Part shown: positions 1 through 64,000 of the stretch, piece after piece | How positions within the stretch are numbered: position 1 is the stretch's first letter | Layout: each line of letters begins with the position of its first letter | Assembly: GCA_001917535.1 (NCBI GenBank) | Contig: MNEF01000094.1 | Coordinates: 24,482-88,481 of the forward strand | Direction of reading: 5' to 3' | Length of the DNA: 64,000 nt | DNA from: Candidatus Rokubacteria bacterium 13_1_40CM_69_27 | GTDB taxonomy: Bacteria > Methylomirabilota > Methylomirabilia > Rokubacteriales > CSP1-6 | Program-made: the position numbers and the translations under genes | The notes under the pieces: model-generated | Databases searched by the model: none | The model's input: the letters and a program-made list of their open reading frames with translations, nothing else | Told to the model about the DNA's origin: nothing

Positions 1-254
1 GCCACGGCCAGCCCGGTAGCGAGGATGAGGGGTCCCACGAAGAGCGTGCTCAGCACGCGGGCGTCATAGCGCAGGTGCATGAAGAACAGGACCACCAGCG
101 AGAACTTGGCCGCCGACATCACCAGGAGCAACGGTACCAGGATGGGCGTCAGCTGGCGGATGTAGATGACGCCGACCTCCAGAGCGGTGATGACCGCCAG
201 GAGGACCGCCACCCTCAGGTAGGTCCCGACCGTGGCGTGTCCGCGCTCGGCCAT
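1..254 (-). CDS. ctaF: cytochrome c oxidase subunit IV (prokaryotic type), 3' end outside window
   Basis: Small membrane subunit of a heme-copper oxidase. The visible 84 residues begin MAERGHATVGTYLR, have two hydrophobic segments, and carry the sequence KFSLVVLFFMHLRYD that is typical of the prokaryotic COX4 family. The ATG overlaps the TGA of the subunit I/III fusion by one base (TGATG), so translation is probably coupled. The reading frame is open to the window edge, so the C terminus is not seen. The subunit supports assembly or stability and binds no redox cofactor. Confidence 0.88.
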   Translation of the reverse strand, partial: MAERGHATVGTYLRVAVLLAVITALEVGVIYIRQLTPILVPLLLVMSAAKFSLVVLFFMHLRYDARVLSTLFVGPLILATGLAV

Positions 255-2644
255 CACGGCACCAGATAGATGAGGGTGAAGATCACGATCCAGACGACGT
301 CGACGAAGTGCCAGTAGAGTCCCGCCGCCTCCACCTTGATCGCGTCCTCGGCGCCGAGCCGGCCGCGGAGGTCGAGGATCAGCAGCGCCAGCAGCCAGAG
401 GACGCCCAGGCTCACGTGGCCGCCGTGGAACCCGGTGAGGACGAAGAAGGTCGAGCCGAAGAGGTTCTGCTGCAGCGTGAGGCCTTCCCGGACGAAGTGG
501 GTGAACTCGTAGGCCTGGAAGCCGAGGAAGATCAGGCCGAAGAGGGCGGTGCCGCCCAGCCAGAGGCGCGACTGGAAGCGATCGCCTCGCTGCACGGCCG
601 CCAGCGCCAGCACCATCAGGAGGCTCGACATCAGCAGATCGAACGTGCTGGCGGTCGTGATCGGGATGTTGAGGACCTCGTGGGGATGCGGGCCCGTCAC
701 GCTGCGGCCCTTGTAGGCGATGTAGGTGGCGATGAGCGTGCCGAAGAACAGGCACTCGGACCCGATGAAGGTCCACATCCCGAGCTTGCGGTGATCGACG
801 CCGAGCCCGCCCGCCTGGTGCGCGTGGGCCGGGTTGCGGTGGTGCTCGAGCGCGAAGCTGAAGGCGCCCCACAGCGTGACGAGAGCCCCCGCCACGATCA
901 CGGCGACGTGGAGGAGGGCCCCGGCGGCGGCGACCCCGACACCGAGCGCGGTGACGACCGGCCAGTGCGAGGGGGCCGGCAGGTGGATGGCGTGCTCTTC
1001 GGTCGGCGGCGCCAGCGGCGCCCGCCGCGGGCCATGCTTCTCGCGCCAGTAGGTGTCGCGCCCGTAGATGGGCGGGATGGCGTCGAAGTTGTGCGGGGGC
1101 GGCGGCGAGGAGGTCCGCCATTCGAGCGTGCGGCCGTCCCAGGGGTCCGCCGGCGCCGGCGCGCCGCCGCGCAGGCTCCGGAGAGCGATCACGATGAAGA
1201 GGAGGATGGCGGCGGCGATGCCGAAGGCGCCGAGGGTCGAAACGAGGTTCCAGAAGCTCCAGGGTCCGTCGGGATACGTATAGATCCGGCGCGGCATGCC
1301 GACGGCGCCCAGATAGTGCTGGGGGAAGAAGGTGACGTTGAAGGCCACGAAGAGCAGCCAGAACTGGCAGCGGCCCAGCCGCTCGTCGAGCAGCCGGCCG
1401 GTGATCTTGGGCCACCAGTAGTAGGCGCCGGCAAAGAGACCGGAGAGGCTGCCGCCGATCAGAACGTAGTGCAGGTGGGCGACCACGAAGTACGAATCGG
1501 TCTGCTGGAGGTCGACCGGGGGGGAGGCGTGCATGATGCCCGAGAGCCCGCCGATGGTGAACAGGCCGATGAGGCCGACGGCGAAGTGCAGGGCGGTGGT
1601 GGCCCGGATCGTCCCGCCCCAGAGCGTGGCCAGCCAGTTGAAGATCTTCACGCCGGTGGGGATCGCGATGATCATGGTAGCGATCGAGAACGCAGCGTCG
1701 GCGACCGGGCCCATGCCGGCGGCGAACATGTGGTGACTCCAGACGCCGAAGCCGAAGAAGCCGATGAGGGCGCCGGAGTAGATCATGATGGGCGCCCCGA
1801 ACAGGGGCTTGCGGGCGAAGGTGGGGAGCACCTCGGAGACGATGCCGAACGCGGGGAGGATCAGGATGTAGACCTCGGGGTGGCCGAAGATCCAGAAGAG
1901 GTGCTGCCACAGGTGGAGGTCGCCGCCGGCGCCCACGTCGTAGAAGTGGGTGCCGAAGAAGCGGTCGAACGTCAGGAAGATCAGCCCCACCGTGACCGGC
2001 GGGAAGGCCAACACGATGAGGAACTGGACCACCAGCGTCATCCAGACGAAGAGGGGCATGCGCATCAGGCTCATGCCCGGCGCGCGCAGATTGAGGATCG
2101 TCACGATGAAGTTCACCGCGGCGATCATCGAGGAGGCGCCCAATACCTGAAGGCTGAGCATCCAGAAGTCGACGCTGGCCGACGGGGAGAACTGCCGGGA
2201 GGTGAGGTTGGCGTAGCCGAACCAGCCGGCGTCCGGCGGCGTCCCGGCCAGCCAGCTCGCATTCAGCAGCAGCCCGCCGCCCAGGAAGATCCAGTACGAC
2301 AGCGCGTTGAGGCGGGGGAAGGCCACGTCCCGCGCGCCGATCATCAGCGGGATCATGTAATTGAACAAGGCGGCGTTGAGCGGCATGACCGCCAGGAAGA
2401 TCATCGTCGTGCCGTGCATCGTGAACAGCGCGTTGAAGGTCTCCGCGCTGACGACGGTGCCGCCGGGCCGCGCCAGCTGCAGCCGGATCAGCAGCGCCTC
2501 GATTCCCCCCAGCAGGAAAAAGCCGAAGGCCGTCGTGCCGTAGAGGATCCCGATTCGCTTGTGGTCGACGGTCGTGATCCAGCTCCACACGCCGGTCGCC
2601 GCCGGCGCGTGCACCTGCGGGAAGGCGAGCGGGCGGATCGCCAT
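254..2644 (-). CDS. ctaD: cytochrome c oxidase subunit I/III fusion
   Basis: Catalytic subunit of an aa3-type oxidase, 796 residues, with subunit III fused to its C terminus. The first ~560 residues are subunit I: TVDHKRIGILY at the N terminus, HGTTMIF (low-spin heme ligand region), GHPEVYILILP, the SHHM CuB histidines and HLHYVL. From about residue 600 the sequence becomes subunit III (DHRKLGMWTFIGSECLFFGT ... GLYWHFVDVVWI). Such I/III fusions are known in several phyla. The start ATG overlaps the stop of the subunit II gene by one base and the stop overlaps the subunit IV start by one base, so the three genes form a coupled operon. The 1505-residue frame in the ORF track is this gene plus unrelated upstream reading. 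Confidence 0.95.
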   Translation of the reverse strand: MAIRPLAFPQVHAPAATGVWSWITTVDHKRIGILYGTTAFGFFLLGGIEALLIRLQLARPGGTVVSAETFNALFTMHGTTMIFLAVMPLNAALFNYMIPLMIGARDVAFPRLNALSYWIFLGGGLLLNASWLAGTPPDAGWFGYANLTSRQFSPSASVDFWMLSLQVLGASSMIAAVNFIVTILNLRAPGMSLMRMPLFVWMTLVVQFLIVLAFPPVTVGLIFLTFDRFFGTHFYDVGAGGDLHLWQHLFWIFGHPEVYILILPAFGIVSEVLPTFARKPLFGAPIMIYSGALIGFFGFGVWSHHMFAAGMGPVADAAFSIATMIIAIPTGVKIFNWLATLWGGTIRATTALHFAVGLIGLFTIGGLSGIMHASPPVDLQQTDSYFVVAHLHYVLIGGSLSGLFAGAYYWWPKITGRLLDERLGRCQFWLLFVAFNVTFFPQHYLGAVGMPRRIYTYPDGPWSFWNLVSTLGAFGIAAAILLFIVIALRSLRGGAPAPADPWDGRTLEWRTSSPPPPHNFDAIPPIYGRDTYWREKHGPRRAPLAPPTEEHAIHLPAPSHWPVVTALGVGVAAAGALLHVAVIVAGALVTLWGAFSFALEHHRNPAHAHQAGGLGVDHRKLGMWTFIGSECLFFGTLIATYIAYKGRSVTGPHPHEVLNIPITTASTFDLLMSSLLMVLALAAVQRGDRFQSRLWLGGTALFGLIFLGFQAYEFTHFVREGLTLQQNLFGSTFFVLTGFHGGHVSLGVLWLLALLILDLRGRLGAEDAIKVEAAGLYWHFVDVVWIVIFTLIYLVP

Positions 2645-3645
2645 CACTTCAGACTCGCGAGATACGTGGCCAGGGCCCGCGCGTCGGGCTCGCCCAGCCC
2701 GAGGTCGGGCATCTTCACGCCGGGCTTGAGCGCGGCCGGGTGGCGGAGCCAGGCGGTGATGTTCTCGACCGTGGCAGGGAGCAGGCCGGCGCCGAGCGTC
2801 TGACGGCTGCCGAAGTGCGTGAGGTCCGGTCCCAGGGTTCCGGCCGACACCCCGCGGATCGTGTGGCAGCCGACGCACGCGCTGCGCGTGAAGACCGCCT
2901 TGCCATCGGCCGCGGCGCCGGTCGGCTCGGCCGGCGGCGCCTTCTGGGCGGCGACCCAGCGCTCGAAGGCGGGCGGCGTGTCCACGAAGACGCGGACCCG
3001 CATGTTGGCGTGGGAGGCGCCGCAGAACTCCGCGCACTGGCCCAGGTATTCGCCGGGCGCGTCGGGGGTGAGGGCGATGTGGTTGATCCGGCCGGGAACG
3101 ACGTCGCGCTTGCCGCCCAGCTGAGGAACCCAGAAGGAGTGGATCACGTCGGGCCCTTCGAGCCGCAGCACGACCGGGCGACCCGCCGGCAGGTGGAGCT
3201 CGTTCGCCGTCACCAGACCGAGCGACGGGTAGCGGAACTCCCACCACCACTGCCAGCCGCGCACGACGACCTCCAGAGCGCCGCGCGGCGCCTCGCCCTG
3301 CGTGCGGAAGATGACCTGGATGGTGGGGATGGCGATGACCAGCAGGACGAGGCCCGGCGCGATCGTCCATCCGATCTCCAGCAGCGAGTGCCCGCGCGTC
3401 TGGCGGGGCAGCGGCGCTCCCGGCCGGTCGGGGTACCGCACAAGTACCCAGGCTAGAACGGAGAAGACGACGAGCGCGATGCCGATCGTCACCCACGTGA
3501 TCAGGCCATAGATGTCGAGGATCGCCTGCGCGACGTCCGAGCGCGCGACCAGGCTGCTCTGGGGCGTATCCCACGCGCAGCCGCCGAGGACGACGGCGAA
3601 CCCGGCGAGAGTGACACGCAGGCCGTGGCGCGGGGAGGGGGTCAC
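2644..3645 (-). CDS. ctaC: cytochrome c oxidase subunit II with C-terminal cytochrome c domain
   Basis: Electron-entry subunit, 333 residues, GTG start. The N terminus has a lipoprotein-type signal (VVLGGC, Cys23), then two membrane segments, then the periplasmic cupredoxin domain with the CuA signature CAEFCGASHANM near residue 210. A c-type heme site CVGCH lies near residue 260, with a distal Met-containing loop (GVKMPDLG). A caa3-type arrangement follows from this. The upstream ATG at 3652 is in another frame. The gene lies 48 bases after the amidohydrolase gene on the same strand. Confidence 0.93.
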   Translation of the reverse strand: MTPSPRHGLRVTLAGFAVVLGGCAWDTPQSSLVARSDVAQAILDIYGLITWVTIGIALVVFSVLAWVLVRYPDRPGAPLPRQTRGHSLLEIGWTIAPGLVLLVIAIPTIQVIFRTQGEAPRGALEVVVRGWQWWWEFRYPSLGLVTANELHLPAGRPVVLRLEGPDVIHSFWVPQLGGKRDVVPGRINHIALTPDAPGEYLGQCAEFCGASHANMRVRVFVDTPPAFERWVAAQKAPPAEPTGAAADGKAVFTRSACVGCHTIRGVSAGTLGPDLTHFGSRQTLGAGLLPATVENITAWLRHPAALKPGVKMPDLGLGEPDARALATYLASLK

Positions 3646-3693
3646 GAGGCATGACGATACCGGTGCCGGGCGGCCCCCGCAAGAGTGCGGAGG

Positions 3694-4932
3694 CTAGTTG
3701 GCGAGGGCGAGCAGCGAGTGCAGCAGCGCGTTGGCGCCGTGCTCGATGGCCTCCCAGTCGCTCATCTCGTCCACGCGGTGGCTGCGCCCGCCCTGCGAGG
3801 GAATGAAGATCATCCCCGCCTCGGTGATCAGCGTCAGGTTCTGCGCGTCGTGGCCGGCAGCCGAGGAGAGGCGTTGCCATTTGAGGCCGAGCGTCCCGCA
3901 GGCTTCCTCGATGGCGGCCTGCACGCGCGGCGAGCAGCGCGCGGGCTTGGTCGCCGACATCGGCCGGACCTCGACCTCGATCCGGCGCTCGCGGGCGACC
4001 CGCTGGGCCAGCGCGGCACACTCGGCCGCGAGCCGGTCGAGCACGTCGGGCTCCGGGTCGCGCATCTCGTGGACGAGCTCGGCGCGTCCCGGCACGATGT
4101 TCGACGCGCCCGGGTGGACGTGGACGACGCCGAAGTTGGTCACGCTGCGGCCGCCGCCGCGGGCGATGACGAGGTCGCGCGCCTGGAGCGCGAAGTCGGC
4201 GGCGGCCAGGAAGGCGTCCCGGCGGCGCTCCATGGGCGTCGTCCCGGCGTGGTCGGCCTGGCCCGTGAAAACGACGCGCGAGCGCCGCACGCCCACGATG
4301 GCCTCGACGACGCCGATAGCGATCCCCGCCTCCTCGAGGCGCGGCCCCTGCTCGATGTGCAGCTCGACGTAGGCGGCGACGGATCCCGGCGGCGCCTGGG
4401 CCTCGCCGGCGCGAAGGGCGTCGAAGCCCGCCCGACTCATCGCCTCGACGAGGCGCTCGCCATCCACGGCGGCCATCTCGGGAATGCGGGCGACGTCCAG
4501 GTTGCCGCAGAAGGCCCGCGAGCCGAAGAGGCTCCCGTACCGGCCTTCCTCGTCGGTCCAGGCGGCGACGGCCAGGGGATGCCGCCGCGGGGCGCCGGCC
4601 TCGCGGATCGTTTGAAGACACTCGAGTCCGGCCAGGACTCCCAGCGCGCCGTCGAGGATGCCGCCCTCCGGCACAGTGTCGATGTGCGAGCCGGTGAGGA
4701 TCACCGGGGTGTCGGAGGCGCAGGCGCGGGCCCCGAGGGCGCCGAAGACGTTCCCGGCTGCATCCACCCACGCCTCCAGGCCGGTCTGGCGTAGCTCGGC
4801 GAGGAGCCAGGCGCGCGCCTGCTCGTGCGACGGGCTCCAGGCTGGCCGCGTGACGCCGCCGCCAGGCAGCGCGCCGAAGCCCGCGAGCGCATTGATGCGC
4901 GATCTCAGGCGCGGAAGCCGGATCTGGATCAC
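3694..4932 (-). CDS. M20-family amidohydrolase (N-carbamoyl-L-amino-acid hydrolase / allantoate amidohydrolase type)
   Basis: Cytosolic metal-dependent hydrolase of carbamoyl or ureido amide bonds, 412 residues, within the family range. Metal-site and family motifs are present in order: GSHIDTVPEGGILDGA, WTDEEG, ELHIEQGP, the dimerisation-domain GQADHAGTTPM, and SAAGHDAQN near the C terminus. The start used is GTG at 4932. The substrate cannot be fixed: N-carbamoyl amino acids, beta-ureidopropionate and allantoate are all possible, and no hydantoinase or pyrimidine-degradation gene is adjacent. Transcription may begin from a TATACT box on the minus strand near 4935-4940, but no good -35 is seen. 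Confidence 0.85.
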   Translation of the reverse strand: MIQIRLPRLRSRINALAGFGALPGGGVTRPAWSPSHEQARAWLLAELRQTGLEAWVDAAGNVFGALGARACASDTPVILTGSHIDTVPEGGILDGALGVLAGLECLQTIREAGAPRRHPLAVAAWTDEEGRYGSLFGSRAFCGNLDVARIPEMAAVDGERLVEAMSRAGFDALRAGEAQAPPGSVAAYVELHIEQGPRLEEAGIAIGVVEAIVGVRRSRVVFTGQADHAGTTPMERRRDAFLAAADFALQARDLVIARGGGRSVTNFGVVHVHPGASNIVPGRAELVHEMRDPEPDVLDRLAAECAALAQRVARERRIEVEVRPMSATKPARCSPRVQAAIEEACGTLGLKWQRLSSAAGHDAQNLTLITEAGMIFIPSQGGRSHRVDEMSDWEAIEHGANALLHSLLALAN

Positions 4933-4951
4933 GGAAGGGCCAGTATAGCGC

Positions 4952-4981
4952 TTGACGAAGCCTGGAGGACGTTCCTACAAT
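4952..4981 (+). promoter_or_regulatory. sigma70-type promoter of the acyl-CoA dehydrogenase operon
   Basis: TTGACG, an 18-base spacer and TACAAT lie upstream of the first acyl-CoA dehydrogenase gene. The predicted transcript start near 4988 leaves a leader of about 40 bases. The ORF track's start at 4952 is the -35 TTG itself, which argues against that codon being the translation start. Confidence 0.65.
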
Positions 4982-5026
4982 GAATCACCGTTCAGTCCGT
5001 CGCGTAGCGCCCTCCGGGAGGGACCC

Positions 5027-6223
5027 TTGGATTTCTCGCTGACCCCTGAACAAGAAGCCTTCCGGACTCACGTGCGCTCGTGGCTCAAAGCCAACATGCC
5101 GCCGGAGTGGAGCGAGCGGCTGGTGGCCAGCTCCGACATCCCGCGCCCCGAGGCCTACGAACTCCTCCGCCGGTGGCAGCGTCAGCTCTACGAGGCCGGG
5201 TTCATCGGGCTCACGTGGCCCAAGGAGTACGGAGGCCGCAGCCTCACCTTCATGGAGGAGATGATCCTCCACGAGGAGATGGCGCTGGCCAAGGCGCCGC
5301 CGATCCTCAATGTCCTGGGGGTGGGCATGGCGGGGCCGACGATCATCGCCTACGGCAGCGAGGCCCAGAAGAAGCGGCACCTGGCCAGGATCCTGTCCTG
5401 CGAGGAGATCTGGTGTCAGGGCTACTCCGAGCCCAACGCCGGCTCGGACCTGGCCTCGCTGCAGACGCGGGCGGTGAAGGACGGCGAGCACTTTGTGGTC
5501 AACGGTCAGAAGGTCTGGACGTCGCTGGCCCACGTGGCCGACTGGATGATGCTGCTGGCCCGCACCGATCCCGACGCCCCCCGGCACAAGGGGATCACCT
5601 ACTTCCTGCTCGACATGCGCTCGCCGGGCGTGACGGTGAAGCCGCTCCGCCAGATCACCGGCGACCCCGAGTTCAACGAGGTCTTCTTCGACAACGTCCG
5701 CGTGCACGAGAGTCAGGTGCTGGGCGGCGTCAACAACGGCTGGCAGGTCGGGCTGACGACGCTGATGTACGAGCGCCTGGCCCTCGGCTTCGGATTGCAA
5801 GTCAGGCTGCGCATCGCCCTGGACGGGCTCATCGAGATGGCGCGCCGGATGGAGAAGCACGGGCGCGTGACCACCAAGGACCCGCTCATGCGGCAGAAGC
5901 TCGCCCAGCTCTGGATCGACACCGAGTGCCTGAAGCTGACGGGCGCCCGCGCCATCACGCGCCTGCTGCGCGGCGAGATGCCGGGGCCCGAGGCCTCCAC
6001 CGGCAAGATGGGCTGGGTCGACACGCACCAGCGGCTGCAGGAGATCGCCATGGAGATCCAGGGGCCCTACGCGCAGCTGCCGCGCGGCTCCGACTGGGCG
6101 GTGGAGGGCGGCCTCTGGCAGTATAGCTTCCTCCGCTCGCGCGCCAACTCCATCGAGGGGGGCACCACCGAGGTCCAGAAGAACATCATCGGCGAGCGCA
6201 TCCTCGGCTTGCCCAAGGGGTAG
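5027..6223 (+). CDS. acyl-CoA dehydrogenase, first of a pair
   Basis: FAD-dependent dehydrogenation of an acyl-CoA thioester, 398 residues, close to the usual 380-400. The start is taken as TTG at 5027: it follows GGGAGGGA by a few bases, lies downstream of the promoter, and gives the standard N terminus (M)DFSLTPEQEAFR. FAD and substrate motifs include CQGYSEPNAGSDLASLQT and VNGQKVWTS. The C terminus reads SIEGGTTEVQKNIIGERILGLP, the form seen in actinobacterial FadE17-type enzymes. It is followed after 78 bases by a second dehydrogenase gene, so the two may form a heteromeric enzyme. Substrate unknown. Confidence 0.9.
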   Translation: MDFSLTPEQEAFRTHVRSWLKANMPPEWSERLVASSDIPRPEAYELLRRWQRQLYEAGFIGLTWPKEYGGRSLTFMEEMILHEEMALAKAPPILNVLGVGMAGPTIIAYGSEAQKKRHLARILSCEEIWCQGYSEPNAGSDLASLQTRAVKDGEHFVVNGQKVWTSLAHVADWMMLLARTDPDAPRHKGITYFLLDMRSPGVTVKPLRQITGDPEFNEVFFDNVRVHESQVLGGVNNGWQVGLTTLMYERLALGFGLQVRLRIALDGLIEMARRMEKHGRVTTKDPLMRQKLAQLWIDTECLKLTGARAITRLLRGEMPGPEASTGKMGWVDTHQRLQEIAMEIQGPYAQLPRGSDWAVEGGLWQYSFLRSRANSIEGGTTEVQKNIIGERILGLPKG

Positions 6224-6301
6224 AGGTCGTGCGAGCCGCAGGGCGCCCGGGCAGCCGCAGGCGGACCGCGCCCGAGGCGAGCCTGTGAAGGGGTAGGGAC
6301 A

Positions 6302-7441
6302 ATGGACTTCGGCTTCAGCCCAGAGCAAGAGATGCTCCGCGCCACGGCGCGGAAGTTTCTGGAGAACGAGTGCACGTCATCGTACGTCCGCGATCGCATG
6401 ATCGAGCCGGGCGGCACGACCGACGAGTTCTGGGCCAAGCTCGCCGAGCAGGGCTGGCTGGGCCTGATCTATCCCGAAGAATACGGCGGCAGCGGGCTCA
6501 ACTTCGTCGATCTCACCGTCCTGATGGAGGAGATGGGACGGGTGGTGATGCCCGGCCCGTTCTTCTCCACGGTGTTGCTGGGTGGGCTCGCGATCCTCGA
6601 AGCGGGCTCGACGGAGCAGAAGAAGCAATGGCTGCCCAAAGTCGCGACGGGCCAGACCAAGGTTGCTCTGGCCTGGACGGAGCCGAACGCGCGCTGGGAC
6701 GCCGCGGGGGTGACGGCCGCCGCCAAGCCGGCGAACGGCGGCTTTGTGCTGTCGGGCACCAAGCTCTTCGTCCTGGACGCCCACATCGCGGACGTGCTCG
6801 TCGTCGTGGCCCGGACGACCGAGGGCCAGCAGCCCGAGCGGGGCGTGAGCCTCTTCCTCGTCCCCCAGGGCGCGGCCGGGCTCGAGGTCAAGCTGCTGCC
6901 CACCATGGACCAGACGCGCAAACTCTGCGAGGTCGCGCTCCACGACGTGCGCGTTCCGGCCTCCGCGCTGCTGGGGCCGAAGGACGGCGGCTGGCCGCCG
7001 CTCGGTCGCGTGATCGAGCGGGCGACGGTGGGGCTCTGCGCCGAGATGTGCGGGGGCGCCCAGAAGGTCCTCGACCTGACCGTCGAGTACGCGAAGATCC
7101 GCATCGCCTTCGGCAAGCCGATCGGTGCCTATCAGGGCGTCAAGCACAAGGCCGCCGACATGCTGGTGGACGTCGAGAACGCCAAGTCGCTGACGTACTA
7201 CGCCGCCTGGTCGGTGGACGAGAACGTGCCGGAGGCGGCGCTGGCCGTCTCGATGGCCAAGGCCTACGCCTCCGACGCGTACCGCAAGGTGGCCGGCGCC
7301 GGCATCCAGCTCCACGGCGGCATCGGCTTCACCTGGGAGCACGACCTGCACCTCTACTTCAAGCGGGCGAAGTCCTCCGAGCTCACCTTCGGCGACGCGA
7401 CCTACCACCGGGAGAGGGTGGCGCAGCTCATCAACCTCTAG
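6302..7441 (+). CDS. acyl-CoA dehydrogenase family protein, second of a pair
   Basis: 379 residues, beginning MDFGFSPEQEMLRATARKFL. It has the acyl-CoA dehydrogenase fold (VALAWTEPNARWD; the flavin-contact region FGKPIGAYQGVKHKAADM; the C-terminal IQLHGGIGFTWEHDLHLY). The end, SSELTFGDATYHRERV, lacks the EGGT/YEGT block that carries or neighbours the catalytic glutamate in many members. By analogy with paired FadE subunits it may be the partner subunit of the preceding gene. No transcription signal lies between them, so one operon is likely. Confidence 0.85.
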   Translation: MDFGFSPEQEMLRATARKFLENECTSSYVRDRMIEPGGTTDEFWAKLAEQGWLGLIYPEEYGGSGLNFVDLTVLMEEMGRVVMPGPFFSTVLLGGLAILEAGSTEQKKQWLPKVATGQTKVALAWTEPNARWDAAGVTAAAKPANGGFVLSGTKLFVLDAHIADVLVVVARTTEGQQPERGVSLFLVPQGAAGLEVKLLPTMDQTRKLCEVALHDVRVPASALLGPKDGGWPPLGRVIERATVGLCAEMCGGAQKVLDLTVEYAKIRIAFGKPIGAYQGVKHKAADMLVDVENAKSLTYYAAWSVDENVPEAALAVSMAKAYASDAYRKVAGAGIQLHGGIGFTWEHDLHLYFKRAKSSELTFGDATYHRERVAQLINL

Positions 7442-7462
7442 ACTCGGAGGCGGGCTTCTAGA

Positions 7463-7536
7463 CTCGGAGGGGAGCTTCGCCCCCCTTCCGATGCCTCCCC
7501 CAGGCTCCGATTGCGCGGGCAAAGCCCGCGCTCGAA
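7463..7536 (+). repeat. REP-like composite element R1 (B then A)
   Basis: B hairpin (CTCGGAGGGGAGC-TTC-GCCCCCCTTCCGA type) followed by A hairpin (GCGCGGGCAAAGCCCGCGC), beginning 21 bases after the stop of the second acyl-CoA dehydrogenase gene. One of ten copies in this window. Confidence 0.85.
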
Positions 7537-7582
7537 CCCCCCACTTCCCGGCGCGGCGAACGACCTCTATATTGGCGGTGCG

Positions 7583-8395
7583 ATGAGCGCCCCCCTGTCG
7601 CCGGTCGAGCCCAAGCCGGCCTCCTCCGTGCTCCTGGTCCGCCCGGCGCCGACGAGTGCCCCCGAGCCGCTCGAGGTCTACATGATCCGGCGCCAGAAGG
7701 GGATGAAGTTCCTGGGCGGCTACTACGCGTTTCCCGGCGGCAAGGTGGATCCTTCCGACCGCTCGCTGCAGAGCCTGGCGTGCTGCTACGGCCTGTCCCC
7801 CGAGGCGGCCGAGACGATCTTTCCCGGCGGCGGCCTGCCGGCGCTGGCGTACTGGGTGACGGCGGTACGCGAGCTGCTCGAGGAGAGCGGGCTCCTGCTG
7901 GCCTGCGACGCGCAGGGGCGGCCGATCGACGCCCGCCAGCCGCCCGTCGCCGACGCCGTCGAGCGCGTGCGCAAGGCGCTCATGGACGACGAGGCGCCCT
8001 TCGCGGTGCTGCTGGCGCGGGAGAACTGGTCCTGCGACCTGCGCCCGCTCCGTTACCTCTCCCACTTCATCACGCCCACGGCCAGTCCGATCCGCTTCAG
8101 CGCCCGCTTCTTTCTCTGTCCGCTTCCCGCCGACCAGGCCCCGCGCCTGTTCACCGAGGAAACGTCGGAGGGCTTCTGGATCGCGCCCGGCGAGGGCTAC
8201 CGGCGCTTCTGCGCGGGCAAGATGGACATGGCCGAGCCGGCCGAGTACGGGCTCGGCTACCTGGCCCAGTTCGAGTCGCTGGACGCGCTGTGGACGGCCC
8301 ACGCCGACGGCCGCCACAAGTTCCACGGCATCATCGACCGCATCGACCAGTTCTGGAAGACCTTCGACTGGAAGGCGAATCGCTGGCGCCGGTGA
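7583..8395 (+). CDS. Nudix hydrolase, NUDT19/CoA-diphosphatase-like
   Basis: 270 residues. The start chosen is ATG 7583 because the ORF-track extension upstream translates the REP element. The fold begins ASSVLLVRPAP and MIRRQKGMKFLGGYYAFPGGKVD, and the Nudix box core is RELLEESG near residue 100. The long insert and FPGGKVDPSD arrangement resemble eukaryotic NUDT19-type CoA diphosphatases, which cleave acyl-CoA or CoA. That would fit the flanking acyl-CoA genes, but substrate assignment is inference. TATATT at about 7567 lies just upstream without a clear -35. Confidence 0.82.
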   Translation: MSAPLSPVEPKPASSVLLVRPAPTSAPEPLEVYMIRRQKGMKFLGGYYAFPGGKVDPSDRSLQSLACCYGLSPEAAETIFPGGGLPALAYWVTAVRELLEESGLLLACDAQGRPIDARQPPVADAVERVRKALMDDEAPFAVLLARENWSCDLRPLRYLSHFITPTASPIRFSARFFLCPLPADQAPRLFTEETSEGFWIAPGEGYRRFCAGKMDMAEPAEYGLGYLAQFESLDALWTAHADGRHKFHGIIDRIDQFWKTFDWKANRWRR

Positions 8396-8400
8396 CGTCG

Positions 8401-8961
8401 ATGGCCAATGCCGTCACCGCCTTCCTCGACGCCCGTTTGACCGCCCACGCGGGCGACCGATCCGCGATCGTCACGCCGTCGGCGACGATCACCTATCGTG
8501 ACCTCGTCGCCCTCGTCAATCGGATGGGCAGCAGCCCCTTCTACTGGAACCGAGCGGAGCAGTCACGGCGCGCGTTCGTCGGTGAGTGGTTCAGGACCGG
8601 CGACGTCTACGCGCGCGACGCCGAGGGCTTCTATCACCATCGCGGCCGGCAAGACGACCTCTTCAAGGTCGCCGGGATGTGGGTGGCACCGGGCGACGTC
8701 GAGACGGCTCTGCTCGCCCATCCCGACGTGGCCGAGGCCGGCGTGGTGGGCGCCGTCGACGAGAGCGGGCTCACCAAGCCCTTCGCGTTCGTCGTGCCCA
8801 AAACGGGAGCGGAGGCGGCGCTGGCCGGCGCCCTGGAGCGACTGACGGAGGAGAAGCTCGCCCCCCACCAGCGTCCCCGGCGGATCTTCATCGTCCCCGA
8901 GCTGCCGCGCACGGCCACCGGCAAGCTCCAGCGCTCCCTCCTGCGCGCCCGCGTTCGCTGA
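8401..8961 (+). pseudogene. AMP-dependent acyl-CoA ligase with large internal deletion (benzoate-CoA ligase-like)
   Basis: An open frame of 186 residues in which only the ends of an adenylate-forming ligase survive. Residues 1-~42 look like a normal N terminus (FLDARLTAHAGDRSAIV ... TYRDLVALVN). At about residue 45 the sequence jumps to the last part of the large domain (WFRTGDVYARDAEGFYHHRGR) and the C-terminal lid (DDLFKVAGMWVAPGDVE ... ELPRTATGKLQR). Roughly 300 residues are missing, including the phosphate-binding loop and most of the acyl pocket. Reading frame is kept across the join. It cannot adenylate by the known mechanism. A genuine in-frame deletion or a collapsed assembly are both possible. 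It sits 5 bases after the Nudix gene and overlaps the thioesterase start by one base. Confidence 0.8.
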
Positions 8962-9392
8962 TGGCGACGCACACGACCACGGTCCGCGTGCGGTGGAGCG
9001 AGTCCGACCCCGCCGGCATCGTCTTCTACCCCCGCTTCTTCGAGTGGTACGATCTCGGCACCGAGGCGATGTTCGAGTCGGTGGGGCTGCCGTGGCCGGA
9101 GCTGTTCCCCAAGTACGACATCGTCGGGGTGCCGATCGTGGAGTCGGGATCCACCTTCCTGGTGGCGGTGCGCTACGGCGACGTGGTGTCGATCCGGTCC
9201 AGCGTCGCCTGGGTCAAGGAGAAGACCTTTCGCATGGAGCACGAGATCTCGGTGGGGGGCAGCCTCTGCGCGCGCGGCTTCGAGATCCGCGCCTGGGTGG
9301 GCCGCCCGGAGATGCCGGGCGGGCGGCTTCGGACCAGGCCGATCCCCGAGGAGGTCGCCCACCGGCTCACGGAGGGGGCCAGCCATGGGTGA
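8961..9392 (+). CDS. acyl-CoA thioesterase, 4-hydroxybenzoyl-CoA thioesterase (hotdog) family
   Basis: 143 residues, the standard single-hotdog length. The N terminus RVRWSESDPAGIVFYPRFFEWYD carries the family's aspartate (SESDPAGIVFY) used in thioester hydrolysis. ATG overlaps the ligase-remnant stop as TGATG and its own end overlaps the dioxygenase start by eight bases, so the three frames are co-translated. With an aryl-CoA-ligase remnant before it and a ring-cleavage enzyme after it, release of an aromatic acid from its CoA ester is a reasonable role, but this is inferred from context. Confidence 0.85.
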   Translation: MATHTTTVRVRWSESDPAGIVFYPRFFEWYDLGTEAMFESVGLPWPELFPKYDIVGVPIVESGSTFLVAVRYGDVVSIRSSVAWVKEKTFRMEHEISVGGSLCARGFEIRAWVGRPEMPGGRLRTRPIPEEVAHRLTEGASHG

Positions 9393-10215
9393 GCTGATCG
9401 CGGTCTACCTCACGGTTCATACGCCCCGCTACTGCACGTACGAGACGGCCTTCGCCGGCAAGCTCGCCCACCCCGACTTCCGGGCCGTGCGCGACGGGCT
9501 GGTCGAGCAGGGCCGACAGCTGGCCGGCGTCCAGCCCGACGCCATCGTCATCAACTCCTGCCACCTCGTCGCCACCTTCCCCACGGTCGTCGACGGTACC
9601 CCGCGGCATCGCGGCATCCTCACGGCGCAGGAGGCCCCCGAGCTGATCCACGGCGTCGAGTACGACTTCCCCGGAGACTACGAGCTGGCCTCGGCCATCA
9701 TCGACCGTGGCCGGGCGGCCGGTCACGTGTGCACGCTCGCCGCCGACGTGCATTACCCGCTGGACTACGGGACCGTCATGCCGCTCGTGTGTTATCTCGA
9801 CCGGACCCAGCGGATTCCCGTGGTGCCGGTCTCCGTCACGCTGGCCAACGACCTGGAGGAGTGCTTCACGTGGGGCCAGTACGTCGTGCGGGCGGTGCGC
9901 GAGCGCCGGCGCCGGGCGGCGTTCGTCGCCAGCGGCAGCGTCAGCCACAAGCTGGTCCGCGGTCCCGAGCGGTGGCCGAGCCCGGAGGACCAGGAGCTGG
10001 ACCACCGGTTCGCGCGGATGCTGGCCGACGGCGAGTACGAGAAGCTCTGGGCGTGGCTGCCGGAGTACGCGGAGACGGTGGAGGCGGAGATGGGGGGGCG
10101 GCACCTGGCGATGATGCTGGGGGCGATCCTCGAGTCCGGCCGGCGCTTCGCGGCGGCGCTGCACGCCTACGGGCCGTCCTCGGGCAGCGGCAACTACGTC
10201 ATTTCGCTCTCCTGA
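9385..10215 (+). CDS. class III extradiol ring-cleavage dioxygenase (LigB family catalytic subunit)
   Basis: 276 residues. It begins MGELIAVYLTVHTPRYCTYE and contains PDAIVINSCHLVATFP, ELIHGVEYDFPGDYELA and a central VMPLVCYL ... VPVVPVSV region, the pattern of the LigB/MhpB-type fold that uses a mononuclear non-heme iron held by histidines and a glutamate to cleave catechol-type rings. No separate small LigA subunit is adjacent. It overlaps the thioesterase gene by eight bases. Substrate is unknown; the following importer may or may not be related. Confidence 0.82.
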   Translation: MGELIAVYLTVHTPRYCTYETAFAGKLAHPDFRAVRDGLVEQGRQLAGVQPDAIVINSCHLVATFPTVVDGTPRHRGILTAQEAPELIHGVEYDFPGDYELASAIIDRGRAAGHVCTLAADVHYPLDYGTVMPLVCYLDRTQRIPVVPVSVTLANDLEECFTWGQYVVRAVRERRRRAAFVASGSVSHKLVRGPERWPSPEDQELDHRFARMLADGEYEKLWAWLPEYAETVEAEMGGRHLAMMLGAILESGRRFAAALHAYGPSSGSGNYVISLS

Positions 10216-10225
10216 CCCCGGGTGC

Positions 10226-10254
10226 TGGAACCCGGATGGCGCCTCTGCTAGAAT
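10226..10254 (+). promoter_or_regulatory. possible promoter of the branched-chain amino-acid-type ABC operon
   Basis: TAGAAT at 10249-10254 preceded by a weak -35 (TGGAAC) in the 109-base gap before the binding-protein gene. Downstream, ACCGTGC and GCACGGT (10281-10301) can form a leader stem-loop ahead of the strong AGAGGAGG ribosome site. Confidence 0.35.
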
Positions 10255-10324
10255 CCCGCCGCTCTCAACGCATCATGCGGACCGTGCCCACCACGCACGG
10301 TACACGTACCAAGAGGAGGTAGCC

Positions 10325-11503
10325 GTGCGCACAACGATCCGGGCCAGCCTCATCTTCCTCCACACCGCCCTGATGGCGGTGAGCCCTGCGGCCGCGGCTG
10401 AGACCGTGAAGATCGGGTTCATCACCTCGCTCTCGGGGCCGGCCGGCATCATCGGCAAGCACATGAAGGACTCCGTCGAACTGGCCCTCGACCACCTGGG
10501 GCGGAAGGTGGGCGGGCTCGACGTCGAGATCATCTACGGCGACGACCAGCGCAAGCCCGACGTCGGCAAGCAGCTCGCCGACGAGATGCTCAAAAAGCAC
10601 CGGGTGCACTTCGTCAGCGGCATCATCTGGTCCAACGTCATGCTGGCGGTGGCTCCCACTGTGACCCAGGCCGGCACCTTCATGATCGGCACCAACGCCG
10701 GACCGCACGAGCTGGCCGGCAAGATGTGCAACGAGCTCTTCTTCACGACCTCCTGGCAGAACGACCAGACGCCCGAGGCGATGGGCAAGTACATGCAAGA
10801 CCAGGGCATCAGGGACGTGTACGCGATGGCGCCCAACTACGCCGCGGGCAAAGACATGATCTCGGGGTTCAAGCGCTACTTCAAAGGACGCGTCGTCGAC
10901 GAGGTCTACACCAAGCTCGGCCAGCAGGACTACCAGGCGGAGATCAGCCAGATCCGGGCCGCCCACCCCAAGGCGGTCTTCGTCTTCTACCCCGGCGACA
11001 TGGGCATCCAGTTCGTGAAGCAGTACGTCCAGGCCGGCCTCCGGGAGCAGATCCCGCTCTACTCGGTCTACACCATCGACGAGGTGACGCTGCCGGCCCT
11101 CAAGGAAGTCGCCGTCGGCATCTTCGAGACCCGCTACTGGAGCCCCGATCTCAAGAACGAGGCCAACCAGAAGTACATCGGCGACTTCCGCAAGAAGTTC
11201 GGCTATACGCCCTCGTTCTACGGAACACAGAGCTACGACGGCATACTGTTGATCGACTCGGCCGTGCGCGCGGTGAAGGGCGACCTCTCCAACCGGAAGG
11301 GCATGATCGCCGCCATGCGGAAGGCCGACTACAAGTCGACTCGCGGCACGTACACGTACAACGTGAACCATTTCCCGATCCAGAACTTCTACCTCCTCAA
11401 GACCGTGAAGGGCGCCGGCGGGGAGGTGGAGATGCAGATCCAGAAGACGGTCTTCGAGAACCACAAGGACGCCTACTACCAGGACTGTGGGATGAAGTGG
11501 TAG
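10325..11503 (+). CDS. ABC transporter periplasmic substrate-binding protein (branched-chain amino-acid/amide family)
   Basis: 392 residues, GTG start preceded by AGAGGAGG at good spacing. A Sec signal peptide (ASLIFLHTALMAVSPAAAAE) precedes the mature start ETVKIGFITSLSGPAGIIG, typical of the LivJ/peripla_BP_6 fold. It is the first gene of a five-gene importer operon. The family binds amino acids, amides, short acids or aromatic acids. The neighbouring ring-cleavage cluster makes an aromatic acid possible, but the ligand cannot be read from sequence. A terminator-like hairpin follows the gene, as expected when the binding protein is made in excess. Confidence 0.92.
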   Translation: MRTTIRASLIFLHTALMAVSPAAAAETVKIGFITSLSGPAGIIGKHMKDSVELALDHLGRKVGGLDVEIIYGDDQRKPDVGKQLADEMLKKHRVHFVSGIIWSNVMLAVAPTVTQAGTFMIGTNAGPHELAGKMCNELFFTTSWQNDQTPEAMGKYMQDQGIRDVYAMAPNYAAGKDMISGFKRYFKGRVVDEVYTKLGQQDYQAEISQIRAAHPKAVFVFYPGDMGIQFVKQYVQAGLREQIPLYSVYTIDEVTLPALKEVAVGIFETRYWSPDLKNEANQKYIGDFRKKFGYTPSFYGTQSYDGILLIDSAVRAVKGDLSNRKGMIAAMRKADYKSTRGTYTYNVNHFPIQNFYLLKTVKGAGGEVEMQIQKTVFENHKDAYYQDCGMKW

Positions 11504-11525
11504 TCGCGTCCGCGGTGCGGCACGC

Positions 11526-11556
11526 GGGGCGCGGTATCACCGCGCCCCCTTTTTTT
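11526..11556 (+). terminator. attenuator-type intrinsic terminator between binding protein and permease genes
   Basis: Perfect 10-base-pair stem GGGGCGCGGT / ACCGCGCCCC with a three-base loop (ATC), followed one base later by seven T residues. It ends 11 bases before the ATG of the next gene of the same operon. Partial termination here would give more binding protein than membrane subunits. Confidence 0.85.
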
Positions 11557-11567
11557 GGGCCTGCGCG

Positions 11568-12482
11568 ATGATCCTCCTCGTCCTCGAGCAGACGCTCAAC
11601 GGCCTGCAGTACGGCGTCATGCTGCTCCTGATGGCCGCCGGGCTGACGCTGGTCTTCGGGATCATGAACCTGGTCAACCTCGCCCACGGCTCGCTCTACA
11701 TGGTCGGGGCCTACCTGGCCACCGGGTTCTACCAGTGGACGGGATCCTTCCTGGCATCGGTGGCGCTGGCGCTGGCCGCCACGCTGGTGGTCGGCATCGT
11801 GGTGGAGGTCGTCGCCCTCCGGACGCTGTATGAGCGGGACCACCTCGATCAGGTGCTGGCCACCTTCGGCCTGATCCTGTTCTTCAACGAGCTGATCGCG
11901 ATCGTCTGGGGGCGCGCCGCGCTCTACTCGAGCCTGCCCGGGTGGTTGAGCGGGCACATGCAGGTGCTCCCCGGCGTGCGTTACCCCGTGTACCGTGCGC
12001 TCGTGATCCTCGTCGGCCTGGTGGTGGCGGCGCTGCTCTACCTGATGGTGACCCGGACTCGGCTCGGCATGCTCATCCGGGCCGGCGCCAGCAACCGGAC
12101 CATGGTGGCCGCGCTGGGCGTCAACATCCGCCTGCTCTACACGGTGGTCTTCGGCGTCGGCGCCGCGCTGGCCGGCCTGGCCGGGCTCATCGCCGGTCCC
12201 ATCTACGCCGTCCAGCCCGGTATGGGCGAGCAGATCCTGATCCAGGTCTTCGTGGTGATCGTCATCGGCGGCATCGGATCGATCCGCGGGGCGGTGGTCG
12301 GCGCCGTCATCGTGGGCATGGTGGACACGCTCGGCCGCGCGTTTCTGAAGCCGGTGCTGAGCATCGTGCTCTCGCCATCGGCCGCCGACACCGCCGGACC
12401 CGCCCTGGCCTCGATGCTGATCTACATGCTCATGGCCGCCGTGCTGGCCGTCCGCCCGCAGGGCCTGTTCCCGGTCCGCTAG
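11568..12482 (+). CDS. livH: branched-chain amino-acid-type ABC transporter permease
   Basis: 304 residues, strongly hydrophobic with about eight membrane segments. It shows the LivH-type start LNGLQYGVMLLLMAAGLTLVFGIMNLVNLAHG and the cytoplasmic coupling region MLIRAGASNRTMVAALGVN. It pairs with LivM in the inner membrane to form the channel. It lies 11 bases after the attenuator and four bases before livM. Confidence 0.93.
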   Translation: MILLVLEQTLNGLQYGVMLLLMAAGLTLVFGIMNLVNLAHGSLYMVGAYLATGFYQWTGSFLASVALALAATLVVGIVVEVVALRTLYERDHLDQVLATFGLILFFNELIAIVWGRAALYSSLPGWLSGHMQVLPGVRYPVYRALVILVGLVVAALLYLMVTRTRLGMLIRAGASNRTMVAALGVNIRLLYTVVFGVGAALAGLAGLIAGPIYAVQPGMGEQILIQVFVVIVIGGIGSIRGAVVGAVIVGMVDTLGRAFLKPVLSIVLSPSAADTAGPALASMLIYMLMAAVLAVRPQGLFPVR

Positions 12483-12486
12483 CGTT

Positions 12487-13434
12487 ATGGCGCGATCGCC
12501 GCGGGCCCTCACGCTCGCCGCCGGCGTCCTGATGCTGGCGCTGGTGCCGGTGGCGGCCGAGCTCCTTGACCAGCCCTTCTACGTGGACCTGTTCCGGCGC
12601 ATCATGATCTTCGCCATCGCGGCCCTGAGCCTGGACCTGATTCTGGGCTACGGCGGTATGGTCAGCTTCGGGCACGCCGCCTACCTGGGGATCGGCGCCT
12701 ATGCGGTGGGCGTCCTCACCCACCACGGCATCGCCAACGGCTACCTCCAGTGGTCGCTGGCGATCCTCGGCTCGGCACTGGTCGCGCTCGCGATCGGGGC
12801 TGTCTCGATCCGGACCAGCGGCGTGTACTTCATCATGATCACGCTGGCCTTCACTCAGATGCTCTATTACCTCGGCATCAGCATCGAGGAGTACGGCGGG
12901 GACGACGGCATGCGGCTGGCGGTCCGGAGCCAGTTCCCCGGCCTGCTCGACCTCCGGAACGCGACCGCCTTCTACTACCTGGTCCTGGGCATCCTCCTCC
13001 TGTTTCTGCTCCTGGGCCAGCGGCTGGTCGACGCACGCTTTGGCATGGTCATCCGGGCCGCGCGGTCCAACGAGCCCCGGGCCCGGGCCATCGGGTTCTC
13101 GCCCTACCGCTACAAGCTGACCGCCTTCGTCATCTCGGGGGCCATGTGCGGCCTGGCCGGCGCGCTGCTCGTCAACCAGACCGAGTACCTCACCCCCGAG
13201 TTCATGCACTGGACCCGCTCGGGCGAGATCATGTTCATGGTCATCCTGGGAGGCATCGGGACCCTGATGGGCCCCGTGCTCGGCGCCGCCGTCTTCCTGT
13301 TGCTCGAGGACGTGTTGTCGGCGTGGACAGTGCACTGGCAGATCATCCTCGGACCCTTCCTGGTGCTGGTCGTGCTGTTCGCCAAGAAGGGGCTGATCGG
13401 GCTCGTGCCGGACGAGGCGGCACCCGGTGGGTGA
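12487..13434 (+). CDS. livM: branched-chain amino-acid-type ABC transporter permease
   Basis: 315 residues with multiple membrane segments. LSLDLILGYGGMVSFGHAAYLGIGAYAVG is the classic LivM N-terminal region and VIRAARSNEPRARAIGFSPYRYKL the coupling loop. The 3' end overlaps the livG GTG start by eight bases. Second channel subunit of the importer. Confidence 0.93.
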   Translation: MARSPRALTLAAGVLMLALVPVAAELLDQPFYVDLFRRIMIFAIAALSLDLILGYGGMVSFGHAAYLGIGAYAVGVLTHHGIANGYLQWSLAILGSALVALAIGAVSIRTSGVYFIMITLAFTQMLYYLGISIEEYGGDDGMRLAVRSQFPGLLDLRNATAFYYLVLGILLLFLLLGQRLVDARFGMVIRAARSNEPRARAIGFSPYRYKLTAFVISGAMCGLAGALLVNQTEYLTPEFMHWTRSGEIMFMVILGGIGTLMGPVLGAAVFLLLEDVLSAWTVHWQIILGPFLVLVVLFAKKGLIGLVPDEAAPGG

Positions 13435-14182
13435 GCCCCTCCTGGAGGTCCGGGGACTGACCAAGAGCTTCGGCGGGCTCATCGCCACGGACCGGATGGA
13501 CCTGGACGTCACCGAGGGCGAGACCCACGCCGTCATCGGGCCCAACGGGGCCGGCAAGACGACGCTCCTCAGCCAGCTCTCCGGCGATCTCCGGCCCGAC
13601 GCCGGCCTGATCCGCTTCGTCGGCGAGGACATCACGCACCTGGGGGCGCCGGCGCGGTCGATGCGGGGCCTGGCCCGCTCGTTCCAGATCACCAGCATCT
13701 TCAAAGACTTCACCGCGCTCGACAACGTGGCCCTCGCCGTGCAGGCGCACGCGGGCTCGAGCTTCCGCTTCTGGCGTCCGGCCCGCCGCGAGCGGGCCCT
13801 ACGCGAGCCCGCCCTGGAGGTCCTCCGAACGGTCGGCCTCGCCGAGCGCTCCGAGCTGATGGCCGCCAACCTTGCCCACGGCGAGCAGCGCCAGCTCGAG
13901 ATCGCCATGGCCCTGGCCACCCGGCCGCGTATGCTGTTGCTCGACGAGCCCGTCGCCGGCATGGGGCTCGACGAGTCCCAGCGCATGATCCGATTTCTTC
14001 AGTCGCTCAAGGGCCGGCAGACCATCCTGCTGGTCGAGCACGACATGGACGCGGTGTTCGCGCTCGCCGACCGCATCTCGGTGATGGTGTACGGGCGCAT
14101 CATCGCCAGCGGGCGGCCCGAGGAGGTCAGGGTGAACCCCGAGGTTCGCCAGGCCTACCTGGGCGAGGACACGCTCCTCTGA
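13427..14182 (+). CDS. livG: branched-chain amino-acid-type ABC transporter ATPase
   Basis: 251 residues, GTG start inside the livM 3' end. Walker A GPNGAGKTT, Q-loop region, a signature region ANLAHGEQRQLEIAMALA (LAHGEQ in place of LSGGQ, usual for LivG) and Walker B MLLLDEPVAGM are visible, as is the switch histidine in LLVEHDMD. One of two ATPases powering the importer. Confidence 0.93.
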   Translation: MGEPLLEVRGLTKSFGGLIATDRMDLDVTEGETHAVIGPNGAGKTTLLSQLSGDLRPDAGLIRFVGEDITHLGAPARSMRGLARSFQITSIFKDFTALDNVALAVQAHAGSSFRFWRPARRERALREPALEVLRTVGLAERSELMAANLAHGEQRQLEIAMALATRPRMLLLDEPVAGMGLDESQRMIRFLQSLKGRQTILLVEHDMDAVFALADRISVMVYGRIIASGRPEEVRVNPEVRQAYLGEDTLL

Positions 14183-14883
14183 TGCTGACCGTCGACGCCC
14201 TGGAGACCGCCTACGGCGACAGCCAGGTCCTGTTCGGCGTGAGCCTTGCCGTGCGGCCCGGCGAAGTGGCGACGCTGCTGGGGCGGAACGGCATGGGCAA
14301 GACCACGACGGTGCGCTCCATCATGGGCATCCTGCGCCCGAGGGCGGGGGAGATCCGCTTCGAGGGCCGTCCCATCCACGGACTGCCGTCGTACTTGGTG
14401 GCCCAGGCCGGCCTCGGGCTCGTGCCGGAGGGACGCCAGGTGTTCCCGAACCTCACGGTCCGCGAGAACCTGGTCGCGACGGCGTCCAACCGCCTCGGCA
14501 ATCCTGATCCCTGGACGGTCGACAAGGTGTTCGCGCTCTTTCCCCTGCTCGCCGCGCGCCACCGCGCGCTGGCGGGGTCGCTCTCGGGCGGGGAGCAGCA
14601 GATGCTCGCCATCGGGCGGGCCCTGATGACCAACCCGCGGCTGCTCATCCTCGACGAGGCCACCGAGGGGCTGGCCCCGCTGGTGCGCGTGGAGATCTGG
14701 CACTGCATCGAGCGCCTGAAGGCGAGCGGGCAGTCCATCCTCCTCGTGGACAAGAATGTGCGCGCGCTCACCCGCGTCGCCGACAGGCACTACATTCTCG
14801 AGAAGGGGCGTATCGTGTGGACGGGGACGTCGGCCGAGCTGGCGGCCAGCGAGGATATCCAGCACCGCTACCTCGGAGTCTAG
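14182..14883 (+). CDS. livF: branched-chain amino-acid-type ABC transporter ATPase
   Basis: 233 residues; ATG overlaps the livG stop by one base (TGATG). Walker A GRNGMGKTTT, signature SLSGGEQQMLAIGRALM, Walker B LLILDEATEGLAP. The usual switch-histidine segment reads LLVDKNVRA rather than a His, which is common in LivF. Last gene of the importer operon; REP element R2 begins immediately after its stop. Confidence 0.93.
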   Translation: MLTVDALETAYGDSQVLFGVSLAVRPGEVATLLGRNGMGKTTTVRSIMGILRPRAGEIRFEGRPIHGLPSYLVAQAGLGLVPEGRQVFPNLTVRENLVATASNRLGNPDPWTVDKVFALFPLLAARHRALAGSLSGGEQQMLAIGRALMTNPRLLILDEATEGLAPLVRVEIWHCIERLKASGQSILLVDKNVRALTRVADRHYILEKGRIVWTGTSAELAASEDIQHRYLGV

Positions 14884-14957
14884 CTCGGAGGGGGGCTTCG
14901 CCCCCCTTCCGAAACCTCCCCCCAGGAGGGATTGCGCGGGCGAAGCCGGCGCTCGAA
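14884..14957 (+). repeat. REP-like composite element R2 (B then A)
   Basis: B hairpin (CTCGGAGGGGGGC-TTCG-CCCCCCTTCCGA) starting at the base after the livF stop, then A hairpin (GCGCGGGCGAAGCCGGCGC). A lies 12 bases before the next gene's ATG, so the element fills the intergenic gap. Confidence 0.88.
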
Positions 14958-14968
14958 AGTGGAGAAGC

Positions 14969-15823
14969 ATGACCTGGATAGACCCCAGCTTCCCTCGGAC
15001 GGCGAGCCCGAGCGACCTCGTCGGGCGCGTGCTGGGGCTCAACCCCGGATGGATGACGGGACCCGGCACCAACACGTACCTCGTCGGCCGGCGCGAGCCG
15101 ATCCTGATCGACACCGGCGCCGGCGTGCCCGAGTACCTGCCGCTGCTCGAACGGTACCTCGCCGAGCGCGGCTGGCGCCGGCCGTCGCGCATCCTCCTCA
15201 CGCACCGCCACGCCGATCACCTCGGCGGCGTCGCCCCGCTGCGCTCGCGTTTCGGCGGTCTGCGCATCTTCAAGATGATCCATCGCGACCCGGCGCTGCC
15301 GGACGGGATCGAGGATCTCCGCGATGGCCAGGCCGTCGAGGCCGATGGCGTGACGCTGATTCCCGTCTACACGCCCGGGCACGCCTCCGATCACCTCTCC
15401 TACTACCTCACAGAGGAGAAGGCGCTCTTCAGCGGCGACGTCGTCCTCGGGGGCTCCACGACCGTCATTCCCTCGGGCGACGGCGACCTCGCCGACTACA
15501 TGAGCTCGCTCCGTCGCCTCCAGGGGCTGGAGGTGCGGCGTATCTATCCCGCTCACGGCCCGGTGATCGAAGATGGGCCGGGACGCATCGCCGAGTACAT
15601 CGAGCACCGGCTCATGCGCGAGCGGCAGATCCTGGAAGCGCTGGGCGACGGCCTGGCGACGATCCCCGCCATGGTGAGCCGCATCTACGCCGAGGTCTCG
15701 CCGGCGCTCCACCGGGCGGCGGCGATGTCGGTCGAGTCGCATCTCAGGAAGCTCGAGAAAGAAGGGCGCGCGCGGGAGCACCTCGAGCGGGACGCGCCCT
15801 CCCGCTGGGAGCTGGTCCGGTAG
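14969..15823 (+). CDS. metallo-beta-lactamase-fold hydrolase, LACTB2/glyoxalase II-like
   Basis: 284 residues. The start ATG 14969 follows GGAG; the ORF-track extension upstream reads through REP R2 and is rejected. Zinc-site motif THRHADH is near residue 74, with TPGHASDH and the GDVVLGG aspartate further on. The C-terminal region (HRAAAMSVESHLRKLEKEGRA) is a helix-turn-helix-like segment seen in LACTB2-type proteins. LACTB2 homologues act as endoribonucleases or thioester hydrolases, so the activity here is open. Its stop abuts, with no spacing, the stop of the convergent amidotransferase gene. Confidence 0.8.
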   Translation: MTWIDPSFPRTASPSDLVGRVLGLNPGWMTGPGTNTYLVGRREPILIDTGAGVPEYLPLLERYLAERGWRRPSRILLTHRHADHLGGVAPLRSRFGGLRIFKMIHRDPALPDGIEDLRDGQAVEADGVTLIPVYTPGHASDHLSYYLTEEKALFSGDVVLGGSTTVIPSGDGDLADYMSSLRRLQGLEVRRIYPAHGPVIEDGPGRIAEYIEHRLMRERQILEALGDGLATIPAMVSRIYAEVSPALHRAAAMSVESHLRKLEKEGRAREHLERDAPSRWELVR

Positions 15824-16546
15824 TCAGCGCCCCTTCGCCACGGCGACGAGCGCGCTGAAGAGGTTCCGCGCGGCGGCGTCCTGGCCGACCAGGTCTTCCG
15901 GATGCCACTGCACGCCGAGGACGAAGCCCGGGGCCGACGGCATGTCGACGCCCTCGATGATCCCGTCGGGCGCCAACGCCACCGCGCGCAGCCCGCCCCC
16001 GAGGCGCTTGATCGCCTGGTGGTGGAAGCTGTTCACCTCCAGGTCGAGCGTGCCGAGCACCGCGCCGAGCCGCGTGCCCTCTTGCACCTTCACCGCGTGA
16101 GTGGGATGGTGCCGCGGCTCCTTCTGGCTGTGGTTGATGACGCTGCCCGGCTCGCTCGGGATGTCCTGGTAGAGCGTCCCGCCGAGCGCGACGTTGAGCA
16201 CCTGGAGCCCGCGGCAGATCGCGAGGAGGGGCACGCCCTGATCGAGCGCGAGCCGGGTGAGATCGATCTCCAGATCGTCGCGAGCCGGTGAGAGATCGAA
16301 GACGGTGGGATGGCGCGGCTCGCCGAAGCGCGCGGGATCGATGTCGCCGCCACCCGTGAGGACCAGGCCGTCCAGCCATCCCCAGAGCGCCACCCGGCCG
16401 CGCGCGTCCAGGTGGGGCGGAAGCGGCACCGGAATGCCCTCGGCCTGCTGGATGGCCAGGAGATAGGCGGCATTGACGTAGGCCCGCTCGGGGTACCGGT
16501 CGACGGTGACCGACGTCGTCACACCGATCAGCGGCGCCCTGACCAT
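15824..16546 (-). CDS. class I glutamine amidotransferase-like hydrolase, PuuD/peptidase C26 family
   Basis: 240 residues, cytosolic. GLVLTGGGDIDPARFGE, the nucleophile elbow LLAICRGLQVLNVALGG with the catalytic Cys, and the histidine/glutamate pair in GVQWHPEDL form the expected triad; VNSFHHQAIK is typical of the gamma-glutamyl-GABA hydrolase branch. It sits tail-to-tail with the metallo-beta-lactamase-fold gene and head-to-head with a gamma-glutamyltransferase, so a role in gamma-glutamyl amide turnover fits context. Substrate not established. Confidence 0.82.
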   Translation of the reverse strand: MVRAPLIGVTTSVTVDRYPERAYVNAAYLLAIQQAEGIPVPLPPHLDARGRVALWGWLDGLVLTGGGDIDPARFGEPRHPTVFDLSPARDDLEIDLTRLALDQGVPLLAICRGLQVLNVALGGTLYQDIPSEPGSVINHSQKEPRHHPTHAVKVQEGTRLGAVLGTLDLEVNSFHHQAIKRLGGGLRAVALAPDGIIEGVDMPSAPGFVLGVQWHPEDLVGQDAAARNLFSALVAVAKGR

Positions 16547-16618
16547 GGGGTCAGCCTAGCATAGCCCGTGGAAATTCGCGGGTTTCGGGGCATCGGGCGG
16601 ATGTATCATGGGTCAGTC

Positions 16619-18361
16619 ATGTCGCTCGACTCGGCCGTTGCCCAGCAATCCGCGCCGCTCCACACGCCGACCCACACGGTGCAGGCCATCGGCCTGCGCT
16701 GGGCCGTGGCCGCCGGCCACGCGCTGGCGTCGGAGGCGGCCGCTCGGATCCTCAACGCCGGAGGCAACGCGATCGACGCGGGCGTGGCCGCCGGCATCTG
16801 TCTGGGGGTCGTCCACCCCGACATGGTCTCCTTCGCCGGCGTGGCGCCGATCCTGGTGCACGTGGCGCGTACCGGCGAGACCTGGCAGGTCTCCGGCGTC
16901 GGACCCTATCCGCGGGCGTCGACGGCCGAGTACTTCCAGAAGCGCCACGGCGGCCAGATCCCGCCCGGCCTCGCGCGCACGGTGGTGCCGGCGGCGCCGG
17001 ACGCCTGGTGCACGGCGCTCGAGCGCTGGGGAACGATGTCCTTCGCGGAGGTCGCCGCGGCGGCCATCGAGCATGCCGAGCACGGCTTTCCCATCTCCAA
17101 CTTCTCCGCGTATCAGATGACGGCCAACGCCGACAAGTACCGGCGGTGGCCGACGTCGGCGGCGCTCTACCTCAAGGACGGGCGGCCGTACCGGGCCGGC
17201 GAGGTCCTCGTGCAACGCGAGCTGGGCGAGACGCTGCGCCGGATGGCGGCGGCGGAGCAGGCGGGCGGGAGCCGCGCCCGGGGCATCCGCGCCGCGCGCG
17301 ACGAGTTCTATCGCGGCGAGACCGCCACGCGCATCGCCGAGTTCCACCGCCGCGAGGGCGGTCCCCTGACGCTCGCCGATCTCGAGGACTTCGGCGTGGA
17401 GGTGGCGCCGGCGCTCCGCACGACGTTCGGTCGCTACGAGGTCGCCGCCTGCGGCTACTGGTGCCAGGGTCCCGTGCTGCTCCAGATGCTCAACATGCTC
17501 GAGGGCGCGGACCTCAAGGCGCTCGGCCACAACTCGGCCCCCTACCTGCACCGCCTCGTGGAGACGATCAAGATCGCGTTCGCCGATCGGGACGCCTACT
17601 ACGGTGATCCGAAGCTCGTGAAGATCCCCGAGGGCCTGCTCTCGAAGGCCTACGCGGCCAAGCGGCGCCAGCTGGTCGGAGAGCGCGCGTGGATCGAGAT
17701 GCCTCCGCCGGGCGATCCCGAGCGGGCGGGTACCAGAGCGGGCCGCGAGGCCGTGCCGATGGCCGGCGGCTCCGATGCGCTCGACACGAGCTACGTCGCC
17801 GTCGTCGACGCGGAGGGCAACGGCTTCTCGTCGACGCCCAGCGATCCCAACACCGACTCCCCGGTGGTGGCGGGCGTCGGCTGCGTGGTGTCGCCCCGAG
17901 GTTCCCAGGGGTGGCTCGACCCCGCGCATCCGAGCGTGGTGGCGCCGGCCAAGCGGCCGCGCCTGACGCCGGCGCCGGCGATGGTGCTGGCCGACGGCCG
18001 GCTCCTCATGCCCTTCGGCACGCCGGGCGGGGACGTGCAGCAACAGGCGATGCTCCAGGTCTTCCTCAACGTCACCGTCTTCGACTTGCCGCTACAGAAG
18101 GCGGTGGAGATGCCGCGCGTCGCCTCGCGGAGCTTCCCCGACTCGTTCTGGCCGCACGTCATGTCACCGGGCAAGCTCGAGGTCGAGGGGCGCATCCCCC
18201 AGGAGACGCGCGAGGCCCTGGCCGAGCGGGGGCACGAGGTCGCCATCTGGCCCGACTGGGAGTGGCGCGCCGGCGCCGTCTGCGGGGTCAAGGTCGGCCC
18301 CGACGGTACGCGCTGGGCCGGCGCCGACCCTCGCCGCGGCGCCCACCCGATCGCCCGCTGA
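16619..18361 (+). CDS. gamma-glutamyltransferase family protein
   Basis: About 580 residues from ATG 16619; an in-frame ATG at 16601 is an alternative and neither has a clear ribosome site. The Ntn-hydrolase autoprocessing point is probably the Thr of LDTSYVAVVDAEGN, aligned with the catalytic Thr of TTHYSVVD in E. coli Ggt. Upstream, GHALASEAAARILNAGGNAIDA is the classic N-terminal motif. The glycine pair of the small subunit is seen as PFGTPGGDVQQQ. No Sec signal is evident, unlike secreted Ggt enzymes, so it may be a cytosolic homologue such as a cephalosporin acylase- or YwrD-like protein. Divergent from the PuuD-like gene. Confidence 0.85.
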   Translation: MSLDSAVAQQSAPLHTPTHTVQAIGLRWAVAAGHALASEAAARILNAGGNAIDAGVAAGICLGVVHPDMVSFAGVAPILVHVARTGETWQVSGVGPYPRASTAEYFQKRHGGQIPPGLARTVVPAAPDAWCTALERWGTMSFAEVAAAAIEHAEHGFPISNFSAYQMTANADKYRRWPTSAALYLKDGRPYRAGEVLVQRELGETLRRMAAAEQAGGSRARGIRAARDEFYRGETATRIAEFHRREGGPLTLADLEDFGVEVAPALRTTFGRYEVAACGYWCQGPVLLQMLNMLEGADLKALGHNSAPYLHRLVETIKIAFADRDAYYGDPKLVKIPEGLLSKAYAAKRRQLVGERAWIEMPPPGDPERAGTRAGREAVPMAGGSDALDTSYVAVVDAEGNGFSSTPSDPNTDSPVVAGVGCVVSPRGSQGWLDPAHPSVVAPAKRPRLTPAPAMVLADGRLLMPFGTPGGDVQQQAMLQVFLNVTVFDLPLQKAVEMPRVASRSFPDSFWPHVMSPGKLEVEGRIPQETREALAERGHEVAIWPDWEWRAGAVCGVKVGPDGTRWAGADPRRGAHPIAR

Positions 18362-18365
18362 GTCA

Positions 18366-18473
18366 TCGGAGGGGGCGGACGTTACGGCCCCCTCCGAGAT
18401 CCATAGTCAGAGGGGGCCTCCCGGCCCCCTCCGAACCTCCCCATAGGGTGCGGCGGCAAAGCCGCCGCTCGAA
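18366..18473 (+). repeat. REP-like composite element R3 (B, B, A)
   Basis: Two B hairpins (TCGGAGGGGGCGG...CCCCCTCCGA and GAGGGGGCC...GGCCCCCTC) and one A hairpin (GCGGCGGCAAAGCCGCCGC) between the gamma-glutamyltransferase stop and the convergent TerC stop. The first B lies four bases after the plus-strand stop. Confidence 0.87.
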
Positions 18474-18487
18474 CCGGGGCGTCCGCC

Positions 18488-19180
18488 TCAGATGTTCTCG
18501 GGCAGCTTCTTGCGGCCGTTCTGCGCGGACCAGCAGCCGAGCCCGCCGATCGCCGCCGCCAGCGCGACCGGCAGGAACTCGAAGGCGGGAGGCGGCTCAC
18601 CGAGCCACTGCTTGAGCGCGGCGTCCTCGACGATCATCTCGCCCGCGACGTAGCCGAGGATCCCGCCGCCCAGCCAGATGATCCAGACGAAGCGATTCAT
18701 CAGCCAGGCCAGCACGCCGCTGCCCCAGACGACCAGCGGCAGCGAGAGCCCGATCCCGAAGCCCACCAGGAGCAGGTCGCCATGCGCAGCCGCCGCCACC
18801 GCCAGGACGTTGTCCAGGCTCATCACCGCGTCGGCGACGATGATGATCCAGATCGCCTCCCGCAGGGACGTCCCGTGGCGGATGTGGGCCTCGGCGCCCG
18901 TCTCCTGGCGCACCAGCTTGATGGCAATCCAGACGAGGATGAGCCCCCCGACCAGCTGCAGGAACGGAATCCTGAAGAGCAGCGTGGCGATCGTGATGAA
19001 GATCAGGCGCAGGCCCACCGCGCCCGCCGTTCCCCAGAGGCGCCCCAGCAGCTGATGCCGCTTCGGCAGCCGGCGCACCGCCAGCGCGATCACCAGCGCG
19101 TTGTCGCCCGCGAGCGTGAGGTCGATGATCACGATGGTGAACCAGCGGGCCCAGAATTCCGGGTCCAGGAGGAAGGCCAT
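18488..19180 (-). CDS. TerC family integral membrane protein
   Basis: 230 residues with about seven membrane segments. The paired acidic motifs DLTLAGDNALVIALA and DAVMSLDNVLAVAAAAHG are diagnostic of TerC/YjbE proteins, linked in other bacteria to manganese export or metalation of exported proteins. A strong GGGAGG ribosome site precedes the ATG. A 31-residue membrane protein gene ends 11 bases upstream and is probably co-transcribed. Confidence 0.9.
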   Translation of the reverse strand: MAFLLDPEFWARWFTIVIIDLTLAGDNALVIALAVRRLPKRHQLLGRLWGTAGAVGLRLIFITIATLLFRIPFLQLVGGLILVWIAIKLVRQETGAEAHIRHGTSLREAIWIIIVADAVMSLDNVLAVAAAAHGDLLLVGFGIGLSLPLVVWGSGVLAWLMNRFVWIIWLGGGILGYVAGEMIVEDAALKQWLGEPPPAFEFLPVALAAAIGGLGCWSAQNGRKKLPENI

Positions 19181-19191
19181 GGTGTCCTCCC

Positions 19192-19287
19192 TCAGTCGCC
19201 CAGGAGCCTGAACAGCGCGATCACGACCTTGCCGAACAGCAACAGGGCCACCGTGATGGCCAGCCCCTCGTATTTGTTGATAGTCAT
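19192..19287 (-). CDS. 31-residue single-span membrane protein upstream of TerC
   Basis: Too short for the ORF track. ATG at 19287 is preceded by AGGAGA at eight bases; the frame reads MTINKYEGLAITVALLLFGK, then ends RLLGD and TGA. A polar N terminus precedes one hydrophobic helix, with a short basic/acidic end. The stop lies 11 bases before the TerC ATG, so co-transcription and a shared function are likely. I recognise no family. Confidence 0.6.
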   Translation of the reverse strand: MTINKYEGLAITVALLLFGKVVIALFRLLGD

Positions 19288-19365
19288 CTCGCGTCTCCTC
19301 GCGAAGAAATACGCAGCGTCTCGCCGCGGGTGCGGCGAGGGCTTCAGCAGAGGAGCGAGATAACG

Positions 19366-19710
19366 CTAGTGGTCTTCGCCGGAGGGAGCGGGCAGTGCGG
19401 CTCGGTCGGACGCGGACAGGCGGGCGCGCCCCGACTGCGCGTCTCCGTCAGGACGGGCGCTTCGCGCGGGCGCCTCGGGACGCGACAGGCGGACGCGCGG
19501 GCGGAGCTCGACGCGATACTGCCCGGGCGTCTTCAGGGCAGCGGGCTTGGGCTTGCCGGCGCGCGCCGAGCTGACGTGGATCCCTTCCTCGTCCTCTTCG
19601 AACTCGACGCCGGTCGGCGTCGGCGCCACCGGCACCGCGAGGTCGAGCGCGCAGCAGAGCACGAGGATGGGGAGGAACCGACAGGGCTGCAGCAATGACA
19701 TCTTCGACAT
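19366..19710 (-). CDS. hypothetical secreted protein, Ala/Arg/Pro-rich
   Basis: 114 residues. A hydrophobic N terminus (FLPILVLCCALDLAVPVA) looks like a signal peptide, followed by an acidic stretch (GVEFEEDEEGIHV) and a low-complexity, basic, proline-rich tail. A TACAAT box overlaps the first ATG, so the second ATG (19701) may be the real start or the message may be nearly leaderless. No family recognised; the tail could be compositionally driven. Confidence 0.45.
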   Translation of the reverse strand: MSKMSLLQPCRFLPILVLCCALDLAVPVAPTPTGVEFEEDEEGIHVSSARAGKPKPAALKTPGQYRVELRPRVRLSRPEAPARSARPDGDAQSGRARLSASDRAALPAPSGEDH

Positions 19711-19735
19711 TGTACACCGCGGGCCAGCGCGCGTC

Positions 19736-20932
19736 TCAGACCACCCGCTGCTCGCGCAGCCGTCGGATCTCCGCCTCGGCGTACCCGATCTCGCGGAGAA
19801 TCTCGTCCGCGTGCTGGCCCGGCATGGGCGGCGGGCGCCGCACGCCGGCGCGGCCGGTGGAGAACTCGAGCGGAAAGCGCAGGAGACGCACGGGTCCCGC
19901 CACGGGGTGCGCCATCTCCTGGACGACGTCGGCCGCTCGGACCGCCGGTTCGGCGAAGGTCTCGGCGTGGGAGAGGACGGGCGCCGCCCACACGCCGCGC
20001 GGCACCAGGTGCTCGACCCATTCGGCGGTCGTTCGCGTCTTCAGCACCGGCTCGAGCAGGCGGGCGATCTCCTCGCGCGCTTCGAAGTTGTAGGGCACCG
20101 TCGCGTAGGGCGCCAGCGCGGGCAGGTCGAGGGCCTCCTGGAGCGCGCGGAGAGGCGAGATCGACAGCGCGAGATGCCCGTCCCTGGTCTCGTAGATGCC
20201 GTAGGGGCCGGGATGGAACATGCTGGCCAGCGGGGTAGGGCTCTTTTGCATGCGGGCGCCGTTGAGGAAGTACGTGATGATCTCGAGCTGCAGATCGAGC
20301 CCGGCGCGCAGCATGCTGACCTCGACCTGCAGCCCGCGCCCGGTGCGACCGCGCTCGAGGAGGCCGGCCAGGACGCCCAGGGCCAGCAGCGCCGCGCCGT
20401 GCTGATCGACCACGGCGGTGCCCACGGGCGTGGGCGGCTGGCCGGCCCGCCCCGAGATGCTGGCCAGCCCGGAGATGGCCTGCAATAACAGATCCTGGCC
20501 GGGCCGGTCGCGATAGGGGCTCGACTCGCCGTAGCCGGAGGCCGAGACGTAGATCAGCCGCGGGTTCAGCGCGGACGCCGCCGCGTAGTCGAGGCCCAGG
20601 CGCGTCATCACCCCCGGCCGGAAGTTCTGGACGAGCACGTCGGCGCGCTCGATGAGACGCCGGGCCACGGTCTGGCCCTCGGGCGACTTGAGATCGAGGG
20701 TGAGGCTGCGCTGGTTGCGGTGGGTGGCCAGGTAGAAGGCGCTGACGCCGTTCAGGAAGAGGTCGCACCCCGACCAGTTGCGCTCCCAGAGCGTCCCGCC
20801 CGGGGGCTCGATCTTGACGACGTCGGCCCCGAGGTCGGCCAGGAACTGGACGCCCGACGGCCCCAGCAGGAACTGGGTGAAGCTCAGCACGCGGACGCCG
20901 GCGAGGATGCTCAGCCCGGCCGGCTCGCTCAC
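19736..20932 (-). CDS. CaiB/BaiF family type III CoA-transferase
   Basis: 398 residues, the family's usual size. It opens ILAGVRVLSFTQFLLGP, has GADVVKIEPPGG, SLTLDLKSPEGQ and VLVQNFRPGVMTRLGLDY, and retains the catalytic aspartate in GQDLLLQAISG. It transfers CoA between acyl donors and acceptors. GTG start overlaps the MaoC stop by four bases (GTGA), so the two are co-translated. A GIYETRDGHLALSI segment matches the family's central domain. Substrate unknown. Confidence 0.92.
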   Translation of the reverse strand: MSEPAGLSILAGVRVLSFTQFLLGPSGVQFLADLGADVVKIEPPGGTLWERNWSGCDLFLNGVSAFYLATHRNQRSLTLDLKSPEGQTVARRLIERADVLVQNFRPGVMTRLGLDYAAASALNPRLIYVSASGYGESSPYRDRPGQDLLLQAISGLASISGRAGQPPTPVGTAVVDQHGAALLALGVLAGLLERGRTGRGLQVEVSMLRAGLDLQLEIITYFLNGARMQKSPTPLASMFHPGPYGIYETRDGHLALSISPLRALQEALDLPALAPYATVPYNFEAREEIARLLEPVLKTRTTAEWVEHLVPRGVWAAPVLSHAETFAEPAVRAADVVQEMAHPVAGPVRLLRFPLEFSTGRAGVRRPPPMPGQHADEILREIGYAEAEIRRLREQRVV

Positions 20933-21348
20933 TCCACCACCTTGAGGATGTGGGTGGCGGCGGCCACCACCTCCCCGCGCTGGTTGGTGCAGGTGACGCG
21001 GGCGAACGTCTTCCGCTCGGCCTCCTTCCGCTCGACGATCTCGTACTCTACCGTCACCGTGTCGCCGATGAAGGCCGCGTGGGGGAAGCGGATCCGGTCG
21101 TAGCCGTAGGAGACGATGGTGCCGCCGAGCCCGGCGCAGATCTCCGTGGATGCCCGCGACATGTAGCCGATCAGCAGGGCGCCGTGGGCGATCCGGCGCC
21201 CGTAGCGGGTGGCCCGCATGTACTCCTCGTCGACGTGGTTCGGCGAGAAGTCGCCGCTGATGCCGGCGAACAGGTAGACGTCCGACTCCCCCACCGTCTT
21301 CCGTACGGTCACCTTCCGACCCACCGTGAGCGCGTCGAATGCGTCCAT
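20929..21348 (-). CDS. MaoC-like hotdog dehydratase
   Basis: 139 residues. FAGISGDFSPNHVDEEYMRATRYGRRIAHG is the hydratase-2 type motif with the catalytic Asp and His; GDTVTVEYEIVER follows. Likely hydrates or dehydrates an enoyl-/3-hydroxyacyl-CoA together with the CoA-transferase encoded by the overlapping gene. ATG lies 11 bases downstream of the permease stop on the same strand. Confidence 0.9.
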   Translation of the reverse strand: MDAFDALTVGRKVTVRKTVGESDVYLFAGISGDFSPNHVDEEYMRATRYGRRIAHGALLIGYMSRASTEICAGLGGTIVSYGYDRIRFPHAAFIGDTVTVEYEIVERKEAERKTFARVTCTNQRGEVVAAATHILKVVE

Positions 21349-21359
21349 AGCTCAGCTCC

Positions 21360-22160
21360 TCAGATTTTCAGGCCCTTGACGACATACTCCTGGGCGAACA
21401 GCGTGACGATGAGGGCCGGGCCGATGGCCATGACCGCGGTGGCGCTCATCAGGTGCCACTCGATGCCCGTCTCGTGGACGAACTGGGCCATGCGGACGGT
21501 GAGCATCGTGGTCCGGCTGCCGGTGAGGATCAAGGCGAAGAGGAACTCGTTCCAGGTGTAGAGCCAGGACAGGATGAAGAGCGCCACGATCCCCGGCGTG
21601 GCCATGGGGAGCGCGATCCGGATGAACGCCCCCCAGCGCGAGCAGCCGTCGATGTACGCCGCGTACTCGGCCTCGGGCTCGATCCCATCGAAGAAGCCCT
21701 TCATGATCCAGGAGAAGAAGCAGATGTGGATGGCGATGTGGGGCAGGAGCAGCCCCAGGTACGTGTCCAGGATGCCCATCCACTGGGTGAGCAGATAGAG
21801 CGGGATGACCCAGGAGATGTAGGGGATGCAGCGGAAGAGGTAGATGAGGCCGAACCAGAGGTTGCTGGCGGCGCCCGAAAAGCGGGAGAGCATGTAGCCG
21901 GAGGTGATGGTGACCGCCAGCGAGAAGACCGTGGCCAGCGTCGCGATGAGCGCGCTGTTGACGAAGGCCTCCTTCATCTCCGGCTTGGCCAGCGCCTCGG
22001 CGAAGTTGCCCAGTGTAAACTCCGTGCCGCGGTGGACGTAGAAGACCCCGGAGGCCGGGCGGATCGCCGTCAGCACCATCCAGGCCACCGGCAAGACCAG
22101 GAGCAGCGTCACCCCGGTGACCGCCAGCCCGAAGAACGCCCGCTTCCACCCCGGGGCTAT
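21360..22160 (-). CDS. carbohydrate-type ABC transporter permease, apparent ATA start
   Basis: About 266 residues with six membrane segments and the MalG-type coupling motif EYAAYIDGCSRWGAFIRIALPMA. No in-frame ATG, GTG or TTG exists between the upstream gene's end and the first membrane segment. Instead a perfect GGAGGTG lies five bases before ATA at 22160, and that ATA overlaps the upstream TAG as ATAG. This arrangement supports ATA initiation; a shorter start at an internal GTG would cut into the first helix. It pairs with the next permease to form the importer channel. Confidence 0.85.
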   Translation of the reverse strand: MAPGWKRAFFGLAVTGVTLLLVLPVAWMVLTAIRPASGVFYVHRGTEFTLGNFAEALAKPEMKEAFVNSALIATLATVFSLAVTITSGYMLSRFSGAASNLWFGLIYLFRCIPYISWVIPLYLLTQWMGILDTYLGLLLPHIAIHICFFSWIMKGFFDGIEPEAEYAAYIDGCSRWGAFIRIALPMATPGIVALFILSWLYTWNEFLFALILTGSRTTMLTVRMAQFVHETGIEWHLMSATAVMAIGPALIVTLFAQEYVVKGLKI

Positions 22161-23098
22161 CGCGACACCTCCACCACGTAGCTCAGGACTTTGTAGAGCA
22201 CACCGCCCACGACCATGATGATGCCCGCGCCGATCATGGAGGCCGCCGCCCCCAGATCGAAGTTCAGGTACACGAAGGCCTGCTTGTAGGCGTAGATGCT
22301 GAAGACCTCGGTGGAGCGCGCCGGGCCCCCCTTGGTGATCGTCCACACGATGTCGAAGACGCGGAAGGCGTCGATCGTCCGGATGGTGATGCAGACCATC
22401 AAGACGGGTCGGAGGAGTGGCAGCGTGATGTTGCGGAACACCTGCCAGGGGCCGGCGCCGTCCATCCGCGCCGCCTCGTGAGGCTCGACCGGCAGCGTCT
22501 GGAGCGCGGCCAGGATCAGGAGGGTGAACCACGGCGTCCACAGCCAGATGTCGGTCCCGATGACGATGGCCAGGCTGGTCCACCGGCTCACCAGCCAGGC
22601 CACCGGCTCCAGGCCGAGCGCTTCGAGGATCACGTTGGCGATGCCGAACTGATCGTTGAACATCCACGTGATCATGATCGCGGCCACCACGGGCGGCACC
22701 ATCAGGGGCAGGAGAATGGCGGTGCGGACGAGCCGCTGGCCCCGGAAGCGCCGGTTGATCAGCGTGGCCAGCCCGAGCCCGGCCAGGAGCCCGCCGCTCA
22801 CCGAGGCCAGCATGAAGAGGAAGGTGTTGGGCAGGACGGTGCCGTAGAAGAGCGGGTCGGCCAGGATGCGGCGGTAATTGGCGAGCCCGACGAAGGTCTT
22901 CTGGGGGTTGAAGAGGCTCCAGCTCCGGAAGCTCGCGTTGGCGCCGATCAGGATGGGCACGATCTGAAAGGCCACCAGGATCACCAGGGCGGGGAGGATG
23001 AGCGCGAGCATGAACCGCTGGCGCTCCCCGAATCTCCCCCGCCGGCGGGGAGCGAGTGTCGTTGCCGTCGCTGGTTCAACTGTCGTCCGAAGCGCCAT
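22157..23098 (-). CDS. carbohydrate-type ABC transporter permease
   Basis: 313 residues from ATG 23098 (MALRTTVEPATATT). The extension to 23140 in the ORF track translates the A hairpin of REP R4 and is rejected. Six membrane segments; LMVPPVVAAIMITWMFND and the MalF-type coupling motif EPHEAARMDGAGPWQVFRNITLPLL are present. The stop TAG overlaps the next permease's ATA start. No ribosome site is obvious. Confidence 0.88.
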   Translation of the reverse strand: MALRTTVEPATATTLAPRRRGRFGERQRFMLALILPALVILVAFQIVPILIGANASFRSWSLFNPQKTFVGLANYRRILADPLFYGTVLPNTFLFMLASVSGGLLAGLGLATLINRRFRGQRLVRTAILLPLMVPPVVAAIMITWMFNDQFGIANVILEALGLEPVAWLVSRWTSLAIVIGTDIWLWTPWFTLLILAALQTLPVEPHEAARMDGAGPWQVFRNITLPLLRPVLMVCITIRTIDAFRVFDIVWTITKGGPARSTEVFSIYAYKQAFVYLNFDLGAAASMIGAGIIMVVGGVLYKVLSYVVEVSR

Positions 23099-23114
23099 CG
23101 AAAGGATCGTCGCT

Positions 23115-23220
23115 TTCGAGCGCCGGCTTCGCCGGCGCAACCCTATTGGGGAGGTTCGGAGGGGGCCGCGAGGCCCCCTCTGACTATGGATCTCGGAAGG
23201 GGGGCGAAGCCCCCCTCCGA
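23115..23220 (-). repeat. REP-like composite element R4 (minus-strand order B, B, A)
   Basis: Between the binding-protein stop (23223) and the first permease. Reading the minus strand, a B hairpin begins two bases after the stop, a second B follows, then A (GCGCCGGCGAAGCCGGCGC). It separates the binding-protein gene from the permeases and may act as the intra-operon attenuator or stabiliser. Confidence 0.88.
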
Positions 23221-23222
23221 GT

Positions 23223-24539
23223 TCAGCTCCGCGCCGCGATCTCGCTCATCATCTTCGCCCCTTCGGCCAGCGTCGGCTTGATGGCGTCCCGAGGGCCGGT
23301 GACCGCCTTGACCATGTGGTCGATGCCGGTGGCGAAGAATTCGGGCCAGCGGGCGAAGTAGAACGCGCCGTGGATGATCTTCTCCGACTCCACCGTGGCC
23401 GCCCGGAACTTCCGGAACACCGCGTCGGTCTTGATGAGCTCCTTCTGGACCTCCTCGTTGGGCGGAAAGCCGCCGGTGGTCTTCCAGAGGTCGACCTGGG
23501 CCTCGCGGTTCAGGTTGATCCAGTTGAGCAGCTCCTTGGCCATCTTCTTCTTGGCCGGGTCGATGTGGCTCGGAATCGCCCACGCCCAGGCGTCGCGCCA
23601 GGCGATGGACTTGAACTTCGCGCGCGGCCCCATCGGGAACGAAGCCACGCTGATCTTCCCGGCGACCTTGGACTGCTTGGGGTCGTTGAACTTCCCGTAC
23701 AGCGTCGTGTCGGCCATGGTGATGGCGGCGTCGCCGGCCATGAAGATCGCGTTGGCGTCGTCGCGCGAGTAGCCGGGCTGGCCGGGCGGCACGATCTTGT
23801 GCGTCTTGATGTTGTCCCACCAGAACTCGACGGCCTGCACCGCCTCCGGCTCGGCGATCGCCGCTTTCCAGCCGTGCCGGCCGAGCTCCTCGTTGCGGCG
23901 CTCGTGGATCGGCAGCATGAGATCACCGCCGTTGGCCCAGATGGACCAGAAGAAGGTAAACCAGCCGTGGGGGTACTTCATGCCGCCGGCGAACCCCCAC
24001 TTGACCTTGCCGTCCTTCTGGAGGCGCTGGCAGGTCTTCACCAGGTTGTCCCAGGTCCGCGGGAACTCGCTCTCCTTGAGGAGATCGGTGCGATAGAAAA
24101 ACGTCCCGATCGTCTCCACGAAGGCCACGCCCGTATCCTTGCCCTCCCACACGAACGGCGGCTCATAGAGAAACCGGCTCATCTTCTTGATAGCGGGCAC
24201 GTCGTCGACGGGCTCCAGGTAGCGCCCCCAGAGCTGGCCCCAGTCGTCGTTGTGCCAGATGACATCGTACTGGCCGCCTCTCGATGTCAGATTGGCGGTC
24301 ATCTTTTCGACGTAGACTTCGTATGAAGTCGGTACCAGCGTGAGCGCTACCTTGTGCTCGGTCGCCCAGACCTTCATCCACTTGATCGAGTTCTCGTGGA
24401 TGGGGTGCGGCATGTAGCCGATCTTGAGGTCCATCTGCTGGGCCCCAGCCGGGGCCGCGGCGCCGAGGCCGAGCGCCAGGCCCCCGCCCACGGTTCTGAG
24501 GAACGTCCGTCGGTTCACGGTGACGCGCTGCTCGCTCAT
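23223..24539 (-). CDS. ABC transporter sugar-type substrate-binding protein with Tat signal
   Basis: 438 residues from ATG 24539, preceded by GGAGG at eight bases. The N terminus has a twin-arginine signal (NRRTFLRTVGGGLALGLG) ending near AGAQQ. The mature part (DLKIGYMPHPIHENSIKWMK ... FMAGDAAITMADTTLYGKF) matches the MalE-like family 1 binding fold. It is the first gene of a minus-strand cluster: binding protein, two permeases, MaoC, CoA-transferase. No ATPase gene is present in the cluster. Ligand unknown; the CoA genes hint at an organic acid or glycoside later activated with CoA. Confidence 0.9.
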   Translation of the reverse strand: MSEQRVTVNRRTFLRTVGGGLALGLGAAAPAGAQQMDLKIGYMPHPIHENSIKWMKVWATEHKVALTLVPTSYEVYVEKMTANLTSRGGQYDVIWHNDDWGQLWGRYLEPVDDVPAIKKMSRFLYEPPFVWEGKDTGVAFVETIGTFFYRTDLLKESEFPRTWDNLVKTCQRLQKDGKVKWGFAGGMKYPHGWFTFFWSIWANGGDLMLPIHERRNEELGRHGWKAAIAEPEAVQAVEFWWDNIKTHKIVPPGQPGYSRDDANAIFMAGDAAITMADTTLYGKFNDPKQSKVAGKISVASFPMGPRAKFKSIAWRDAWAWAIPSHIDPAKKKMAKELLNWINLNREAQVDLWKTTGGFPPNEEVQKELIKTDAVFRKFRAATVESEKIIHGAFYFARWPEFFATGIDHMVKAVTGPRDAIKPTLAEGAKMMSEIAARS

Positions 24540-24677
24540 CTGGCGTCCTCCTCTGGCGCGGGAGGTTCGTATCGGGCGGTGGTTGGAGTGCAAGGCATAG
24601 CATCTCCGGCCGCACGCCCGCAACTCGAAATTTGCCCGCCGTTCGCATATCTTCGAGAGGGGGTTGCAAGGACAACC

Positions 24678-26375
24678 ATGACGCCCCGGACACGCATCGG
24701 CCTGGCGGTCCTGCTGGCGATCGCCTTTCCCACACCCCGTGTCGGCCACGCCGAGTGGTGGAAGGAGCCGCCCGCCAGCCGCCTCGATCAGAAGATCGTC
24801 GATGCGTCGGGTCAGACCGCGGCGCGGCTCAGGTGGGACGACGGCTCCATCCAGGTCAGGGCGCGGGCCACCACGGACGGGCCGCCCGCGCCCGATCAGG
24901 CCGACGAGCGAGCGCGGGCGCTGGACGCCGCGCGCCAGCGCGCGCAGCTCAAGCTGGCGGAGATCGTCGAGGGGGTGACGATCGACGGCGCCACCGACGT
25001 GAAGAACGCGATGGCCAGCGAGCCGACGGTGCGCTCGGCGGTGCAGGCGCGGCTGCGGGGCGCCGTGGTCGTCAGCGAGACCGTCGGCGACCGGTCCGAC
25101 GGCTCGGCGTGGGCCGAGGTCGCGCTGGAGCTGCGCTTGCGGGGGACCGGCGGCCTCACCGAGCCGGTCGTCGCCTGGGCGGCGTCGCGTCCCGCCAGCC
25201 CCTACCGCCCGGATCCCGGCTTCCGCGTCGACGAGCCCTACACGGGTCTCATCGTGGATGCGTCGGACGCCGGTTTCTCGCCCGCGCTGGCGCCACGGCT
25301 GATCGAGGAGGGCTCCGGCGCCGTCGTCTTCGGGCCGCAGATGATCCAGTTCGCGGCCATGAGCCAGCAGGGGCCCGCGGGATACGCGGTGGCGATCAGC
25401 GAGGCGCGCCAGAACGGACGCGTGGGCGCCAATCCACTCATCGTCCGGGCGACCGGCGCCGCGGGCGAGCGGCGGGGAGACCTCCTGCTGGCGCCCAAGG
25501 ATGCCCAGCGCGTGCTGGCGGCCGATCGCGGAGGGCGTTTCCTGGGCAGGGCGGCCGTGGTCGTCGTCCTCGGCAAGGAGCAGCGCGAGCTCACGGTACC
25601 GCCCGGCAAGCGCCACGCGCTCGTCATCGGGATCGACGACTACCCGCAGGGGTCCCCCAGCGGCGACGCCAAGCTGAGCTATGCCGTGCGCGACGCGCAA
25701 ACGCTCGCCCAGCTCCTGACCCGGGCGCCCGGGTTCGGCCCCGACGGCGTCACGCTGCTCGAGAACGCCACCCGCGACCTGGTGATCGGGGCGCTGCGCG
25801 CCTTGCGCGCGCGGGTGAGCGACGAGGACAGCGTGATCGTCTTCTTCGCGGGGCACGGCGCGGTGGGGCCGGGAGGCGACGGGCGCCTCCATCACTACCT
25901 GCTTCCGCACGACGGCCAGCTCGCCGATCTCGCAGGGACCGCACTGATGGACGATCGCCTCGAGGAGCTGATCGGTCAGCTCCCCACCCGGCAGGTGGTC
26001 GTGCTCCTCGATGCCGGCTACGTGGGCGGTGGGACCGGGACGATGCGCGCGCGGGGCCTCACGAATCCTTCCGCGACGCCGCTGCCGAAGCCACCGATCG
26101 AGGCCGGCGTCGGGCGCGTCGTCATCTCGGCCGGCACGCCCGATCATCCGGCGTTCGAGGACGACCAGCGGGGTGGTCTCTTCACCTCGTTCCTCGTGGA
26201 GGGCCTGCGCGGCGCCGCCGATCTCAACGGCGACGGGGCCGTCACGGTGCTCGAGCTCTACCAGTACGTGGCTCCCCGCCTCGGAGACTACGCGTGGCGG
26301 CAGTACCACGTCGAGCAGACGCCCCTGCTCGAGATCCGCGGGCCGTCGGGGGAGATCGTGCTGATACGGCGGTGA
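24678..26375 (+). CDS. secreted caspase-like (peptidase C14) protein lacking the catalytic cysteine
   Basis: 565 residues from ATG 24678. A Sec signal (IGLAVLLAIAFPTPRVGHA) is followed by a ~200-residue N-terminal region with an LPP20/FlgT-like pattern (ARALDAARQRAQLKLAEIVEGV). A caspase-like domain begins near residue 313 (KRHALVIGIDDYP). The catalytic His is kept (VFFAGHGA, near 391). The position of the catalytic Cys, normally DACYSG, reads LLDAGYVGG near 445, so Cys is replaced by Gly. The loop DLNGDGAVTVLELYQYV is usual for the family. It is probably a non-enzymatic scaffold or regulator, or a degraded copy. Divergent from the ABC operon. Confidence 0.82.
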   Translation: MTPRTRIGLAVLLAIAFPTPRVGHAEWWKEPPASRLDQKIVDASGQTAARLRWDDGSIQVRARATTDGPPAPDQADERARALDAARQRAQLKLAEIVEGVTIDGATDVKNAMASEPTVRSAVQARLRGAVVVSETVGDRSDGSAWAEVALELRLRGTGGLTEPVVAWAASRPASPYRPDPGFRVDEPYTGLIVDASDAGFSPALAPRLIEEGSGAVVFGPQMIQFAAMSQQGPAGYAVAISEARQNGRVGANPLIVRATGAAGERRGDLLLAPKDAQRVLAADRGGRFLGRAAVVVVLGKEQRELTVPPGKRHALVIGIDDYPQGSPSGDAKLSYAVRDAQTLAQLLTRAPGFGPDGVTLLENATRDLVIGALRALRARVSDEDSVIVFFAGHGAVGPGGDGRLHHYLLPHDGQLADLAGTALMDDRLEELIGQLPTRQVVVLLDAGYVGGGTGTMRARGLTNPSATPLPKPPIEAGVGRVVISAGTPDHPAFEDDQRGGLFTSFLVEGLRGAADLNGDGAVTVLELYQYVAPRLGDYAWRQYHVEQTPLLEIRGPSGEIVLIRR

Positions 26376-26386
26376 GAGATGCAGCC

Positions 26387-26908
26387 CTAGATCAACCTGT
26401 CGAGTACCTCGGCCGGGACCATCCGGCGCAATCCGGGATGCGCTTCGAGCAGACGCGCGATGTCCGCCAGGTCCTTCTGGCGCTTGCTCGGGCGCCGGGA
26501 CGGATCCAGGACGGCCCAGATCTTCCCCTGGAGAACGTCTTGGAGATGGGCCACCGGCAAGCGCACACCCAAGACGTCTCGCACCGTGGCCCGGTCCACG
26601 AACGCGCCGTACCTCTGGTCGGTCTGGATCTGCACCCTGAGGTCGGAGCCAGGCTCCGAGACATTCAGGCTGTGGGCAAAACGTTCCACTCTGAAGGCCC
26701 CTCGCATCAGGCGCTCGACCTGGGGAAGCTGGTCGACGGCGACGGCGAGGTCCAGGTCGAGGCTCACGACCGGTTCGACGTACGCGTTCACCCCCTGGCC
26801 GCCGACGACGCAATATCGGATCCCGTGATCGCGCAGGATGGCGATCAACCGATCGAGGAAATCGGTCGTGTCCGCCGTCACGGTCTTCCAGAACGCCAGC
26901 GCGCGCAT
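26387..26908 (-). CDS. nucleotidyltransferase-fold protein (MNT/AbiEii-like)
   Basis: 173 residues from ATG 26908, which has GGGAG upstream; the longer track start lacks one. The motif VVGGQGVNAYVEPVVSLDLDLAV has the GG followed by the D-x-D of minimal nucleotidyltransferases, and a C-terminal helix KRQKDLADIARLLEAHP resembles the DUF6036/AbiEii group. Members include type IV toxin-antitoxin toxins and standalone proteins. No antitoxin-like gene is adjacent, so a toxin role is not supported by context. Confidence 0.7.
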   Translation of the reverse strand: MRALAFWKTVTADTTDFLDRLIAILRDHGIRYCVVGGQGVNAYVEPVVSLDLDLAVAVDQLPQVERLMRGAFRVERFAHSLNVSEPGSDLRVQIQTDQRYGAFVDRATVRDVLGVRLPVAHLQDVLQGKIWAVLDPSRRPSKRQKDLADIARLLEAHPGLRRMVPAEVLDRLI

Positions 26909-26993
26909 GTCAACTCGCTCCCTACGATAGCAGGAGACCACGGCGGTCGTCATAACCCACGTCGGGCTGGCGCCTGCGGGTCGGGCGGCTGGT

Positions 26994-28376
26994 CTACGCC
27001 GTCGCCGGGGCCGGGGCGGCGGTGGGACGCGTCCCGATGGGCTCCTCGCGAATGAGCAGGCTGAGGCCGGCGGCCAGGATGGCCATCAACGCCGCGGAGA
27101 CGAACGCGCTCGCATAGCTGCCCGTCCACTCGAAGATCCAGCCCGCCAGCGCGGCGCCGAGCGCGGCCCCGACCTGGTGGGAGAAGAAGATCCAGCCGCT
27201 GAGCTCGCCCACCGAGTAGCGCCCGAAGATGTTGGCGGTCAGCGTCGTCGTCGGCGGCACCGTCGAGATGTAGTTGAGGCCGAAGAGGGCGGCCCACACG
27301 TGCAGTGACGGCACGTTCCACACGTAGAGCAGGAAGATCAGGGAGAGGCCGCGGATGAAGTAGTAGAAGGCCAGCGGCCCCCGGCGCCCGAAGCGGTCGC
27401 AGATCCAGCCCGAGCCGACCGTGCCCATGATGTTCATCGCGCCCATCACCCCCAGCGCGGCGGAGGCCTGGAAGGGCGTGAAGTTGTGCTCCAGCGCGTG
27501 GGGCATGAAGTGGGTGAGGACCACGCCGTTGGAGGTGTAGCCGCAAACGAAGAAGGTCGCCATCAGGAGCCAGAAGGGCAGCGTCTGGGCCGCGTCCACG
27601 ACGGAGACGCGCTCGGCGGCGACGGTGGCGGCGGCCTGCGCCGCGCTCCGGATGGATCCGGCGGCGCCGTAGGGCCGGAGCCCGCGATCCTCCGGATTGT
27701 TGCCGATGAGCCACAGGCCGACGGGGAGCACGAGCACCAGGAGGCCCAGGCCCAGCCAGAAGTAGCTCGTGCGCCAGCCGTACCAGACCGTCAGGGCCAT
27801 AGCCAGCGGGATCACAACGAGCTGTCCGGCCGACATGCCGCCCGCCGCGATCCCGATGGCCAGCCCCCGCCGCGCCTCGAACCAGCGGGCCACCACCGTC
27901 GAGCCGGTGGTTATGGCGACGCCCCCGGCGCCCAGCGCCATGAACAGACCGGCGGTGACGTAGACGTGCCAGAGCTGTTGCACGAAGGCCGATCCGAGCG
28001 AGCCGAGGCCCAGCAGGAGCAGGGCGCTGCCGATGACGGCGCGGGGTCCCCAGCGATCGGCCATCCGTCCCACCAGCGGCCCGGCGGCGCCGAGCAGGAG
28101 CAGGGAGATCGCGGCGGCACCGGACAGTGCGCCGCGGCTCCAGCCGAACTCCGCCTCCATGGGCTTGATGTAGACGCCGAAGACGGAGCGAAGCCCGGAG
28201 GCGGCCATCATGCAGAGGGTGAGCGCGGCCAGGACGACCCAGGCCGGGTGCAGCCGGCGGGATTCGATTAGGGGTGCGACCGCAGAGGACGTAGGTGAGG
28301 CGGCGAGCGTCCGGGGCCGTATTGGAGTGACTAGGCGTCGCGCTTGCCAGTGGTATCGCGTACCTGACCGAGCCAC
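26994..28376 (-). CDS. major facilitator superfamily transporter, start uncertain
   Basis: Twelve-helix transporter of the oxalate/formate-antiporter-like (monocarboxylate) branch. GLRSVFGVYIKPMEAEFGWSR precedes GPLVGRMADRWGPRAVIG, and the second half has GSGWICDRFGRRGPLAFYY. The start is a problem: between the stop of the upstream Mrr-like gene and the first helix there is no in-frame ATG, GTG or TTG. GTG at 28376 overlaps the upstream gene by 46 bases and has no ribosome site; an ATA or CTG start inside the gap is an alternative. Substrate likely a small organic anion, by family only. Confidence 0.85.
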   Translation of the reverse strand: MARSGTRYHWQARRLVTPIRPRTLAASPTSSAVAPLIESRRLHPAWVVLAALTLCMMAASGLRSVFGVYIKPMEAEFGWSRGALSGAAAISLLLLGAAGPLVGRMADRWGPRAVIGSALLLLGLGSLGSAFVQQLWHVYVTAGLFMALGAGGVAITTGSTVVARWFEARRGLAIGIAAGGMSAGQLVVIPLAMALTVWYGWRTSYFWLGLGLLVLVLPVGLWLIGNNPEDRGLRPYGAAGSIRSAAQAAATVAAERVSVVDAAQTLPFWLLMATFFVCGYTSNGVVLTHFMPHALEHNFTPFQASAALGVMGAMNIMGTVGSGWICDRFGRRGPLAFYYFIRGLSLIFLLYVWNVPSLHVWAALFGLNYISTVPPTTTLTANIFGRYSVGELSGWIFFSHQVGAALGAALAGWIFEWTGSYASAFVSAALMAILAAGLSLLIREEPIGTRPTAAPAPATA

Positions 28377-28882
28377 GCCGCCAGCTTTTCGAAGTCCTTT
28401 CCGGTCAGCCGGTATCGCTTCTCCTCGATGAGCTTCAGTGCATCGGACGTGAACGTCGAGGTTGTCGCGATCAACCCCCGCGTTGCTTCTCGCTCTTCTA
28501 CCTCGTAAGCGAACTGCTTGACCACGGGTTCGCCGACCTTGTGATCCTCGGCGAACCTCTTGCACTGCACGATCACCAACTCGTGCCCCAGATCGCCGCG
28601 CCGCTCCGCGAAGATGTCTACTCCGCCGTCTCGCCCCCGGCCTCCCAGAATGACATCTGGATAACCCTGGTTGCGCAGAAGCTCGGCCACGAGTTCCTGA
28701 AAAGCCCAGGCAGACAGGCCGTAGAGTCCACGAGGATTCTCGATAAGGTGGCTGATGAGTCTTGGGTCGGTGATCGGTATGACGCCCGACGCGAATTGTT
28801 CAGGCGTGATCACTCGGCTCTCGTCCGCCCGAAGGCTCTGTTCGGGTGTCCAGCCGCCCTGCAAGGCCAGCAGCAACGACAT
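28331..28882 (-). CDS. Mrr-like restriction endonuclease domain protein (PD-(D/E)XK)
   Basis: 183 residues. The second half holds the Mrr-type core: AFQELVAELLRNQGYPDVILGGRGRDGGVDIFAER, then ELVIVQCKRF, giving the D ... QxK catalytic pattern, and VKQFAYEVEEREATRGLIATTSTFT. This is the fold of type IV enzymes that cut modified DNA, also found in housekeeping proteins. The first ~60 residues are unassigned. Base composition here is less GC-biased than in flanking genes, which suggests transfer. No methylase is adjacent. Confidence 0.8.
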   Translation of the reverse strand: MSLLLALQGGWTPEQSLRADESRVITPEQFASGVIPITDPRLISHLIENPRGLYGLSAWAFQELVAELLRNQGYPDVILGGRGRDGGVDIFAERRGDLGHELVIVQCKRFAEDHKVGEPVVKQFAYEVEEREATRGLIATTSTFTSDALKLIEEKRYRLTGKDFEKLAAWLGQVRDTTGKRDA

Positions 28883-29180
28883 GGCTCAATAGTAAGCCGC
28901 GCCGTTGACGCACCAAGCTCGGGAGAGCCGCTGTGTGCCGTGCCTGATATCCCGTGTTGTCAGGACAGGCGAAACTGCGTTGCTATTTCGTTGCCACGGG
29001 CGGGGGTGTTTCTGGGTGATTTTGGGGTTCGGGAGCTCCGGGCATCGTCACCGGAACCCCCGGAGAACTTCAAGAGTGCCGGGGTTTGGTGGTGGCCCCG
29101 GCGGGACCCGCGCGCTTTAGGTTGACGGTGCCACTGCGCACCGTGTACCGGCGGGCGGCGTGACGCGCGCGTCGTCGACC
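28883..29180. other. intergenic region without recognised gene
   Basis: About 300 bases between the Mrr-like gene and the small secreted protein. Composition is less GC-rich than the rest of the window, with runs such as GTGATTTTGGGGTT. No ORF with a ribosome site, no hairpin-plus-T-run and no repeat shared with the window was seen. It may be the edge of an acquired segment. Confidence 0.4.
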
Positions 29181-29636
29181 TCAGTCTCCGGGGGTATAGG
29201 CGAAGCGGAGCTTGCTCGCGCTCACGACGGTCCCCCCACGGTTTCGGGTCAGTGTGCCAACGAGTATGATCCTGTCCCTGTCGCTGTCGTTCTCGATTGG
29301 CTGAGGCTTCGCAATGAACCGACCGCGGAAGCCGAAGCTCTCTCCATTGACGCTCGCTGTGGTGAAGGTGATGTCGTCTCCCTTGAGGGAGACACTGCGA
29401 AATGGGAAGTCCCGCCACCGTTCTTCGGTGCCTATGCGAATCAGCCCCTTCGGACTTCCAGAAGGCACAAATCGCTTATCTATAAGGGCGATCCACTGGA
29501 GATCGGCGAAGCCTGGTGGGGGGTTCACCGGCATGTAGTACCCGGCTCGCTCCGTGTCGTCGGCGCCTGCGACTTGGGGAAAGTACAGGCCCAAAATCAA
29601 CACGCCGATGCACACGCAAGCAACACAGCGGACCAT
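29181..29636 (-). CDS. hypothetical small secreted protein
   Basis: 151 residues from the internal Met (MVRCVACVCIGVLILGLYFPQVAGADD), which gives a clean signal peptide; the track start 14 codons upstream would spoil it. The mature part, WIALIDKRFVPSGSPKGLIRIG ... FRGRFIAKPQPIENDSDRDRIILVGTLTRNRG, looks beta-rich. No family recognised. It is less GC-rich than neighbours and lies in the same patch as the Mrr-like gene. Confidence 0.6.
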   Translation of the reverse strand: MVRCVACVCIGVLILGLYFPQVAGADDTERAGYYMPVNPPPGFADLQWIALIDKRFVPSGSPKGLIRIGTEERWRDFPFRSVSLKGDDITFTTASVNGESFGFRGRFIAKPQPIENDSDRDRIILVGTLTRNRGGTVVSASKLRFAYTPGD

Positions 29637-29956
29637 TATGAAGAACTTAGCACGGCACCCGTAACCCGAGACGGACACGGCCGTTCGAAACGCTCAGGCC
29701 GGGAGCGCCCCCGCGGTGGCGGTCCGGTTCCGGGAATCTCGCAGCCGGTGGTGCCCTGCGCGCCGTCTTGGCTGGTAGTTCTGCGCCGGCGGCAGCGGAC
29801 GACGGCACTAAGTCAGCGTCGCACCGAACGAATCGACCACCTACGGTTGGATCCCCCGGCGGGATTCGACCCTAACCGCTTCGAGCGCCGGCTTCGCCGG
29901 CGCAATCCAGTCCTGGGGGGAGGTCTCGGAGGGGGCCGTCGAGGCCCCCTCCGACG
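29637..29956. other. intergenic region holding REP R5 and a possible tRNA 3'-end remnant
   Basis: The 320 bases between the small secreted protein and clpB contain REP R5 at the clpB side. Near 29845-29875 the minus strand reads GGGTCGAATCCCG followed by GGGGGATCCA, resembling a tRNA T-arm and CCA end but with a one-base-short loop and no 5' half. No other gene was seen. Confidence 0.4.
29880..29954 (-). repeat. REP-like composite element R5 (minus-strand order B, A)
   Basis: On the minus strand a perfect B hairpin (TCGGAGGGGGCC-TCGAC-GGCCCCCTCCGA) starts two bases after the clpB stop and is followed by A (GCGCCGGCGAAGCCGGCGC). Confidence 0.9.
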
Positions 29957-32560
<2,604 letters not shown>

Positions 32561-32570
32561 ACGCGACTCC

Positions 32571-33611
32571 TCATCCCAGCCAGGCGCGCGGGTTGTCGCT
32601 CCGCTGCGCCTGGAGCTTCTGATAGTGATCCCGCTCGGCCGGCGTGAGGTCCGCGGGCATGACGATCTTCACCTTGACGAGCTGGTCGCCGGCCCCGCCG
32701 CCTTTCACGCGCGGCATCCCGTACCCGGGCAGCCGGAACGTGCGGCCGCTGGAGGTGCCGGGTGGGATCTTCATCGAGACCTTGCCGCGCAGGGTCGGCA
32801 CTTCCACGGTGGTGCCGAGCGCCGCCTCCGGCGCCGTGATGGGAAGCTCGAGGTGGAGGTCGTCGCCCCGGCGCTCGAAGAGCGGGTGCCGGGCCACGGT
32901 CACGACCAGGTAGAGGTCACCACGCCCGCCCGGCGCCCCGCCGCCCTCGCCGGCTACGCGCACGCGCTGGCCCGTGCGGACGCCGGCGGGGATCTTGACG
33001 TCGAGCTGGCGGCGCGCGCGCTGCCAGCCGCCGCCCTGGCAGGTCGGGCAGGGCTGGCCGCCGACGTGGCCCGAGCCCTGACAGGTGGGGCAGGGCTCGT
33101 TCATCTCGAACGTCAGCGTCTTGCGTGCCCCCTGGAACGCCTCGTCGAGGGTGATCTCCACGGTGGCCTGGACGTCCTGGCCCGACGCGCGGGCGCGGCC
33201 GGCGCGGAATCCGCCGAGGAAATCCTCGGCGTCGCGGCCGCGGCCTGCCCCGTGGCCCATCCGGACACCGAGATCCCCGAAAATCGTCCGGAAGAAGTCG
33301 GAGAAGTCGCCGAGGTCGCCCGGGTCACCGCCGTACTCCACACGGAAGCCGCCGGCGCCGGGACCGGGCGCGCGCTGGGCGTAGCGGTGCCAGTCGGATC
33401 CCAGGCTGTCGTACCGCCGGCGCTTCTCGGGGTCGGAGAGAACCTCGTACGCCTCGTTGATCTCCTTGAAGCGCTCGCCGCCGTCCTTGCCCTTGGCCAC
33501 GTCGGGGTGGTATTTCCGGGCGAGTCGCCGGTAGGCGGACTTGATCGTCTTGTCGTCCGCGTTCCGGTCGACGCCGAGAATCTTGTAGTAGTCCTTGAAT
33601 TCCACCGCCAT
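32571..33611 (-). CDS. dnaJ: DnaJ-family co-chaperone with a single zinc centre
   Basis: 346 residues from ATG 33611 ([16 protein letters not shown]); the longer track start has no support. J domain with HPD in [11 protein letters not shown], a Gly-rich linker, and the two C-terminal substrate-binding barrels ([21 protein letters not shown]). Only two CxxCxGxG repeats are present ([16 protein letters not shown]), half of the four in canonical DnaJ, so one zinc site instead of two; it is intermediate between DnaJ and CbpA types. It is co-transcribed with clpB and probably serves the DnaK-ClpB disaggregation pathway. Confidence 0.9.
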
Positions 33612-33702
33612 AGGGTCAGAGGCGGCCGATCCAGCCGGCGCCCCCTCAAGTGAAGTGTAGCAGACGACTCCGTTTTGGCCGGGAGGCGGGCGGGGGTCGT
33701 CC

Positions 33703-33732
33703 TTGACGGAAACGCCCTGGCCCGCGTATATG
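33703..33732 (+). promoter_or_regulatory. sigma70-type promoter of the secreted hydrolase gene
   Basis: TTGACG, an 18-base spacer and TATATG, with predicted transcript start near 33739 and the ribosome site CGGAGGA 36 bases ahead of it. It lies in the divergent region shared with dnaJ. The ORF track's alternative start at 33703 is the -35 itself. Confidence 0.6.
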
Positions 33733-33774
33733 GTGACACCTCGAGGCCGCAACCAGAGAACGCCGGAGGATCAC

Positions 33775-35253
33775 ATGACACGTCGAGCTTTTTCCTTGAT
33801 AGCACTCCTTGCGCTCATGCTTCCGGCGGTCCCGGCCATGGCGGCGGGGGCCCGGTGCCCCGAGATTCTCCAGAAGCTGGGGAACGACGTGGCGGACGCC
33901 GTCTGCTTCGAGAGCCCGGACCTGACCACCAACAACGTCCTGCCACCGCCGGCTGGGCCGACCACGCCGGCCAACAACTCGATCCCGGGCCTGCCGGTCT
34001 TGGCTTTCACGCCGGTGACGGACCGGGGCGTGATTTCGCCTGATCCGCCCGATCGCACGCCGATCACCAAGCTCGTGCCGGGGATCCAGGTCCAGGGCCG
34101 GTTCGCCGACGATCCAACGGGCGAGGCACGCTTCCTGCTCCGGCTGCCCGACGACTGGAACGGTAAGCTGGTGGTGGCCGGCGCCTCGGGGACCCGAAGC
34201 GAGTTCAACGGCGACTTCGCCTGGAGCGACTTTGTTTTACAGAAGGGTTACGCCTACGCCTCGCAGAACAAGGGCGTCCTCAACCTCCGGCTCTCGACCG
34301 CGGCCGACCCGCTGGCCTGCCGGCTGAACCCGGGCTCTCCCACCTTCGTGCACTTCTTCGACAACGATCCGGCGAAGCCCTTCACGCAGTGGCAGGAGTT
34401 CATCGTGGATGCGGCCAAGCTGGCGCGTGACGCGGTCAAGATCCGATACGGCCAGCATCCGCGCCGCACGTACGCCGTCGGCACCTCGAACGGCGGCTAC
34501 CAGGTGCGGCGCGCCATCGAGGAGGCGCCGGATCTCTTCGATGGCGGGGTCGACTGGGAGGGAACCTTCGTCGATCCGCATGGCCCCAACGTGCTGATCG
34601 ACCTGCCGCCCGCGATCCGGAATCTCCCCGGCTACGTCGCGTCCGGCTTCGCCCCGACCAGTGAGGCGGCGCAGAACATCCGGGCCGCGGGCTACCCGCC
34701 CGACCTCGTCAGCGGGGCGGTCTCGCTGTGGGTGCTCTACTCCAATGCTTTCTGGGAGGTGACGTTCTGCCAGTGGCAGAAGCGGCTCGATCCGACCTAC
34801 GACACGTACGGGGCGGGAGCCGGCAACTACAACTACGTCGCGCGCACCGCCGTCTCGGACGTGGCGGACGAGTTCGCCGCCTTCGAGACCACCGGGAAGA
34901 TCAAGAAGCCGCTCGTGACCGTCGCGGGCACGATGGACGCCCTGTTGCCCATCGACCGGCACGCCCGGGCCTACGCGGCCAAGGTGGCCGCCTCCCGCCG
35001 GGGTGACGACGATCACCGCCGGTCCCAGTTCCGCCTCTACGAGGTGCAGAACGGGAACCACATCGAGACGTTCAAGAACGTCTTCCCGCAGCTCGAGTTC
35101 CTCCAGCCGCACGCTCAGCGCGCGTTCGACCTGCTGGTGGACCACGTGGAGAAGGGCGCGAAGCTGCCGCCGGACCAGTGCATTCCCCGCGGCGGCGTCA
35201 TCTCGCCGAACCCGGCGCAACCGGGCCAGTGCGCGGCGCTCTTCGTCCCCTGA
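33775..35253 (+). CDS. secreted alpha/beta hydrolase (tannase/feruloyl esterase or 3-hydroxybutyrate-oligomer hydrolase type)
   Basis: 492 residues from ATG 33775, preceded by GGAGGA. A clear Sec signal (FSLIALLALMLPAVPAMAAG). The catalytic serine elbow is GTSNGGYQVRRA near residue 240, the acid lies in VTVAGTMDALLPIDRHARAYA and the histidine in QNGNHIETF. Cysteine pairs (RCPEIL...AVCFES; DQCIPRG...GQCAAL) suggest disulfides. It should hydrolyse an ester outside the cytoplasm. The exact substrate is open between aromatic esters and hydroxyalkanoate oligomers. Confidence 0.75.
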   Translation: MTRRAFSLIALLALMLPAVPAMAAGARCPEILQKLGNDVADAVCFESPDLTTNNVLPPPAGPTTPANNSIPGLPVLAFTPVTDRGVISPDPPDRTPITKLVPGIQVQGRFADDPTGEARFLLRLPDDWNGKLVVAGASGTRSEFNGDFAWSDFVLQKGYAYASQNKGVLNLRLSTAADPLACRLNPGSPTFVHFFDNDPAKPFTQWQEFIVDAAKLARDAVKIRYGQHPRRTYAVGTSNGGYQVRRAIEEAPDLFDGGVDWEGTFVDPHGPNVLIDLPPAIRNLPGYVASGFAPTSEAAQNIRAAGYPPDLVSGAVSLWVLYSNAFWEVTFCQWQKRLDPTYDTYGAGAGNYNYVARTAVSDVADEFAAFETTGKIKKPLVTVAGTMDALLPIDRHARAYAAKVAASRRGDDDHRRSQFRLYEVQNGNHIETFKNVFPQLEFLQPHAQRAFDLLVDHVEKGAKLPPDQCIPRGGVISPNPAQPGQCAALFVP

Positions 35254-35302
35254 GCCCTCGCCGGGCCTCACGTCAGCGCCCGCCCCAGCGGGGCGCAACC
35301 TA

Positions 35303-35375
35303 TTCGAGCGCCGGCTTCGCCGGCGCAATCGATTCTGGGGGGAGGTTTCGGAGGGGGCCGTCGAGGCCCCCTCCG
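35303..35375 (-). repeat. REP-like composite element R6 (minus-strand order B, A)
   Basis: Nearly identical to R5. On the minus strand B starts four bases after the htrA stop, followed by A, in the gap between the convergent hydrolase and htrA genes. Confidence 0.9.
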
Positions 35376-35379
35376 ATGC

Positions 35380-36849
35380 TTATCCGCGACCCACGGTGAA
35401 CGCGACGTAGAGCGACATGGGGCCGCGCTGCAGGAGCACGGTCAGGCGGTCGCCTTCCTTGACGTCCTTGGTCAGTCGCTCGAAGTCGGCCATCGAGCGG
35501 ACCTTCTGGCGGTTGATCTCGCGGACGACATCGCCACGCTGGATGCCGGCCTCCGCGGCAGGGCCGCCGTCCTCGATGCGCGTCACGACCACGCCCTCGT
35601 TCGACCGGAGGTTGAGCTGGCGCGCGATCTCGGGCGTGACCGGACGGACCTCCAGGCCCAGCAGCGAGCGGGGGCCCCGTCCGCTCGGCCCCCGGGCCTC
35701 GCGCTCGTCGGGCGCCTCGCCGATCTTGATGTCCAGGGTCTTCTCGTTCTGGTCCCGCCAGACCTTGGCCTTGGCGACGTTGCCCGGCGCCGCCAGCCCG
35801 ACGGTGCGCTGCAGATCGGCCGGGCCTTCCATCTTCTTGCCGTCGAACTCCAGCAGGATGTCGCCGGGCTGCAGACCGGCCTTCTGGGCGGGGCTCTCGG
35901 GGACGACATCGGAGACGAGAACGCCCTTGGCGTCCTTGGCGCCGAATGACTTGGCCAGCTCGGGGGTGAGCGGCTGAATGCTGACGCCGAGCCAGCCGCG
36001 CGTGACCTTCCCCTTGGCCTGCAGCTCGGTGTAGATCTTCTTGGCCATGTTGGAGGGGATCGCGAAGCCGATCCCCTGGCCGGTCGTCACGATGGCGGTG
36101 TTGATCCCGATCACCTCGCCGGCCATGTTGACGAGCGGACCGCCGGAGTTACCCGGGTTGATCGCCGCGTCGGTTTGTAGAAAGTCGTCGAACGGGCCCT
36201 GGCCGATCTGCCGCGCCTTGGCGCTGATGATGCCGGCCGTCACGGTGGCCTGCAGGCCGAACGGCGAGCCGATCGCGATCACCCAGTCGCCCACCTGCAT
36301 CTTGTCGGAGTCGCCCAGGCGCGCGAAGGAGAACTTGCCCTTGCCGTCGTCGAGCTTCAGGACGGCCAGGTCGGTCTTCTTGTCCATGCCGACGAGCTTC
36401 GCCTTGTGCTTGTTGCCGTCGAGCGTGATGATCTCGATCTCCGTCGCCCGCTCGACCACGTGGGCGTTGGTGAGCGCGATGCCGGAAGGATCGACGATGA
36501 CACCGGAGCCGAGGCTGCGCTGGGGGACGCGCTCGGGCAGCTCGCCGAAGAAGCGCCGGAAGAACTCCTCGCCGAAGTACTCCTCGAAGGGGGTGCGCCC
36601 CGGCGGCCCTCCGCGGCTGACGGTATTGATGTTGATGACGGCGGGCTTGATCAGCTCCGCCACCTTGGCGAAGCTGCCCGTCTGCATCGGCATCTGCACG
36701 GGAAGGATCGGGGCCTCCTGGGCGGACGTCGCTCCCCCCGACGAGCGTCCCAGCTCGGCCCGACCGGTCCTGAACGTGCCGAGCCCGACGCCGGCCAGCA
36801 ACGCGATGACGAGCCCCACGACGAAGGTTCTCGGCTTCACCTGCCTCAT
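35380..36849 (-). CDS. htrA: DegP/HtrA-type periplasmic serine protease
   Basis: 489 residues. An N-terminal hydrophobic segment (TFVVGLVIALLAGVGLGTF) is followed by the trypsin-like domain with the triad His in LTNAHVVERA, Asp in KTDLAVLKL and Ser in INPGNSGGPLVN. Two PDZ domains follow (GWLGVSIQPLTPELA... and LLGLEVRPVTPEIARQL...). ATG overlaps the ftsH stop as ATGA, so membrane and periplasmic quality control are translationally coupled. REP R6 follows the stop. Confidence 0.95.
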   Translation of the reverse strand: MRQVKPRTFVVGLVIALLAGVGLGTFRTGRAELGRSSGGATSAQEAPILPVQMPMQTGSFAKVAELIKPAVININTVSRGGPPGRTPFEEYFGEEFFRRFFGELPERVPQRSLGSGVIVDPSGIALTNAHVVERATEIEIITLDGNKHKAKLVGMDKKTDLAVLKLDDGKGKFSFARLGDSDKMQVGDWVIAIGSPFGLQATVTAGIISAKARQIGQGPFDDFLQTDAAINPGNSGGPLVNMAGEVIGINTAIVTTGQGIGFAIPSNMAKKIYTELQAKGKVTRGWLGVSIQPLTPELAKSFGAKDAKGVLVSDVVPESPAQKAGLQPGDILLEFDGKKMEGPADLQRTVGLAAPGNVAKAKVWRDQNEKTLDIKIGEAPDEREARGPSGRGPRSLLGLEVRPVTPEIARQLNLRSNEGVVVTRIEDGGPAAEAGIQRGDVVREINRQKVRSMADFERLTKDVKEGDRLTVLLQRGPMSLYVAFTVGRG

Positions 36850-38753
36850 CCCTGCGCCTCCTCCAACTTGTCGCCCGCCAGGATCCGGCGGAGCCGCTCG
36901 CCCTCGAGCGTCTCGACCCGCTTGAGCTCCGTCGCCCCGGCCACCAGCAGCGCCTTCTTGGTGGTGAGGACCCCCTGGACCCGGTCGTGGGTCCGATCGA
37001 GGATTTCGCGGACCTCCGAGTCGATGGCGCGCGCGGTGTCCTCGCTCCAGCCGCGCTCGCCGCCCCAGGGGACGCCGGCGCCCCTGAGAAAGAGCGGCGG
37101 GCGCTCGCCGAACGTCGCCAGGCCCACCCGCTCCGACATGCCGTACTTCATGACCATCAGGCGCGCCAGCTCCGTCGCGCGCTCCAGGTCGTCGTGCGCA
37201 CCCGTCGACACCTCGCCGTACACGAGCTCCTCGGCCACCCGACCGCCCAGCAGGACCGCGATGCGGTCCTCCAGCTCGCTCCGGGTCATCAGGAAGCGCT
37301 CCTCGGTGGGCAGCTGGTAGGTCATGCCCAGGGCCGCGACGCCGCGGGGGATGATCGAGATCTTGTGCACGGGGTCGGCGTGGGCGAGGGAGGCGGCGAC
37401 GAGCGCGTGCCCCATCTCGTGGTGGGCCACGATATCGCGCTCCTTGTCGGAGAGAACTCGACTCTTCTTTTCCAAGCCGGCGACAACTCGATCGATGGCT
37501 TCCTCGAAATCCGCCATCTCGACAGCATTCTTGTCCTTGCGTGCGGCCAGCAGCGCCGCCTCGTTGACGATGTTGGCGAGGTCGGCCCCGGCGAAGCCCG
37601 GCGTGCGGGCGGCGATCACGCTCAGGTTGACGTCGGGGCCCAGGACCACGGCCCGCGCGTGCAGTCGCAGGATCGCCTCCCGGCCCTTGACGTCCGGCTT
37701 GTCGACGACGACCTGGCGGTCGAAACGGCCCGGCCGGAGGAGCGCCTGGTCGAGGACCTCCGGGCGGTTGGTGGCCGCCATGATGATCACGCCCTTGGAC
37801 GAATCGAAGCCGTCCATCTCGGCCAGGAGCTGGTTGAGCGTCTGCTCGCGCTCGTCGTGGCCACCGACGAAGCCGGTGGGGCCCGCCCGTGACTTGCCGA
37901 TGGCGTCCAGCTCGTCGATGAACACGATGCAGGGGGCCTTGTCCTTGGCCTGCTCGAAGAGGTCGCGGACGCGGGCGGCGCCGACGCCGACGAACATCTC
38001 CACGAACTCCGACCCCGACAGCGTGAAGAACGGCACGTCGGCCTCGCCGGCCACGGCCCGGGCCAGCAGCGTCTTGCCCGTGCCCGGAGGGCCGATCACC
38101 AGCACGCCCTTGGGAATGCGGCCACCCAGCCGCTGGTACTTCTTGGGGTTCTTCAGGAAGTCCACGATCTCGACCAGCTCGGCCTTGGCCTCGTCCACGC
38201 CGGCCACGTCGTTGAACGTCGTCTTCAGCTCCTTGCGATCGTAGATCTTGTGCTTGCTGCGCCCGAACGACAGGGCCTGGGTGGGCCCGCCGCCCAGGCG
38301 GCGCATGAGGACGACCCAGATGCCGGCCATGATCGCCAGCGGGATCACCCACCCGAACAGAAGGTCCCGCCAGACCGTGGTCTCGACGCGGCCGGCGAAC
38401 TCCACGTGGTGCTGCTGCAGCTCCTGGACGAGCCACTGCTCGTCCACCCCGGGGATCCGGGTCACGGTGAAGACGCGCGGCTCGGCCTCCGAGCCCAACA
38501 GCTTGCGCAGGCGATCGGAGGCGGGCGGCGGTACCACCGCGGACAGGGCGCCCGGTATGGCCAGGCCCCGGATCTCGCGCTCGGTCAGCGCGACCTTCTC
38601 GATCTTGTCGGCGCGCAGCAGGTCCAGGAACTTCGACATCGAGAGCTCGACCGTGGGGGCCTGCAGCCAGGAGTTGAGCAGCAGGAGGATGACCGCCCCG
38701 GCCAGAACGTAAACGAGGAAGAACTGCAGGCGCTGGGGGAGGCGCGGCTTCAT
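36846..38753 (-). CDS. ftsH: membrane-bound AAA+ zinc metalloprotease FtsH
   Basis: 635 residues. Two N-terminal membrane spans (residues ~10-30 and ~120-140) flank a periplasmic domain. AAA+ motifs: Walker [14 protein letters not shown], pore motif [17 protein letters not shown], Walker [13 protein letters not shown] and the second region of homology with arginines at RPGRFDRQV. The protease site is HHEMGHAL (HExxH). It degrades membrane and short-lived proteins. A sigma70-like promoter, TTGACA-17-TAGCAT, lies upstream. Confidence 0.97.
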
Positions 38754-38771
38754 GGACGGCTCTCGTTGCAG

Positions 38772-38800
38772 ATGCTAGCGCCGGGGGGTGGGTGTGTCAA
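38772..38800 (-). promoter_or_regulatory. ftsH promoter
   Basis: On the minus strand TTGACA (38800-38795), 17-base spacer, TAGCAT (38777-38772). The transcript would start near 38765, 12 bases before the ftsH ATG, so the leader is very short. Its -35 is one arm of the inverted repeat shared with the divergent promoter. Confidence 0.6.
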
Positions 38801-38828
38801 ACCACCGACGGCGTTTCCTCTTGACACA
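38793..38828. promoter_or_regulatory. inverted repeat joining the two divergent -35 boxes
   Basis: TGTGTCAA at 38793-38800 and TTGACACA at 38821-38828 are perfect 8-base inverted repeats 20 bases apart. Each arm contains the TTGACA of one divergent promoter. The symmetry may be coincidental to back-to-back -35 elements, or may form an operator seen by a dimeric regulator that controls ftsH and the bd-like oxidase together. Confidence 0.45.
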
Positions 38829-38850
38829 TCAGACCCTTTGACCGTAATAA
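38821..38850 (+). promoter_or_regulatory. promoter of the bd-like oxidase gene, near-leaderless
   Basis: Consensus TTGACA, 18-base spacer and TAATAA. The predicted start point is only about four bases before the ATG at 38861, so the message would be leaderless or nearly so; no Shine-Dalgarno sequence could fit between. Confidence 0.6.
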
Positions 38851-38860
38851 GGTCGCTGAA

Positions 38861-40729
38861 ATGGCATGTGACTCGCGGAACAAGCTTGTCTACGTGCTCC
38901 TCGTCTTCTTCGCTCTCGCCCTCCTCGGCTCGGCGCTCCCCGTCGACGCGCAGGACGCCGCCAGGGAACCCGCCTATCGCGCGTTCCCGGTGCTCGGCTC
39001 GCGGCTCGCCGTGTGGGCGGTGGCCCAGCTTCACCTCAACTTCGCCGCGTTCATCCTGGGCTGCCCCATCTTCGCCGTCATCATCGAGATCATCGGCTGG
39101 CGGACCCGCGACCAGCGCTACGACTGGCTCGCCCACGAGTTCGTCAAGCTCACCTTCGCCGCGTTCTCCACCACCGCGATGCTGGGCGCCCTGCTCCTCT
39201 TCCTCTTCGTCGGCTACTATCCGCGGTTCTGGGCGTACCTGACGTCCATCTTCTTCCCCACCTACTGGGTCTACGCCCTTCTCTTCTTCGGCGAGACCTT
39301 CATCGTCTACCTCTGGTACTACGGCTGGGAGTGGTTGAGCGGGTCGCGCAAGTGGATCCACGTGAGCCTGGGCGTGCTGGCGAACCTGGTCGGCACCGCG
39401 ATCCTGGTCGTCGCCAACTCCTGGGTCACCTTCATGATCTCGCCGGGCGGCATCGACGAGTCCGGGCGGCTGGTCTCCCTGTGGAAGGCCATCAACAACT
39501 ACACGTGGATGCCCATCAACGTCCACCGGCTCATCGCCAATATCGTCTTCGGCGGCACCATCGCCGCCGCCTATGCCGCCTTTCGATTTCTCAGCGCCGA
39601 GACGCAGGAGGAACGGGCCCGCTACGACTGGATGGGTTACGTGGGCAACTTCGTGGCCGTCTCCGCGTTCATCGTGCTGCCCTTCGCCGGCTACTGGCTG
39701 GGACGCGAGATCTACGCCTTCAACCAGACGATGGGCATCACGATGATGGGCGGCTTCATGTCGTGGCTCTGGATCGTCCAGGCCATCCTCATCGGCATCC
39801 TGTTCCTCGGCTCCAACTACTATCTCTGGCTGGGCATGGAGCGTATCCCGGGCTCCGAGCGCTACCGCAAGTTCGTGCCGCCCATGCTCCTCATCCTCAC
39901 CATCGGCTTCATGATCTGGGCCACGCCTCGCACGATGGTGATCACCTTCGACGAGGCGCGGGCCATGGGCGGCACCCACCATCCCGTGCTCGGCTTCTTC
40001 GGCGTCATGTCGGCCAAGAACACCGTCGTGAACCTCATGATCCTCACCACCTTCCTGTCCTATATCCTCTACCGGCGCGCCAACCGCATCTCCACCAAGC
40101 CCTGGGTGAGGACCGGCATGGGGGTGCAGTGGGCGGCCTTCGCCGTGGCCGCGGTCATCGTGGTCTTCTTCGGCGTCTACGGCTACTTCGTGGACTCCCT
40201 CACCCGCATCGGATTCTCGGTGTGGCAAGTCCTGGCCGTGCTGACCTGCATCGTGATCGTGATGGCCATCGACATCCCGATGTTCCGGGGCGCCCGCTCC
40301 ACCGGCACCATCCGGTGGGGGACCATTGCCACCCGCTCCCAGTACGTGCTCATCCTGCTCGCGGTGACCTTCACGTGGCTGATGGGACTGATGGGCTTCG
40401 CCCGCTCGGGCATCCGCCAGCACTGGCACGTCTACGGCGTGCTGCGCGATACGTCGGTGGACGCGGTGACGCCGGCGCTGGGCTACGCCGCCAACGTGAT
40501 CACCATCGTGACGATCGTGTTCTTCGCCCTGGTGACCTTCATCTTCTGGCTGGGCGGGCTCGGTGAGCGGGGCGGGCCCAAGGGCCACGCCCCGGCCCCG
40601 GTGATCGCCGGCGGCAGCGATTCGTCGGAGGGGGCGACGTCACAGGCGCGCCCGCAGGGCGCGACGGCCCCCTCCGAGGCCTCCCCCAGGATCGATTGCG
40701 CCGGCAAAGCCGGCGCTCGGAAGAGCTAG
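38861..40729 (+). CDS. CydA-like cytochrome bd-type oxidase subunit I, atypical
   Basis: 622 residues, about ten or more membrane segments, with a signal-like extra N terminus (VYVLLVFFALALLGSA). Alignment by eye to CydA: RLAVWAVAQLHLNFAAFILG matches the region of the first heme b ligand (His58 here), FFGETF the region of the proton-path glutamate, AILVVANSWVTFMISP the GWMQNP region and MPINVHRLIANIVFGG the second heme ligand (His222). The quinol-oxidation GRQPW motif is not recognisable (YWLGREIYAFN in its place). No CydB follows; three c-type cytochrome genes do. This resembles bd-family branches reported from Nitrospirota that lack the quinol site. The last ~35 residues are encoded by REP R7. 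Confidence 0.75.
   Translation: MACDSRNKLVYVLLVFFALALLGSALPVDAQDAAREPAYRAFPVLGSRLAVWAVAQLHLNFAAFILGCPIFAVIIEIIGWRTRDQRYDWLAHEFVKLTFAAFSTTAMLGALLLFLFVGYYPRFWAYLTSIFFPTYWVYALLFFGETFIVYLWYYGWEWLSGSRKWIHVSLGVLANLVGTAILVVANSWVTFMISPGGIDESGRLVSLWKAINNYTWMPINVHRLIANIVFGGTIAAAYAAFRFLSAETQEERARYDWMGYVGNFVAVSAFIVLPFAGYWLGREIYAFNQTMGITMMGGFMSWLWIVQAILIGILFLGSNYYLWLGMERIPGSERYRKFVPPMLLILTIGFMIWATPRTMVITFDEARAMGGTHHPVLGFFGVMSAKNTVVNLMILTTFLSYILYRRANRISTKPWVRTGMGVQWAAFAVAAVIVVFFGVYGYFVDSLTRIGFSVWQVLAVLTCIVIVMAIDIPMFRGARSTGTIRWGTIATRSQYVLILLAVTFTWLMGLMGFARSGIRQHWHVYGVLRDTSVDAVTPALGYAANVITIVTIVFFALVTFIFWLGGLGERGGPKGHAPAPVIAGGSDSSEGATSQARPQGATAPSEASPRIDCAGKAGARKS
40625..40720 (+). repeat. REP-like composite element R7, translated at the 3' end of the bd-like gene
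   Basis: B type with an enlarged loop (CGGAGGGGGC ... GCCCCCTCCGA) then A (GCGCCGGCAAAGCCGGCGC), lying inside the open frame and giving the tail SSEGATSQARPQGATAPSEA. The usual position of B is just after a stop, so the native stop has probably been lost or overwritten. Confidence 0.85.
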
Positions 40730-40985
40730 TGTTCCGTCTGGGGAGTCATGTTAAGAGCCCGCCAGCACGCGGCGCCGGGGCCGACGGGCATGTGCGGCAG
40801 GGGTCGACGGGATCCGTTCCCGGCCCGTGGCGACGGACCCCGCGTGCCCAGGTGGAGCCCAGCCGCAGCGCGGCAGCGGACGCGTGCCGCGTGGTCCCGC
40901 GATCCCTGCCGTGCGTGCCCGTCGGCCCCGCCGGCAGCGGCGCGAGCGCGGCGATCGTTAACATGACTTTCCGAACGGAATACTA
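40727..40985. repeat. long foldback element E1 (~259 bp)
   Basis: The whole gap between the bd-like gene and the diheme cytochrome gene is one imperfect palindrome. The outer 28 bases match in inverse orientation at 23 of 28 positions (AGTCATGTTAA / TTAACATGACT perfect at the inner end), and inner blocks such as GGGGCCGACGGGC recur inverted. CTAG stands at both ends (40726-40729 and 40983-40986) and supplies the upstream TAG stop. On the minus strand it carries the GACCACG ... ACGGATC core (40896 to 40811). Mirror 72-residue ORFs on both strands reflect the palindrome and are not genes. Confidence 0.8.
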
Positions 40986-40988
40986 GTT

Positions 40989-41825
40989 ATGCGCGTGCCG
41001 GTCGGCGTCAAGGTCGGGGTGTTCGCCCTGGCGGTGATGGGGAGTTACAGCTACTTCGCGAACTCCATTCCCCAGATCGAGTCCAAGCCGCCGCAGGAGC
41101 TCAGCCTCGAGGGCGGCCAGGTGACGACGGCGCAGCTCGTGAAGGCGGGCGAGGAGATCTTCAAGACCAAGGGGACCTGCGAGGTGTGCCACCGCATCGG
41201 CCAGAAGGGGACGCGGGCGCCGGACCTGGCCGGCGTCGGCTCTCGGGCCACCGCCCGCGCCGCCGAGCGTGCGACCAAGGGAAAGCCCCTGCGGCCGGGC
41301 ATGACGGCCAAGCAGTACCTCCTCGAATCCCTGCTCGATCCGGGCGCCTACGCGGTGGAGGGCTACCCGCCGATCATGCCGGCCGTCGACAAGCCGCCCA
41401 TCGGCCTGAACCGCTCCGAGGTGTGGGCGCTCGTCGCCTTTCTCCAGTCGCTCGGCGGCACCGTCGACGTCACCCTCAACGACATTCCCGCCACCGTGGG
41501 CGCCGGGGGCGCGGGCGGCGGCGGGGCTGCGGCCGAGGTCAAGCTGCCCGGCGATCCCAAGGCCGGTGAGGCGATCTTCGCCGGCAAGGGCGGATGCATC
41601 GCCTGCCACAAGGCGGGCAAGGTGGGAGCGGCCCAGGTCGGCCCCGACCTCTCGCAGATCGCCAAGATCCAGACGCCCGACTACATCATGAAGAAGATCC
41701 TCGACCCGGCCGGGATGGGCACCGTGGCCGGCTATCCCAAGGGCGTGATGCCGCCCACCTTCGGCCAGACGCTCACCGCCAGGGAATACACCGATCTGGT
41801 ATCGTTCCTGCTGACGCTCAAATGA
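40989..41825 (+). CDS. membrane-anchored diheme cytochrome c
   Basis: 278 residues. An N-terminal uncleaved helix (VGVKVGVFALAVMGSYSYFA) anchors two class I cytochrome c domains with CEVCH (64-68) and CIACH (203-207), linked by a Gly/Ala hinge (GAGGAGGGGAAAE). Candidate distal methionines are in GYPPIMPAV and GVMPPTF. Its ATG follows foldback E1 by three bases, and the next gene overlaps it as ATGA. It probably passes electrons to or from the bd-like subunit. Confidence 0.9.
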   Translation: MRVPVGVKVGVFALAVMGSYSYFANSIPQIESKPPQELSLEGGQVTTAQLVKAGEEIFKTKGTCEVCHRIGQKGTRAPDLAGVGSRATARAAERATKGKPLRPGMTAKQYLLESLLDPGAYAVEGYPPIMPAVDKPPIGLNRSEVWALVAFLQSLGGTVDVTLNDIPATVGAGGAGGGGAAAEVKLPGDPKAGEAIFAGKGGCIACHKAGKVGAAQVGPDLSQIAKIQTPDYIMKKILDPAGMGTVAGYPKGVMPPTFGQTLTAREYTDLVSFLLTLK

Positions 41826-42574
41826 GCTTCCTCCGCTCCCGCTTCGTCCAGGCGGCGCTCATTCTCGTCCTCTCCGCCGTCATCCTCCGCTTCGGCATCC
41901 GGCCCCCGGCCCCGTGGAGTGTGTTCACGCTCTACATGGCCGTCGTCTTCCTGGCCGTGCTGATCTTCGTCTCCTCCGACAGCGACTCCTGGCGCGGCTT
42001 CATCCGCCCCATCCGCTCCACGCTGGTCGATCCCGACCAGCGCGTCCTCCGCTCCGCGCTGGTCGTGGTGATCCCGCTGCTGCTCGGCTACTACGCCTAT
42101 ACGCAGGCGGCGGCCAAGCCCCAGGCGCCGGCTGAGCTGCGCGCCGTGCACCCGGCGCCGCCGGACACCATCCAGTTCCGGGGCAAGCAGATCAACATCT
42201 CCGGCGCCGAGAACCCGCTGCGGAAGGACCAGGCGAGCCGTCAGAAGCACGTGGCGGCCGGCGCCGCCCTCTACATCCGCAACTGCGTCTACTGCCACGG
42301 CGACAATCTCGACGGGCAGGGCCACTTCGCCAGGGGCTTCAACCCGCCGCCGGCGAACTTCCAGGACCCGGGCACGATCGCCATGCTCCAGGAGGCCTAC
42401 CTCTTCTGGCGCATCGCCAAGGGCGGGCCGGGGCTGCCGAGGGAATCCACGCCGTGGAACTCGGTCATGCCGTCCTGGGAGGACCGCCTGACCGAGGAGC
42501 AGATCTGGCAAGTCATCATGTACCTGTATGACGCGACCGGCCAGCAACCCCGTCGCTGGGAGACCGCCCACTGA
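41822..42574 (+). CDS. membrane-bound monoheme cytochrome c
   Basis: 250 residues. Three hydrophobic segments near residues 8-24, 33-51 and 79-95, then a periplasmic cytochrome c domain with CVYCHGDNLDGQGH (heme site 155-159) and a distal Met in WNSVMPSW. The domain resembles the cytochrome c subunits of oxidase and nitrite-oxidoreductase-like clusters. Start and stop overlap its neighbours (ATGA; TGATG), so the block is co-translated. Confidence 0.88.
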   Translation: MSFLRSRFVQAALILVLSAVILRFGIRPPAPWSVFTLYMAVVFLAVLIFVSSDSDSWRGFIRPIRSTLVDPDQRVLRSALVVVIPLLLGYYAYTQAAAKPQAPAELRAVHPAPPDTIQFRGKQINISGAENPLRKDQASRQKHVAAGAALYIRNCVYCHGDNLDGQGHFARGFNPPPANFQDPGTIAMLQEAYLFWRIAKGGPGLPRESTPWNSVMPSWEDRLTEEQIWQVIMYLYDATGQQPRRWETAH

Positions 42575-44226
42575 TGCGCGCCGGCGTCTGCGCATCGGGC
42601 CCGAGCGCCGCGGAGCGCGCCTGCCCCTGCTCGACCACGAGCCCGGCGCCGTTCGTCGCCGCCGCGCGATCCCATCTCCGCTGCCACGCGCGGTCCACCT
42701 CGGCGGGAACGGGTCTCGCAGGGGCAGGCCGCGCCCCGCGCCGCCACTCACGACGCGCGTCCACCGGCGCGGCACTCGGTGCGGCGGTCGCCCTGCTCGC
42801 GAGCATCGTCGTCGACGTGGCGCCGGCGCTCGCCCAGGCGGGGGATGCGGCGGCCGGCCAGGCGGTCTACCAGAGGAAGTGCATGGGCTGCCACGGCGAG
42901 AAGGGGGACGGCAAGGGACCCGCCGCCGAGCTCCTCGATCCCAAGCCGCGCGACTTCACCTCGGGGATCTACAAGATCCGCACCACGTCCACCAGGATGC
43001 CGAGCGACCAGGACCTCTTCCGCGTCCTCACCGAGGGCATGCCGGGAACCTCGATGCCACCGTGGGCGGTTCTCCCGGAGAGGGACCGGTGGAACCTGAT
43101 CGCCTACATCAAGTCCTTCGCCTCCGAGAAGTTCAAGGAGGCGCCCAAGAAGCTCGAGCTGCCCAAGGAGGTCGGCGCGTCCGCGGAGTCGATCAAGCGC
43201 GGTCGGGAGATGTTCGAGGCGATCGAGTGTAACAAGTGCCACGGCGCCGACGGGCGGGCGGACGGGCCTTCACGCCCCGAGCTCAAGGACGAGTGGGGGC
43301 AGCCCATCAAGCCGGCGAATCTCACCAAGCGGTGGACCTTCCGCGGTGGGCCGAGCCGGGCCGCCATCGCCACGCGGCTCGCCGCCGGGGTGCTCGGCAC
43401 GCCCATGCCGGCCTTCCTCGACAGCGTGGAGAAGCCGGACGACATCTGGCACCTCGCCAACTACATCGCCTCGCTGGGCCCGGCGGCGCCGGCTTACGGC
43501 ACGCTCCTGACGGCGACGGCCGTCGGCGAGGCGATTCCCGACGACCCCCAGGCCGAGTTGTGGAAGAAGATGGTCGGGCAGAACATCCCGCTCATGGGCC
43601 AGGTGATCGCCGATCCGCGCAACTTCAATCCCTCGATCGACCTGGTCACCGTGCGGGCCGCGTACAACGACCGGGAGATCGCCTTCCACCTGACGTGGGA
43701 CGATCCCACCGAGTCCAAGCCCGACGGCAAGCAGACCTTCGCCGACGCGATCGCGCTCCAGTTCCCGCCCACGCTCGAGCCGGGCGGCGAGCGACCCTAC
43801 GTCCTCATGGGGGATGCTGCGGAGGCGGTCTATCAGTTGCGCTGGGACAGCGGCAAGGGCGTGAGCGAGGTGACGGCCAACGGGCCCACCAGGGTGAGGG
43901 CGCTGGCCGGCTCGGAGGCGACGGGGAAGGCCGCCTACGCGAACGGGCAGTACCAGGTCGTGATCAAGCGGGGACTCGGGGCCCAGGACGCCAGCCGCCC
44001 GACGTTCCGGCCGGCCGTCTTCACGCCCATCGCCTTCCAGGCCTGGGACGGTGGCGCCGGCGAGACGGGCACCAGGCTCTCCTTAACCTCGTGGTACTAT
44101 CTGCGCCTGGAGGAGCCGCAGTCGAAGGCGCGCTTTGTGATACCTCCCGTGGTGGCCCTTCTTGCGCTGGGGGCAATGCTCGTGATCGTGTGGGCGGCGA
44201 ACCGGCGCGGTCTCAGCGTTTCGTGA
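42574..44226 (+). CDS. dicytochrome c with ethylbenzene-dehydrogenase-type heme b domain; N-terminal extension from foldback E4
   Basis: 550 residues. Residues 1-~67 are encoded by a foldback element and look unlike protein (Cys, Arg, Ser-rich). A normal signal peptide then starts (GAALGAAVALLASIVVDVAPALAQ), so a downstream start may be used. Two cytochrome c sites follow, CMGCH (103-107) and CNKCH (219-223). Residues ~285-505 match the EB_dh heme b domain found in gamma subunits of DMSO-reductase-family enzymes (IDLVTVRAAYNDREIAFHLTWDDP). A C-terminal helix (VIPPVVALLALGAMLVIVWAA) anchors it. No molybdopterin subunit is in the window. Confidence 0.82.
   Translation: MRAGVCASGPSAAERACPCSTTSPAPFVAAARSHLRCHARSTSAGTGLAGAGRAPRRHSRRASTGAALGAAVALLASIVVDVAPALAQAGDAAAGQAVYQRKCMGCHGEKGDGKGPAAELLDPKPRDFTSGIYKIRTTSTRMPSDQDLFRVLTEGMPGTSMPPWAVLPERDRWNLIAYIKSFASEKFKEAPKKLELPKEVGASAESIKRGREMFEAIECNKCHGADGRADGPSRPELKDEWGQPIKPANLTKRWTFRGGPSRAAIATRLAAGVLGTPMPAFLDSVEKPDDIWHLANYIASLGPAAPAYGTLLTATAVGEAIPDDPQAELWKKMVGQNIPLMGQVIADPRNFNPSIDLVTVRAAYNDREIAFHLTWDDPTESKPDGKQTFADAIALQFPPTLEPGGERPYVLMGDAAEAVYQLRWDSGKGVSEVTANGPTRVRALAGSEATGKAAYANGQYQVVIKRGLGAQDASRPTFRPAVFTPIAFQAWDGGAGETGTRLSLTSWYYLRLEEPQSKARFVIPPVVALLALGAMLVIVWAANRRGLSVS
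42576..42774. repeat. foldback element E4 inside the cytochrome gene start
   Basis: Imperfect palindrome of ~200 bases beginning at the cytochrome ATG. The innermost arm CCTGCCCCTGC pairs perfectly with GCAGGGGCAGG; outer arms (GCGCGCC ... GCGCATCG) pair with gaps. The core runs from GACCACG (42633) to ACGGGTC (ending 42715), 83 bases, and is closely similar to the E2 core (CGACCACGAGC-CGGCG-CGTT-GTCGC ... GCGCGGTC ... AACGGGTC). Confidence 0.7.
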
Positions 44227-44264
44227 TCAGCCGTGAACTGTGTGACCAAGGAGGACGAGAAGCG

Positions 44265-44975
44265 ATGCGGAAAGCACGAGGAGCATTCATCGCGCTGGCG
44301 CTGGTCGTGGCCGGCGCGGCAGCATTCATCGGCGGGCCGGGTTCGGCCCCGGCCCAAGGCGGGGGCGGCACGATCGAGGCCGAGGTGAAGTACAACGGCG
44401 CTCCCGTCGTCGAGAAGCTCAAGGTCAACAAGGACACCCAGAAGTGCGGGACCGAGGCCCTGATCGAGAAGATCGTGGTCGGCCCCAACAAGGGCCTGGC
44501 CAACGCGGTGGTGTCGGTGGTGGGGGCCAAGGGCGCGACGACCGCCAAGGCCGGGAAGCCCGTGCTCGATCAGCACGGCTGCAAGTTCGTGCCCCACGTG
44601 CTGGCGATGACACCGGGCGAGATCGACGTCAAGAACTCCGACGACATCCTGCACAACATCCACACCTACTCGACCGCCAACCCGTCCGTCAACAAGGCCC
44701 AGCCGAAGTTCAAGAAGGTGATGACCGAGAAGTTCGACAAGCCCGAGATCATCAAGGTCACCTGCGACGTGCACAGCTGGATGCTGGGCTGGGTCGCCGT
44801 CCTGCCCCACCCCTACTTCGGGGTGACCAAGGAGAACGGGGTGACCAAGATCGAGAACGTGCCGGCCGGCAAGCAGAAGGTCGAGGTCTGGCACGAGACG
44901 CTCGGCAAGCAGGAGAAAGAGGTCGAGGTCAAAGCCGGGCAGACGGTGAAGGTCGGCTTCGAGATGAAGAAGTAG
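44265..44975 (+). CDS. secreted cupredoxin-like copper protein (paralogue 1)
   Basis: 236 residues from ATG 44265 with GGAGGA upstream. Signal peptide AFIALALVVAGAAAFIGGP, then a beta-rich domain. Type 1 copper ligands are visible: His in NSDDILHNIHTYS and the Cys-x-x-His-x-x-Met cluster in VTCDVHSWMLGW. A C-terminal segment (GVTKIENVPAGKQKVEVWHETL) resembles a carboxypeptidase-regulatory-like beta fold. It sits between the cytochrome block and the aa3 oxidase and could shuttle electrons to CuA. A paralogue is at 51891. Confidence 0.85.
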   Translation: MRKARGAFIALALVVAGAAAFIGGPGSAPAQGGGGTIEAEVKYNGAPVVEKLKVNKDTQKCGTEALIEKIVVGPNKGLANAVVSVVGAKGATTAKAGKPVLDQHGCKFVPHVLAMTPGEIDVKNSDDILHNIHTYSTANPSVNKAQPKFKKVMTEKFDKPEIIKVTCDVHSWMLGWVAVLPHPYFGVTKENGVTKIENVPAGKQKVEVWHETLGKQEKEVEVKAGQTVKVGFEMKK

Positions 44976-45008
44976 CTCACGCCGCAAACCCCAGGGGATG
45001 ACAACCGC

Positions 45009-45746
45009 ATGCTGAACTGGTGGCTGCCGGAAAACGTCTCGACCTACGGCGAGGAGATCGACTGGCTGTTCCACCTGATCTACTACATCACGGGGGCGGT
45101 GTTCATCATCGTGACGGTCGCCTTCCTGTCGTTCATCGTCATCTACCGCGACCGCCCGGGGCGCCGGGCGCGCTACACCCACGGCAACACCCCGCTGGAG
45201 ATCGTCTGGACCGTGGTGCCGGCGCTGATCCTGGTGGTGCTCACGTTCCTCAGCGTGCCGGCCTGGTCCAAGATCAAGATGACGATGCCCCAGACGGACT
45301 TCGTCGTGCAGGTGACGGGCAAGCAGTTCAACTGGCAGGTCACCTATCCGGGGCCCGACGGCCAGTTCGGCACCGCCGACGACAAGACCTTCCTCGACGA
45401 GATGCACGTGCCGGTCGGCAAGCCGATCCGGATCAACCTCAAGTCGCAGGACGTCATCCACAGCTTCTTCGTGCCCCAGTTCCGGTTCAAGCAGGACGCC
45501 GTGCCCGGGCGCGAGATCCCGCAGTGGTTCGAGGTCACCAAGCCCGGCCAGTACGAGGTGCCGTGCGCCGAGCTCTGCGGCTTCGGACACTCGGGCATGC
45601 GGGCCTGGATCTACGCCCACTCCGCGGAGGACTACACCAAGTGGGCGGCCGAGAACCTCCGGGCCGGGGCGGCGGCCGCCGCCCCCGAGACGAAGCAGGA
45701 GCCGGAGAAACCAGCCGCCAAGACGGGAGGGAGAGCCAAGCAATGA
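45009..45746 (+). CDS. ctaC: cytochrome c oxidase subunit II (second aa3 oxidase)
   Basis: 245 residues, two N-terminal helices, CuA motif CAELCGFGHSGMRAW near residue 180 and an Ala/Lys/Glu-rich tail. Unlike the first operon's subunit II it has no fused cytochrome c. Its end overlaps subunit I as ATGA. Confidence 0.95.
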   Translation: MLNWWLPENVSTYGEEIDWLFHLIYYITGAVFIIVTVAFLSFIVIYRDRPGRRARYTHGNTPLEIVWTVVPALILVVLTFLSVPAWSKIKMTMPQTDFVVQVTGKQFNWQVTYPGPDGQFGTADDKTFLDEMHVPVGKPIRINLKSQDVIHSFFVPQFRFKQDAVPGREIPQWFEVTKPGQYEVPCAELCGFGHSGMRAWIYAHSAEDYTKWAAENLRAGAAAAAPETKQEPEKPAAKTGGRAKQ

Positions 45747-47497
45747 GCGCCATCAGCGCTACGGCTCACGCGCACACCGCTCACGCGGCGCACCACGAGG
45801 TGGGCTTCGTGCGGACCTACATCTTCTCGACCGATCACAAGATGATCGCGCGCCAGTTCCTGTTCCTGGGGCTCTTCATGATGATCATCGGGGGCCTGCT
45901 GGCGCTGATGGTCCGCTGGGAGCTGGCCTGGCCAGAGACGCCGGTGCCCGGCCTCGGCTCGATCCTCACCGAGACCGGCGGCATACTGGAGCCATCGCAG
46001 TACAACATGGCCTTCACCATGCACGCGACCCTCATGATCTTCTTCGTCATCATGCCGATCCTGGCCGGCGCTTTCGGCAACTTCTGCATCCCGCTCATGA
46101 TCGGGGCCCGGGACATGGCCTTCCCCTTCCTCAACATGCTGTCCTTCTGGGTGGCCGCGCTCTCGGGCGTCCTGATGCTCAGTGGTTTCTTCGTCCCGGG
46201 CGGGCACGCGGCCGCCGGGTGGACCTCCTACGCGCCGCTCAGCGCGGTGCCGGAGTACACGGGGACCAACTGGGGGCAGAACCTGTGGTGCATCAGCCTC
46301 TTCGTCCTCGGTGTCTCGTCGATGATGGGGGCGATCAACTACATCACGACCATCATCAACATGCGGGCGCCCGGGATGAAGCTCTTCCGCATGCCGCTGG
46401 TGGTGTGGTCGCTGTTCATCACCGCCATCCTGCTGCTCCTGGCCCTGCCCGTGCTCACCTCGGGCGTGGCCATGCTCCTCTTCGACCGCACGCTGGGCAC
46501 GAACTGGTTCAAGCCGTCGGGCGGCGGCGAGCCGCTGCTCTGGCAGCACCTGTTCTGGTACTTCGGTCACCCCGAGGTCTACATTCTCATCCTGCCCGCC
46601 ATGGGCATCGCCTCGGAGATCCTGCCCGTCTTCGCGCGCAAGCCGATCTTCGGCTACCACGCCATGGCCTTCTCGATGATCGCCATCGCCTTCCTCTCCT
46701 GGGTGGTCTACGGCCACCACATGTTCGTGAGCGGCATGAACCCGGCGCTGGGTATGTCGTTCATGGTGACCACGATGATCATCGCCGTCCCGTCGGCCAT
46801 CAAGACCTTCAACTGGTTGGGCACGCTGTGGGGCGGCCGCATCCAATTGAAGGTGCCGATGCTGAACGCGCTGGCCTTCGTGTGGATGTTCGTCATCGGC
46901 GGGCTCTCGGGCATCTTCATGGCCTCGACACCGGTGGACATCTACATCCAGGACACCTACTTCATCGTGGCCCACATCCATTATGTGGTCTTCGGCGGCT
47001 CGATCTTCGGCGCCTTCGCGGCCATCTACTACTGGTTCCCGAAGATGTTCGGCCGCCTGACGAACACGGCGCTGGGGCATCTTCACTTCTGGCCGACCTT
47101 CGTCTTCTTCAACCTCACCTTCTTCCCCATGCACATCATCGGCGTGGGCGGCCAGATGCGGCGCATCTACAACCCGCTCCAGTACGAGTTCCTCCAGCAC
47201 CAGCAGCACTGGAACGTCTTCATCACGTACTCGGCGCTGCTGCTGGGCCTCTCCCAGATCCCGTTCGTGATCAACTTCTTCTGGTCGCTCTTCGCCGGCC
47301 AGAAGGCGCCCCTGAATCCCTGGAACTCGAACACGCTCGAGTGGACGGCGCCCTCGCCCCCGCCGCACCTGAACTGGGGGCCGACGGTGCCGACCGTGTA
47401 CCGCGGGCCCTACGAGTACACCTCGCCGGAGTCGAGAGAGGACTTCCTGCCGCAGTCGCAGCCGCCGCTGGTGCGTGCCGGGGCCGCGCGACACTGA
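45743..47497 (+). CDS. ctaD: cytochrome c oxidase subunit I (second aa3 oxidase)
   Basis: 584 residues. Heme a ligand region MHATLMIFF, GHPEVYILILPAMGIASEI with the D-pathway glutamate, the Tyr-His crosslink region, GHHMFVSGMNP (CuB) and AHIHYVVFGG (heme a3/a ligands). A His/Ala-rich N terminus (TAHAHTAHAAHHE) precedes the first helix. Unfused to subunit III, unlike the first oxidase. ATG overlaps the subunit II stop. Confidence 0.96.
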   Translation: MSAISATAHAHTAHAAHHEVGFVRTYIFSTDHKMIARQFLFLGLFMMIIGGLLALMVRWELAWPETPVPGLGSILTETGGILEPSQYNMAFTMHATLMIFFVIMPILAGAFGNFCIPLMIGARDMAFPFLNMLSFWVAALSGVLMLSGFFVPGGHAAAGWTSYAPLSAVPEYTGTNWGQNLWCISLFVLGVSSMMGAINYITTIINMRAPGMKLFRMPLVVWSLFITAILLLLALPVLTSGVAMLLFDRTLGTNWFKPSGGGEPLLWQHLFWYFGHPEVYILILPAMGIASEILPVFARKPIFGYHAMAFSMIAIAFLSWVVYGHHMFVSGMNPALGMSFMVTTMIIAVPSAIKTFNWLGTLWGGRIQLKVPMLNALAFVWMFVIGGLSGIFMASTPVDIYIQDTYFIVAHIHYVVFGGSIFGAFAAIYYWFPKMFGRLTNTALGHLHFWPTFVFFNLTFFPMHIIGVGGQMRRIYNPLQYEFLQHQQHWNVFITYSALLLGLSQIPFVINFFWSLFAGQKAPLNPWNSNTLEWTAPSPPPHLNWGPTVPTVYRGPYEYTSPESREDFLPQSQPPLVRAGAARH

Positions 47498-47523
47498 GCG
47501 GATCGCCGGAGGCGCACATCGGG

Positions 47524-48399
47524 ATGGCGACGGCGCATCGTCTCGCGCTGGTGACGGCGGCGGCGACGCTCGTGTTGATCCTCTTCGGAGGCCTGGTGAC
47601 CAACACGGGCTCGGCGCTGGCCGTGCCGGACTGGCCGACCACCTTCGGCCACAACATGTTCCTCTACCCGTGGTCTCAGATGGTCGGCGGGATCTTCTAC
47701 GAGCACAGCCACCGGCTGCTGGGCGCCCTGGTGGGGCTGCTCACGCTGGCGCTGGCCGCCGTGCTGTGGCGCGCCGGGGGGCGCTGTCGCGCGCTCGGCC
47801 TCGTCGCGGCCACTGCCGTGGTCGCCCAGGGCGTGCTGGGCGGCCTCCGCGTCGTCCTGCTCGAGCAGACGCTGGCCATCCTGCACGGCTGTCTGGCCCA
47901 AGCCTTCTTCGCTCTGGTGGCGGTGGCCGCGCTGGTGACCTCCCCGCGCTGGCAGGAGCCGGCCACCGCGGAGGCCCTCGCGGCGTCCACGCGGTCGCTG
48001 ACGCTCGCGGTGGCGGCGCTCGTCTACATCCAGATCGTCTTCGGCGCGCTCCTGACTCACGCGGGCTTCTTGCAGCTGCACATGATCGGCGCCCTCGCCG
48101 TCTTCGCCCTGGCGCCGATCGCCACCGCCCGGCTCCGGAGGAGCGGGGATGCCGTGGCCGCGCCGATGGCGCGCGCGCTGCTCGTCCTGCTGGGGGCCCA
48201 GCTGCTGCTGGGGGTGGGTAGCCTGCTGTTGCGGGTCGTGCCCGGGGTGGTCCCCGACGGTCTCGGACTGATCCTGACCGTCGCTCACCGCCTGGCCGGA
48301 AGCCTCATCCTGGCGGGGACCGTCGTGCTGGCCGTCCGCAGCGGGGCTACTCCGGCGCCGTCAGCGACGTTGATCGAGGCTGTGGAGCATTCGGCATGA
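47524..48399 (+). CDS. ctaA: heme A synthase
   Basis: 291 residues, eight membrane segments in two similar halves. It begins LVLILFGGLVTNTGSALAVPDWPTTFG and has the heme-binding histidines in YEHSHRLLGA, ILHGCLAQ, LHMIGA and VAHRLAGS. It oxidises heme O to heme A for the neighbouring aa3 oxidase. Its stop overlaps the ctaB ATG as ATGA. It lies 26 bases after subunit I. Confidence 0.92.
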   Translation: MATAHRLALVTAAATLVLILFGGLVTNTGSALAVPDWPTTFGHNMFLYPWSQMVGGIFYEHSHRLLGALVGLLTLALAAVLWRAGGRCRALGLVAATAVVAQGVLGGLRVVLLEQTLAILHGCLAQAFFALVAVAALVTSPRWQEPATAEALAASTRSLTLAVAALVYIQIVFGALLTHAGFLQLHMIGALAVFALAPIATARLRRSGDAVAAPMARALLVLLGAQLLLGVGSLLLRVVPGVVPDGLGLILTVAHRLAGSLILAGTVVLAVRSGATPAPSATLIEAVEHSA

Positions 48400-49373
48400 G
48401 CGACCTTGCGCTTGTTCGAGCGCGGGCTATGCCCGCGCCATCGAGTCTGGGGGAGGCCTCGGAGGGGGCCGTCGAGGCCCCCTCCGAAATGATCGTCGCC
48501 GCTATCGCCCGCGATCGGCGCCAGCTGGTCGCGGACCTCCTGGCCCTGACCAAGCCGCGCGTCGTGGTGATGGTGCTGGTGGCAACGCTCGTCGGTTACT
48601 ACGTCGGCCTGACCGGCGCGCCCGACTACGTGCGCATGCTCCACCTCATCGTCGGCACCCTGCTGGCGGCGGGCGGCACGCTCGCCCTCAACCAGTACTC
48701 CGAGCGGGACGTCGACGCCCGGATGGACCGCACGCGCATGCGCCCGCTGCCGGACGGCCGGCTGCAGCCCCTGGAAGCGCTGGCCTTCGGCGCCGCCGCC
48801 ACCGCCCTCGGTGTCGCGTACCTGGCGGCCTGCGTGAACGCGCTGGCCGCCTGCCTCACCGCGGCCACGGTCGTGCTCTATCTCTTCGCCTACACGCCGC
48901 TGAAGCTGCGCACGCCGCTCTGCACGATCGTCGGGGCGGTGCCCGGCGCGTTGCCGCCGGTGACGGGCTGGGTGGCGGCGCGGGAGGATGTCGCGGTGGG
49001 GGCGTGGGTGCTGTTCGCCATCCTCTTCCTGTGGCAGCTGCCCCATACGCTGGCCATCGCCCGCCTCTACCGGGACGACTACGCGCGGGCGGGGGTCCGC
49101 GTGCTGCCCGTGGTGGACGCCGACGGCTGGAGCACGGAGCGGCAGATCGTGACGGGGTGCCTGGCCCTGCTGGCGGTGAGCCTCCTGCCCACGCTCATCG
49201 GCATGGCCGGGCCACTGTACTTCGTCGGTGCGCTGCTCCTGGGCCTCGTCTTCGCGACCTTTGGCACCCTGCAGGCGCTGGCGCCCTCGTCGCTGGCGGC
49301 GCGCCGCGTCCTGCTCGCCTCGCTGCTCTACCTGCCGGCCGTGCTGGCGCTGCTGGCCCTCGACAAAATATGA
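48396..49373 (+). CDS. ctaB: protoheme IX farnesyltransferase (heme O synthase), N terminus carrying a translated REP element
   Basis: 325 residues from ATG 48396. The UbiA-type prenyltransferase core starts at LTKPRVVVMVLVATLVGYYVG and has NQYSERDVDARMDRTRMRPLP, the Mg-prenyl-diphosphate site, and a second Asp-rich loop (LYRDDYARAGVRVLPVVD). REP R8 lies between codons ~7 and ~31 and is read in frame (RARAMPAPSSLGEASEGAVE). ATG 48396 overlaps the ctaA stop; a second ATG at 48489, directly after the REP, would give a 294-residue protein of normal length. Both starts are possible. Confidence 0.9.
   Translation: MSDLALVRARAMPAPSSLGEASEGAVEAPSEMIVAAIARDRRQLVADLLALTKPRVVVMVLVATLVGYYVGLTGAPDYVRMLHLIVGTLLAAGGTLALNQYSERDVDARMDRTRMRPLPDGRLQPLEALAFGAAATALGVAYLAACVNALAACLTAATVVLYLFAYTPLKLRTPLCTIVGAVPGALPPVTGWVAAREDVAVGAWVLFAILFLWQLPHTLAIARLYRDDYARAGVRVLPVVDADGWSTERQIVTGCLALLAVSLLPTLIGMAGPLYFVGALLLGLVFATFGTLQALAPSSLAARRVLLASLLYLPAVLALLALDKI
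48414..48487 (+). repeat. REP-like composite element R8 inside ctaB
   Basis: A hairpin (GCGCGGGCTATGCCCGCGC) then perfect B hairpin (TCGGAGGGGGCC-GTCGA-GGCCCCCTCCGA). The plus-strand order A-B is opposite to what would follow a plus-strand stop, and no gene end is adjacent. This is the one clear exception to the family's placement rule. Confidence 0.88.
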
Positions 49374-49477
49374 CCGCGAATGAGATCCGAGAGAAGAATC
49401 GGCGGACGGCGCGGATCCTGCTCGCCATCATGGCCGGACTCGCAGTGGCCGCGTTCCTGGTCGGGGTCCGCTGGTGA
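49370..49477 (+). CDS. 35-residue single-span membrane protein in the oxidase operon
   Basis: Missed by the ORF track as an independent gene. ATG overlaps the ctaB stop as ATGA and its TGA overlaps the next GTG start as GTGA. The frame starts MTANEIREKNRRTARILLAI and ends in one helix and VGVRW. The polar NRRTARILL start followed by one helix resembles the short cytochrome-oxidase assembly proteins annotated in proteobacterial cox clusters, which supports an assembly role. Confidence 0.7.
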   Translation: MTANEIREKNRRTARILLAIMAGLAVAAFLVGVRW

Positions 49478-50154
49478 CGCGCGTTCTCGAGGCGCCGCCC
49501 CGGCATCGGCCCCGGCCGTCGCGCACGACCGGTCAGGTGCCGCCCCCGCCGCCGCCCCCGGGGGGAGACGACGGGCCCGACGGCGATCCCGCGCCGCAGT
49601 GGGCCGTGCTCGACAACGTGGTCCTGGCGACGATCTTCTTCATCGGCGCCGAGGTCATGTTCTTCACCGGCCTCATCTTCTCCTTCTGGATCCTGCGCCT
49701 GGCCGCGCCCGTCTGGCCGCCGCCGCTGCAGCCGCGGCTGCCGCTCGGGGTGACCGGCGTCAACACGCTCGTGCTGCTGGCCTCCAGCGTGGTCATGGTC
49801 GCCGCCGGCCGCGCGCTGAACGCGGGCGACCGCGGGCTGGCCGTCCGGCGCCTGGCCACCGCTGCCGGCCTCGGCGGCCTGTTCCTCCTGGTCCAGGGCT
49901 ACGAGTGGGTCCGCCTCATCCGGTTCGGGCTGACCGTGTCCTCCGGCGCCTACGGCGCCACGTTCTACACGCTCATCGGCACGCACGCCGTGCACGTGTT
50001 CGGGGCCCTGGTCTGGCTCGCCGTCACGCTGCTCCTGGCTGCGCGCGGGCGGTTCGCCGACGGCGGCACCGCGCCCTTCCGGGCCTGTGCGCTGTTCTGG
50101 CACTTCGTCGTCGCCCTCTGGCCGATCCTCTACCTGTCGGTGTACCTGCTGTGA
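49474..50154 (+). CDS. cytochrome c oxidase subunit III family protein (copy 1)
   Basis: 226 residues, GTG start. A proline-rich N-terminal extension (GQVPPPPPPPGGDDG) precedes five or so membrane segments. GAEVMFFTGLIFSFWILR, VQGYEWVRLIRFGLTVSSGAYGATFY, IGTHAVHVFGALVWL and FWHFVVALWPILYLSVYLL are subunit III hallmarks. It lacks the first two helices of seven-helix subunit III. Overlapped on both sides. A second subunit III gene follows at 50429. Confidence 0.88.
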   Translation: MTRVLEAPPRHRPRPSRTTGQVPPPPPPPGGDDGPDGDPAPQWAVLDNVVLATIFFIGAEVMFFTGLIFSFWILRLAAPVWPPPLQPRLPLGVTGVNTLVLLASSVVMVAAGRALNAGDRGLAVRRLATAAGLGGLFLLVQGYEWVRLIRFGLTVSSGAYGATFYTLIGTHAVHVFGALVWLAVTLLLAARGRFADGGTAPFRACALFWHFVVALWPILYLSVYLL

Positions 50155-50432
50155 CCGGCCCGGCGTTCGCCTCGCTCGGCCGCCCTGTGGCCCGTCCGGC
50201 CACGCGCGTGCTGGCGGCGCTCGCGCTGGCGCTACCGCCCGGCCCCGCGGCCGCCTGTTCGGCGTGCCTCAGCTCGCCTTACGGGGACCGCACCTTCAAC
50301 TGGGCATTTCTCGGCCTGCTCATCATGCCGTTCGTGATCGCGGCCGTCCTGGGCGGCGTGCTCGCTTATTGCTACCGCCGCCGTCGCGCGGATCGTGCGC
50401 GGTTGAACCTTCCCCTCGAGGAGACGACATGA
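50151..50432 (+). CDS. hypothetical small membrane protein with CxxC, between two subunit III genes
   Basis: 93 residues, GTG start overlapping the upstream stop (GTGA); its own stop overlaps the next ATG (ATGA). A signal-like helix ending AAACSACLSSPYGDRTFNWA precedes one more helix (FLGLLIMPFVIAAVLGGVLAYCY) and a basic tail. The Cys pair lies just after the predicted cleavage site and could bind copper or heme or form a disulfide. No family recognised; position suggests oxidase assembly. Confidence 0.65.
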   Translation: MTGPAFASLGRPVARPATRVLAALALALPPGPAAACSACLSSPYGDRTFNWAFLGLLIMPFVIAAVLGGVLAYCYRRRRADRARLNLPLEETT

Positions 50433-51049
50433 CTCCAGCAGCGGCCTCTGTGCACTCGGCGGTGGAGCCGGCCGAGACCCCGCTCACTCCGGAGAGCTGG
50501 GGCAAGCTCGGGATGTGGATCTTCCTGGCGGGTGACGCCGTGGGATTCGGCGTGCTGCTCGCCTCTTACGGCGTCATGCGGGCGACGAGCCTCGACTGGC
50601 CCATCCCCTTCAATGTCCTGGGCATCAACCTCACGGCCTTCATGACCTTCCTGCTGATCTGCTCGAGCGTGACCATGGTGAAGGCGCTCGAGTGGCTGGG
50701 CAAGGGCGACCGGATCCGGTGCCGATGGTTCCTCTTCTTCACCGCGCTGGGCGGGGCCATCTTCGTGAGCCTGCAGGCCTACGAGTGGTCGAAGCTGATC
50801 CGGGAGGGGCTGCACATCAACGGCAATCCCTGGGGCGCGAGCCTCTTCGGCACCTCCTTCTTCATCGTCACCGGCTTCCACGGCCTGCACGTGACCGGAG
50901 GCGTCATCTATCTGCTCTCCATCATTCGCTACGTGACGAACCGTTTGGACCCGGCGGCCAGCTACAACGCCGTGGAGATCACGGGGCTGTACTGGCACTT
51001 CGTGGACCTGGTCTGGATCATGGTCTTCACCTTCATGTACCTGCTGTAG
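50429..51049 (+). CDS. ctaE: cytochrome c oxidase subunit III family protein (copy 2)
   Basis: 206 residues, about five helices. ESWGKLGMWIFLAGDAVGFG, LQAYEWSKLIREGLHINGNPWG, FFIVTGFHGLHVTGG and GLYWHFVDLVWIMVFTFMYLL form the classic subunit III pattern. It is closer to canonical subunit III than copy 1. Which copy is in the mature enzyme, or whether both are, is not clear. Confidence 0.92.
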   Translation: MTPAAASVHSAVEPAETPLTPESWGKLGMWIFLAGDAVGFGVLLASYGVMRATSLDWPIPFNVLGINLTAFMTFLLICSSVTMVKALEWLGKGDRIRCRWFLFFTALGGAIFVSLQAYEWSKLIREGLHINGNPWGASLFGTSFFIVTGFHGLHVTGGVIYLLSIIRYVTNRLDPAASYNAVEITGLYWHFVDLVWIMVFTFMYLL

Positions 51050-51062
51050 GGGGCGCGAACCG

Positions 51063-51395
51063 ATGGCGGCCACGACGGCACACAAGCATCCGAACTACAT
51101 GGCGATCTTCTGGTACCTGGCGGCATTGACGGTGACGGAGCTGGCGGTCATCTTCATGCCACTGCCCAAGCTCACGATCGGCGTGCTCCTGGTGGCGCTG
51201 GCGCTGGGCAAGGCGGCGATGGTGGCGATGTACTTCATGCATCTGAGATTCGAGACCCGGACGCTCGGGCTCATCGCCGTCACGCCCCTCGTCATCGCCA
51301 CGCTGCTGGTCTTCGTCGTGCTCCCCGACGGCTTCGCCGTCGACCACCAGACCGCCGTGAAGAAGCCGGCGGCGCACGCACCCGCCAAGCACTGA
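51063..51395 (+). CDS. ctaF: cytochrome c oxidase subunit IV (prokaryotic type)
   Basis: 110 residues with three hydrophobic segments; KAAMVAMYFMHLRFETRTLGL is the family motif also present in the first operon's subunit IV. A Lys/Ala/His tail follows. It lies 13 bases after subunit III. Confidence 0.9.
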   Translation: MAATTAHKHPNYMAIFWYLAALTVTELAVIFMPLPKLTIGVLLVALALGKAAMVAMYFMHLRFETRTLGLIAVTPLVIATLLVFVVLPDGFAVDHQTAVKKPAAHAPAKH

Positions 51396-51403
51396 CGTGA
51401 GCC

Positions 51404-51772
51404 ATGCCCGTCGAAGACCAGCTGGCCCGGGCCGCTCGCGTCGCCCGGCGGGCCCTGCGCCTGCGGTGCCCCCGGTGCGGGGAGACGCCCCTGTTCCGGG
51501 GCTGGTTCGCCATGGCGCCCGAGTGCCGGTTCTGCGGGCTCCGCTACGAGCGCGCCCAGGGGTACTTCGTGGGCGCAATCTACATCAACTACGGGGTCAC
51601 GACGGTGATCGCCGTCGGCGGATACTTCATCCTCTGGTCGCGGGCCGGGATCTCGACGGCGGCCCAGTTCGCGATCTGGATCCCCTTCCTCGTCGCCTTT
51701 CCGCTCTGGTTCTTCCGCTACAGCCGCAGCCTCTGGCTGGCGCTCGAGTACTTCGTGAACCCCGAACAATAG
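51404..51772 (+). CDS. DUF983 family membrane protein
   Basis: 122 residues. A zinc-ribbon-like N terminus (LRCPRCGETPLFRGWF ... PECRFCGLRYE, two CxxC pairs) and two membrane helices (VTTVIAVGGYFILWSRAG; FAIWIPFLVAFPLWFFRY), the DUF983/COG5349 layout. Such proteins often sit in cox clusters, and an assembly role is suspected. Last gene before REP R9. Confidence 0.85.
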   Translation: MPVEDQLARAARVARRALRLRCPRCGETPLFRGWFAMAPECRFCGLRYERAQGYFVGAIYINYGVTTVIAVGGYFILWSRAGISTAAQFAIWIPFLVAFPLWFFRYSRSLWLALEYFVNPEQ

Positions 51773-51889
51773 TCGGAGGGGGCCTCGGCGGCCCCCTCCG
51801 ATGCCTCCCCCCCTTTCTCGGAGGGGGGCTTCGCCCCCCTTCCGATGCCTCCCCCCAGGAAGGGGGCGCGGGCAAAGCCCGCGCTCGAA
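51773..51889 (+). repeat. REP-like composite element R9 (B, B, A)
   Basis: The first B starts on the base after the DUF983 TAG; a second B (CTCGGAGGGGGGC-TTCG-CCCCCCTTCCGA) and A (GCGCGGGCAAAGCCCGCGC) follow. A ends two bases before the GTG start of the next gene. Confidence 0.9.
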
Positions 51890-51890
51890 C

Positions 51891-52664
51891 GTGGTGATTC
51901 TCACGCTCGTGCTTCTCCTGTCGCTCGTCCCCGCGGGGAGGGTGGGGGCGGCGTACGAGCAGATCGTGGTGAAGGACGGGGGCGTCCTCGCCGGGGTCGT
52001 GAAGTTGGCCGGCGCGCCGCCCAGGCTCGAGCCCATCCACGTCAACAAGAACCGCGAGGTCTGCGGCGAGGCGAAGGAGTCGGAGGCGCTGGTGGCGGGC
52101 GCCGATCGCGGCGTGCGCGGCAGCGTCATCCTCATCGAGGGCGTCGGGCGGGGCAAGAAGCCGAGCGGCGAGGTCGTGGTGGACAACCACCAGTGCCGAT
52201 TCGTGCCCCACGTGGCCGCGACCATGGTCGGCGAGCGCACGCGCGTGAAGAACTCCGACCCGATCCTGCACAACACCCACGGGTTTCACGCCGGCGCGGC
52301 GGGCTCGGCCGGCAAGCTGACGGTCTTCAACCTGGCCCTCCCCAACGCCGGCCAGGTCATCGAGATCACCAGGAAGCTCGTCAAGCCCGGCCCCGTCCGC
52401 GTGCTGTGCGACGCCCACACGCACATGTTCGGCTGGCTCTACGTCCACGACAGCCCCTACGTCGCCGTCACCGACGAACGGGGCGCATTCCGCATCGACG
52501 GAGTGCCGCCGGGCCGATACCGGGTCACCATGTGGCACGAAGGGTTCCGCCCCCAGGGTGTGGACAAGGACGGGCGCCCCCTCTACGACGGGGTGCGGAC
52601 GGTCACGAAAGAGGTCACGATCGCGCCCAACGCCACCGCGACGGTCGAGTTCGAGCTGCGCTGA
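51891..52664 (+). CDS. secreted cupredoxin-like copper protein (paralogue 2)
   Basis: 257 residues from GTG 51891, which gives a clean signal peptide (VVILTLVLLLSLVPAGRVGA). The longer track start translates REP R9 and is rejected. Copper ligands as in paralogue 1: KNSDPILHNTHGFH and VLCDAHTHMFGWLYV. Both paralogues share a Lys/Asn-rich early segment (HVNKNREVCGEA; KVNKDTQKCGTEA). The C-terminal part (GAFRIDGVPPGRYRVTMWHEG) is carboxypeptidase-regulatory-like. No ribosome site is visible because the REP occupies its place. Confidence 0.83.
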   Translation: MVILTLVLLLSLVPAGRVGAAYEQIVVKDGGVLAGVVKLAGAPPRLEPIHVNKNREVCGEAKESEALVAGADRGVRGSVILIEGVGRGKKPSGEVVVDNHQCRFVPHVAATMVGERTRVKNSDPILHNTHGFHAGAAGSAGKLTVFNLALPNAGQVIEITRKLVKPGPVRVLCDAHTHMFGWLYVHDSPYVAVTDERGAFRIDGVPPGRYRVTMWHEGFRPQGVDKDGRPLYDGVRTVTKEVTIAPNATATVEFELR

Positions 52665-52690
52665 GCGCTCACGAGCGAGGGGGAGAGTCC

Positions 52691-54589
52691 ATGTACAAGC
52701 ACATCTACGTTCCGGTGGACAACTCGGAGTACTCGAACCGGGCGATCGACCTGGCCGTCGAGCTGGGTCAGGCGTTCGGCGCGAAGCTGACGGGTTGTCA
52801 CGTGTACGCCGCCCGCTTGCACGACTACCGGTTCAAGCAGATGGAGTACACGTTGCCGGAAGAGTACAAGGACGAGCAGGAGCTCGAGCGCCAGCGAAAG
52901 ATCCACGACTCCCTCATCGCCATGGGGCTGCAGCTCATCTCCGACTCCTATCTCGACGTGATGGCCCGGAAGGCCGAGGGGGCCGGGCTCGGCTTCGAGC
53001 GCAAGATGATGGACGGCAAGCACTACAAGGCGCTCATCGAGGACGCCCGGGCCACCGGCTACGACCTCGTCATCATGGGCGCCCTCGGCATGGGCGCCGT
53101 CAAGGACAGCCAGCTGGGGTCGGTGACCGAGCGCTTCGTGCGTCGGGTCTCCACGGACACGCTCGTCGTCCGCAACCACGACCCGCTGCGGGACCAGCAG
53201 GGCGCGATCGTGGTCGGACTCGACGGCTCGCCCCAGTCCTTCAACGGCCTCAAGGTCGGCATCGCGCTTTCAAAATCGCTGGGCCGGCCCCTGCAGGCGG
53301 TGGCTGTCTATGACCCCTATCTTCATTACGCGATGTTCAATGGCATCGTCGGAGTCCTGAACGAGAAGGCGTCCAAGATCTTCCGCTTCAAGGAACAAGA
53401 ACAACTCCACGAGGAGATCATCGATACGGGACTGGCCAAGATCTACCAGTCGCATCTGGAAATCGGCCGCAAGCTCGCCGCGGAGGATGGGGTCGATCTG
53501 GCGATCACGCTGCTCGATGGGAAATGTTTCGAGAAAATCCTCACCTTCGCGCGCAAGGAGCAGCCCTGGCTGCTCATCCTGGGCCGCATCGGCGTCCACT
53601 CCGACGAGAGCGAGGTGGACCTCGGCTCCAACACCGAGAACCTCCTGCGGCTGGCGCCCTGCAACGTGCTGCTGACGGGCGGCACGTTCTACCCGCCGCT
53701 TGACGTGAAGGCCGAGGAGATCATCGCGTGGACGGAGGAGGCCGAGGCCCGCATGGAGCGTGTGCCGCCCCAGGTCAAGGGCGTGGCCCGTACCGCCCTC
53801 CTCCGCTATGCCATCGAGCAGGGCCACACGGTCATCACCAACAAGGTCATCGACGAAGCGATGGCGATCTTCATGCCCACCCGCATGGCCGAGAAGATGC
53901 AGATCATGGCCGAGGACCTCGCCGTGGCCAGCCTCCGCAAGGAGCAGCAGGCGGCCACCGCCATCTGCTCGATCTGCGGCTATACCGTCAAGGGGCCCAA
54001 CGCCGTGGTGGCGTGCCCGGTGTGCCGGGCGGGGGCGGACAAGTTCCAGGTCATCACACGCGACGTCGTCGAGACGATCGCGGCCCAGGAGGGCGGCATC
54101 GGGGAGGAGGAGCCGATGCCGGGCGTGCCGGTGAAGTGGTCGGCCGACGCCCGCGACGCGCTCCGCGAAGTGACCGACGCCTACCTGCGCCGCCGGGCCA
54201 AGGCCCGGGTCGAGAAGTACGCGCGGTCGAAGAAGATCCCCGTGATCACCTGTGCGCTGGCCCTGCCCATGATCGAGGAGACGGTCGGCCGGGAGAAGCT
54301 CGGCGCCGGGTGGGACACACTGCTGGCCAAGACGAAGTTCGAGCCGGCGGCGGCGCCGGCAGCCGACACCAGCGGCGCGTTCGCCTGGACCGAGGAGGCG
54401 GCGGCCCGCCTCAACCGGGTGCCGGCCGGCTTCATGCGCGACATGACGCGCGAGGAGATCGAGCGGGTTGCCACCGACAAGGGTCTCACCACGATCGACC
54501 TGACGACCTGCGAGGAGGGGATCGGCCACGCGCGGGAGACCATGAACGAGGTGATCGCCGGGTACGTGTCGAACAAGAAGCCCCGGTAG
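52691..54589 (+). CDS. multidomain protein: two universal-stress domains, rubredoxin-like site and three PCP_red-like repeats
   Basis: 632 residues from ATG 52691 with GGGGGAGAG upstream. Residues ~1-155 and ~170-330 are two UspA-like domains (HIYVPVDNSEYSNRAIDLA; GAIVVGLDGSPQSFNG; GALGMGAVKDSQLGSVTE). From ~345 comes a PCP_red-type repeat (ITWTEEAEARMERVPP-like start, ending VITNKVIDEAM), then a metal site with two CxxC pairs (CSICGYTV ... CPVCRAG, ~418-440), a second repeat (VKWSADARDALREV ... VITCALALPMIEE) and a third (FAWTEEAAARLNRVPAGFMRD). PCP_red is the small helical domain at the C terminus of light-independent protochlorophyllide reductase subunits. No photosynthesis gene is near. 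It may sense or bind a redox cofactor; the function is unknown. Confidence 0.8.
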   Translation: MYKHIYVPVDNSEYSNRAIDLAVELGQAFGAKLTGCHVYAARLHDYRFKQMEYTLPEEYKDEQELERQRKIHDSLIAMGLQLISDSYLDVMARKAEGAGLGFERKMMDGKHYKALIEDARATGYDLVIMGALGMGAVKDSQLGSVTERFVRRVSTDTLVVRNHDPLRDQQGAIVVGLDGSPQSFNGLKVGIALSKSLGRPLQAVAVYDPYLHYAMFNGIVGVLNEKASKIFRFKEQEQLHEEIIDTGLAKIYQSHLEIGRKLAAEDGVDLAITLLDGKCFEKILTFARKEQPWLLILGRIGVHSDESEVDLGSNTENLLRLAPCNVLLTGGTFYPPLDVKAEEIIAWTEEAEARMERVPPQVKGVARTALLRYAIEQGHTVITNKVIDEAMAIFMPTRMAEKMQIMAEDLAVASLRKEQQAATAICSICGYTVKGPNAVVACPVCRAGADKFQVITRDVVETIAAQEGGIGEEEPMPGVPVKWSADARDALREVTDAYLRRRAKARVEKYARSKKIPVITCALALPMIEETVGREKLGAGWDTLLAKTKFEPAAAPAADTSGAFAWTEEAAARLNRVPAGFMRDMTREEIERVATDKGLTTIDLTTCEEGIGHARETMNEVIAGYVSNKKPR

Positions 54590-54775
54590 GCGTCGCGGTG
54601 GTCGGCGCACCGGGGTCTGGGGTCGGCGTGGGGTCCGGCGACCACGAGCGCGGCGGCGTTGGTCGCGTCGCGTGATCCATACGATGGTGTGCGCGCGGTC
54701 ATCCTCGCCAAGAAACGGGTCGGCGGACCCCACGCCGACCCCAGACCCCGACGCCCCGACACCGCAGCGCTGCCC
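54590..54775. repeat. foldback element E2 with perfect 27-base arms
   Basis: In the 224-base gap before the radical SAM gene. Arms 54611-54637 and 54724-54750 are perfect inverted repeats (GGGGTCTGGGGTCGGCGTGG...), and similarity continues outward with gaps to the upstream stop codon and to about 54775. The core runs from GACCACG (54640) to ACGGGTC (ending 54721), 82 bases. A smaller hairpin (GCGACCA ... TGGTCGC) lies inside the core. No other gene is seen in the gap. Confidence 0.8.
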
Positions 54776-54813
54776 GCGGTCTTCCTTCGACCCTCGCCAA
54801 CGCTCTCAGCATC

Positions 54814-56127
54814 ATGGCTGATCCGTACACCGCGTACAGCGTGTCCTGGAACCTCACGCAGCGGTGCAACCTGGAGTGCGCGCACTGCTACATGTCGGCC
54901 TTCGCCGGGGCCGACACGCGCGGCGAGCTCGGGACCGCGGAGTGCCGACGGGTCATCGACGAGATCGCGCTCGTCAACCCCAACGTCTTCCTGATCCTCA
55001 CCGGCGGCGAGCCGCTGCTGCGGCGGGACATCTGGGACATCGCCGCCTACGCCGCCGAGAAGCGCTTCACGACGGTCTTGGGGACGAACGGGGTGCTCCT
55101 CGGCGAGAGGGAAGCGCAGCTGATGCGCCGGCACGGCGTGCTGGGCGCTTCGATCAGTCTCGACTCCACTGATCCGGCCCGGCACGACGCCTTCCGCCAC
55201 CTGGCCGGGGCGTGGCAGGGAGCGGTCCGCGCGACGAAGGTGCTCGCGGAGGCGGGGCTCGACTTCTCTCTGCACATGTCCGTCACCGACTGGAACGTGA
55301 ACGAGGTCCCCGCCATGATCGACCTGGCCCGGGCGCTGGGCGCCCAGGTGCTCAACCTCTTCTTCCTGGTGCGCACCGGGCGGGGCCGGGACCTCACCGA
55401 CATCGACGCCGCGGCCTACGAGCGGATCCTGACATACCTGGCCGAGGCCCAGGGGACGGGGGCCCGGACGGGCTTCGAAGATCCCTGGTCGGCGCCGGTG
55501 GGGCGGGCCGACGGCCTGTTGATCCGCGCCAAGTGCGCGCCCCACTTCCGCCGCATCCTCTGGCAGCGGAACCCCGAATCGCCGCTGCTCCGGAACTACG
55601 CCCACGGCTCGTGTCCAGCAGGCAAGTACTACTGCCGCATCACGCCCGAAGGCGACGTGACACCGTGCCCCTACATGCCCGTGGCGGCCGGCAATCTCCG
55701 CCGTCAGTCATTCGCCGACCTCTGGCGCCAGGCCTCCGTCTTCGCCGATCTCCGAGAGCCGAAGCTGGGCGGACGCTGCGGCGTCTGCGAGTTCTCCAAG
55801 ATCTGCGGGGGCTGCCGCTGTCGCGCCTACGCGACCTCCGGCGATTATCTGGCCGAGGATCCCGCGTGTGGGTACCAGCCCGGCGCTCTCGGCGGGAAGG
55901 TCATCGAGCTGCCGGCCACGCTCACGTTCGGCCTGCCGGTCGCCTACGAGCTGGCCTGGGAGGAGGCGGCGCGCGCGCGGCTTCAGGCGATCCCGTCCTT
56001 CGCCCGCGGGATGGTGGTGAAGGCCGTGGAGGCGTACGCCCGCAGACGCGGCGAGACCGTGATCACGCCCGCGCTGCTCGCCGACGTGCGCGCGCGCTGG
56101 GGTGGTCGCTTCCGGCCCCAGGCATGA
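54814..56127 (+). CDS. radical SAM/SPASM protein with C-terminal PCP_red-like domain (NirJ/AhbD-like)
   Basis: 437 residues. The radical SAM Fe-S site is CNLECAHC (Cys 18, 22, 25) inside SWNLTQRCNLECAHCYMS, the start typical of NirJ/AhbD heme-modifying enzymes; TGGEPLLR follows. The SPASM region has CPAGKYYCRITPEGDVTPCPYMP and a Cys-rich CGVCEFSKICGGCRCRAYA for auxiliary clusters. The last ~55 residues (ELAWEEAARARLQAIPSFARGM ... VITPALLADV) are a PCP_red-like repeat matching those in the upstream protein. Heme or peptide modification is possible; no heme d1 genes are present. Confidence 0.83.
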   Translation: MADPYTAYSVSWNLTQRCNLECAHCYMSAFAGADTRGELGTAECRRVIDEIALVNPNVFLILTGGEPLLRRDIWDIAAYAAEKRFTTVLGTNGVLLGEREAQLMRRHGVLGASISLDSTDPARHDAFRHLAGAWQGAVRATKVLAEAGLDFSLHMSVTDWNVNEVPAMIDLARALGAQVLNLFFLVRTGRGRDLTDIDAAAYERILTYLAEAQGTGARTGFEDPWSAPVGRADGLLIRAKCAPHFRRILWQRNPESPLLRNYAHGSCPAGKYYCRITPEGDVTPCPYMPVAAGNLRRQSFADLWRQASVFADLREPKLGGRCGVCEFSKICGGCRCRAYATSGDYLAEDPACGYQPGALGGKVIELPATLTFGLPVAYELAWEEAARARLQAIPSFARGMVVKAVEAYARRRGETVITPALLADVRARWGGRFRPQA

Positions 56128-56558
56128 GTGGGACCGATCGGTTCCGTCTCGCCGCGCGGGCCTACTTCGCCTACGGCGTCGTCTACTGGGTCGGCGGGGT
56201 CTACCTCCTCGCTCACGGCGTCGGCGTGGCCGGCGGTGCCGCGGCCGGGCAGAGGGCCTCCCTCGGACTGTGGGCCGTCATGGGGCTCGTCCTCGTCTTC
56301 CTCGTCCCTTTTCTCTTGCGCCATCCGCGCGCCTGGTTCGAGCGCTGGATCGTCTCGCGCCGGGACTTCGCCCGGATCCTGGCCCTCTTCATGGCCTTCC
56401 GGGCCTTCAAGGTGGGCGAAGTCGCGCTCCGCTCCGGTGGCGGGTCGGTGGCGGCGCCCTGGGGTGTCGTCACGTTCCAGGCCGGGGCCGTGGTCTTCTT
56501 CTTCGTGACCGTGGTGGCGCTCGTCTGCGTCGCGCTGGCGGCCTGGGGGGACGAATGA
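56124..56558 (+). CDS. hypothetical four-helix membrane protein
   Basis: 144 residues, overlapping both neighbours (ATGA at each end). Four hydrophobic segments (YFAYGVVYWVGGVYLLAHG; LWAVMGLVLVFLVPFLL; ILALFMAFRAFKVGE; FQAGAVVFFFVTVVALVCVALAAWG). The loop RHPRAWFERWIVSRRDFAR is basic. No family recognised. Its place between the radical SAM protein and the Mrp-type ATPase suggests a shared pathway. Confidence 0.65.
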   Translation: MSGTDRFRLAARAYFAYGVVYWVGGVYLLAHGVGVAGGAAAGQRASLGLWAVMGLVLVFLVPFLLRHPRAWFERWIVSRRDFARILALFMAFRAFKVGEVALRSGGGSVAAPWGVVTFQAGAVVFFFVTVVALVCVALAAWGDE

Positions 56559-57418
56559 AGCGCTACAAGGACGTCGCGGGCGATGGCGGCTCGAACGTCG
56601 TCGGCCAGGTCGCCGCGCAGCAGGAGCGGCTGCGTCAGCGCTTGGCTGGGGTCCGCTCGATCCTGGCCGTCGTTTCGGGCAAGGGCGGAGTGGGCAAGTC
56701 CACCCTCACCGCGGGTCTGGCCGGCTGCTTCGCCGCCGCCGGCTGGCGCGTGGGCGTGCTGGACGCCGACCTCAACGGCCCCACGATGGCCAAGATGCTC
56801 GGCGTCCGCGGCCGCCGGCTGGTGATGGCCGGCGACGCCGTCGAGCCGCCCGTGTCCGCGCGGGGCATCAAGGTGATGTCGATGGACCTGCTGCTCGCCT
56901 CGGACTCGACCCCGCTCACGTGGCAGGCGCCGACGCAGGAGGAGGCGCACACCTGGCGCGGCAGCATGGAGGCGCAGGCGCTGCGGGAGTTTCTGGCCGA
57001 CACCAACTGGGGCGGGCTGGATGTCCTGGTGATCGACCTGCCGCCCGGCACTGACCGGCTGGCCACCGTCGCTTCCCTGGTGCCCAGGCTGGCTGGAACG
57101 ATCGTCGTCACCATCTCCTCGGACGTCTCGCAGCTCGTCGTCAGGAAATCGATCACGGTGGCGCGCCAGGCCCAGGCGCCCGTGCTCGGGCTCGTGGAGA
57201 ACATGGCGGGGCTCTTCCCGGGCCCCGACGCCGCTGTGCTGGCCGAGGAGGCGGGGATCCCGTTCCTGGGCAGCGTGCCCTTCGATCGCGCGCTCGCCGC
57301 GGCGACGGATCGGGGCGATCCCTTCATCGTCTCGCACGCGGGCAGCGAGGCCGCGCGTCAGCTGACCGCGATCGCCACCAAGATCCGCGCCGCGATCACG
57401 CATCCCGCGAGCGTCTGA
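56555..57418 (+). CDS. Mrp/NBP35-type P-loop ATPase without C-terminal CxxC
   Basis: 287 residues. Deviant Walker A SGKGGVGKST near residue 45, switch regions DADLNGPTMAKMLG and DLPPGTDR, typical of Mrp/ApbC Fe-S carrier proteins. The family's CxxC after VENM is absent here (VENMAGLFPGPD), so cluster bridging by those cysteines is not possible. It may serve as a partner-loading ATPase for the upstream Fe-S enzyme. Last gene of the respiratory block. Confidence 0.87.
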   Translation: MKRYKDVAGDGGSNVVGQVAAQQERLRQRLAGVRSILAVVSGKGGVGKSTLTAGLAGCFAAAGWRVGVLDADLNGPTMAKMLGVRGRRLVMAGDAVEPPVSARGIKVMSMDLLLASDSTPLTWQAPTQEEAHTWRGSMEAQALREFLADTNWGGLDVLVIDLPPGTDRLATVASLVPRLAGTIVVTISSDVSQLVVRKSITVARQAQAPVLGLVENMAGLFPGPDAAVLAEEAGIPFLGSVPFDRALAAATDRGDPFIVSHAGSEAARQLTAIATKIRAAITHPASV

Positions 57419-57566
57419 CCAGGACCGGGGACTGAGGTGGGGGCCATCCCGCTCGACCACGCTAGCGACACCGCGCGAGCCCCATCTCCTGCGCGCGATG
57501 CCACGACGCCCAGAAGCCACGGGTCTCGCAGGATGGCACCTACCTCAGTCCTTGCGTTCAGCTCGG
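57416..57566. repeat. foldback element E3
   Basis: Fills the gap between the Mrp-type ATPase and the Nudix gene. Arms 57429-57449 and 57531-57551 match inverted at 19 of 21 positions (GGACTGAGGT...GCCATCC), with looser pairing out to the upstream TGA and to CTGAACG at ~57560. The core runs from GACCACG (57455) to ACGGGTC (ending 57525), 71 bases, and shares ACGGGTCTCGCAGG and GCTCGACCACG with E4. Confidence 0.75.
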
Positions 57567-57579
57567 TGCTCGCCGGCGC

Positions 57580-58092
57580 GTGACCGCGAGGTTCTGCATC
57601 AGGTGCGGCCAGCGGCTCGCCACCGTGCGGGAGGACGGCCACCGGCGGCGACGTTGCCGCGCCTGCGGGTGGACCTTCTACAGCAATCCGGTCCCGGCGG
57701 CGGTGGCGCTGATCGAGCGTCGCGGCCGCGTGCTCTTGACTCGCCGTGGCCGACCACCCCACGCGGGCACCTGGGACCTCCCCGGCGGCTTCCTGGAGGC
57801 CGATGAGACCCCGGAGCGCGGCCTGCGGAGAGAGCTCCGAGAGGAGCTGGGAATCGGCGCGCGTGGCCTGCGCCTGCTGGGGTTCGCGACCGATCGCTAC
57901 GGTCCGAAGGGGTTTCCGCTGCTGACGCTGGTGTTCCGGGTGAGGCCGGCGCCGGGACCGATCCGCGCCGGTGACGACGTCACCGAGGCGCGCTGGTTTC
58001 CCAAGGGCCGAGTGCCTTTCGGGGCGATCGCCTTCCGGTCACTGCGGAGACTGTTGCGCGACGCTCTCCGGCGGGGGCTTCGAGGCAGTTGA
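57580..58092 (+). CDS. Nudix hydrolase with zinc ribbon, NADH pyrophosphatase-like
   Basis: 170 residues, GTG start. A four-cysteine ribbon (CIRCGQRL ... CRACGWTFYSNP) precedes the Nudix domain; the box is GGFLEADETPERGLRRELREELGIG, complete. The layout resembles the C-terminal part of NudC-type NADH/NAD-cap pyrophosphatases but lacks their N-terminal domain; small ribbon-Nudix proteins of unknown substrate are also common. Downstream of foldback E3. Confidence 0.85.
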   Translation: MTARFCIRCGQRLATVREDGHRRRRCRACGWTFYSNPVPAAVALIERRGRVLLTRRGRPPHAGTWDLPGGFLEADETPERGLRRELREELGIGARGLRLLGFATDRYGPKGFPLLTLVFRVRPAPGPIRAGDDVTEARWFPKGRVPFGAIAFRSLRRLLRDALRRGLRGS

Positions 58093-58103
58093 GGTGAGCG
58101 CCG

Positions 58104-58176
58104 TTTGAGCGCCGGCTGTGCCGGCGCAACCCTTCCTGGGGGAGGGTTCGGAGGGGGCCGTCGAGGCCCCCTCCGA
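58104..58176 (-). repeat. REP-like composite element R10 (minus-strand order B, A)
   Basis: Between convergent gene ends. On the minus strand perfect B starts four bases after the stop of the secreted-protein gene, then A (GCGCCGGCACAGCCGGCGC). Confidence 0.9.
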
Positions 58177-58180
58177 CTGT

Positions 58181-58897
58181 TTAGCGGGGGCAGGTGACGC
58201 CCTTCTCCATCTCGTAGTTGGCGACCTTGTAGGTGGCCACGAAGTTGTCGTCCCAGGCCGTGAGCTTGAGCTGGCCCAATCCCATCTCGCCGTCCCAGCC
58301 GAGCACGCGGGCCCCGTCGGCGAGCTGGCCGATGGAGGCGCGGCCGGCCAGATAGTCCACTGTCGCCGACTTCGCGATGAATACCGCCATCGTCTCGTGG
58401 ACCGGACGATCGGAGGCGGCGCGGGGGCCCTGCTTGAGCCACTCGAGAATGATCGTGAAGCCGTCGAGCGACGCATCGGCCATCAACGCCTTGTCGGCGG
58501 CCATCCGTTTCAGCAGCGGGCCGACGTAGCGGGAGAACATCGCCGAGGCGCGCTGCTCCACCTTGAGGTTAGCGAACTCCGGCGACGGATCCTGCTCGAT
58601 GTAGACGCGCATCGAGAGGTACCGGTCGTCCTGCGTCGCGCCCTTCGGGCGGAAGAAGCCGATGGACTGCTTCTGCACCTCCAGCCACGGCAGGCAATGG
58701 TAGACCGTCCCGTTCAGCTCGCTGAGCGCGCGCGCATGGTTCGTGGCCAGCTGCCGCGCCTTGTCGGAGGTGTACTGGTCCGTCGGGAGAATGCGGTCTT
58801 CCGGGGCCGCCCCCCAGGCCCCGGGCGCGGCCCAGAGCCCGACGAGCGCGATGAGCGCGAAGATCCTCTTGGCAGGGCGGAGGCTGTAGGTGATCAT
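58181..58897 (-). CDS. hypothetical secreted protein
   Basis: 238 residues from ATG 58897. A signal peptide (RIFALIALVGLWAAPGAWGA) precedes a mostly helical domain (SDKARQLATNHARALSELNG; VEQRASAMFSRYVGPLLKRMAADKALM; SLDGFTIILEWLKQ) ending KGVTCPR. Two cysteines, in TVYHCLPW and near the end, could pair. No family recognised. It is divergent from the PAC2 gene and likely monocistronic. Confidence 0.65.
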   Translation of the reverse strand: MITYSLRPAKRIFALIALVGLWAAPGAWGAAPEDRILPTDQYTSDKARQLATNHARALSELNGTVYHCLPWLEVQKQSIGFFRPKGATQDDRYLSMRVYIEQDPSPEFANLKVEQRASAMFSRYVGPLLKRMAADKALMADASLDGFTIILEWLKQGPRAASDRPVHETMAVFIAKSATVDYLAGRASIGQLADGARVLGWDGEMGLGQLKLTAWDDNFVATYKVANYEMEKGVTCPR

Positions 58898-59070
58898 GAA
58901 CGCGTCGCGCTGCACGGAAAATGCCAGAAATCAGACTGTCGCGATTTTGCCCGGTTGAGGGCGCGGCGCTCGCCGCCCGATGCCATGGATGGCGACAAAA
59001 TGACCCGGCCTTGACCGCCCGCGTCCTCCAGCCCTGCGACGTGATAGACTCCCTGGGGCAAGGAGCCTCG

Positions 59071-59952
59071 ATGGACCCGCTGAAGATCCACGCCCTGCCG
59101 GGAAGCTTCCGGCGTCCCGTCCTGGTCATGGCCTTCACCGGCTGGAACGACGCGGCGGAGGCGGCCACGACGGCGGCGCGCTATCTGACGGCGTCGTTTC
59201 ACGCCGAGCGGTTCGCCGAGATCGAGCCCGAGGACTTCTATCACTTTGGGCTCACACGGCCGAATGTCCGCTTCAAGGCCGGCTCGCAGGTCGAGCGCGA
59301 GATCGTCTGGCCGGCCACGGAGTTCTCGATCGTTCAGTCGCCCACGCTCGGGCGCGATGTGATCGTCGGCGTGGCCCCTGAGCCCCACCTGAGGTGGAAG
59401 GCGTACTGCAACACGGTGTTGGGGCTGGCACGGGTGTGCGAGGCGACCCTGGTGCTGACCCTGGGCGCGCTCCTGGCCGAGGTGGCGCACACGAAGCCCG
59501 TCCGGCTCGTCGGTGGCGCCTCCGACCCCGAGCTGGCCGCCCTCCTGGGAATCCGGCCCACCAGTTATGAGGGCCCCACGGGCATCGTGGGCGTACTGAA
59601 CACCATCTGCCGCGAGCGGGGTATGCGGACGGCGAGCCTCTGGGCCAACGTTCCCCACTACATCTCCGGCATCGAAAACCCCAAGGCGTCGCTGGCGCTG
59701 GTACGGCGGGCGCTCGGCCTGCTCGGAGCCAGCCTGGACCTGAGCGATCTGGAAGAGGCGGGCCGACAGTTCGACCAGAACCTGGCGGAGGTCGTCGCCC
59801 AGAACACGAAGATTGCCAACTACGTGGCCAAGCTCGAGGCGCGGGAGGCCGACGAGGAGGAAGGCCGGGGTCGGGAGGAGAGCGATCTGCCGCCCGCCTC
59901 GGAGCTCGTCGCGGAGATCGAGCAGTTCCTCCGCCAGCAGCGACCGGAGTGA
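59071..59952 (+). CDS. PAC2 (proteasome assembly chaperone) family protein
   Basis: 293 residues from ATG 59071, with AGGAG six bases upstream; the longer track start has no ribosome site. PVLVMAFTGWNDAAEAATTAARYL, GASDPELAALLGIRPTSYEGPTGIVGVL and ANVPHYISGIENPKASLALVRR are the family pattern. Bacterial members are known structurally but have no settled role. An acidic, Glu-rich segment (ADEEEGRGREESDLPP) precedes the C-terminal helix. The end overlaps the M23 gene as GTGA. Confidence 0.85.
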   Translation: MDPLKIHALPGSFRRPVLVMAFTGWNDAAEAATTAARYLTASFHAERFAEIEPEDFYHFGLTRPNVRFKAGSQVEREIVWPATEFSIVQSPTLGRDVIVGVAPEPHLRWKAYCNTVLGLARVCEATLVLTLGALLAEVAHTKPVRLVGGASDPELAALLGIRPTSYEGPTGIVGVLNTICRERGMRTASLWANVPHYISGIENPKASLALVRRALGLLGASLDLSDLEEAGRQFDQNLAEVVAQNTKIANYVAKLEAREADEEEGRGREESDLPPASELVAEIEQFLRQQRPE

Positions 59953-60836
59953 CGGCCGCCCGCGCGCTCGTCGCCCTCGCCACGCTCCTTCCCTTCGCGG
60001 CTGGCGCCTTCGGTCCTGCGGTCGCCGCCGCCCACGTCCTTAAGGTAACCTGGCAGCCGGCGCGTCCGCACGTCGGCGATATCGGCTGGGTTTCCGTGCA
60101 GGGCGCCCCGGATGACGCCACTCTCGAGGGATCGGTCGGTGGGCACCCCCTGCGCTTCTTTCCCTACGCGGGCGGTCACGCCGCGGTCGTGGGGTTCGAT
60201 CTGGAGACGAAGCCTGGTTCCCACACCTGGCGGCTGGCGGTGCTCCGGCCTGGACAGGAGCCGCAGACGGCGCAGGGCCGGATTCACGTGCAGCGGCGCG
60301 ACTTCCCCGTGCAGCGGCTCAGCGTGCCCCGGCCGATGGTCGACCTGGACCCCGAGACCGAGCGTCGAGCGGTCACCGAGGCGGAGCGCCTGCGCACCCT
60401 CTACCGCATGGTGACGCCGGAGCGGCTCTGGCGGGGTCGGTTCACGCGCCCCGTCGGAGGCACCGAACCCGGGAGCGGCTTCGGGGCTCGCCGCATCATC
60501 AACGGCCAGCCGCGGTCACCCCATGCCGGCATCGACTTTGCCGCGCCCCGCGGCACGCCGGTGGTGGCGACCAATGACGCACGGGTGGCGCTCGTCGCCG
60601 ACTACTTCTTCCCCGGGCGGCTGGTCGTGCTCGACCACGGTCTGGGGCTCTATACGCTCTACTTCCACCTGGACGACGCCAGGGTCGTGGAAGGCGAGCG
60701 CGTGAGCCGCGGGCAGCCGATCGGGGCAGTCGGGGCGACCGGCCGCTCAACGGGGCCGCATCTGCACTTCGGGGCCCAGGTGGGGGCAGCCAGGATTGAC
60801 CCAGCGACCCTCCTGGAGCTCACCGTCCGCGATTAG
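59949..60836 (+). CDS. M23/LytM-family cell-wall metallopeptidase
   Basis: 295 residues, GTG start. Signal peptide (VALATLLPFAAGAFGPAVAAA), an N-terminal Ig-like region (VTWQPARPHVGDIGWVSVQG), then the LytM domain with the zinc site HAGIDFAAPRGTPV and GPHLHFG. HAGID and HLHFG retain the metal ligands, so it is likely an active peptidoglycan endopeptidase. Its stop overlaps the convergent lysine-rich gene by four bases. Confidence 0.9.
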   Translation: MTAARALVALATLLPFAAGAFGPAVAAAHVLKVTWQPARPHVGDIGWVSVQGAPDDATLEGSVGGHPLRFFPYAGGHAAVVGFDLETKPGSHTWRLAVLRPGQEPQTAQGRIHVQRRDFPVQRLSVPRPMVDLDPETERRAVTEAERLRTLYRMVTPERLWRGRFTRPVGGTEPGSGFGARRIINGQPRSPHAGIDFAAPRGTPVVATNDARVALVADYFFPGRLVVLDHGLGLYTLYFHLDDARVVEGERVSRGQPIGAVGATGRSTGPHLHFGAQVGAARIDPATLLELTVRD

Positions 60837-61081
60837 CGGCGCCGCCGCGCCTTCGCCTTGCCCTTCCGGCTGGCCTTGGCCTTCCCCTTGGCCTTCCGCT
60901 TCGCCTTGGGCTTCGCCTTGGCTTTTGGCTTGGGCTTCGCCGCCTTCGGCGCCGCGGGCCTCGGCGCCGCCGGCACGCTCGGAGTCGATGGAGGCATCAG
61001 GGGGGGGCTCGGCCGCGGGGGGCTGGGGGGTGGGGGTGTGCTCGGCATCCAGGACTGCGTGTCGCCGTAGGGTCGCTCCAT
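60833..61081 (-). CDS. small protein with histone H1-like lysine/alanine tail
   Basis: 82 residues from ATG 61081, which has GGGAGG at good distance; the longer track start does not. The first ~20 residues (MERPYGDTQSW) are followed by a proline-rich stretch and then a strongly basic tail of KPKAKAKPKAK / KGKAKASRKGKAKARRRR type. Such tails occur in bacterial histone H1-like and AlgP-like DNA-binding proteins. A nucleoid or RNA-binding role is inferred from composition only. Confidence 0.6.
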   Translation of the reverse strand: MERPYGDTQSWMPSTPPPPSPPRPSPPLMPPSTPSVPAAPRPAAPKAAKPKPKAKAKPKAKRKAKGKAKASRKGKAKARRRR

Positions 61082-61242
61082 CGTGTCCTCCCTCTCCGGG
61101 ATGAATAGGCTGCGCTGCTTTACGGTGCACATCGCGTCGCACGGGCGCAAGAGGGAATTTTCGTGCTATAGAAGTCACTGTGGCGCAGTGGCAGCGCGGC
61201 GTGGCTCCGCGCCAGGCGTCACCGAGCGTGGCCGCGCCCCCC

Positions 61243-62259
61243 TCAGAGGGCGATGCGTCGGCGCCGCCGCGCGGCCTCGGCGGCCAGCACGTCGTTCGAC
61301 CACACCATCACCAGCGAGCGGGCGAGGATTGCGCGCACCTGCGCGCGCGGGATCTTGATCGGCGCGGGCGCCGCCAGGGGGTCGGAGTGCGCGGCCAGCT
61401 TCTCGATCGTGGCGAGGCCGATCAGCAGCGGCCAGGCACAGGCCAGGCGCATCCGCCACTCGAGACGCGGGATGGCCAGCGTGTATTGCCAGGCGACCGC
61501 GTAATGCTCCAGGGCGGCGATGAGCAGTCGGTGGACCAGCGGCCGGACGCGCGGCGTGGCTGACGGGTCGAGGAGATCGCGGGGCTTCAGTCCGAGCACC
61601 GCCAGCTCACGGCCGGGGAGATAGCACCGACCGTTCCTCAGGTCGCGCGGCACGTCGCGCAGCACGTTCGTCATCTGGAGCGCCTTGCCGAACCGTACGC
61701 CGCGCGCGCTCATCTCCTCGAGATTCCACCCCTTGAGACGCGGACGGTGGGCGACGTGGAGCGCCGTCCAGAACGGGCCGACGCAGCCGGCGACGAGATA
61801 CGTGTACTGATCGAGCTCGGCGAGCGTCTCCAGCGCCGCCAGGCTCCCGGCGTCCTCCCCCGGGAAACGCGTCATATCGAAGAGCATGCCCGAGGTCAGT
61901 GTCGCCAGCACGGAGCGCGCCGCCGCGCGGTCCGCCGGCGGCAGGCGCTCCAGCCGCGCCACCGCCTCCCCCACGCGCTCGAGCAGCCGGCGCTCGGGGC
62001 CGTACTGGTGAGGCGCGGCGGCGAGGGCCACGGCGGTGACGTCGGCTGCCGTGCCGGCGTAGGCGCGGCGGAGGGTGTCGAGATGGGCGATGCGCTCGGC
62101 GCGCGCGATCAGGCGCGTATCGGCGACGGTGTCGGCGGCGCGGGCCAGGAGATACGCGAGGCCGATCGGCTCCCGCAGGCGGGCCGGCAGGATGGCGAGC
62201 GAGAGGTAGAAGCTCCGGCTGACCTGCCGCAGGAGGTCGCCGAGCAGGTCGTCGGACAT
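61243..62259 (-). CDS. squalene/phytoene synthase family protein
   Basis: 338 residues. Trans-isoprenyl diphosphate synthase fold with both Asp-rich motifs: LLARAADTVADTRL (first, near residue 40) and MTNVLRDVPRDLRNGRCYLP (second, near 195). RSFYLSLAILPARLREPIGLAYL is the family start. It condenses two prenyl diphosphates head-to-head, giving squalene for hopanoids or a carotenoid precursor. No other isoprenoid gene is in the window, so the product is open. The zinc-ribbon gene ends two bases upstream. Confidence 0.9.
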   Translation of the reverse strand: MSDDLLGDLLRQVSRSFYLSLAILPARLREPIGLAYLLARAADTVADTRLIARAERIAHLDTLRRAYAGTAADVTAVALAAAPHQYGPERRLLERVGEAVARLERLPPADRAAARSVLATLTSGMLFDMTRFPGEDAGSLAALETLAELDQYTYLVAGCVGPFWTALHVAHRPRLKGWNLEEMSARGVRFGKALQMTNVLRDVPRDLRNGRCYLPGRELAVLGLKPRDLLDPSATPRVRPLVHRLLIAALEHYAVAWQYTLAIPRLEWRMRLACAWPLLIGLATIEKLAAHSDPLAAPAPIKIPRAQVRAILARSLVMVWSNDVLAAEAARRRRRIAL

Positions 62260-62260
62260 C

Positions 62261-62557
62261 CTAGTCGAAGTCGAACGGTCTCCGCGGCGGGTCGGGCGTG
62301 TCTTTGGCCTTCTTCAGGCCTTCCTGGAACTTGCGGTCGAGCACCTTGCCCTTTTGCGCCTCGGCCTGCATCTGCTGGCGGAAGCGCTCCTCGCGCGCCT
62401 TGGCCTTCGCGCCGAGGGCATCCAGCGCGGAGCCGAGATCGTCCAGCGCGCGCTTCGGCGGCGGGGGCTCGTGGGCGATGACGGCCTGCAGCTCGGGGTC
62501 GATGGTGAGTCGGCCCTTGCAGCACGGACAGACGATCGTGAACGACTGCGGTGTCAC
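62261..62557 (-). CDS. hypothetical small zinc-ribbon protein with coiled-coil segment
   Basis: 98 residues, GTG start. Begins TIVCPCCKGRLTIDPELQAVI, half of a zinc ribbon that could pair in a dimer, followed by a charged helix (LGAKAKAREERFRQQMQAEAQKGKVLDRKFQEG) and PPRRPFDFD. Co-transcribed with the squalene/phytoene synthase gene. No function known to me. Confidence 0.7.
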   Translation of the reverse strand: MTPQSFTIVCPCCKGRLTIDPELQAVIAHEPPPPKRALDDLGSALDALGAKAKAREERFRQQMQAEAQKGKVLDRKFQEGLKKAKDTPDPPRRPFDFD

Positions 62558-62649
62558 AGCGCCCTCACGCTAGCAGGTCGGGGGGCCAGGCGCAACCCGA
62601 CCTGGCGCGCGGTGGCTTGACCGCGCGGCTCTTGCTGCTAGACTCCGTA

Positions 62650-62898
62650 ATGGACCTGACCGGCAAATACCTCACCGCGTCCATCGTCGATCAGCGCGCG
62701 CGGCTCTTTTTCTCGCTGCCACCATCCGCCGGCAAGCCGGACAAACAATGGACCTTCATCGGCAAGGTGGTGGATGATCACGGCCGTGGTCGCCGACCAA
62801 AAGCCGACGGATCTGCGGTCGATCGGTCTGGGGTCGGAAACGAGGGACAAGTCGACAAACCCGAAGACGTAGAATGCGGGGGATGGCCGACCTGGTGA
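62650..62898 (+). CDS. possible small protein, C-terminal half doubtful
   Basis: An 82-residue frame (MDLTGKYLTASIVDQRARLF...). The first ~45 residues have ordinary protein character (FSLPPSAGKPDKQWTFIGKVVDDHG); the rest is charged and low complexity. It runs 16-25 bases into the next gene's start. A frameshift or truncation near residue 46 is possible. No family recognised. Confidence 0.4.
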   Translation: MDLTGKYLTASIVDQRARLFFSLPPSAGKPDKQWTFIGKVVDDHGRGRRPKADGSAVDRSGVGNEGQVDKPEDVECGGWPTW

Positions 62899-63797
62899 AC
62901 GAGTTCTCCTGGTCGCGGAGTCGCGACGGCACCTTCCAGGACTGTCGCCGGAAATACTTCTATCACTACTACGCATCCTGGGGCGGCTGGGAGGCGACCG
63001 CCTCCGAGGAGGTCCGCCGTCTCTACATCCTCAAGCAGCTCATGTCGCGCCAGCAGTGGGCCGGCCGCGTCGTCCACGACGCGATCGAGCTGGCCCTGCA
63101 GGGCCTGCGCAACGGCCGGACGGTGCCGGTCGAGCCCTTCATCGCCGACGTGATCGAGCGTATGCGGGGCGAGTGGCGCTCGTCGAAGGCGGCCCGCTAC
63201 CGCGACAACCCCAAATCTGTCGCGCTGTTCGAGCACGAGTACAGCGTCGAGCTCTCGCCGGAGGCGTGGCGGGCGCTGAGCCAGAACGTGGCCACCTGCC
63301 TCCGCAACTTCTTCCGGCTGCCGCTCCTGGTCGCCATCCGCCGCACCTCGCCCGAGCACTGGTCCATCGAGCACTGGTCGAAGGTCTTCAACTTCGAGAG
63401 CACCCAGGTGTGGGTGGCGCCGGACTTCGGCTTCTGGACGCCGGAGGGCCGCCTCGGCCTGGTGGACTGGAAGACCGGGGGCGCCCCCGCCGAGGGCGCC
63501 GCCTTCCAGCTCGGCTGCTACGCGCTGTACGCCCGGGAGGTGCTGGGCGTGGCGCCCGCCCAGGTCGACCTCTACGAGGCCAACCTGCGCGAGCCGCTCG
63601 TCACCCCGCATCGCTGGGACGACGAACGCCTGGAGGCCGTCAAGGAGCAGCTGCGGCTCTCCATCCGCTCGATGAGGGCGTACCTCGCCGATCCGGAGGC
63701 CAACATCGCCGTCATCACCGACTTCGAGCGCACTGAGGATCTCCGCATCTGCAAGTGGTGCAACTTCCGCGCGGTTTGCCGCCCGGAGCTGACCTGA
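62883..63797 (+). CDS. PD-(D/E)XK nuclease with Fe-S cluster motif (RecB-C/Cas4-like)
   Basis: About 304 residues; ATG 62883 or the in-frame ATG 62874 three codons earlier. The first Cys (TFQDCRRKYFYHYY) and the C-terminal CKWCNFRAVC form the four-cysteine set that holds a 4Fe-4S cluster in AddB, Cas4 and related nucleases. The active site is APDFGFWTPEGRLGLVDWKTG (Asp ... Asp-x-Lys), followed by a QLGCYALYA motif. No cas, addA or helicase gene is adjacent, so it is likely a standalone DNA-processing enzyme. Confidence 0.87.
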   Translation: MADLVNEFSWSRSRDGTFQDCRRKYFYHYYASWGGWEATASEEVRRLYILKQLMSRQQWAGRVVHDAIELALQGLRNGRTVPVEPFIADVIERMRGEWRSSKAARYRDNPKSVALFEHEYSVELSPEAWRALSQNVATCLRNFFRLPLLVAIRRTSPEHWSIEHWSKVFNFESTQVWVAPDFGFWTPEGRLGLVDWKTGGAPAEGAAFQLGCYALYAREVLGVAPAQVDLYEANLREPLVTPHRWDDERLEAVKEQLRLSIRSMRAYLADPEANIAVITDFERTEDLRICKWCNFRAVCRPELT

Positions 63798-63821
63798 TCC
63801 GAGACGAGGGGGGATCGCCGA

Positions 63822-64000
63822 GTGACGACGCACCCGTTCCGTCAGATCGTGGCCTCCGACCGGGAGCTGCGCGCGATCGTGGGGCTGCCGGGCGAACTCG
63901 CCCTCAAGAAACAGCTGCCGATGCTCGACGCGCACTGCCGCGCCTTCATCGCCCGCTCGCCGTTTCTGCTCCTGGCCACCGCGAACGCCGCCGGCCAGTG
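63822..64000 (+). CDS. pyridoxamine 5'-phosphate oxidase-like FMN-binding family protein, 5' part only
   Basis: GTG start preceded by GAGGGGGGA. The visible 59 residues (HPFRQIVASDRELRAIVGLPG ... HCRAFIARSPFLLLATANAAGQ) match the start of the PPOX-fold MSMEG_1061-like flavoproteins. The frame is open to the window edge. These proteins reduce or bind small molecules with FMN or F420; the substrate is unknown. Confidence 0.75.
   Translation, partial: MTTHPFRQIVASDRELRAIVGLPGELALKKQLPMLDAHCRAFIARSPFLLLATANAAGQ

Follow-up and report, generated by a model that had tools for sequence, protein, structure and literature searches.

The window, a stretch of 64,000 nucleotides on contig C40 of a genome of Candidatus Rokubacteria (G000), carries on its minus strand an operon for an ABC importer, with the order substrate-binding protein, permease 1, permease 2, MaoC-like gene and CoA-transferase; the binding protein, the MaoC-like gene and the CoA-transferase were named by inspection of their sequences. 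Both permeases match PF00528 (E 7e-22 for permease 1 and 5e-19 for permease 2). Their matches among NCBIfam models, to the UgpA type and the MalG/UgpE type, respectively, lie below the cut-offs. The two co-directional permease genes overlap by four nucleotides of the form NTRR, ATAG at 22160–22157. No ATG, GTG or TTG lies within this overlap; ATA stands there instead (Table 1). Relatives of permease 2 in Alphaproteobacteria (L015–L033) show 61–67% identity, far closer than the general background, a degree of sequence similarity which suggests that the importer was transferred between phyla.

Table 1. Features of the permease 1/permease 2 junction, in window coordinates
Feature	Position	Strand	Remarks
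Permease 2	21360..22160	-	MalG/UgpE-like inner-membrane subunit of an ABC importer; 266 aa when translation is taken from ATA
GTG, permease 2 codon 17	22110..22112	-	sole nearby downstream canonical start; judged unused
Permease 1	22157..23098	-	313 aa ABC-importer inner-membrane subunit, UgpA/MalF-like; partner upstream of permease 2
Permease 1 stop, TAG	22157..22159	-	two bases common with ATA; ATAG, 4-nt overlap; from translation
Proposed permease 2 start, ATA	22158..22160	-	site of the orthologues' ATGA/GTGA start; identical in G001
Spacer TCGCG, between GGAGGTG and ATA	22161-22165	-	
Shine-Dalgarno GGAGGTG	22166..22172	-	5 nt ahead of ATA; doubles as coding sequence for the permease 1 C-terminus (VEVSR)

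On the minus strand, permease 1 ends GTG GTG GAG GTG TCG CGA TAG (...VVEVSR and the stop), while the permease 2 frame, one base back, reads GCG ATA GCC CCG GGG TGG AAG CGG GCG TTC TTC (IAPGWKRAFFG...). The initial annotation had described the ATA, TAG and GGAGGTG of this junction exactly, coordinates included. Pairing of the Shine-Dalgarno (SD) sequence ahead of ATA with the anti-SD amounts to -13.2 kcal/mol, and its spacing is appropriate for a start at AUA. Of 207 ATGA/GTGA overlaps in the part of the genome that was sampled, only 4% have an SD at least as strong. Because the same bases encode the C-terminus of permease 1, GGAGGTG is not independent proof of a start. The junction is weakly folded, being less stable than 197 of 200 shuffled sequences (z +1.79).

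It had also been claimed that no canonical in-frame start precedes the first helix of permease 2. This stands in the sense that none is usable, although a GTG does exist 186 nt upstream, the nearest in-frame ATG, GTG or TTG on that side; its SD pairing is nil (0.1 kcal/mol). The permease 2 frame is open far upstream, as would be expected if the protein were made from this GTG, or as a frameshift or readthrough fusion with permease 1. Nevertheless, there is no slippery sequence at the junction, and a -1 shift at TCG CGA TAG would, on inspection, need the CGA tRNA to re-pair on GCG. Together with the lack of SD pairing at the distant GTG, this makes either route very improbable.

Comparison of orthologous junctions located the ancestral start. 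At the exact homologous site, permease 2 begins within ATGA in G007 (also L011) and within GTGA in G003 (also L012) and G011; these three overlaps are preceded by the same TCG-CG(A/G) codons, and permease 1 stops there at TGA. In G057, of family f2, the ATG of permease 2 lies one codon upstream and there is no such overlap. The presence of ATG or GTG at the same site in orthologues indicates that ATA took over an existing start in this genus. In the sister species G001, whose permease 2 protein is 97% identical, the junction is the same, GCG-ATA-GCC/TAG. As G001 is a separate assembly, this argues that the ATA is real and predates the split of the two species. The source genome is a fragmented metagenome assembly, in which a sequencing or assembly error might conceal a true ATG/TGA or the like, but such an error is scarcely credible here: the same four bases occur in G001, ATA recurs at another gene, ftsA, in nine genomes, and an ATG, one base away, would leave permease 1 without a stop at this point. 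As the initial annotation had recognized, changing ATA to ATG converts TAG to TGG; permease 1 would then gain 16 residues before the next TGA.

The nearest downstream in-frame canonical start is GTG at codon 17 (GTG17), whose SD reaches only -6.7 kcal/mol. Initiation there, or at ATG 28, would shorten the first helix and leave ATA as a dead relic. GTG17 is common to G000 and G001, but it is replaced by GCC in G007 and by ATC in G003, and an internal GTG start was found in none of the orthologous junctions compared (G001, G007, G003, G011 and G057), which upholds the original assignment of the start to ATA. The first helix is predicted to span residues 3–32 (AlphaFold model, mean pLDDT 86, 29-sequence alignment). 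GTG17 lies in the middle of this predicted helix and a start there would therefore halve it.

Substitutions between G000 and G001 bear on the same question. The dN/dS of permease 2 is 0.11, and from codon 28 onward there are 23 synonymous and 4 non-synonymous changes; on these counts the gene has stayed under purifying selection since ATA arose. Codons 2–16, which a start at GTG17 would leave untranslated, carry 1 change in 45 nt compared with about 4–5 expected under neutrality (P between 0.03 and 0.09 according to the rate assumed). Codons 17–27 (22080-22112) differ at 4 of 33 nt, all of the changes being non-synonymous and altering three amino acids, a pattern that speaks for internal initiation and hints that constraint on part of helix 1 has been relaxed locally; the remainder of permease 2 is strongly conserved. 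The conservation of codons 2–16, the extent of the predicted helix, the weaker SD and the loss of GTG17 in relatives nonetheless render an internal start improbable. Since G000 and G001 have diverged little (dS about 0.13), the ATA that they share is in itself a poor indicator of selection.

A coding-potential scan of the source genome, covering 1.49 Mb and then 1.82 Mb (about half of the genome), showed how often such overlaps occur. The 1.82 Mb contained five ATAG and two ATAA overlaps, compared with 31 GTAG/GTAA and 18 CTAG/CTAA. Genome-wide enrichment of ATAG/ATAA was considered and rejected on these numbers, only two of the seven cases having a strong SD. Among the five well-scored ATAG overlaps, a strong SD is found only at permease 1/2; the second strong-SD case is ftsQ/ftsA, and these two stand against 288 ATGA/GTGA/TTGA overlaps in the same 1.82 Mb. 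ATA overlap starts are rare. When all 64 codons were compared for an upstream SD, ATA adjoined ATG in rank (3/34 versus 63/656, with 2.2% overall), but these numbers are too small to carry weight. In 223 kb of G008, the search for further ATA starts gave weak-SD candidates only. No initiator tRNA with a UAU anticodon was found among the tRNA genes at 29 places, an incomplete set; three CAT tRNAs were found, one of them initiator-like by inspection. Two CTGA overlaps with a strong SD have no canonical start within -30 to +36 (L137, minus strand, 13224; L161, minus strand, 5150; reverse-complement coordinates), and CTG is a possible start at both.

The second ATA overlap places the same arrangement at a gene of the divisome. 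The ftsQ/ftsA junction of G000 is an ATAA overlap with a very strong SD (L107, G000:C13, minus strand, ATA at 19090). Its product is FtsA (TIGR01174, 463 bits), and the N-terminus read from ATA aligns in register with solved FtsA chains, query residue 3 falling on chain residue 3. Here too the in-frame ATA occupies the start site of orthologues and no canonical start is usable. At the homologous position, ATA was found in 9 of 50 family genomes, belonging to seven genera, and ATG or GTG in most; the 50 junctions take in nine genomes of uneven completeness. The ATA forms an ATAA overlap in G000, G001, G032, G041 and G044, and an ATAG overlap in G006, G007, G008 and G056. In G031 (L258/L208), ftsA has an apparent ATC start with a strong SD; ftsQ extends to a TGA further downstream there, and the two genes share no 4-nt overlap. 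One ftsA match, on G054:C211, contains a single internal TAG, perhaps an assembly error. Among 20 other genomes of the phylum outside the family, none had an ATA ftsA start, all having ATG, GTG or TTG.

Several of the nine ATA ftsA genes have no canonical start ahead of the ATPase core. The next canonical codon after ATA is number 58 in G032, 36 in G044 and 35 in G007 and G008, so late that initiation there instead of at ATA would cost the protein its conserved N-terminal motif GLDVGTTK; an internal start of the kind considered for permease 2 has no counterpart in these four genomes. Similarly, fusion with the preceding product, which might be entertained for two permeases, is unworkable for FtsQ and FtsA, since the end of FtsQ is periplasmic and FtsA is cytoplasmic, and it would leave the parallel ftsA case unexplained.

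The FtsA tree requires about five changes of the ATA state, at least four of which fall on branches with good support. Two genera, g10 and g14, contain a mixture of ATA and GTG starts. The median SD strength at ftsA is -11.6 kcal/mol at ATA versus -8.35 kcal/mol at canonical starts (Mann-Whitney P 1.6e-5, kinship ignored). In a comparison by independent pairs on the tree, 3.5 of about four pairs agreed (sign test p 0.125). Another gene of these genomes, infC (L225–L254), by inspection mostly lacks ATG, GTG or TTG near its start, the expected position being occupied by ATC or ATA; a non-canonical start is expected in infC elsewhere, as in classical infC.

Position, orthology, conservation in G001, purifying selection, SD strength and recurrence at ftsA, all read from sequence, together make it highly probable that translation of permease 2 begins with the ATA at 22160, that this codon arose from an ancestral ATGA or GTGA that became ATAG, and that initiation is sustained by the SD through a mechanism shared with ftsA. 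We infer the simplest route to be ATGA to ATAA to ATAG, which would keep the permease 1 stop at every step. A near-perfect SD at optimal spacing would hold the 30S subunit, or a ribosome that has just terminated, over ATA, and the third-position A would be accepted by initiator tRNA at reduced efficiency. The output of permease 2 would then probably lie below that of permease 1. In G000 and several of its relatives, ftsA may be served in the same way.

The initial annotation had suggested that the overlap itself holds the rare codon in place. This is valid for ATAG, but such a lock is insufficient as a general account: ATA persists in the five genomes with ATAA at ftsA, where a change to ATG gives ATGA and the stop is kept. 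That persistence, one mutation from ATGA, would be explained if the weak start were selected as a brake on dosage rather than merely tolerated, a refinement of initiation at ATA rather than an alternative to it. FtsA is normally required in low amounts, which agrees with a brake. However, a heterodimeric permease, whose halves are required 1:1, has no obvious need of one, and the association of ATA with stronger SDs resembles compensation; on balance we think selection for a weak start unlikely.

More broadly, we propose tentatively that in this Rokubacteria family AUA is accepted as a start in stop-start overlaps, given a near-perfect SD, and that drift from ATGA to ATAA or ATAG makes the start codons of some genes, that of the divisome gene ftsA among them, alternate repeatedly among ATG, GTG and ATA. 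One possibility is that this lineage has an unusually permissive initiation machinery; another is that selection favours a weak start as a means of setting FtsA dosage.

In conclusion, ATA, a codon that rarely starts bacterial proteins, is very probably the start of a sugar-transporter permease in this soil bacterium, and ftsA of the same bacterium and of several relatives appears to begin likewise. Gene finders generally weigh only ATG, GTG and TTG, with the consequence that they would give permease 2 and ftsA in these genomes a wrong start or report them as truncated. The ftsA genes constitute natural replicates, in which the same gene and site occur with ATG, GTG, ATA or ATC and with measurable differences in SD; this renders two questions testable, namely how far near-cognate starts are tolerated and whether overlaps steer the evolution of start codons.

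Non-canonical starts are familiar from E. coli, where infC begins at AUU and is autoregulated through IF3. The E. coli gene pcnB also starts at AUU (as cited in PMC13009471). Both resemble the present genes in a near-cognate AUN start and in low output, which here would be a prediction, but the codon is AUU there and AUA here.

The view in the initial annotation that ATA initiation is known mainly from infC-like cases and mitochondria proved too narrow, as ccpN and citZ of Staphylococcus aureus also use AUA (PMC13009471) and ftsA in the present genomes apparently does so. According to that report, infC, ccpN and citZ have AUA start codons with a strong SD, the ccpN start is conserved, AUA starts with a strong SD yield about 10–30% of AUG output, and non-canonical starts were proposed to act as a dosage brake. 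Permease 2 is like these cases in having AUA and a strong SD in a real gene. It differs in its ATAG overlap, stop-codon overlap being unmentioned in the passages of the S. aureus report that were consulted, and in that the S. aureus starts were mapped by ribosome profiling and reporters whereas the permease 2 ATA is a start proposed from sequence. AUA starts with a strong SD were thus already known; their stop-overlap form and their recurrence at ftsA appear to be new.

The ATGA and GTGA 4-nt overlaps at which termination-reinitiation occurs (PMC10666635) have the same geometry, being co-directional and joining partners of one complex, as do the two permease subunits here. The present junctions differ in that the start is ATA and the stop TAG or TAA rather than TGA, and ATA/AUA starts are unmentioned in that work on 4-nt overlaps. 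The closest precedent in geometry, with AUA in place of AUG, is an engineered phage GA coat/lacZ junction in E. coli, in which AUAA without an SD gave no coupled downstream expression while AUGA did (PMC9955659). The downstream gene in that construct lacked an SD, whereas that of permease 2 is strong. Since the AUAA junction without an SD was silent, coupling alone is insufficient to explain an ATA start. The anatomy of the permease junction rather fits the S. aureus case, with a strong and well-spaced SD, possibly aided by the ribosome terminating on the overlapping stop.

Follow-up and report, generated by a model that had tools for sequence, protein, structure and literature searches.

Positions 52691-57418 of the window, by which we mean the whole stretch of 64,000 nucleotides that was analysed from a soil bacterium, raise the question of what process could bring together a stress-domain (USP) protein, a radical SAM enzyme, a small membrane protein and an Mrp-type ATPase in four adjacent genes, the first two of which encode copies of the same module, PCP_red. 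An earlier note on this DNA had proposed a tetrapyrrole- or Fe-S-related system for the respiratory genes upstream, heme A synthesis among them.

A gene set built around PCP_red

All four genes lie on the forward strand at the positions first read for them, and the unusual mix of domains noticed there agrees with Pfam. The products are, in order, a (Usp)2-PCP_red-rubredoxin-PCP_red-PCP_red protein, a radical SAM/SPASM-PCP_red enzyme, a small membrane protein and an Mrp/NUBPL-type ATPase; none of them has a DNA-binding or kinase domain in Pfam. The last three genes (54814-56127, 56124-56558 and 56555-57418) do overlap one another, as had been claimed, by 4 bp each. A profile search with PCP_red (PF08369, curated cut-off 32.5 bits), which the earlier note had named as a check, gave 94.2 bits in three stretches for the USP protein and 46.5 bits for the radical SAM enzyme, and thus recovered the three copies in the former and the one at the end of the latter that had been noticed in the sequence, the middle copy scoring 30.0 bits when taken alone.

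The USP protein (632 aa, 52691-54589) has an architecture (Usp, Usp, PCP_red, rubredoxin-like, PCP_red, PCP_red) that is kept in seven phyla. Pfam assigns it 136.5 bits for Usp in two stretches, in both of which the nucleotide motif G-2x-G-9/10x-G(S/T) can be read from the alignment, and 34.3 bits for RUBY_RBDX (cut-off 26.5); the latter match corresponds to a rubredoxin-like CxxC...CxxC domain at residues 426-453 (53966-54049), whose cysteines C426, C429, C442 and C445 are invariant in eight relatives. When single copies are scored genome-wide, those of the USP protein lie at 53729-53860 (G000:C40:78210-78341; 44.5 bits), 54137-54256 (the middle copy, kept in relatives) and 54386-54514 (45.5 bits), that of the radical SAM enzyme at 55957-56088 (50.6 bits), and a fifth on contig C80 (60.6 bits). 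Among 14 control genomes, only one, a cyanobacterium, contained PCP_red above the cut-off. Because the architecture recurs in loci of several phyla and the other control genomes are free of PCP_red, the gene set is not a chance assembly. The full set is wider than four genes and usually includes a Zn-ribbon-PCP_red protein, which is encoded here on another contig.

The source of PCP_red is DPOR subunit B (BchB/ChlB), to which both profile and structure-sequence matches lead from the window proteins. However, only the C-terminal 45-residue module is common to them; the catalytic, nitrogenase-like part is missing here, and the USP protein, at 58.4 bits, misses the cut-off of 490 for DPOR subunit B (TIGR01278). 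We found no account of PCP_red outside DPOR in the open-access literature, and the gene set is apparently undescribed.

Co-occurrence with a bd-like oxidase

In the window, the set is accompanied by a bd-like/cytochrome c module (38861-44226, same strand). Its first gene, bdA (38861-40729), encodes a bd-like oxidase subunit that matches PF01654 with 67 bits and whose H58, E145 and H222 align with invariant residues of six canonical CydA proteins; the profile match and these His/Glu residues of heme-ligand type place it among subunits I of the cytochrome bd superfamily. It is followed by three cytochromes c identified by profile matches: one with two heme c domains (40989-41825), whose gene order is kept in relatives, one that is membrane-anchored (41822-42574), and one with an EB_dh/type II heme b domain (42574-44226), the start codon of which is uncertain. 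The complex is a candidate for the OR-N kind of reductase, CydAA'-like, on account of its cytochrome c partners and of a position after Act-type genes such as that reported for OR-N5; in Acidobacteriota, the bd-like gene lies directly 3' of Act-type genes. In the excerpts available of PMC10839748 and PMC12342949, OR-N5 is a CydAA'-type enzyme of Nitrospirales whose gene lies downstream of those for alternative complex III, and OR-N bd-like enzymes are common in nitrifiers and uncultured bacteria, their subunits, function and oxygen affinity being unconfirmed; the same excerpts make no mention of a PCP_red/USP/radical SAM set in connection with these reductases.

The four genes, for which a survey against the bd-like gene had been proposed, stay together in relatives, and the bd-like gene occurs along with them. 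The match with this gene and with the cytochrome c genes of its module is almost one-to-one. Among 736 genomes of three phyla, PCP_red and the bd-like gene are found together in 110, PCP_red only in 13, the bd-like gene only in 3, and neither in 610. Counting genomes as independent, as all our co-occurrence statistics do, the association has p=1.5e-15 in the genomes in which CtaA and CoxA were also scored, and outside the window's family and order it has p=7e-6 (8/3/0/24 genomes in the same four classes). The bd-like gene was also present in 20 of 20 genomes reached via USP-PCP_red loci of other lineages. Linkage is often close: in 29 of the 32 Acidobacteriota with both, a PCP_red gene lies at most 6.7 kb from the bd-like gene, and in one genome (G065) a divergent PCP_red set adjoins a conserved bdA. 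Genomes with PCP_red and no bd-like gene are few and often incomplete; one of them (G210) encodes a true BchB (TIGR01278, 548 bits) and another (G142) a 91-aa orphan. Extra PCP_red copies, when compared with extra bdA paralogues, give a mixed picture. Since the set occurs in at least seven bacterial phyla and is nearly confined to genomes with this bd-like enzyme, it is probably the enzyme's own maturation or support kit.

Alternatively, the set might work for an aa3-type cytochrome c oxidase or in the insertion of heme A, and the bd-like gene might just travel along in the same respiratory island. Indeed, the set and the cox genes stand side by side in the window, in Rokubacteria, Poribacteria and Tectomicrobia, and aa3 oxidase genes adjoin the set in most Methylomirabilota and in all Poribacteria inspected. 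However, in the same genomes that gave the strong bd-like signal, PCP_red is not associated with CtaA (heme A synthase; p=0.60) or with CoxA of any kind (p=0.42), and in three genomes (G008, G005 and G014) the stretch inspected has the set next to bdA and is free of cox genes. Close CoxA orthologues (at least 70%) show a weaker association, with p=7e-5 in all 95 genomes and 0.09 outside the family. The heme A partnership suggested earlier was thus not borne out, and heme A/cox as the main link was rejected; service to the aa3-type enzyme seems improbable.

The radical SAM-PCP_red enzyme

The second protein of the set (437 aa) matches Radical_SAM (76.6 bits) and SPASM (39.8 bits), and these profiles, together with the CxxxCxxC motif and the SPASM cysteines, assign it to the radical SAM/SPASM superfamily; 12 cysteines are invariant among 24 relatives. 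It has the radical SAM and SPASM cysteine layout of AhbD, NirJ/NirJ2, AhbC and TIGR04053, from which it differs by forming its own clade, by its extra PCP_red, by scores below every cut-off and by its position near the bd-like module. The clade has a support of 99/99 and stands beside the AhbD and TIGR04053 enzymes.

AhbD is the top NCBIfam model, at 306 bits, which might suggest that the enzyme is AhbD itself and makes protoheme via the siroheme route. However, this score misses the equivalog cut-off of 500 (TIGR04545), AhbD-type proteins of the phylum reach 444-520 bits, the enzyme belongs to a separate clade and the genome encodes a ferrochelatase; identity with AhbD was rejected on these grounds, and the chance that it holds is negligible. 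The cut-offs for NirJ (TIGR04051; 201 bits vs. 515) and TIGR04053 (256 bits vs. 395) are missed as well.

A different possibility is that the enzyme acts like the peptide-modifying SPASM enzymes and alters a side chain in one of the module's own proteins, e.g., the bd-like subunit or a cytochrome, which it would recognise through PCP_red. The best-matching SPASM enzymes of solved structure are PqqE and SkfB, and an accessory domain common to an enzyme and its partner proteins would suit substrate recognition. Nevertheless, AhbD, NirJ2 and TIGR04053 (306, 303 and 256 bits) outscore the PqqE and mycofactocin types (115 and 160 bits), the same three models are on top by at least 100 bits over peptide-modifying families for most copies of the enzyme, and AhbD and TIGR04053 are the neighbours of the clade in the tree. 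Moreover, the Foldseek ranking rests on a low-confidence model, and we regard side-chain modification as rather unlikely. Given that this model is poor (pLDDT 64.5) and that its fold search returned generic radical SAM matches only, a PCP_red docking site on the enzyme is not readable from it.

The membrane protein and the ATPase

The small membrane protein (144 aa, mostly helical), whose gene adjoins the ATPase gene in relatives, has no Pfam family, and its AF2 model, of pLDDT 88, has no fold match in the PDB. The ATPase (287 aa) is of the Mrp/NUBPL type, with 215 bits for PF10609 (NUBPL/ParA), above the cut-off, and the P-loop GKGGVGKS. It shares these features with Mrp, ApbC, MrpORP and NUBPL; however, it scores below the MrpORP and ApbC cut-offs, has no separate N-terminal domain and, in the window's lineage, lacks the C-terminal CxxC.

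This motif, which holds the bridging cluster in Fe-S carriers, bears on the idea that the set assembles, delivers or repairs Fe-S clusters, the ATPase carrying them to the radical SAM enzyme or to respiratory subunits. Mrp/NUBPL proteins are Fe-S carriers according to their NCBIfam names, and nearly all orthologues of the ATPase in other lineages keep CxxC. The window ATPase and those of its close relatives and family are without it and the remaining set is retained; a carrier role is therefore unlikely here, as judged from the protein sequence, and Fe-S assembly as the function of the whole set is about as improbable as service to the aa3-type oxidase. Of the tetrapyrrole- or Fe-S-related system originally envisaged for the respiratory block, the tie to a bd-like/cytochrome c enzyme thus stands, the heme A link is not supported, the Fe-S part is weakened and the tetrapyrrole chemistry is a reasoned inference.

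Possible role of the set

The best explanation, to which we give a probability of roughly 0.45, is that the set is devoted to assisting a candidate OR-N-type bd-like/cytochrome c complex, most likely in the maturation of a cofactor. The radical SAM enzyme, as kin of the heme-modifying AhbD/NirJ/TIGR04053 lineage, would modify a tetrapyrrole cofactor or some group close to it; the copies of PCP_red on this enzyme, on the Zn-ribbon protein and on the ATP-binding USP scaffold would serve for docking or for presenting the substrate; hand-over would be powered by the P-loop ATPase; and the small membrane protein would tie the set to the membrane, the site of oxidase assembly. Consistent with the earlier suggestion of a shared module, PCP_red is present on both the USP and the radical SAM partners in every lineage examined, its copies on the two shifting from three plus one to one plus three or one plus one. 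Besides the aa3 genes nearby, the signal from close CoxA orthologues and the few genomes with PCP_red alone, two observations count against this explanation: the radical SAM enzyme is below every equivalog cut-off, and the proton donor of DPOR, Asp274, lies outside PCP_red (PMC4157233).

A more specific form of maturation, which we consider doubtful, is that the set makes a new modified heme (e.g., of chlorin or dioxo type) from protoheme for the bd-like active site, the radical SAM-PCP_red enzyme carrying out the modification, the USP-PCP_red and Zn-ribbon-PCP_red proteins holding the tetrapyrrole and passing it on, and its insertion being aided by the ATPase and the membrane protein. If so, PCP_red would have a general part in handling tetrapyrroles outside photosynthesis.

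Nearly as plausible as such a heme is that the set, led by the ATP-binding USP protein, regulates or protects, tuning or shielding the bd-like complex when oxygen is low or the cell is under stress, with the radical SAM enzyme and PCP_red used for sensing or signalling rather than building. The conserved nucleotide-binding motif of both Usp domains fits this idea, as does Nitrospira marina, in which UspA encoded beside respiratory and other clusters rises with them at low O2, a behaviour read by the authors as regulation (PMC8115632). However, a sensor would hardly need a tetrapyrrole-type radical SAM enzyme plus a separate ATPase, both of which are retained from phylum to phylum, and the four proteins are devoid of the DNA-binding or kinase domains sought in Pfam.

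Dedicated maturation would have parallels. Other oxidase types likewise have their own linked accessory genes, namely CydDC for cytochrome bd, SCO/CtaA/CtaB for aa3 and CcoGHIS for cbb3; to our knowledge, no such system is made of USP, PCP_red and radical SAM parts. As a near-obligate companion of one bd-like lineage, the set offers direct candidates for its missing maturation or regulation steps; a module known from chlorophyll synthesis would gain a use in organisms that lack chlorophyll, and the idea of a new heme modification becomes testable. The USP-PCP_red/radical SAM-PCP_red pair could moreover be used to recognise genomes with this respiratory complex.

Composition and Distribution of the PCP_red Gene Set

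The window (contig C40, 24482-88481) comes from a 3.7 Mb genome of an uncultured bacterium whose nearest named relatives are Candidatus Rokubacteria (protein identity 85-89%). The earlier note described four adjacent genes, two of them carrying PCP_red-like repeats, and this observation is confirmed, with exact coordinates and the domain make-up that had been read from the sequence. All four lie on the plus strand: USP-PCP_red (52691-54589; Usp, Usp, PCP_red, rubredoxin-like, PCP_red, PCP_red), rSAM-PCP_red (54814-56127; radical SAM, SPASM, PCP_red), a membrane protein to which no family could be assigned (56124-56558), and an Mrp/NUBPL-type ATPase (56555-57418). As had been noted, the last three overlap, by 4 bp each. 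The set belongs to a run of genes in one direction and lies close to its end. This run opens with a bd-like gene and three cytochrome c genes (38861-44226), after which come coxB, coxA, ctaA, ctaB, two coxC genes, coxD, a DUF983 gene, and a plastocyanin-like gene (cox names read from sequence). The window encodes another CoxA homologue on the minus strand, at 1049-2590 (C40:25530-27071); it shares 47% identity with the CoxA of 45740-47497.

The set is real and larger than four genes. In the NC10 genome CSP1-5 (G008, locus L038), an uninterrupted run comprises, in this order, USP-PCP_red, rSAM-PCP_red, the membrane protein, the ATPase, a Zn-ribbon-PCP_red gene, bdA (the bd-like gene), and two cytochrome c genes. 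Contig C80 of the window's own genome also ends with a Zn-ribbon-PCP_red gene (L039 7084-7575). Its product has a CPF motif before PCP_red that is conserved across phyla, the Cys-Pro pair being reminiscent of heme regulatory motifs. In Poribacteria (L102), a CopD/HemJ-like membrane protein of 165 aa (14994-15491) precedes rSAM, and an extra PCP_red protein of 137 aa (16892-17305) follows it.

When one genome per species was scanned, 267 relatives of USP-PCP_red were found; the best 80 belong to records of Rokubacteria/NC10, Poribacteria, Planctomycetota, Acidobacteria, Tectomicrobia/Entotheonella, TA06, and Calditrichaceae. Nearly all complete copies keep three PCP_red domains, three Tectomicrobia-type proteins (L108, L119, L128) having two; the rubredoxin domain can be dispensed with. 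At these loci, the orthologous rSAMs that are intact have PCP_red at their C-terminus. Two planctomycetes distribute the domain differently: G706 has one PCP_red on the USP protein and three on rSAM, whereas G519 has one on each, the genes being adjacent. PCP_red number thus moves between the two partners, each retaining at least one. No previous account of this set turned up in the open-access library searched, which lacks most subscription journals.

Association with the bd-like Gene

The bd-like gene is the partner of the PCP_red set. The co-occurrence and linkage survey proposed in the earlier note gave a clearly positive answer: when both proteins were counted in whole genomes of three phyla, 110 genomes had both, 13 PCP_red only, 3 the bd-like protein only, and 610 neither. 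The respective counts were 57, 7, 2, and 29 in Methylomirabilota (n=95), 32, 4, 1, and 310 in Acidobacteriota (n=347), and 21, 2, 0, and 271 in Planctomycetota (n=294). Outside the window's order, 35 Methylomirabilota genomes, with carriers interspersed among non-carriers in the same families, gave counts of 8, 3, 0, and 24 (p=7e-6, although here and below related genomes are taken as independent, so that p-values are best read as effect sizes). Moreover, the bd-like gene was present in 20/20 genomes reached via USP-PCP_red loci of other lineages. Among the exceptions, G210 encodes a genuine BchB (548 bits), contigs of G089 and G339 end in bd-like fragments, and the acidobacterial G142, in which the genome survey found no bd-like gene, has an orphan PCP_red of 91 aa (C1:58049-58168; L211 7987-8262).

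Other respiratory neighbours served as controls. Neither CtaA (p=0.60) nor any CoxA (p=0.42) was associated with PCP_red, which leaves the suggested tie to heme A unsupported. The association was weaker for close CoxA orthologues (>=70% identity; p=7e-5 in the whole sample, 0.09 when the window's order is left out), and ferrochelatase gave p=0.04.

The two are also physically linked. In 29 of the 32 Acidobacteriota with both, a PCP_red gene lies on bdA's contig, at most 6.7 kb away; the common order in the regions read is Act-type genes, bdA, three cytochrome genes, and USP-PCP_red, followed further on by the ATPase, Zn-ribbon-PCP_red, and rSAM-PCP_red. In Calditrichaceae, rSAM directly follows bdA and its cytochromes. 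In G065 (L046, C28:85000-104000), a strongly diverged set (rSAM 47% and ATPase 49% identical to the nearest) adjoins a bdA 80% identical to that of the window, so the association outlasted a replacement or fast divergence of the set. The G065 set looks as if it had been replaced in place.

The bd-like protein (38861-40729) matches PF01654 with 67 bits, and in the alignment its H58, E145, and H222 correspond to His and Glu residues invariant in canonical CydA. One of the cytochromes c encoded after it has a heme b-type (EB_dh) domain. Published surveys treat OR-N proteins as putative CydAA' oxygen reductases that would oxidise cytochrome c, with composition and function unconfirmed (PMC10839748), and report OR-N5 types immediately downstream of alternative complex III genes (PMC12342949). 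In Acidobacteriota, the position of bdA after Act-type genes is similar. In planctomycete G706 (L239, C1:226000-245900), a bd-like module and USP-PCP_red directly precede the genes for the beta, chaperone, and alpha components of an NXR/Nar-like enzyme of the type II DMSO-reductase family; thus, O2 reduction may not be the task of the bd-like complex in every case.

Possible Role of the Set

The best family models for the window's rSAM are AhbD (306 bits), NirJ2 (303), and TIGR04053 (256), with far lower scores against the mycofactocin (160) and PqqE (115) enzymes; copies from Poribacteria, Calditrichota, and Acidobacteria score in the same pattern. The protein falls below every equivalog cut-off, and in a tree it forms a separate clade (99/99 support) beside AhbD and TIGR04053. 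Side chains of tetrapyrroles are the targets of NirJ, AhbC, and AhbD (PMC7242693). The PCP_red domain comes from protochlorophyllide reductase, where it forms the C-terminal end of subunit B; the known proton donor there, Asp274, is not part of the domain (PMC4157233).

Taken together, these features most simply suggest a maturation kit that would modify a tetrapyrrole cofactor of the bd-like complex or deliver it, PCP_red being the docking or substrate module that its members would share; this chemistry is inferred. Since the window's genome encodes ferrochelatase, the product, if any, would more likely be a modified heme than heme itself. The set may alternatively have a regulatory role: in Nitrospira marina, USP proteins encoded close to respiratory and other gene clusters increase under low O2 (PMC8115632). 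The ATPase has lost its CxxC in the window's family, whereas nearly all orthologues of other lineages (NC10, Poribacteria, Tectomicrobia, TA06, and Calditrichota) retain it at the corresponding place; a bridging Fe-S cluster therefore seems not to be needed by the system.
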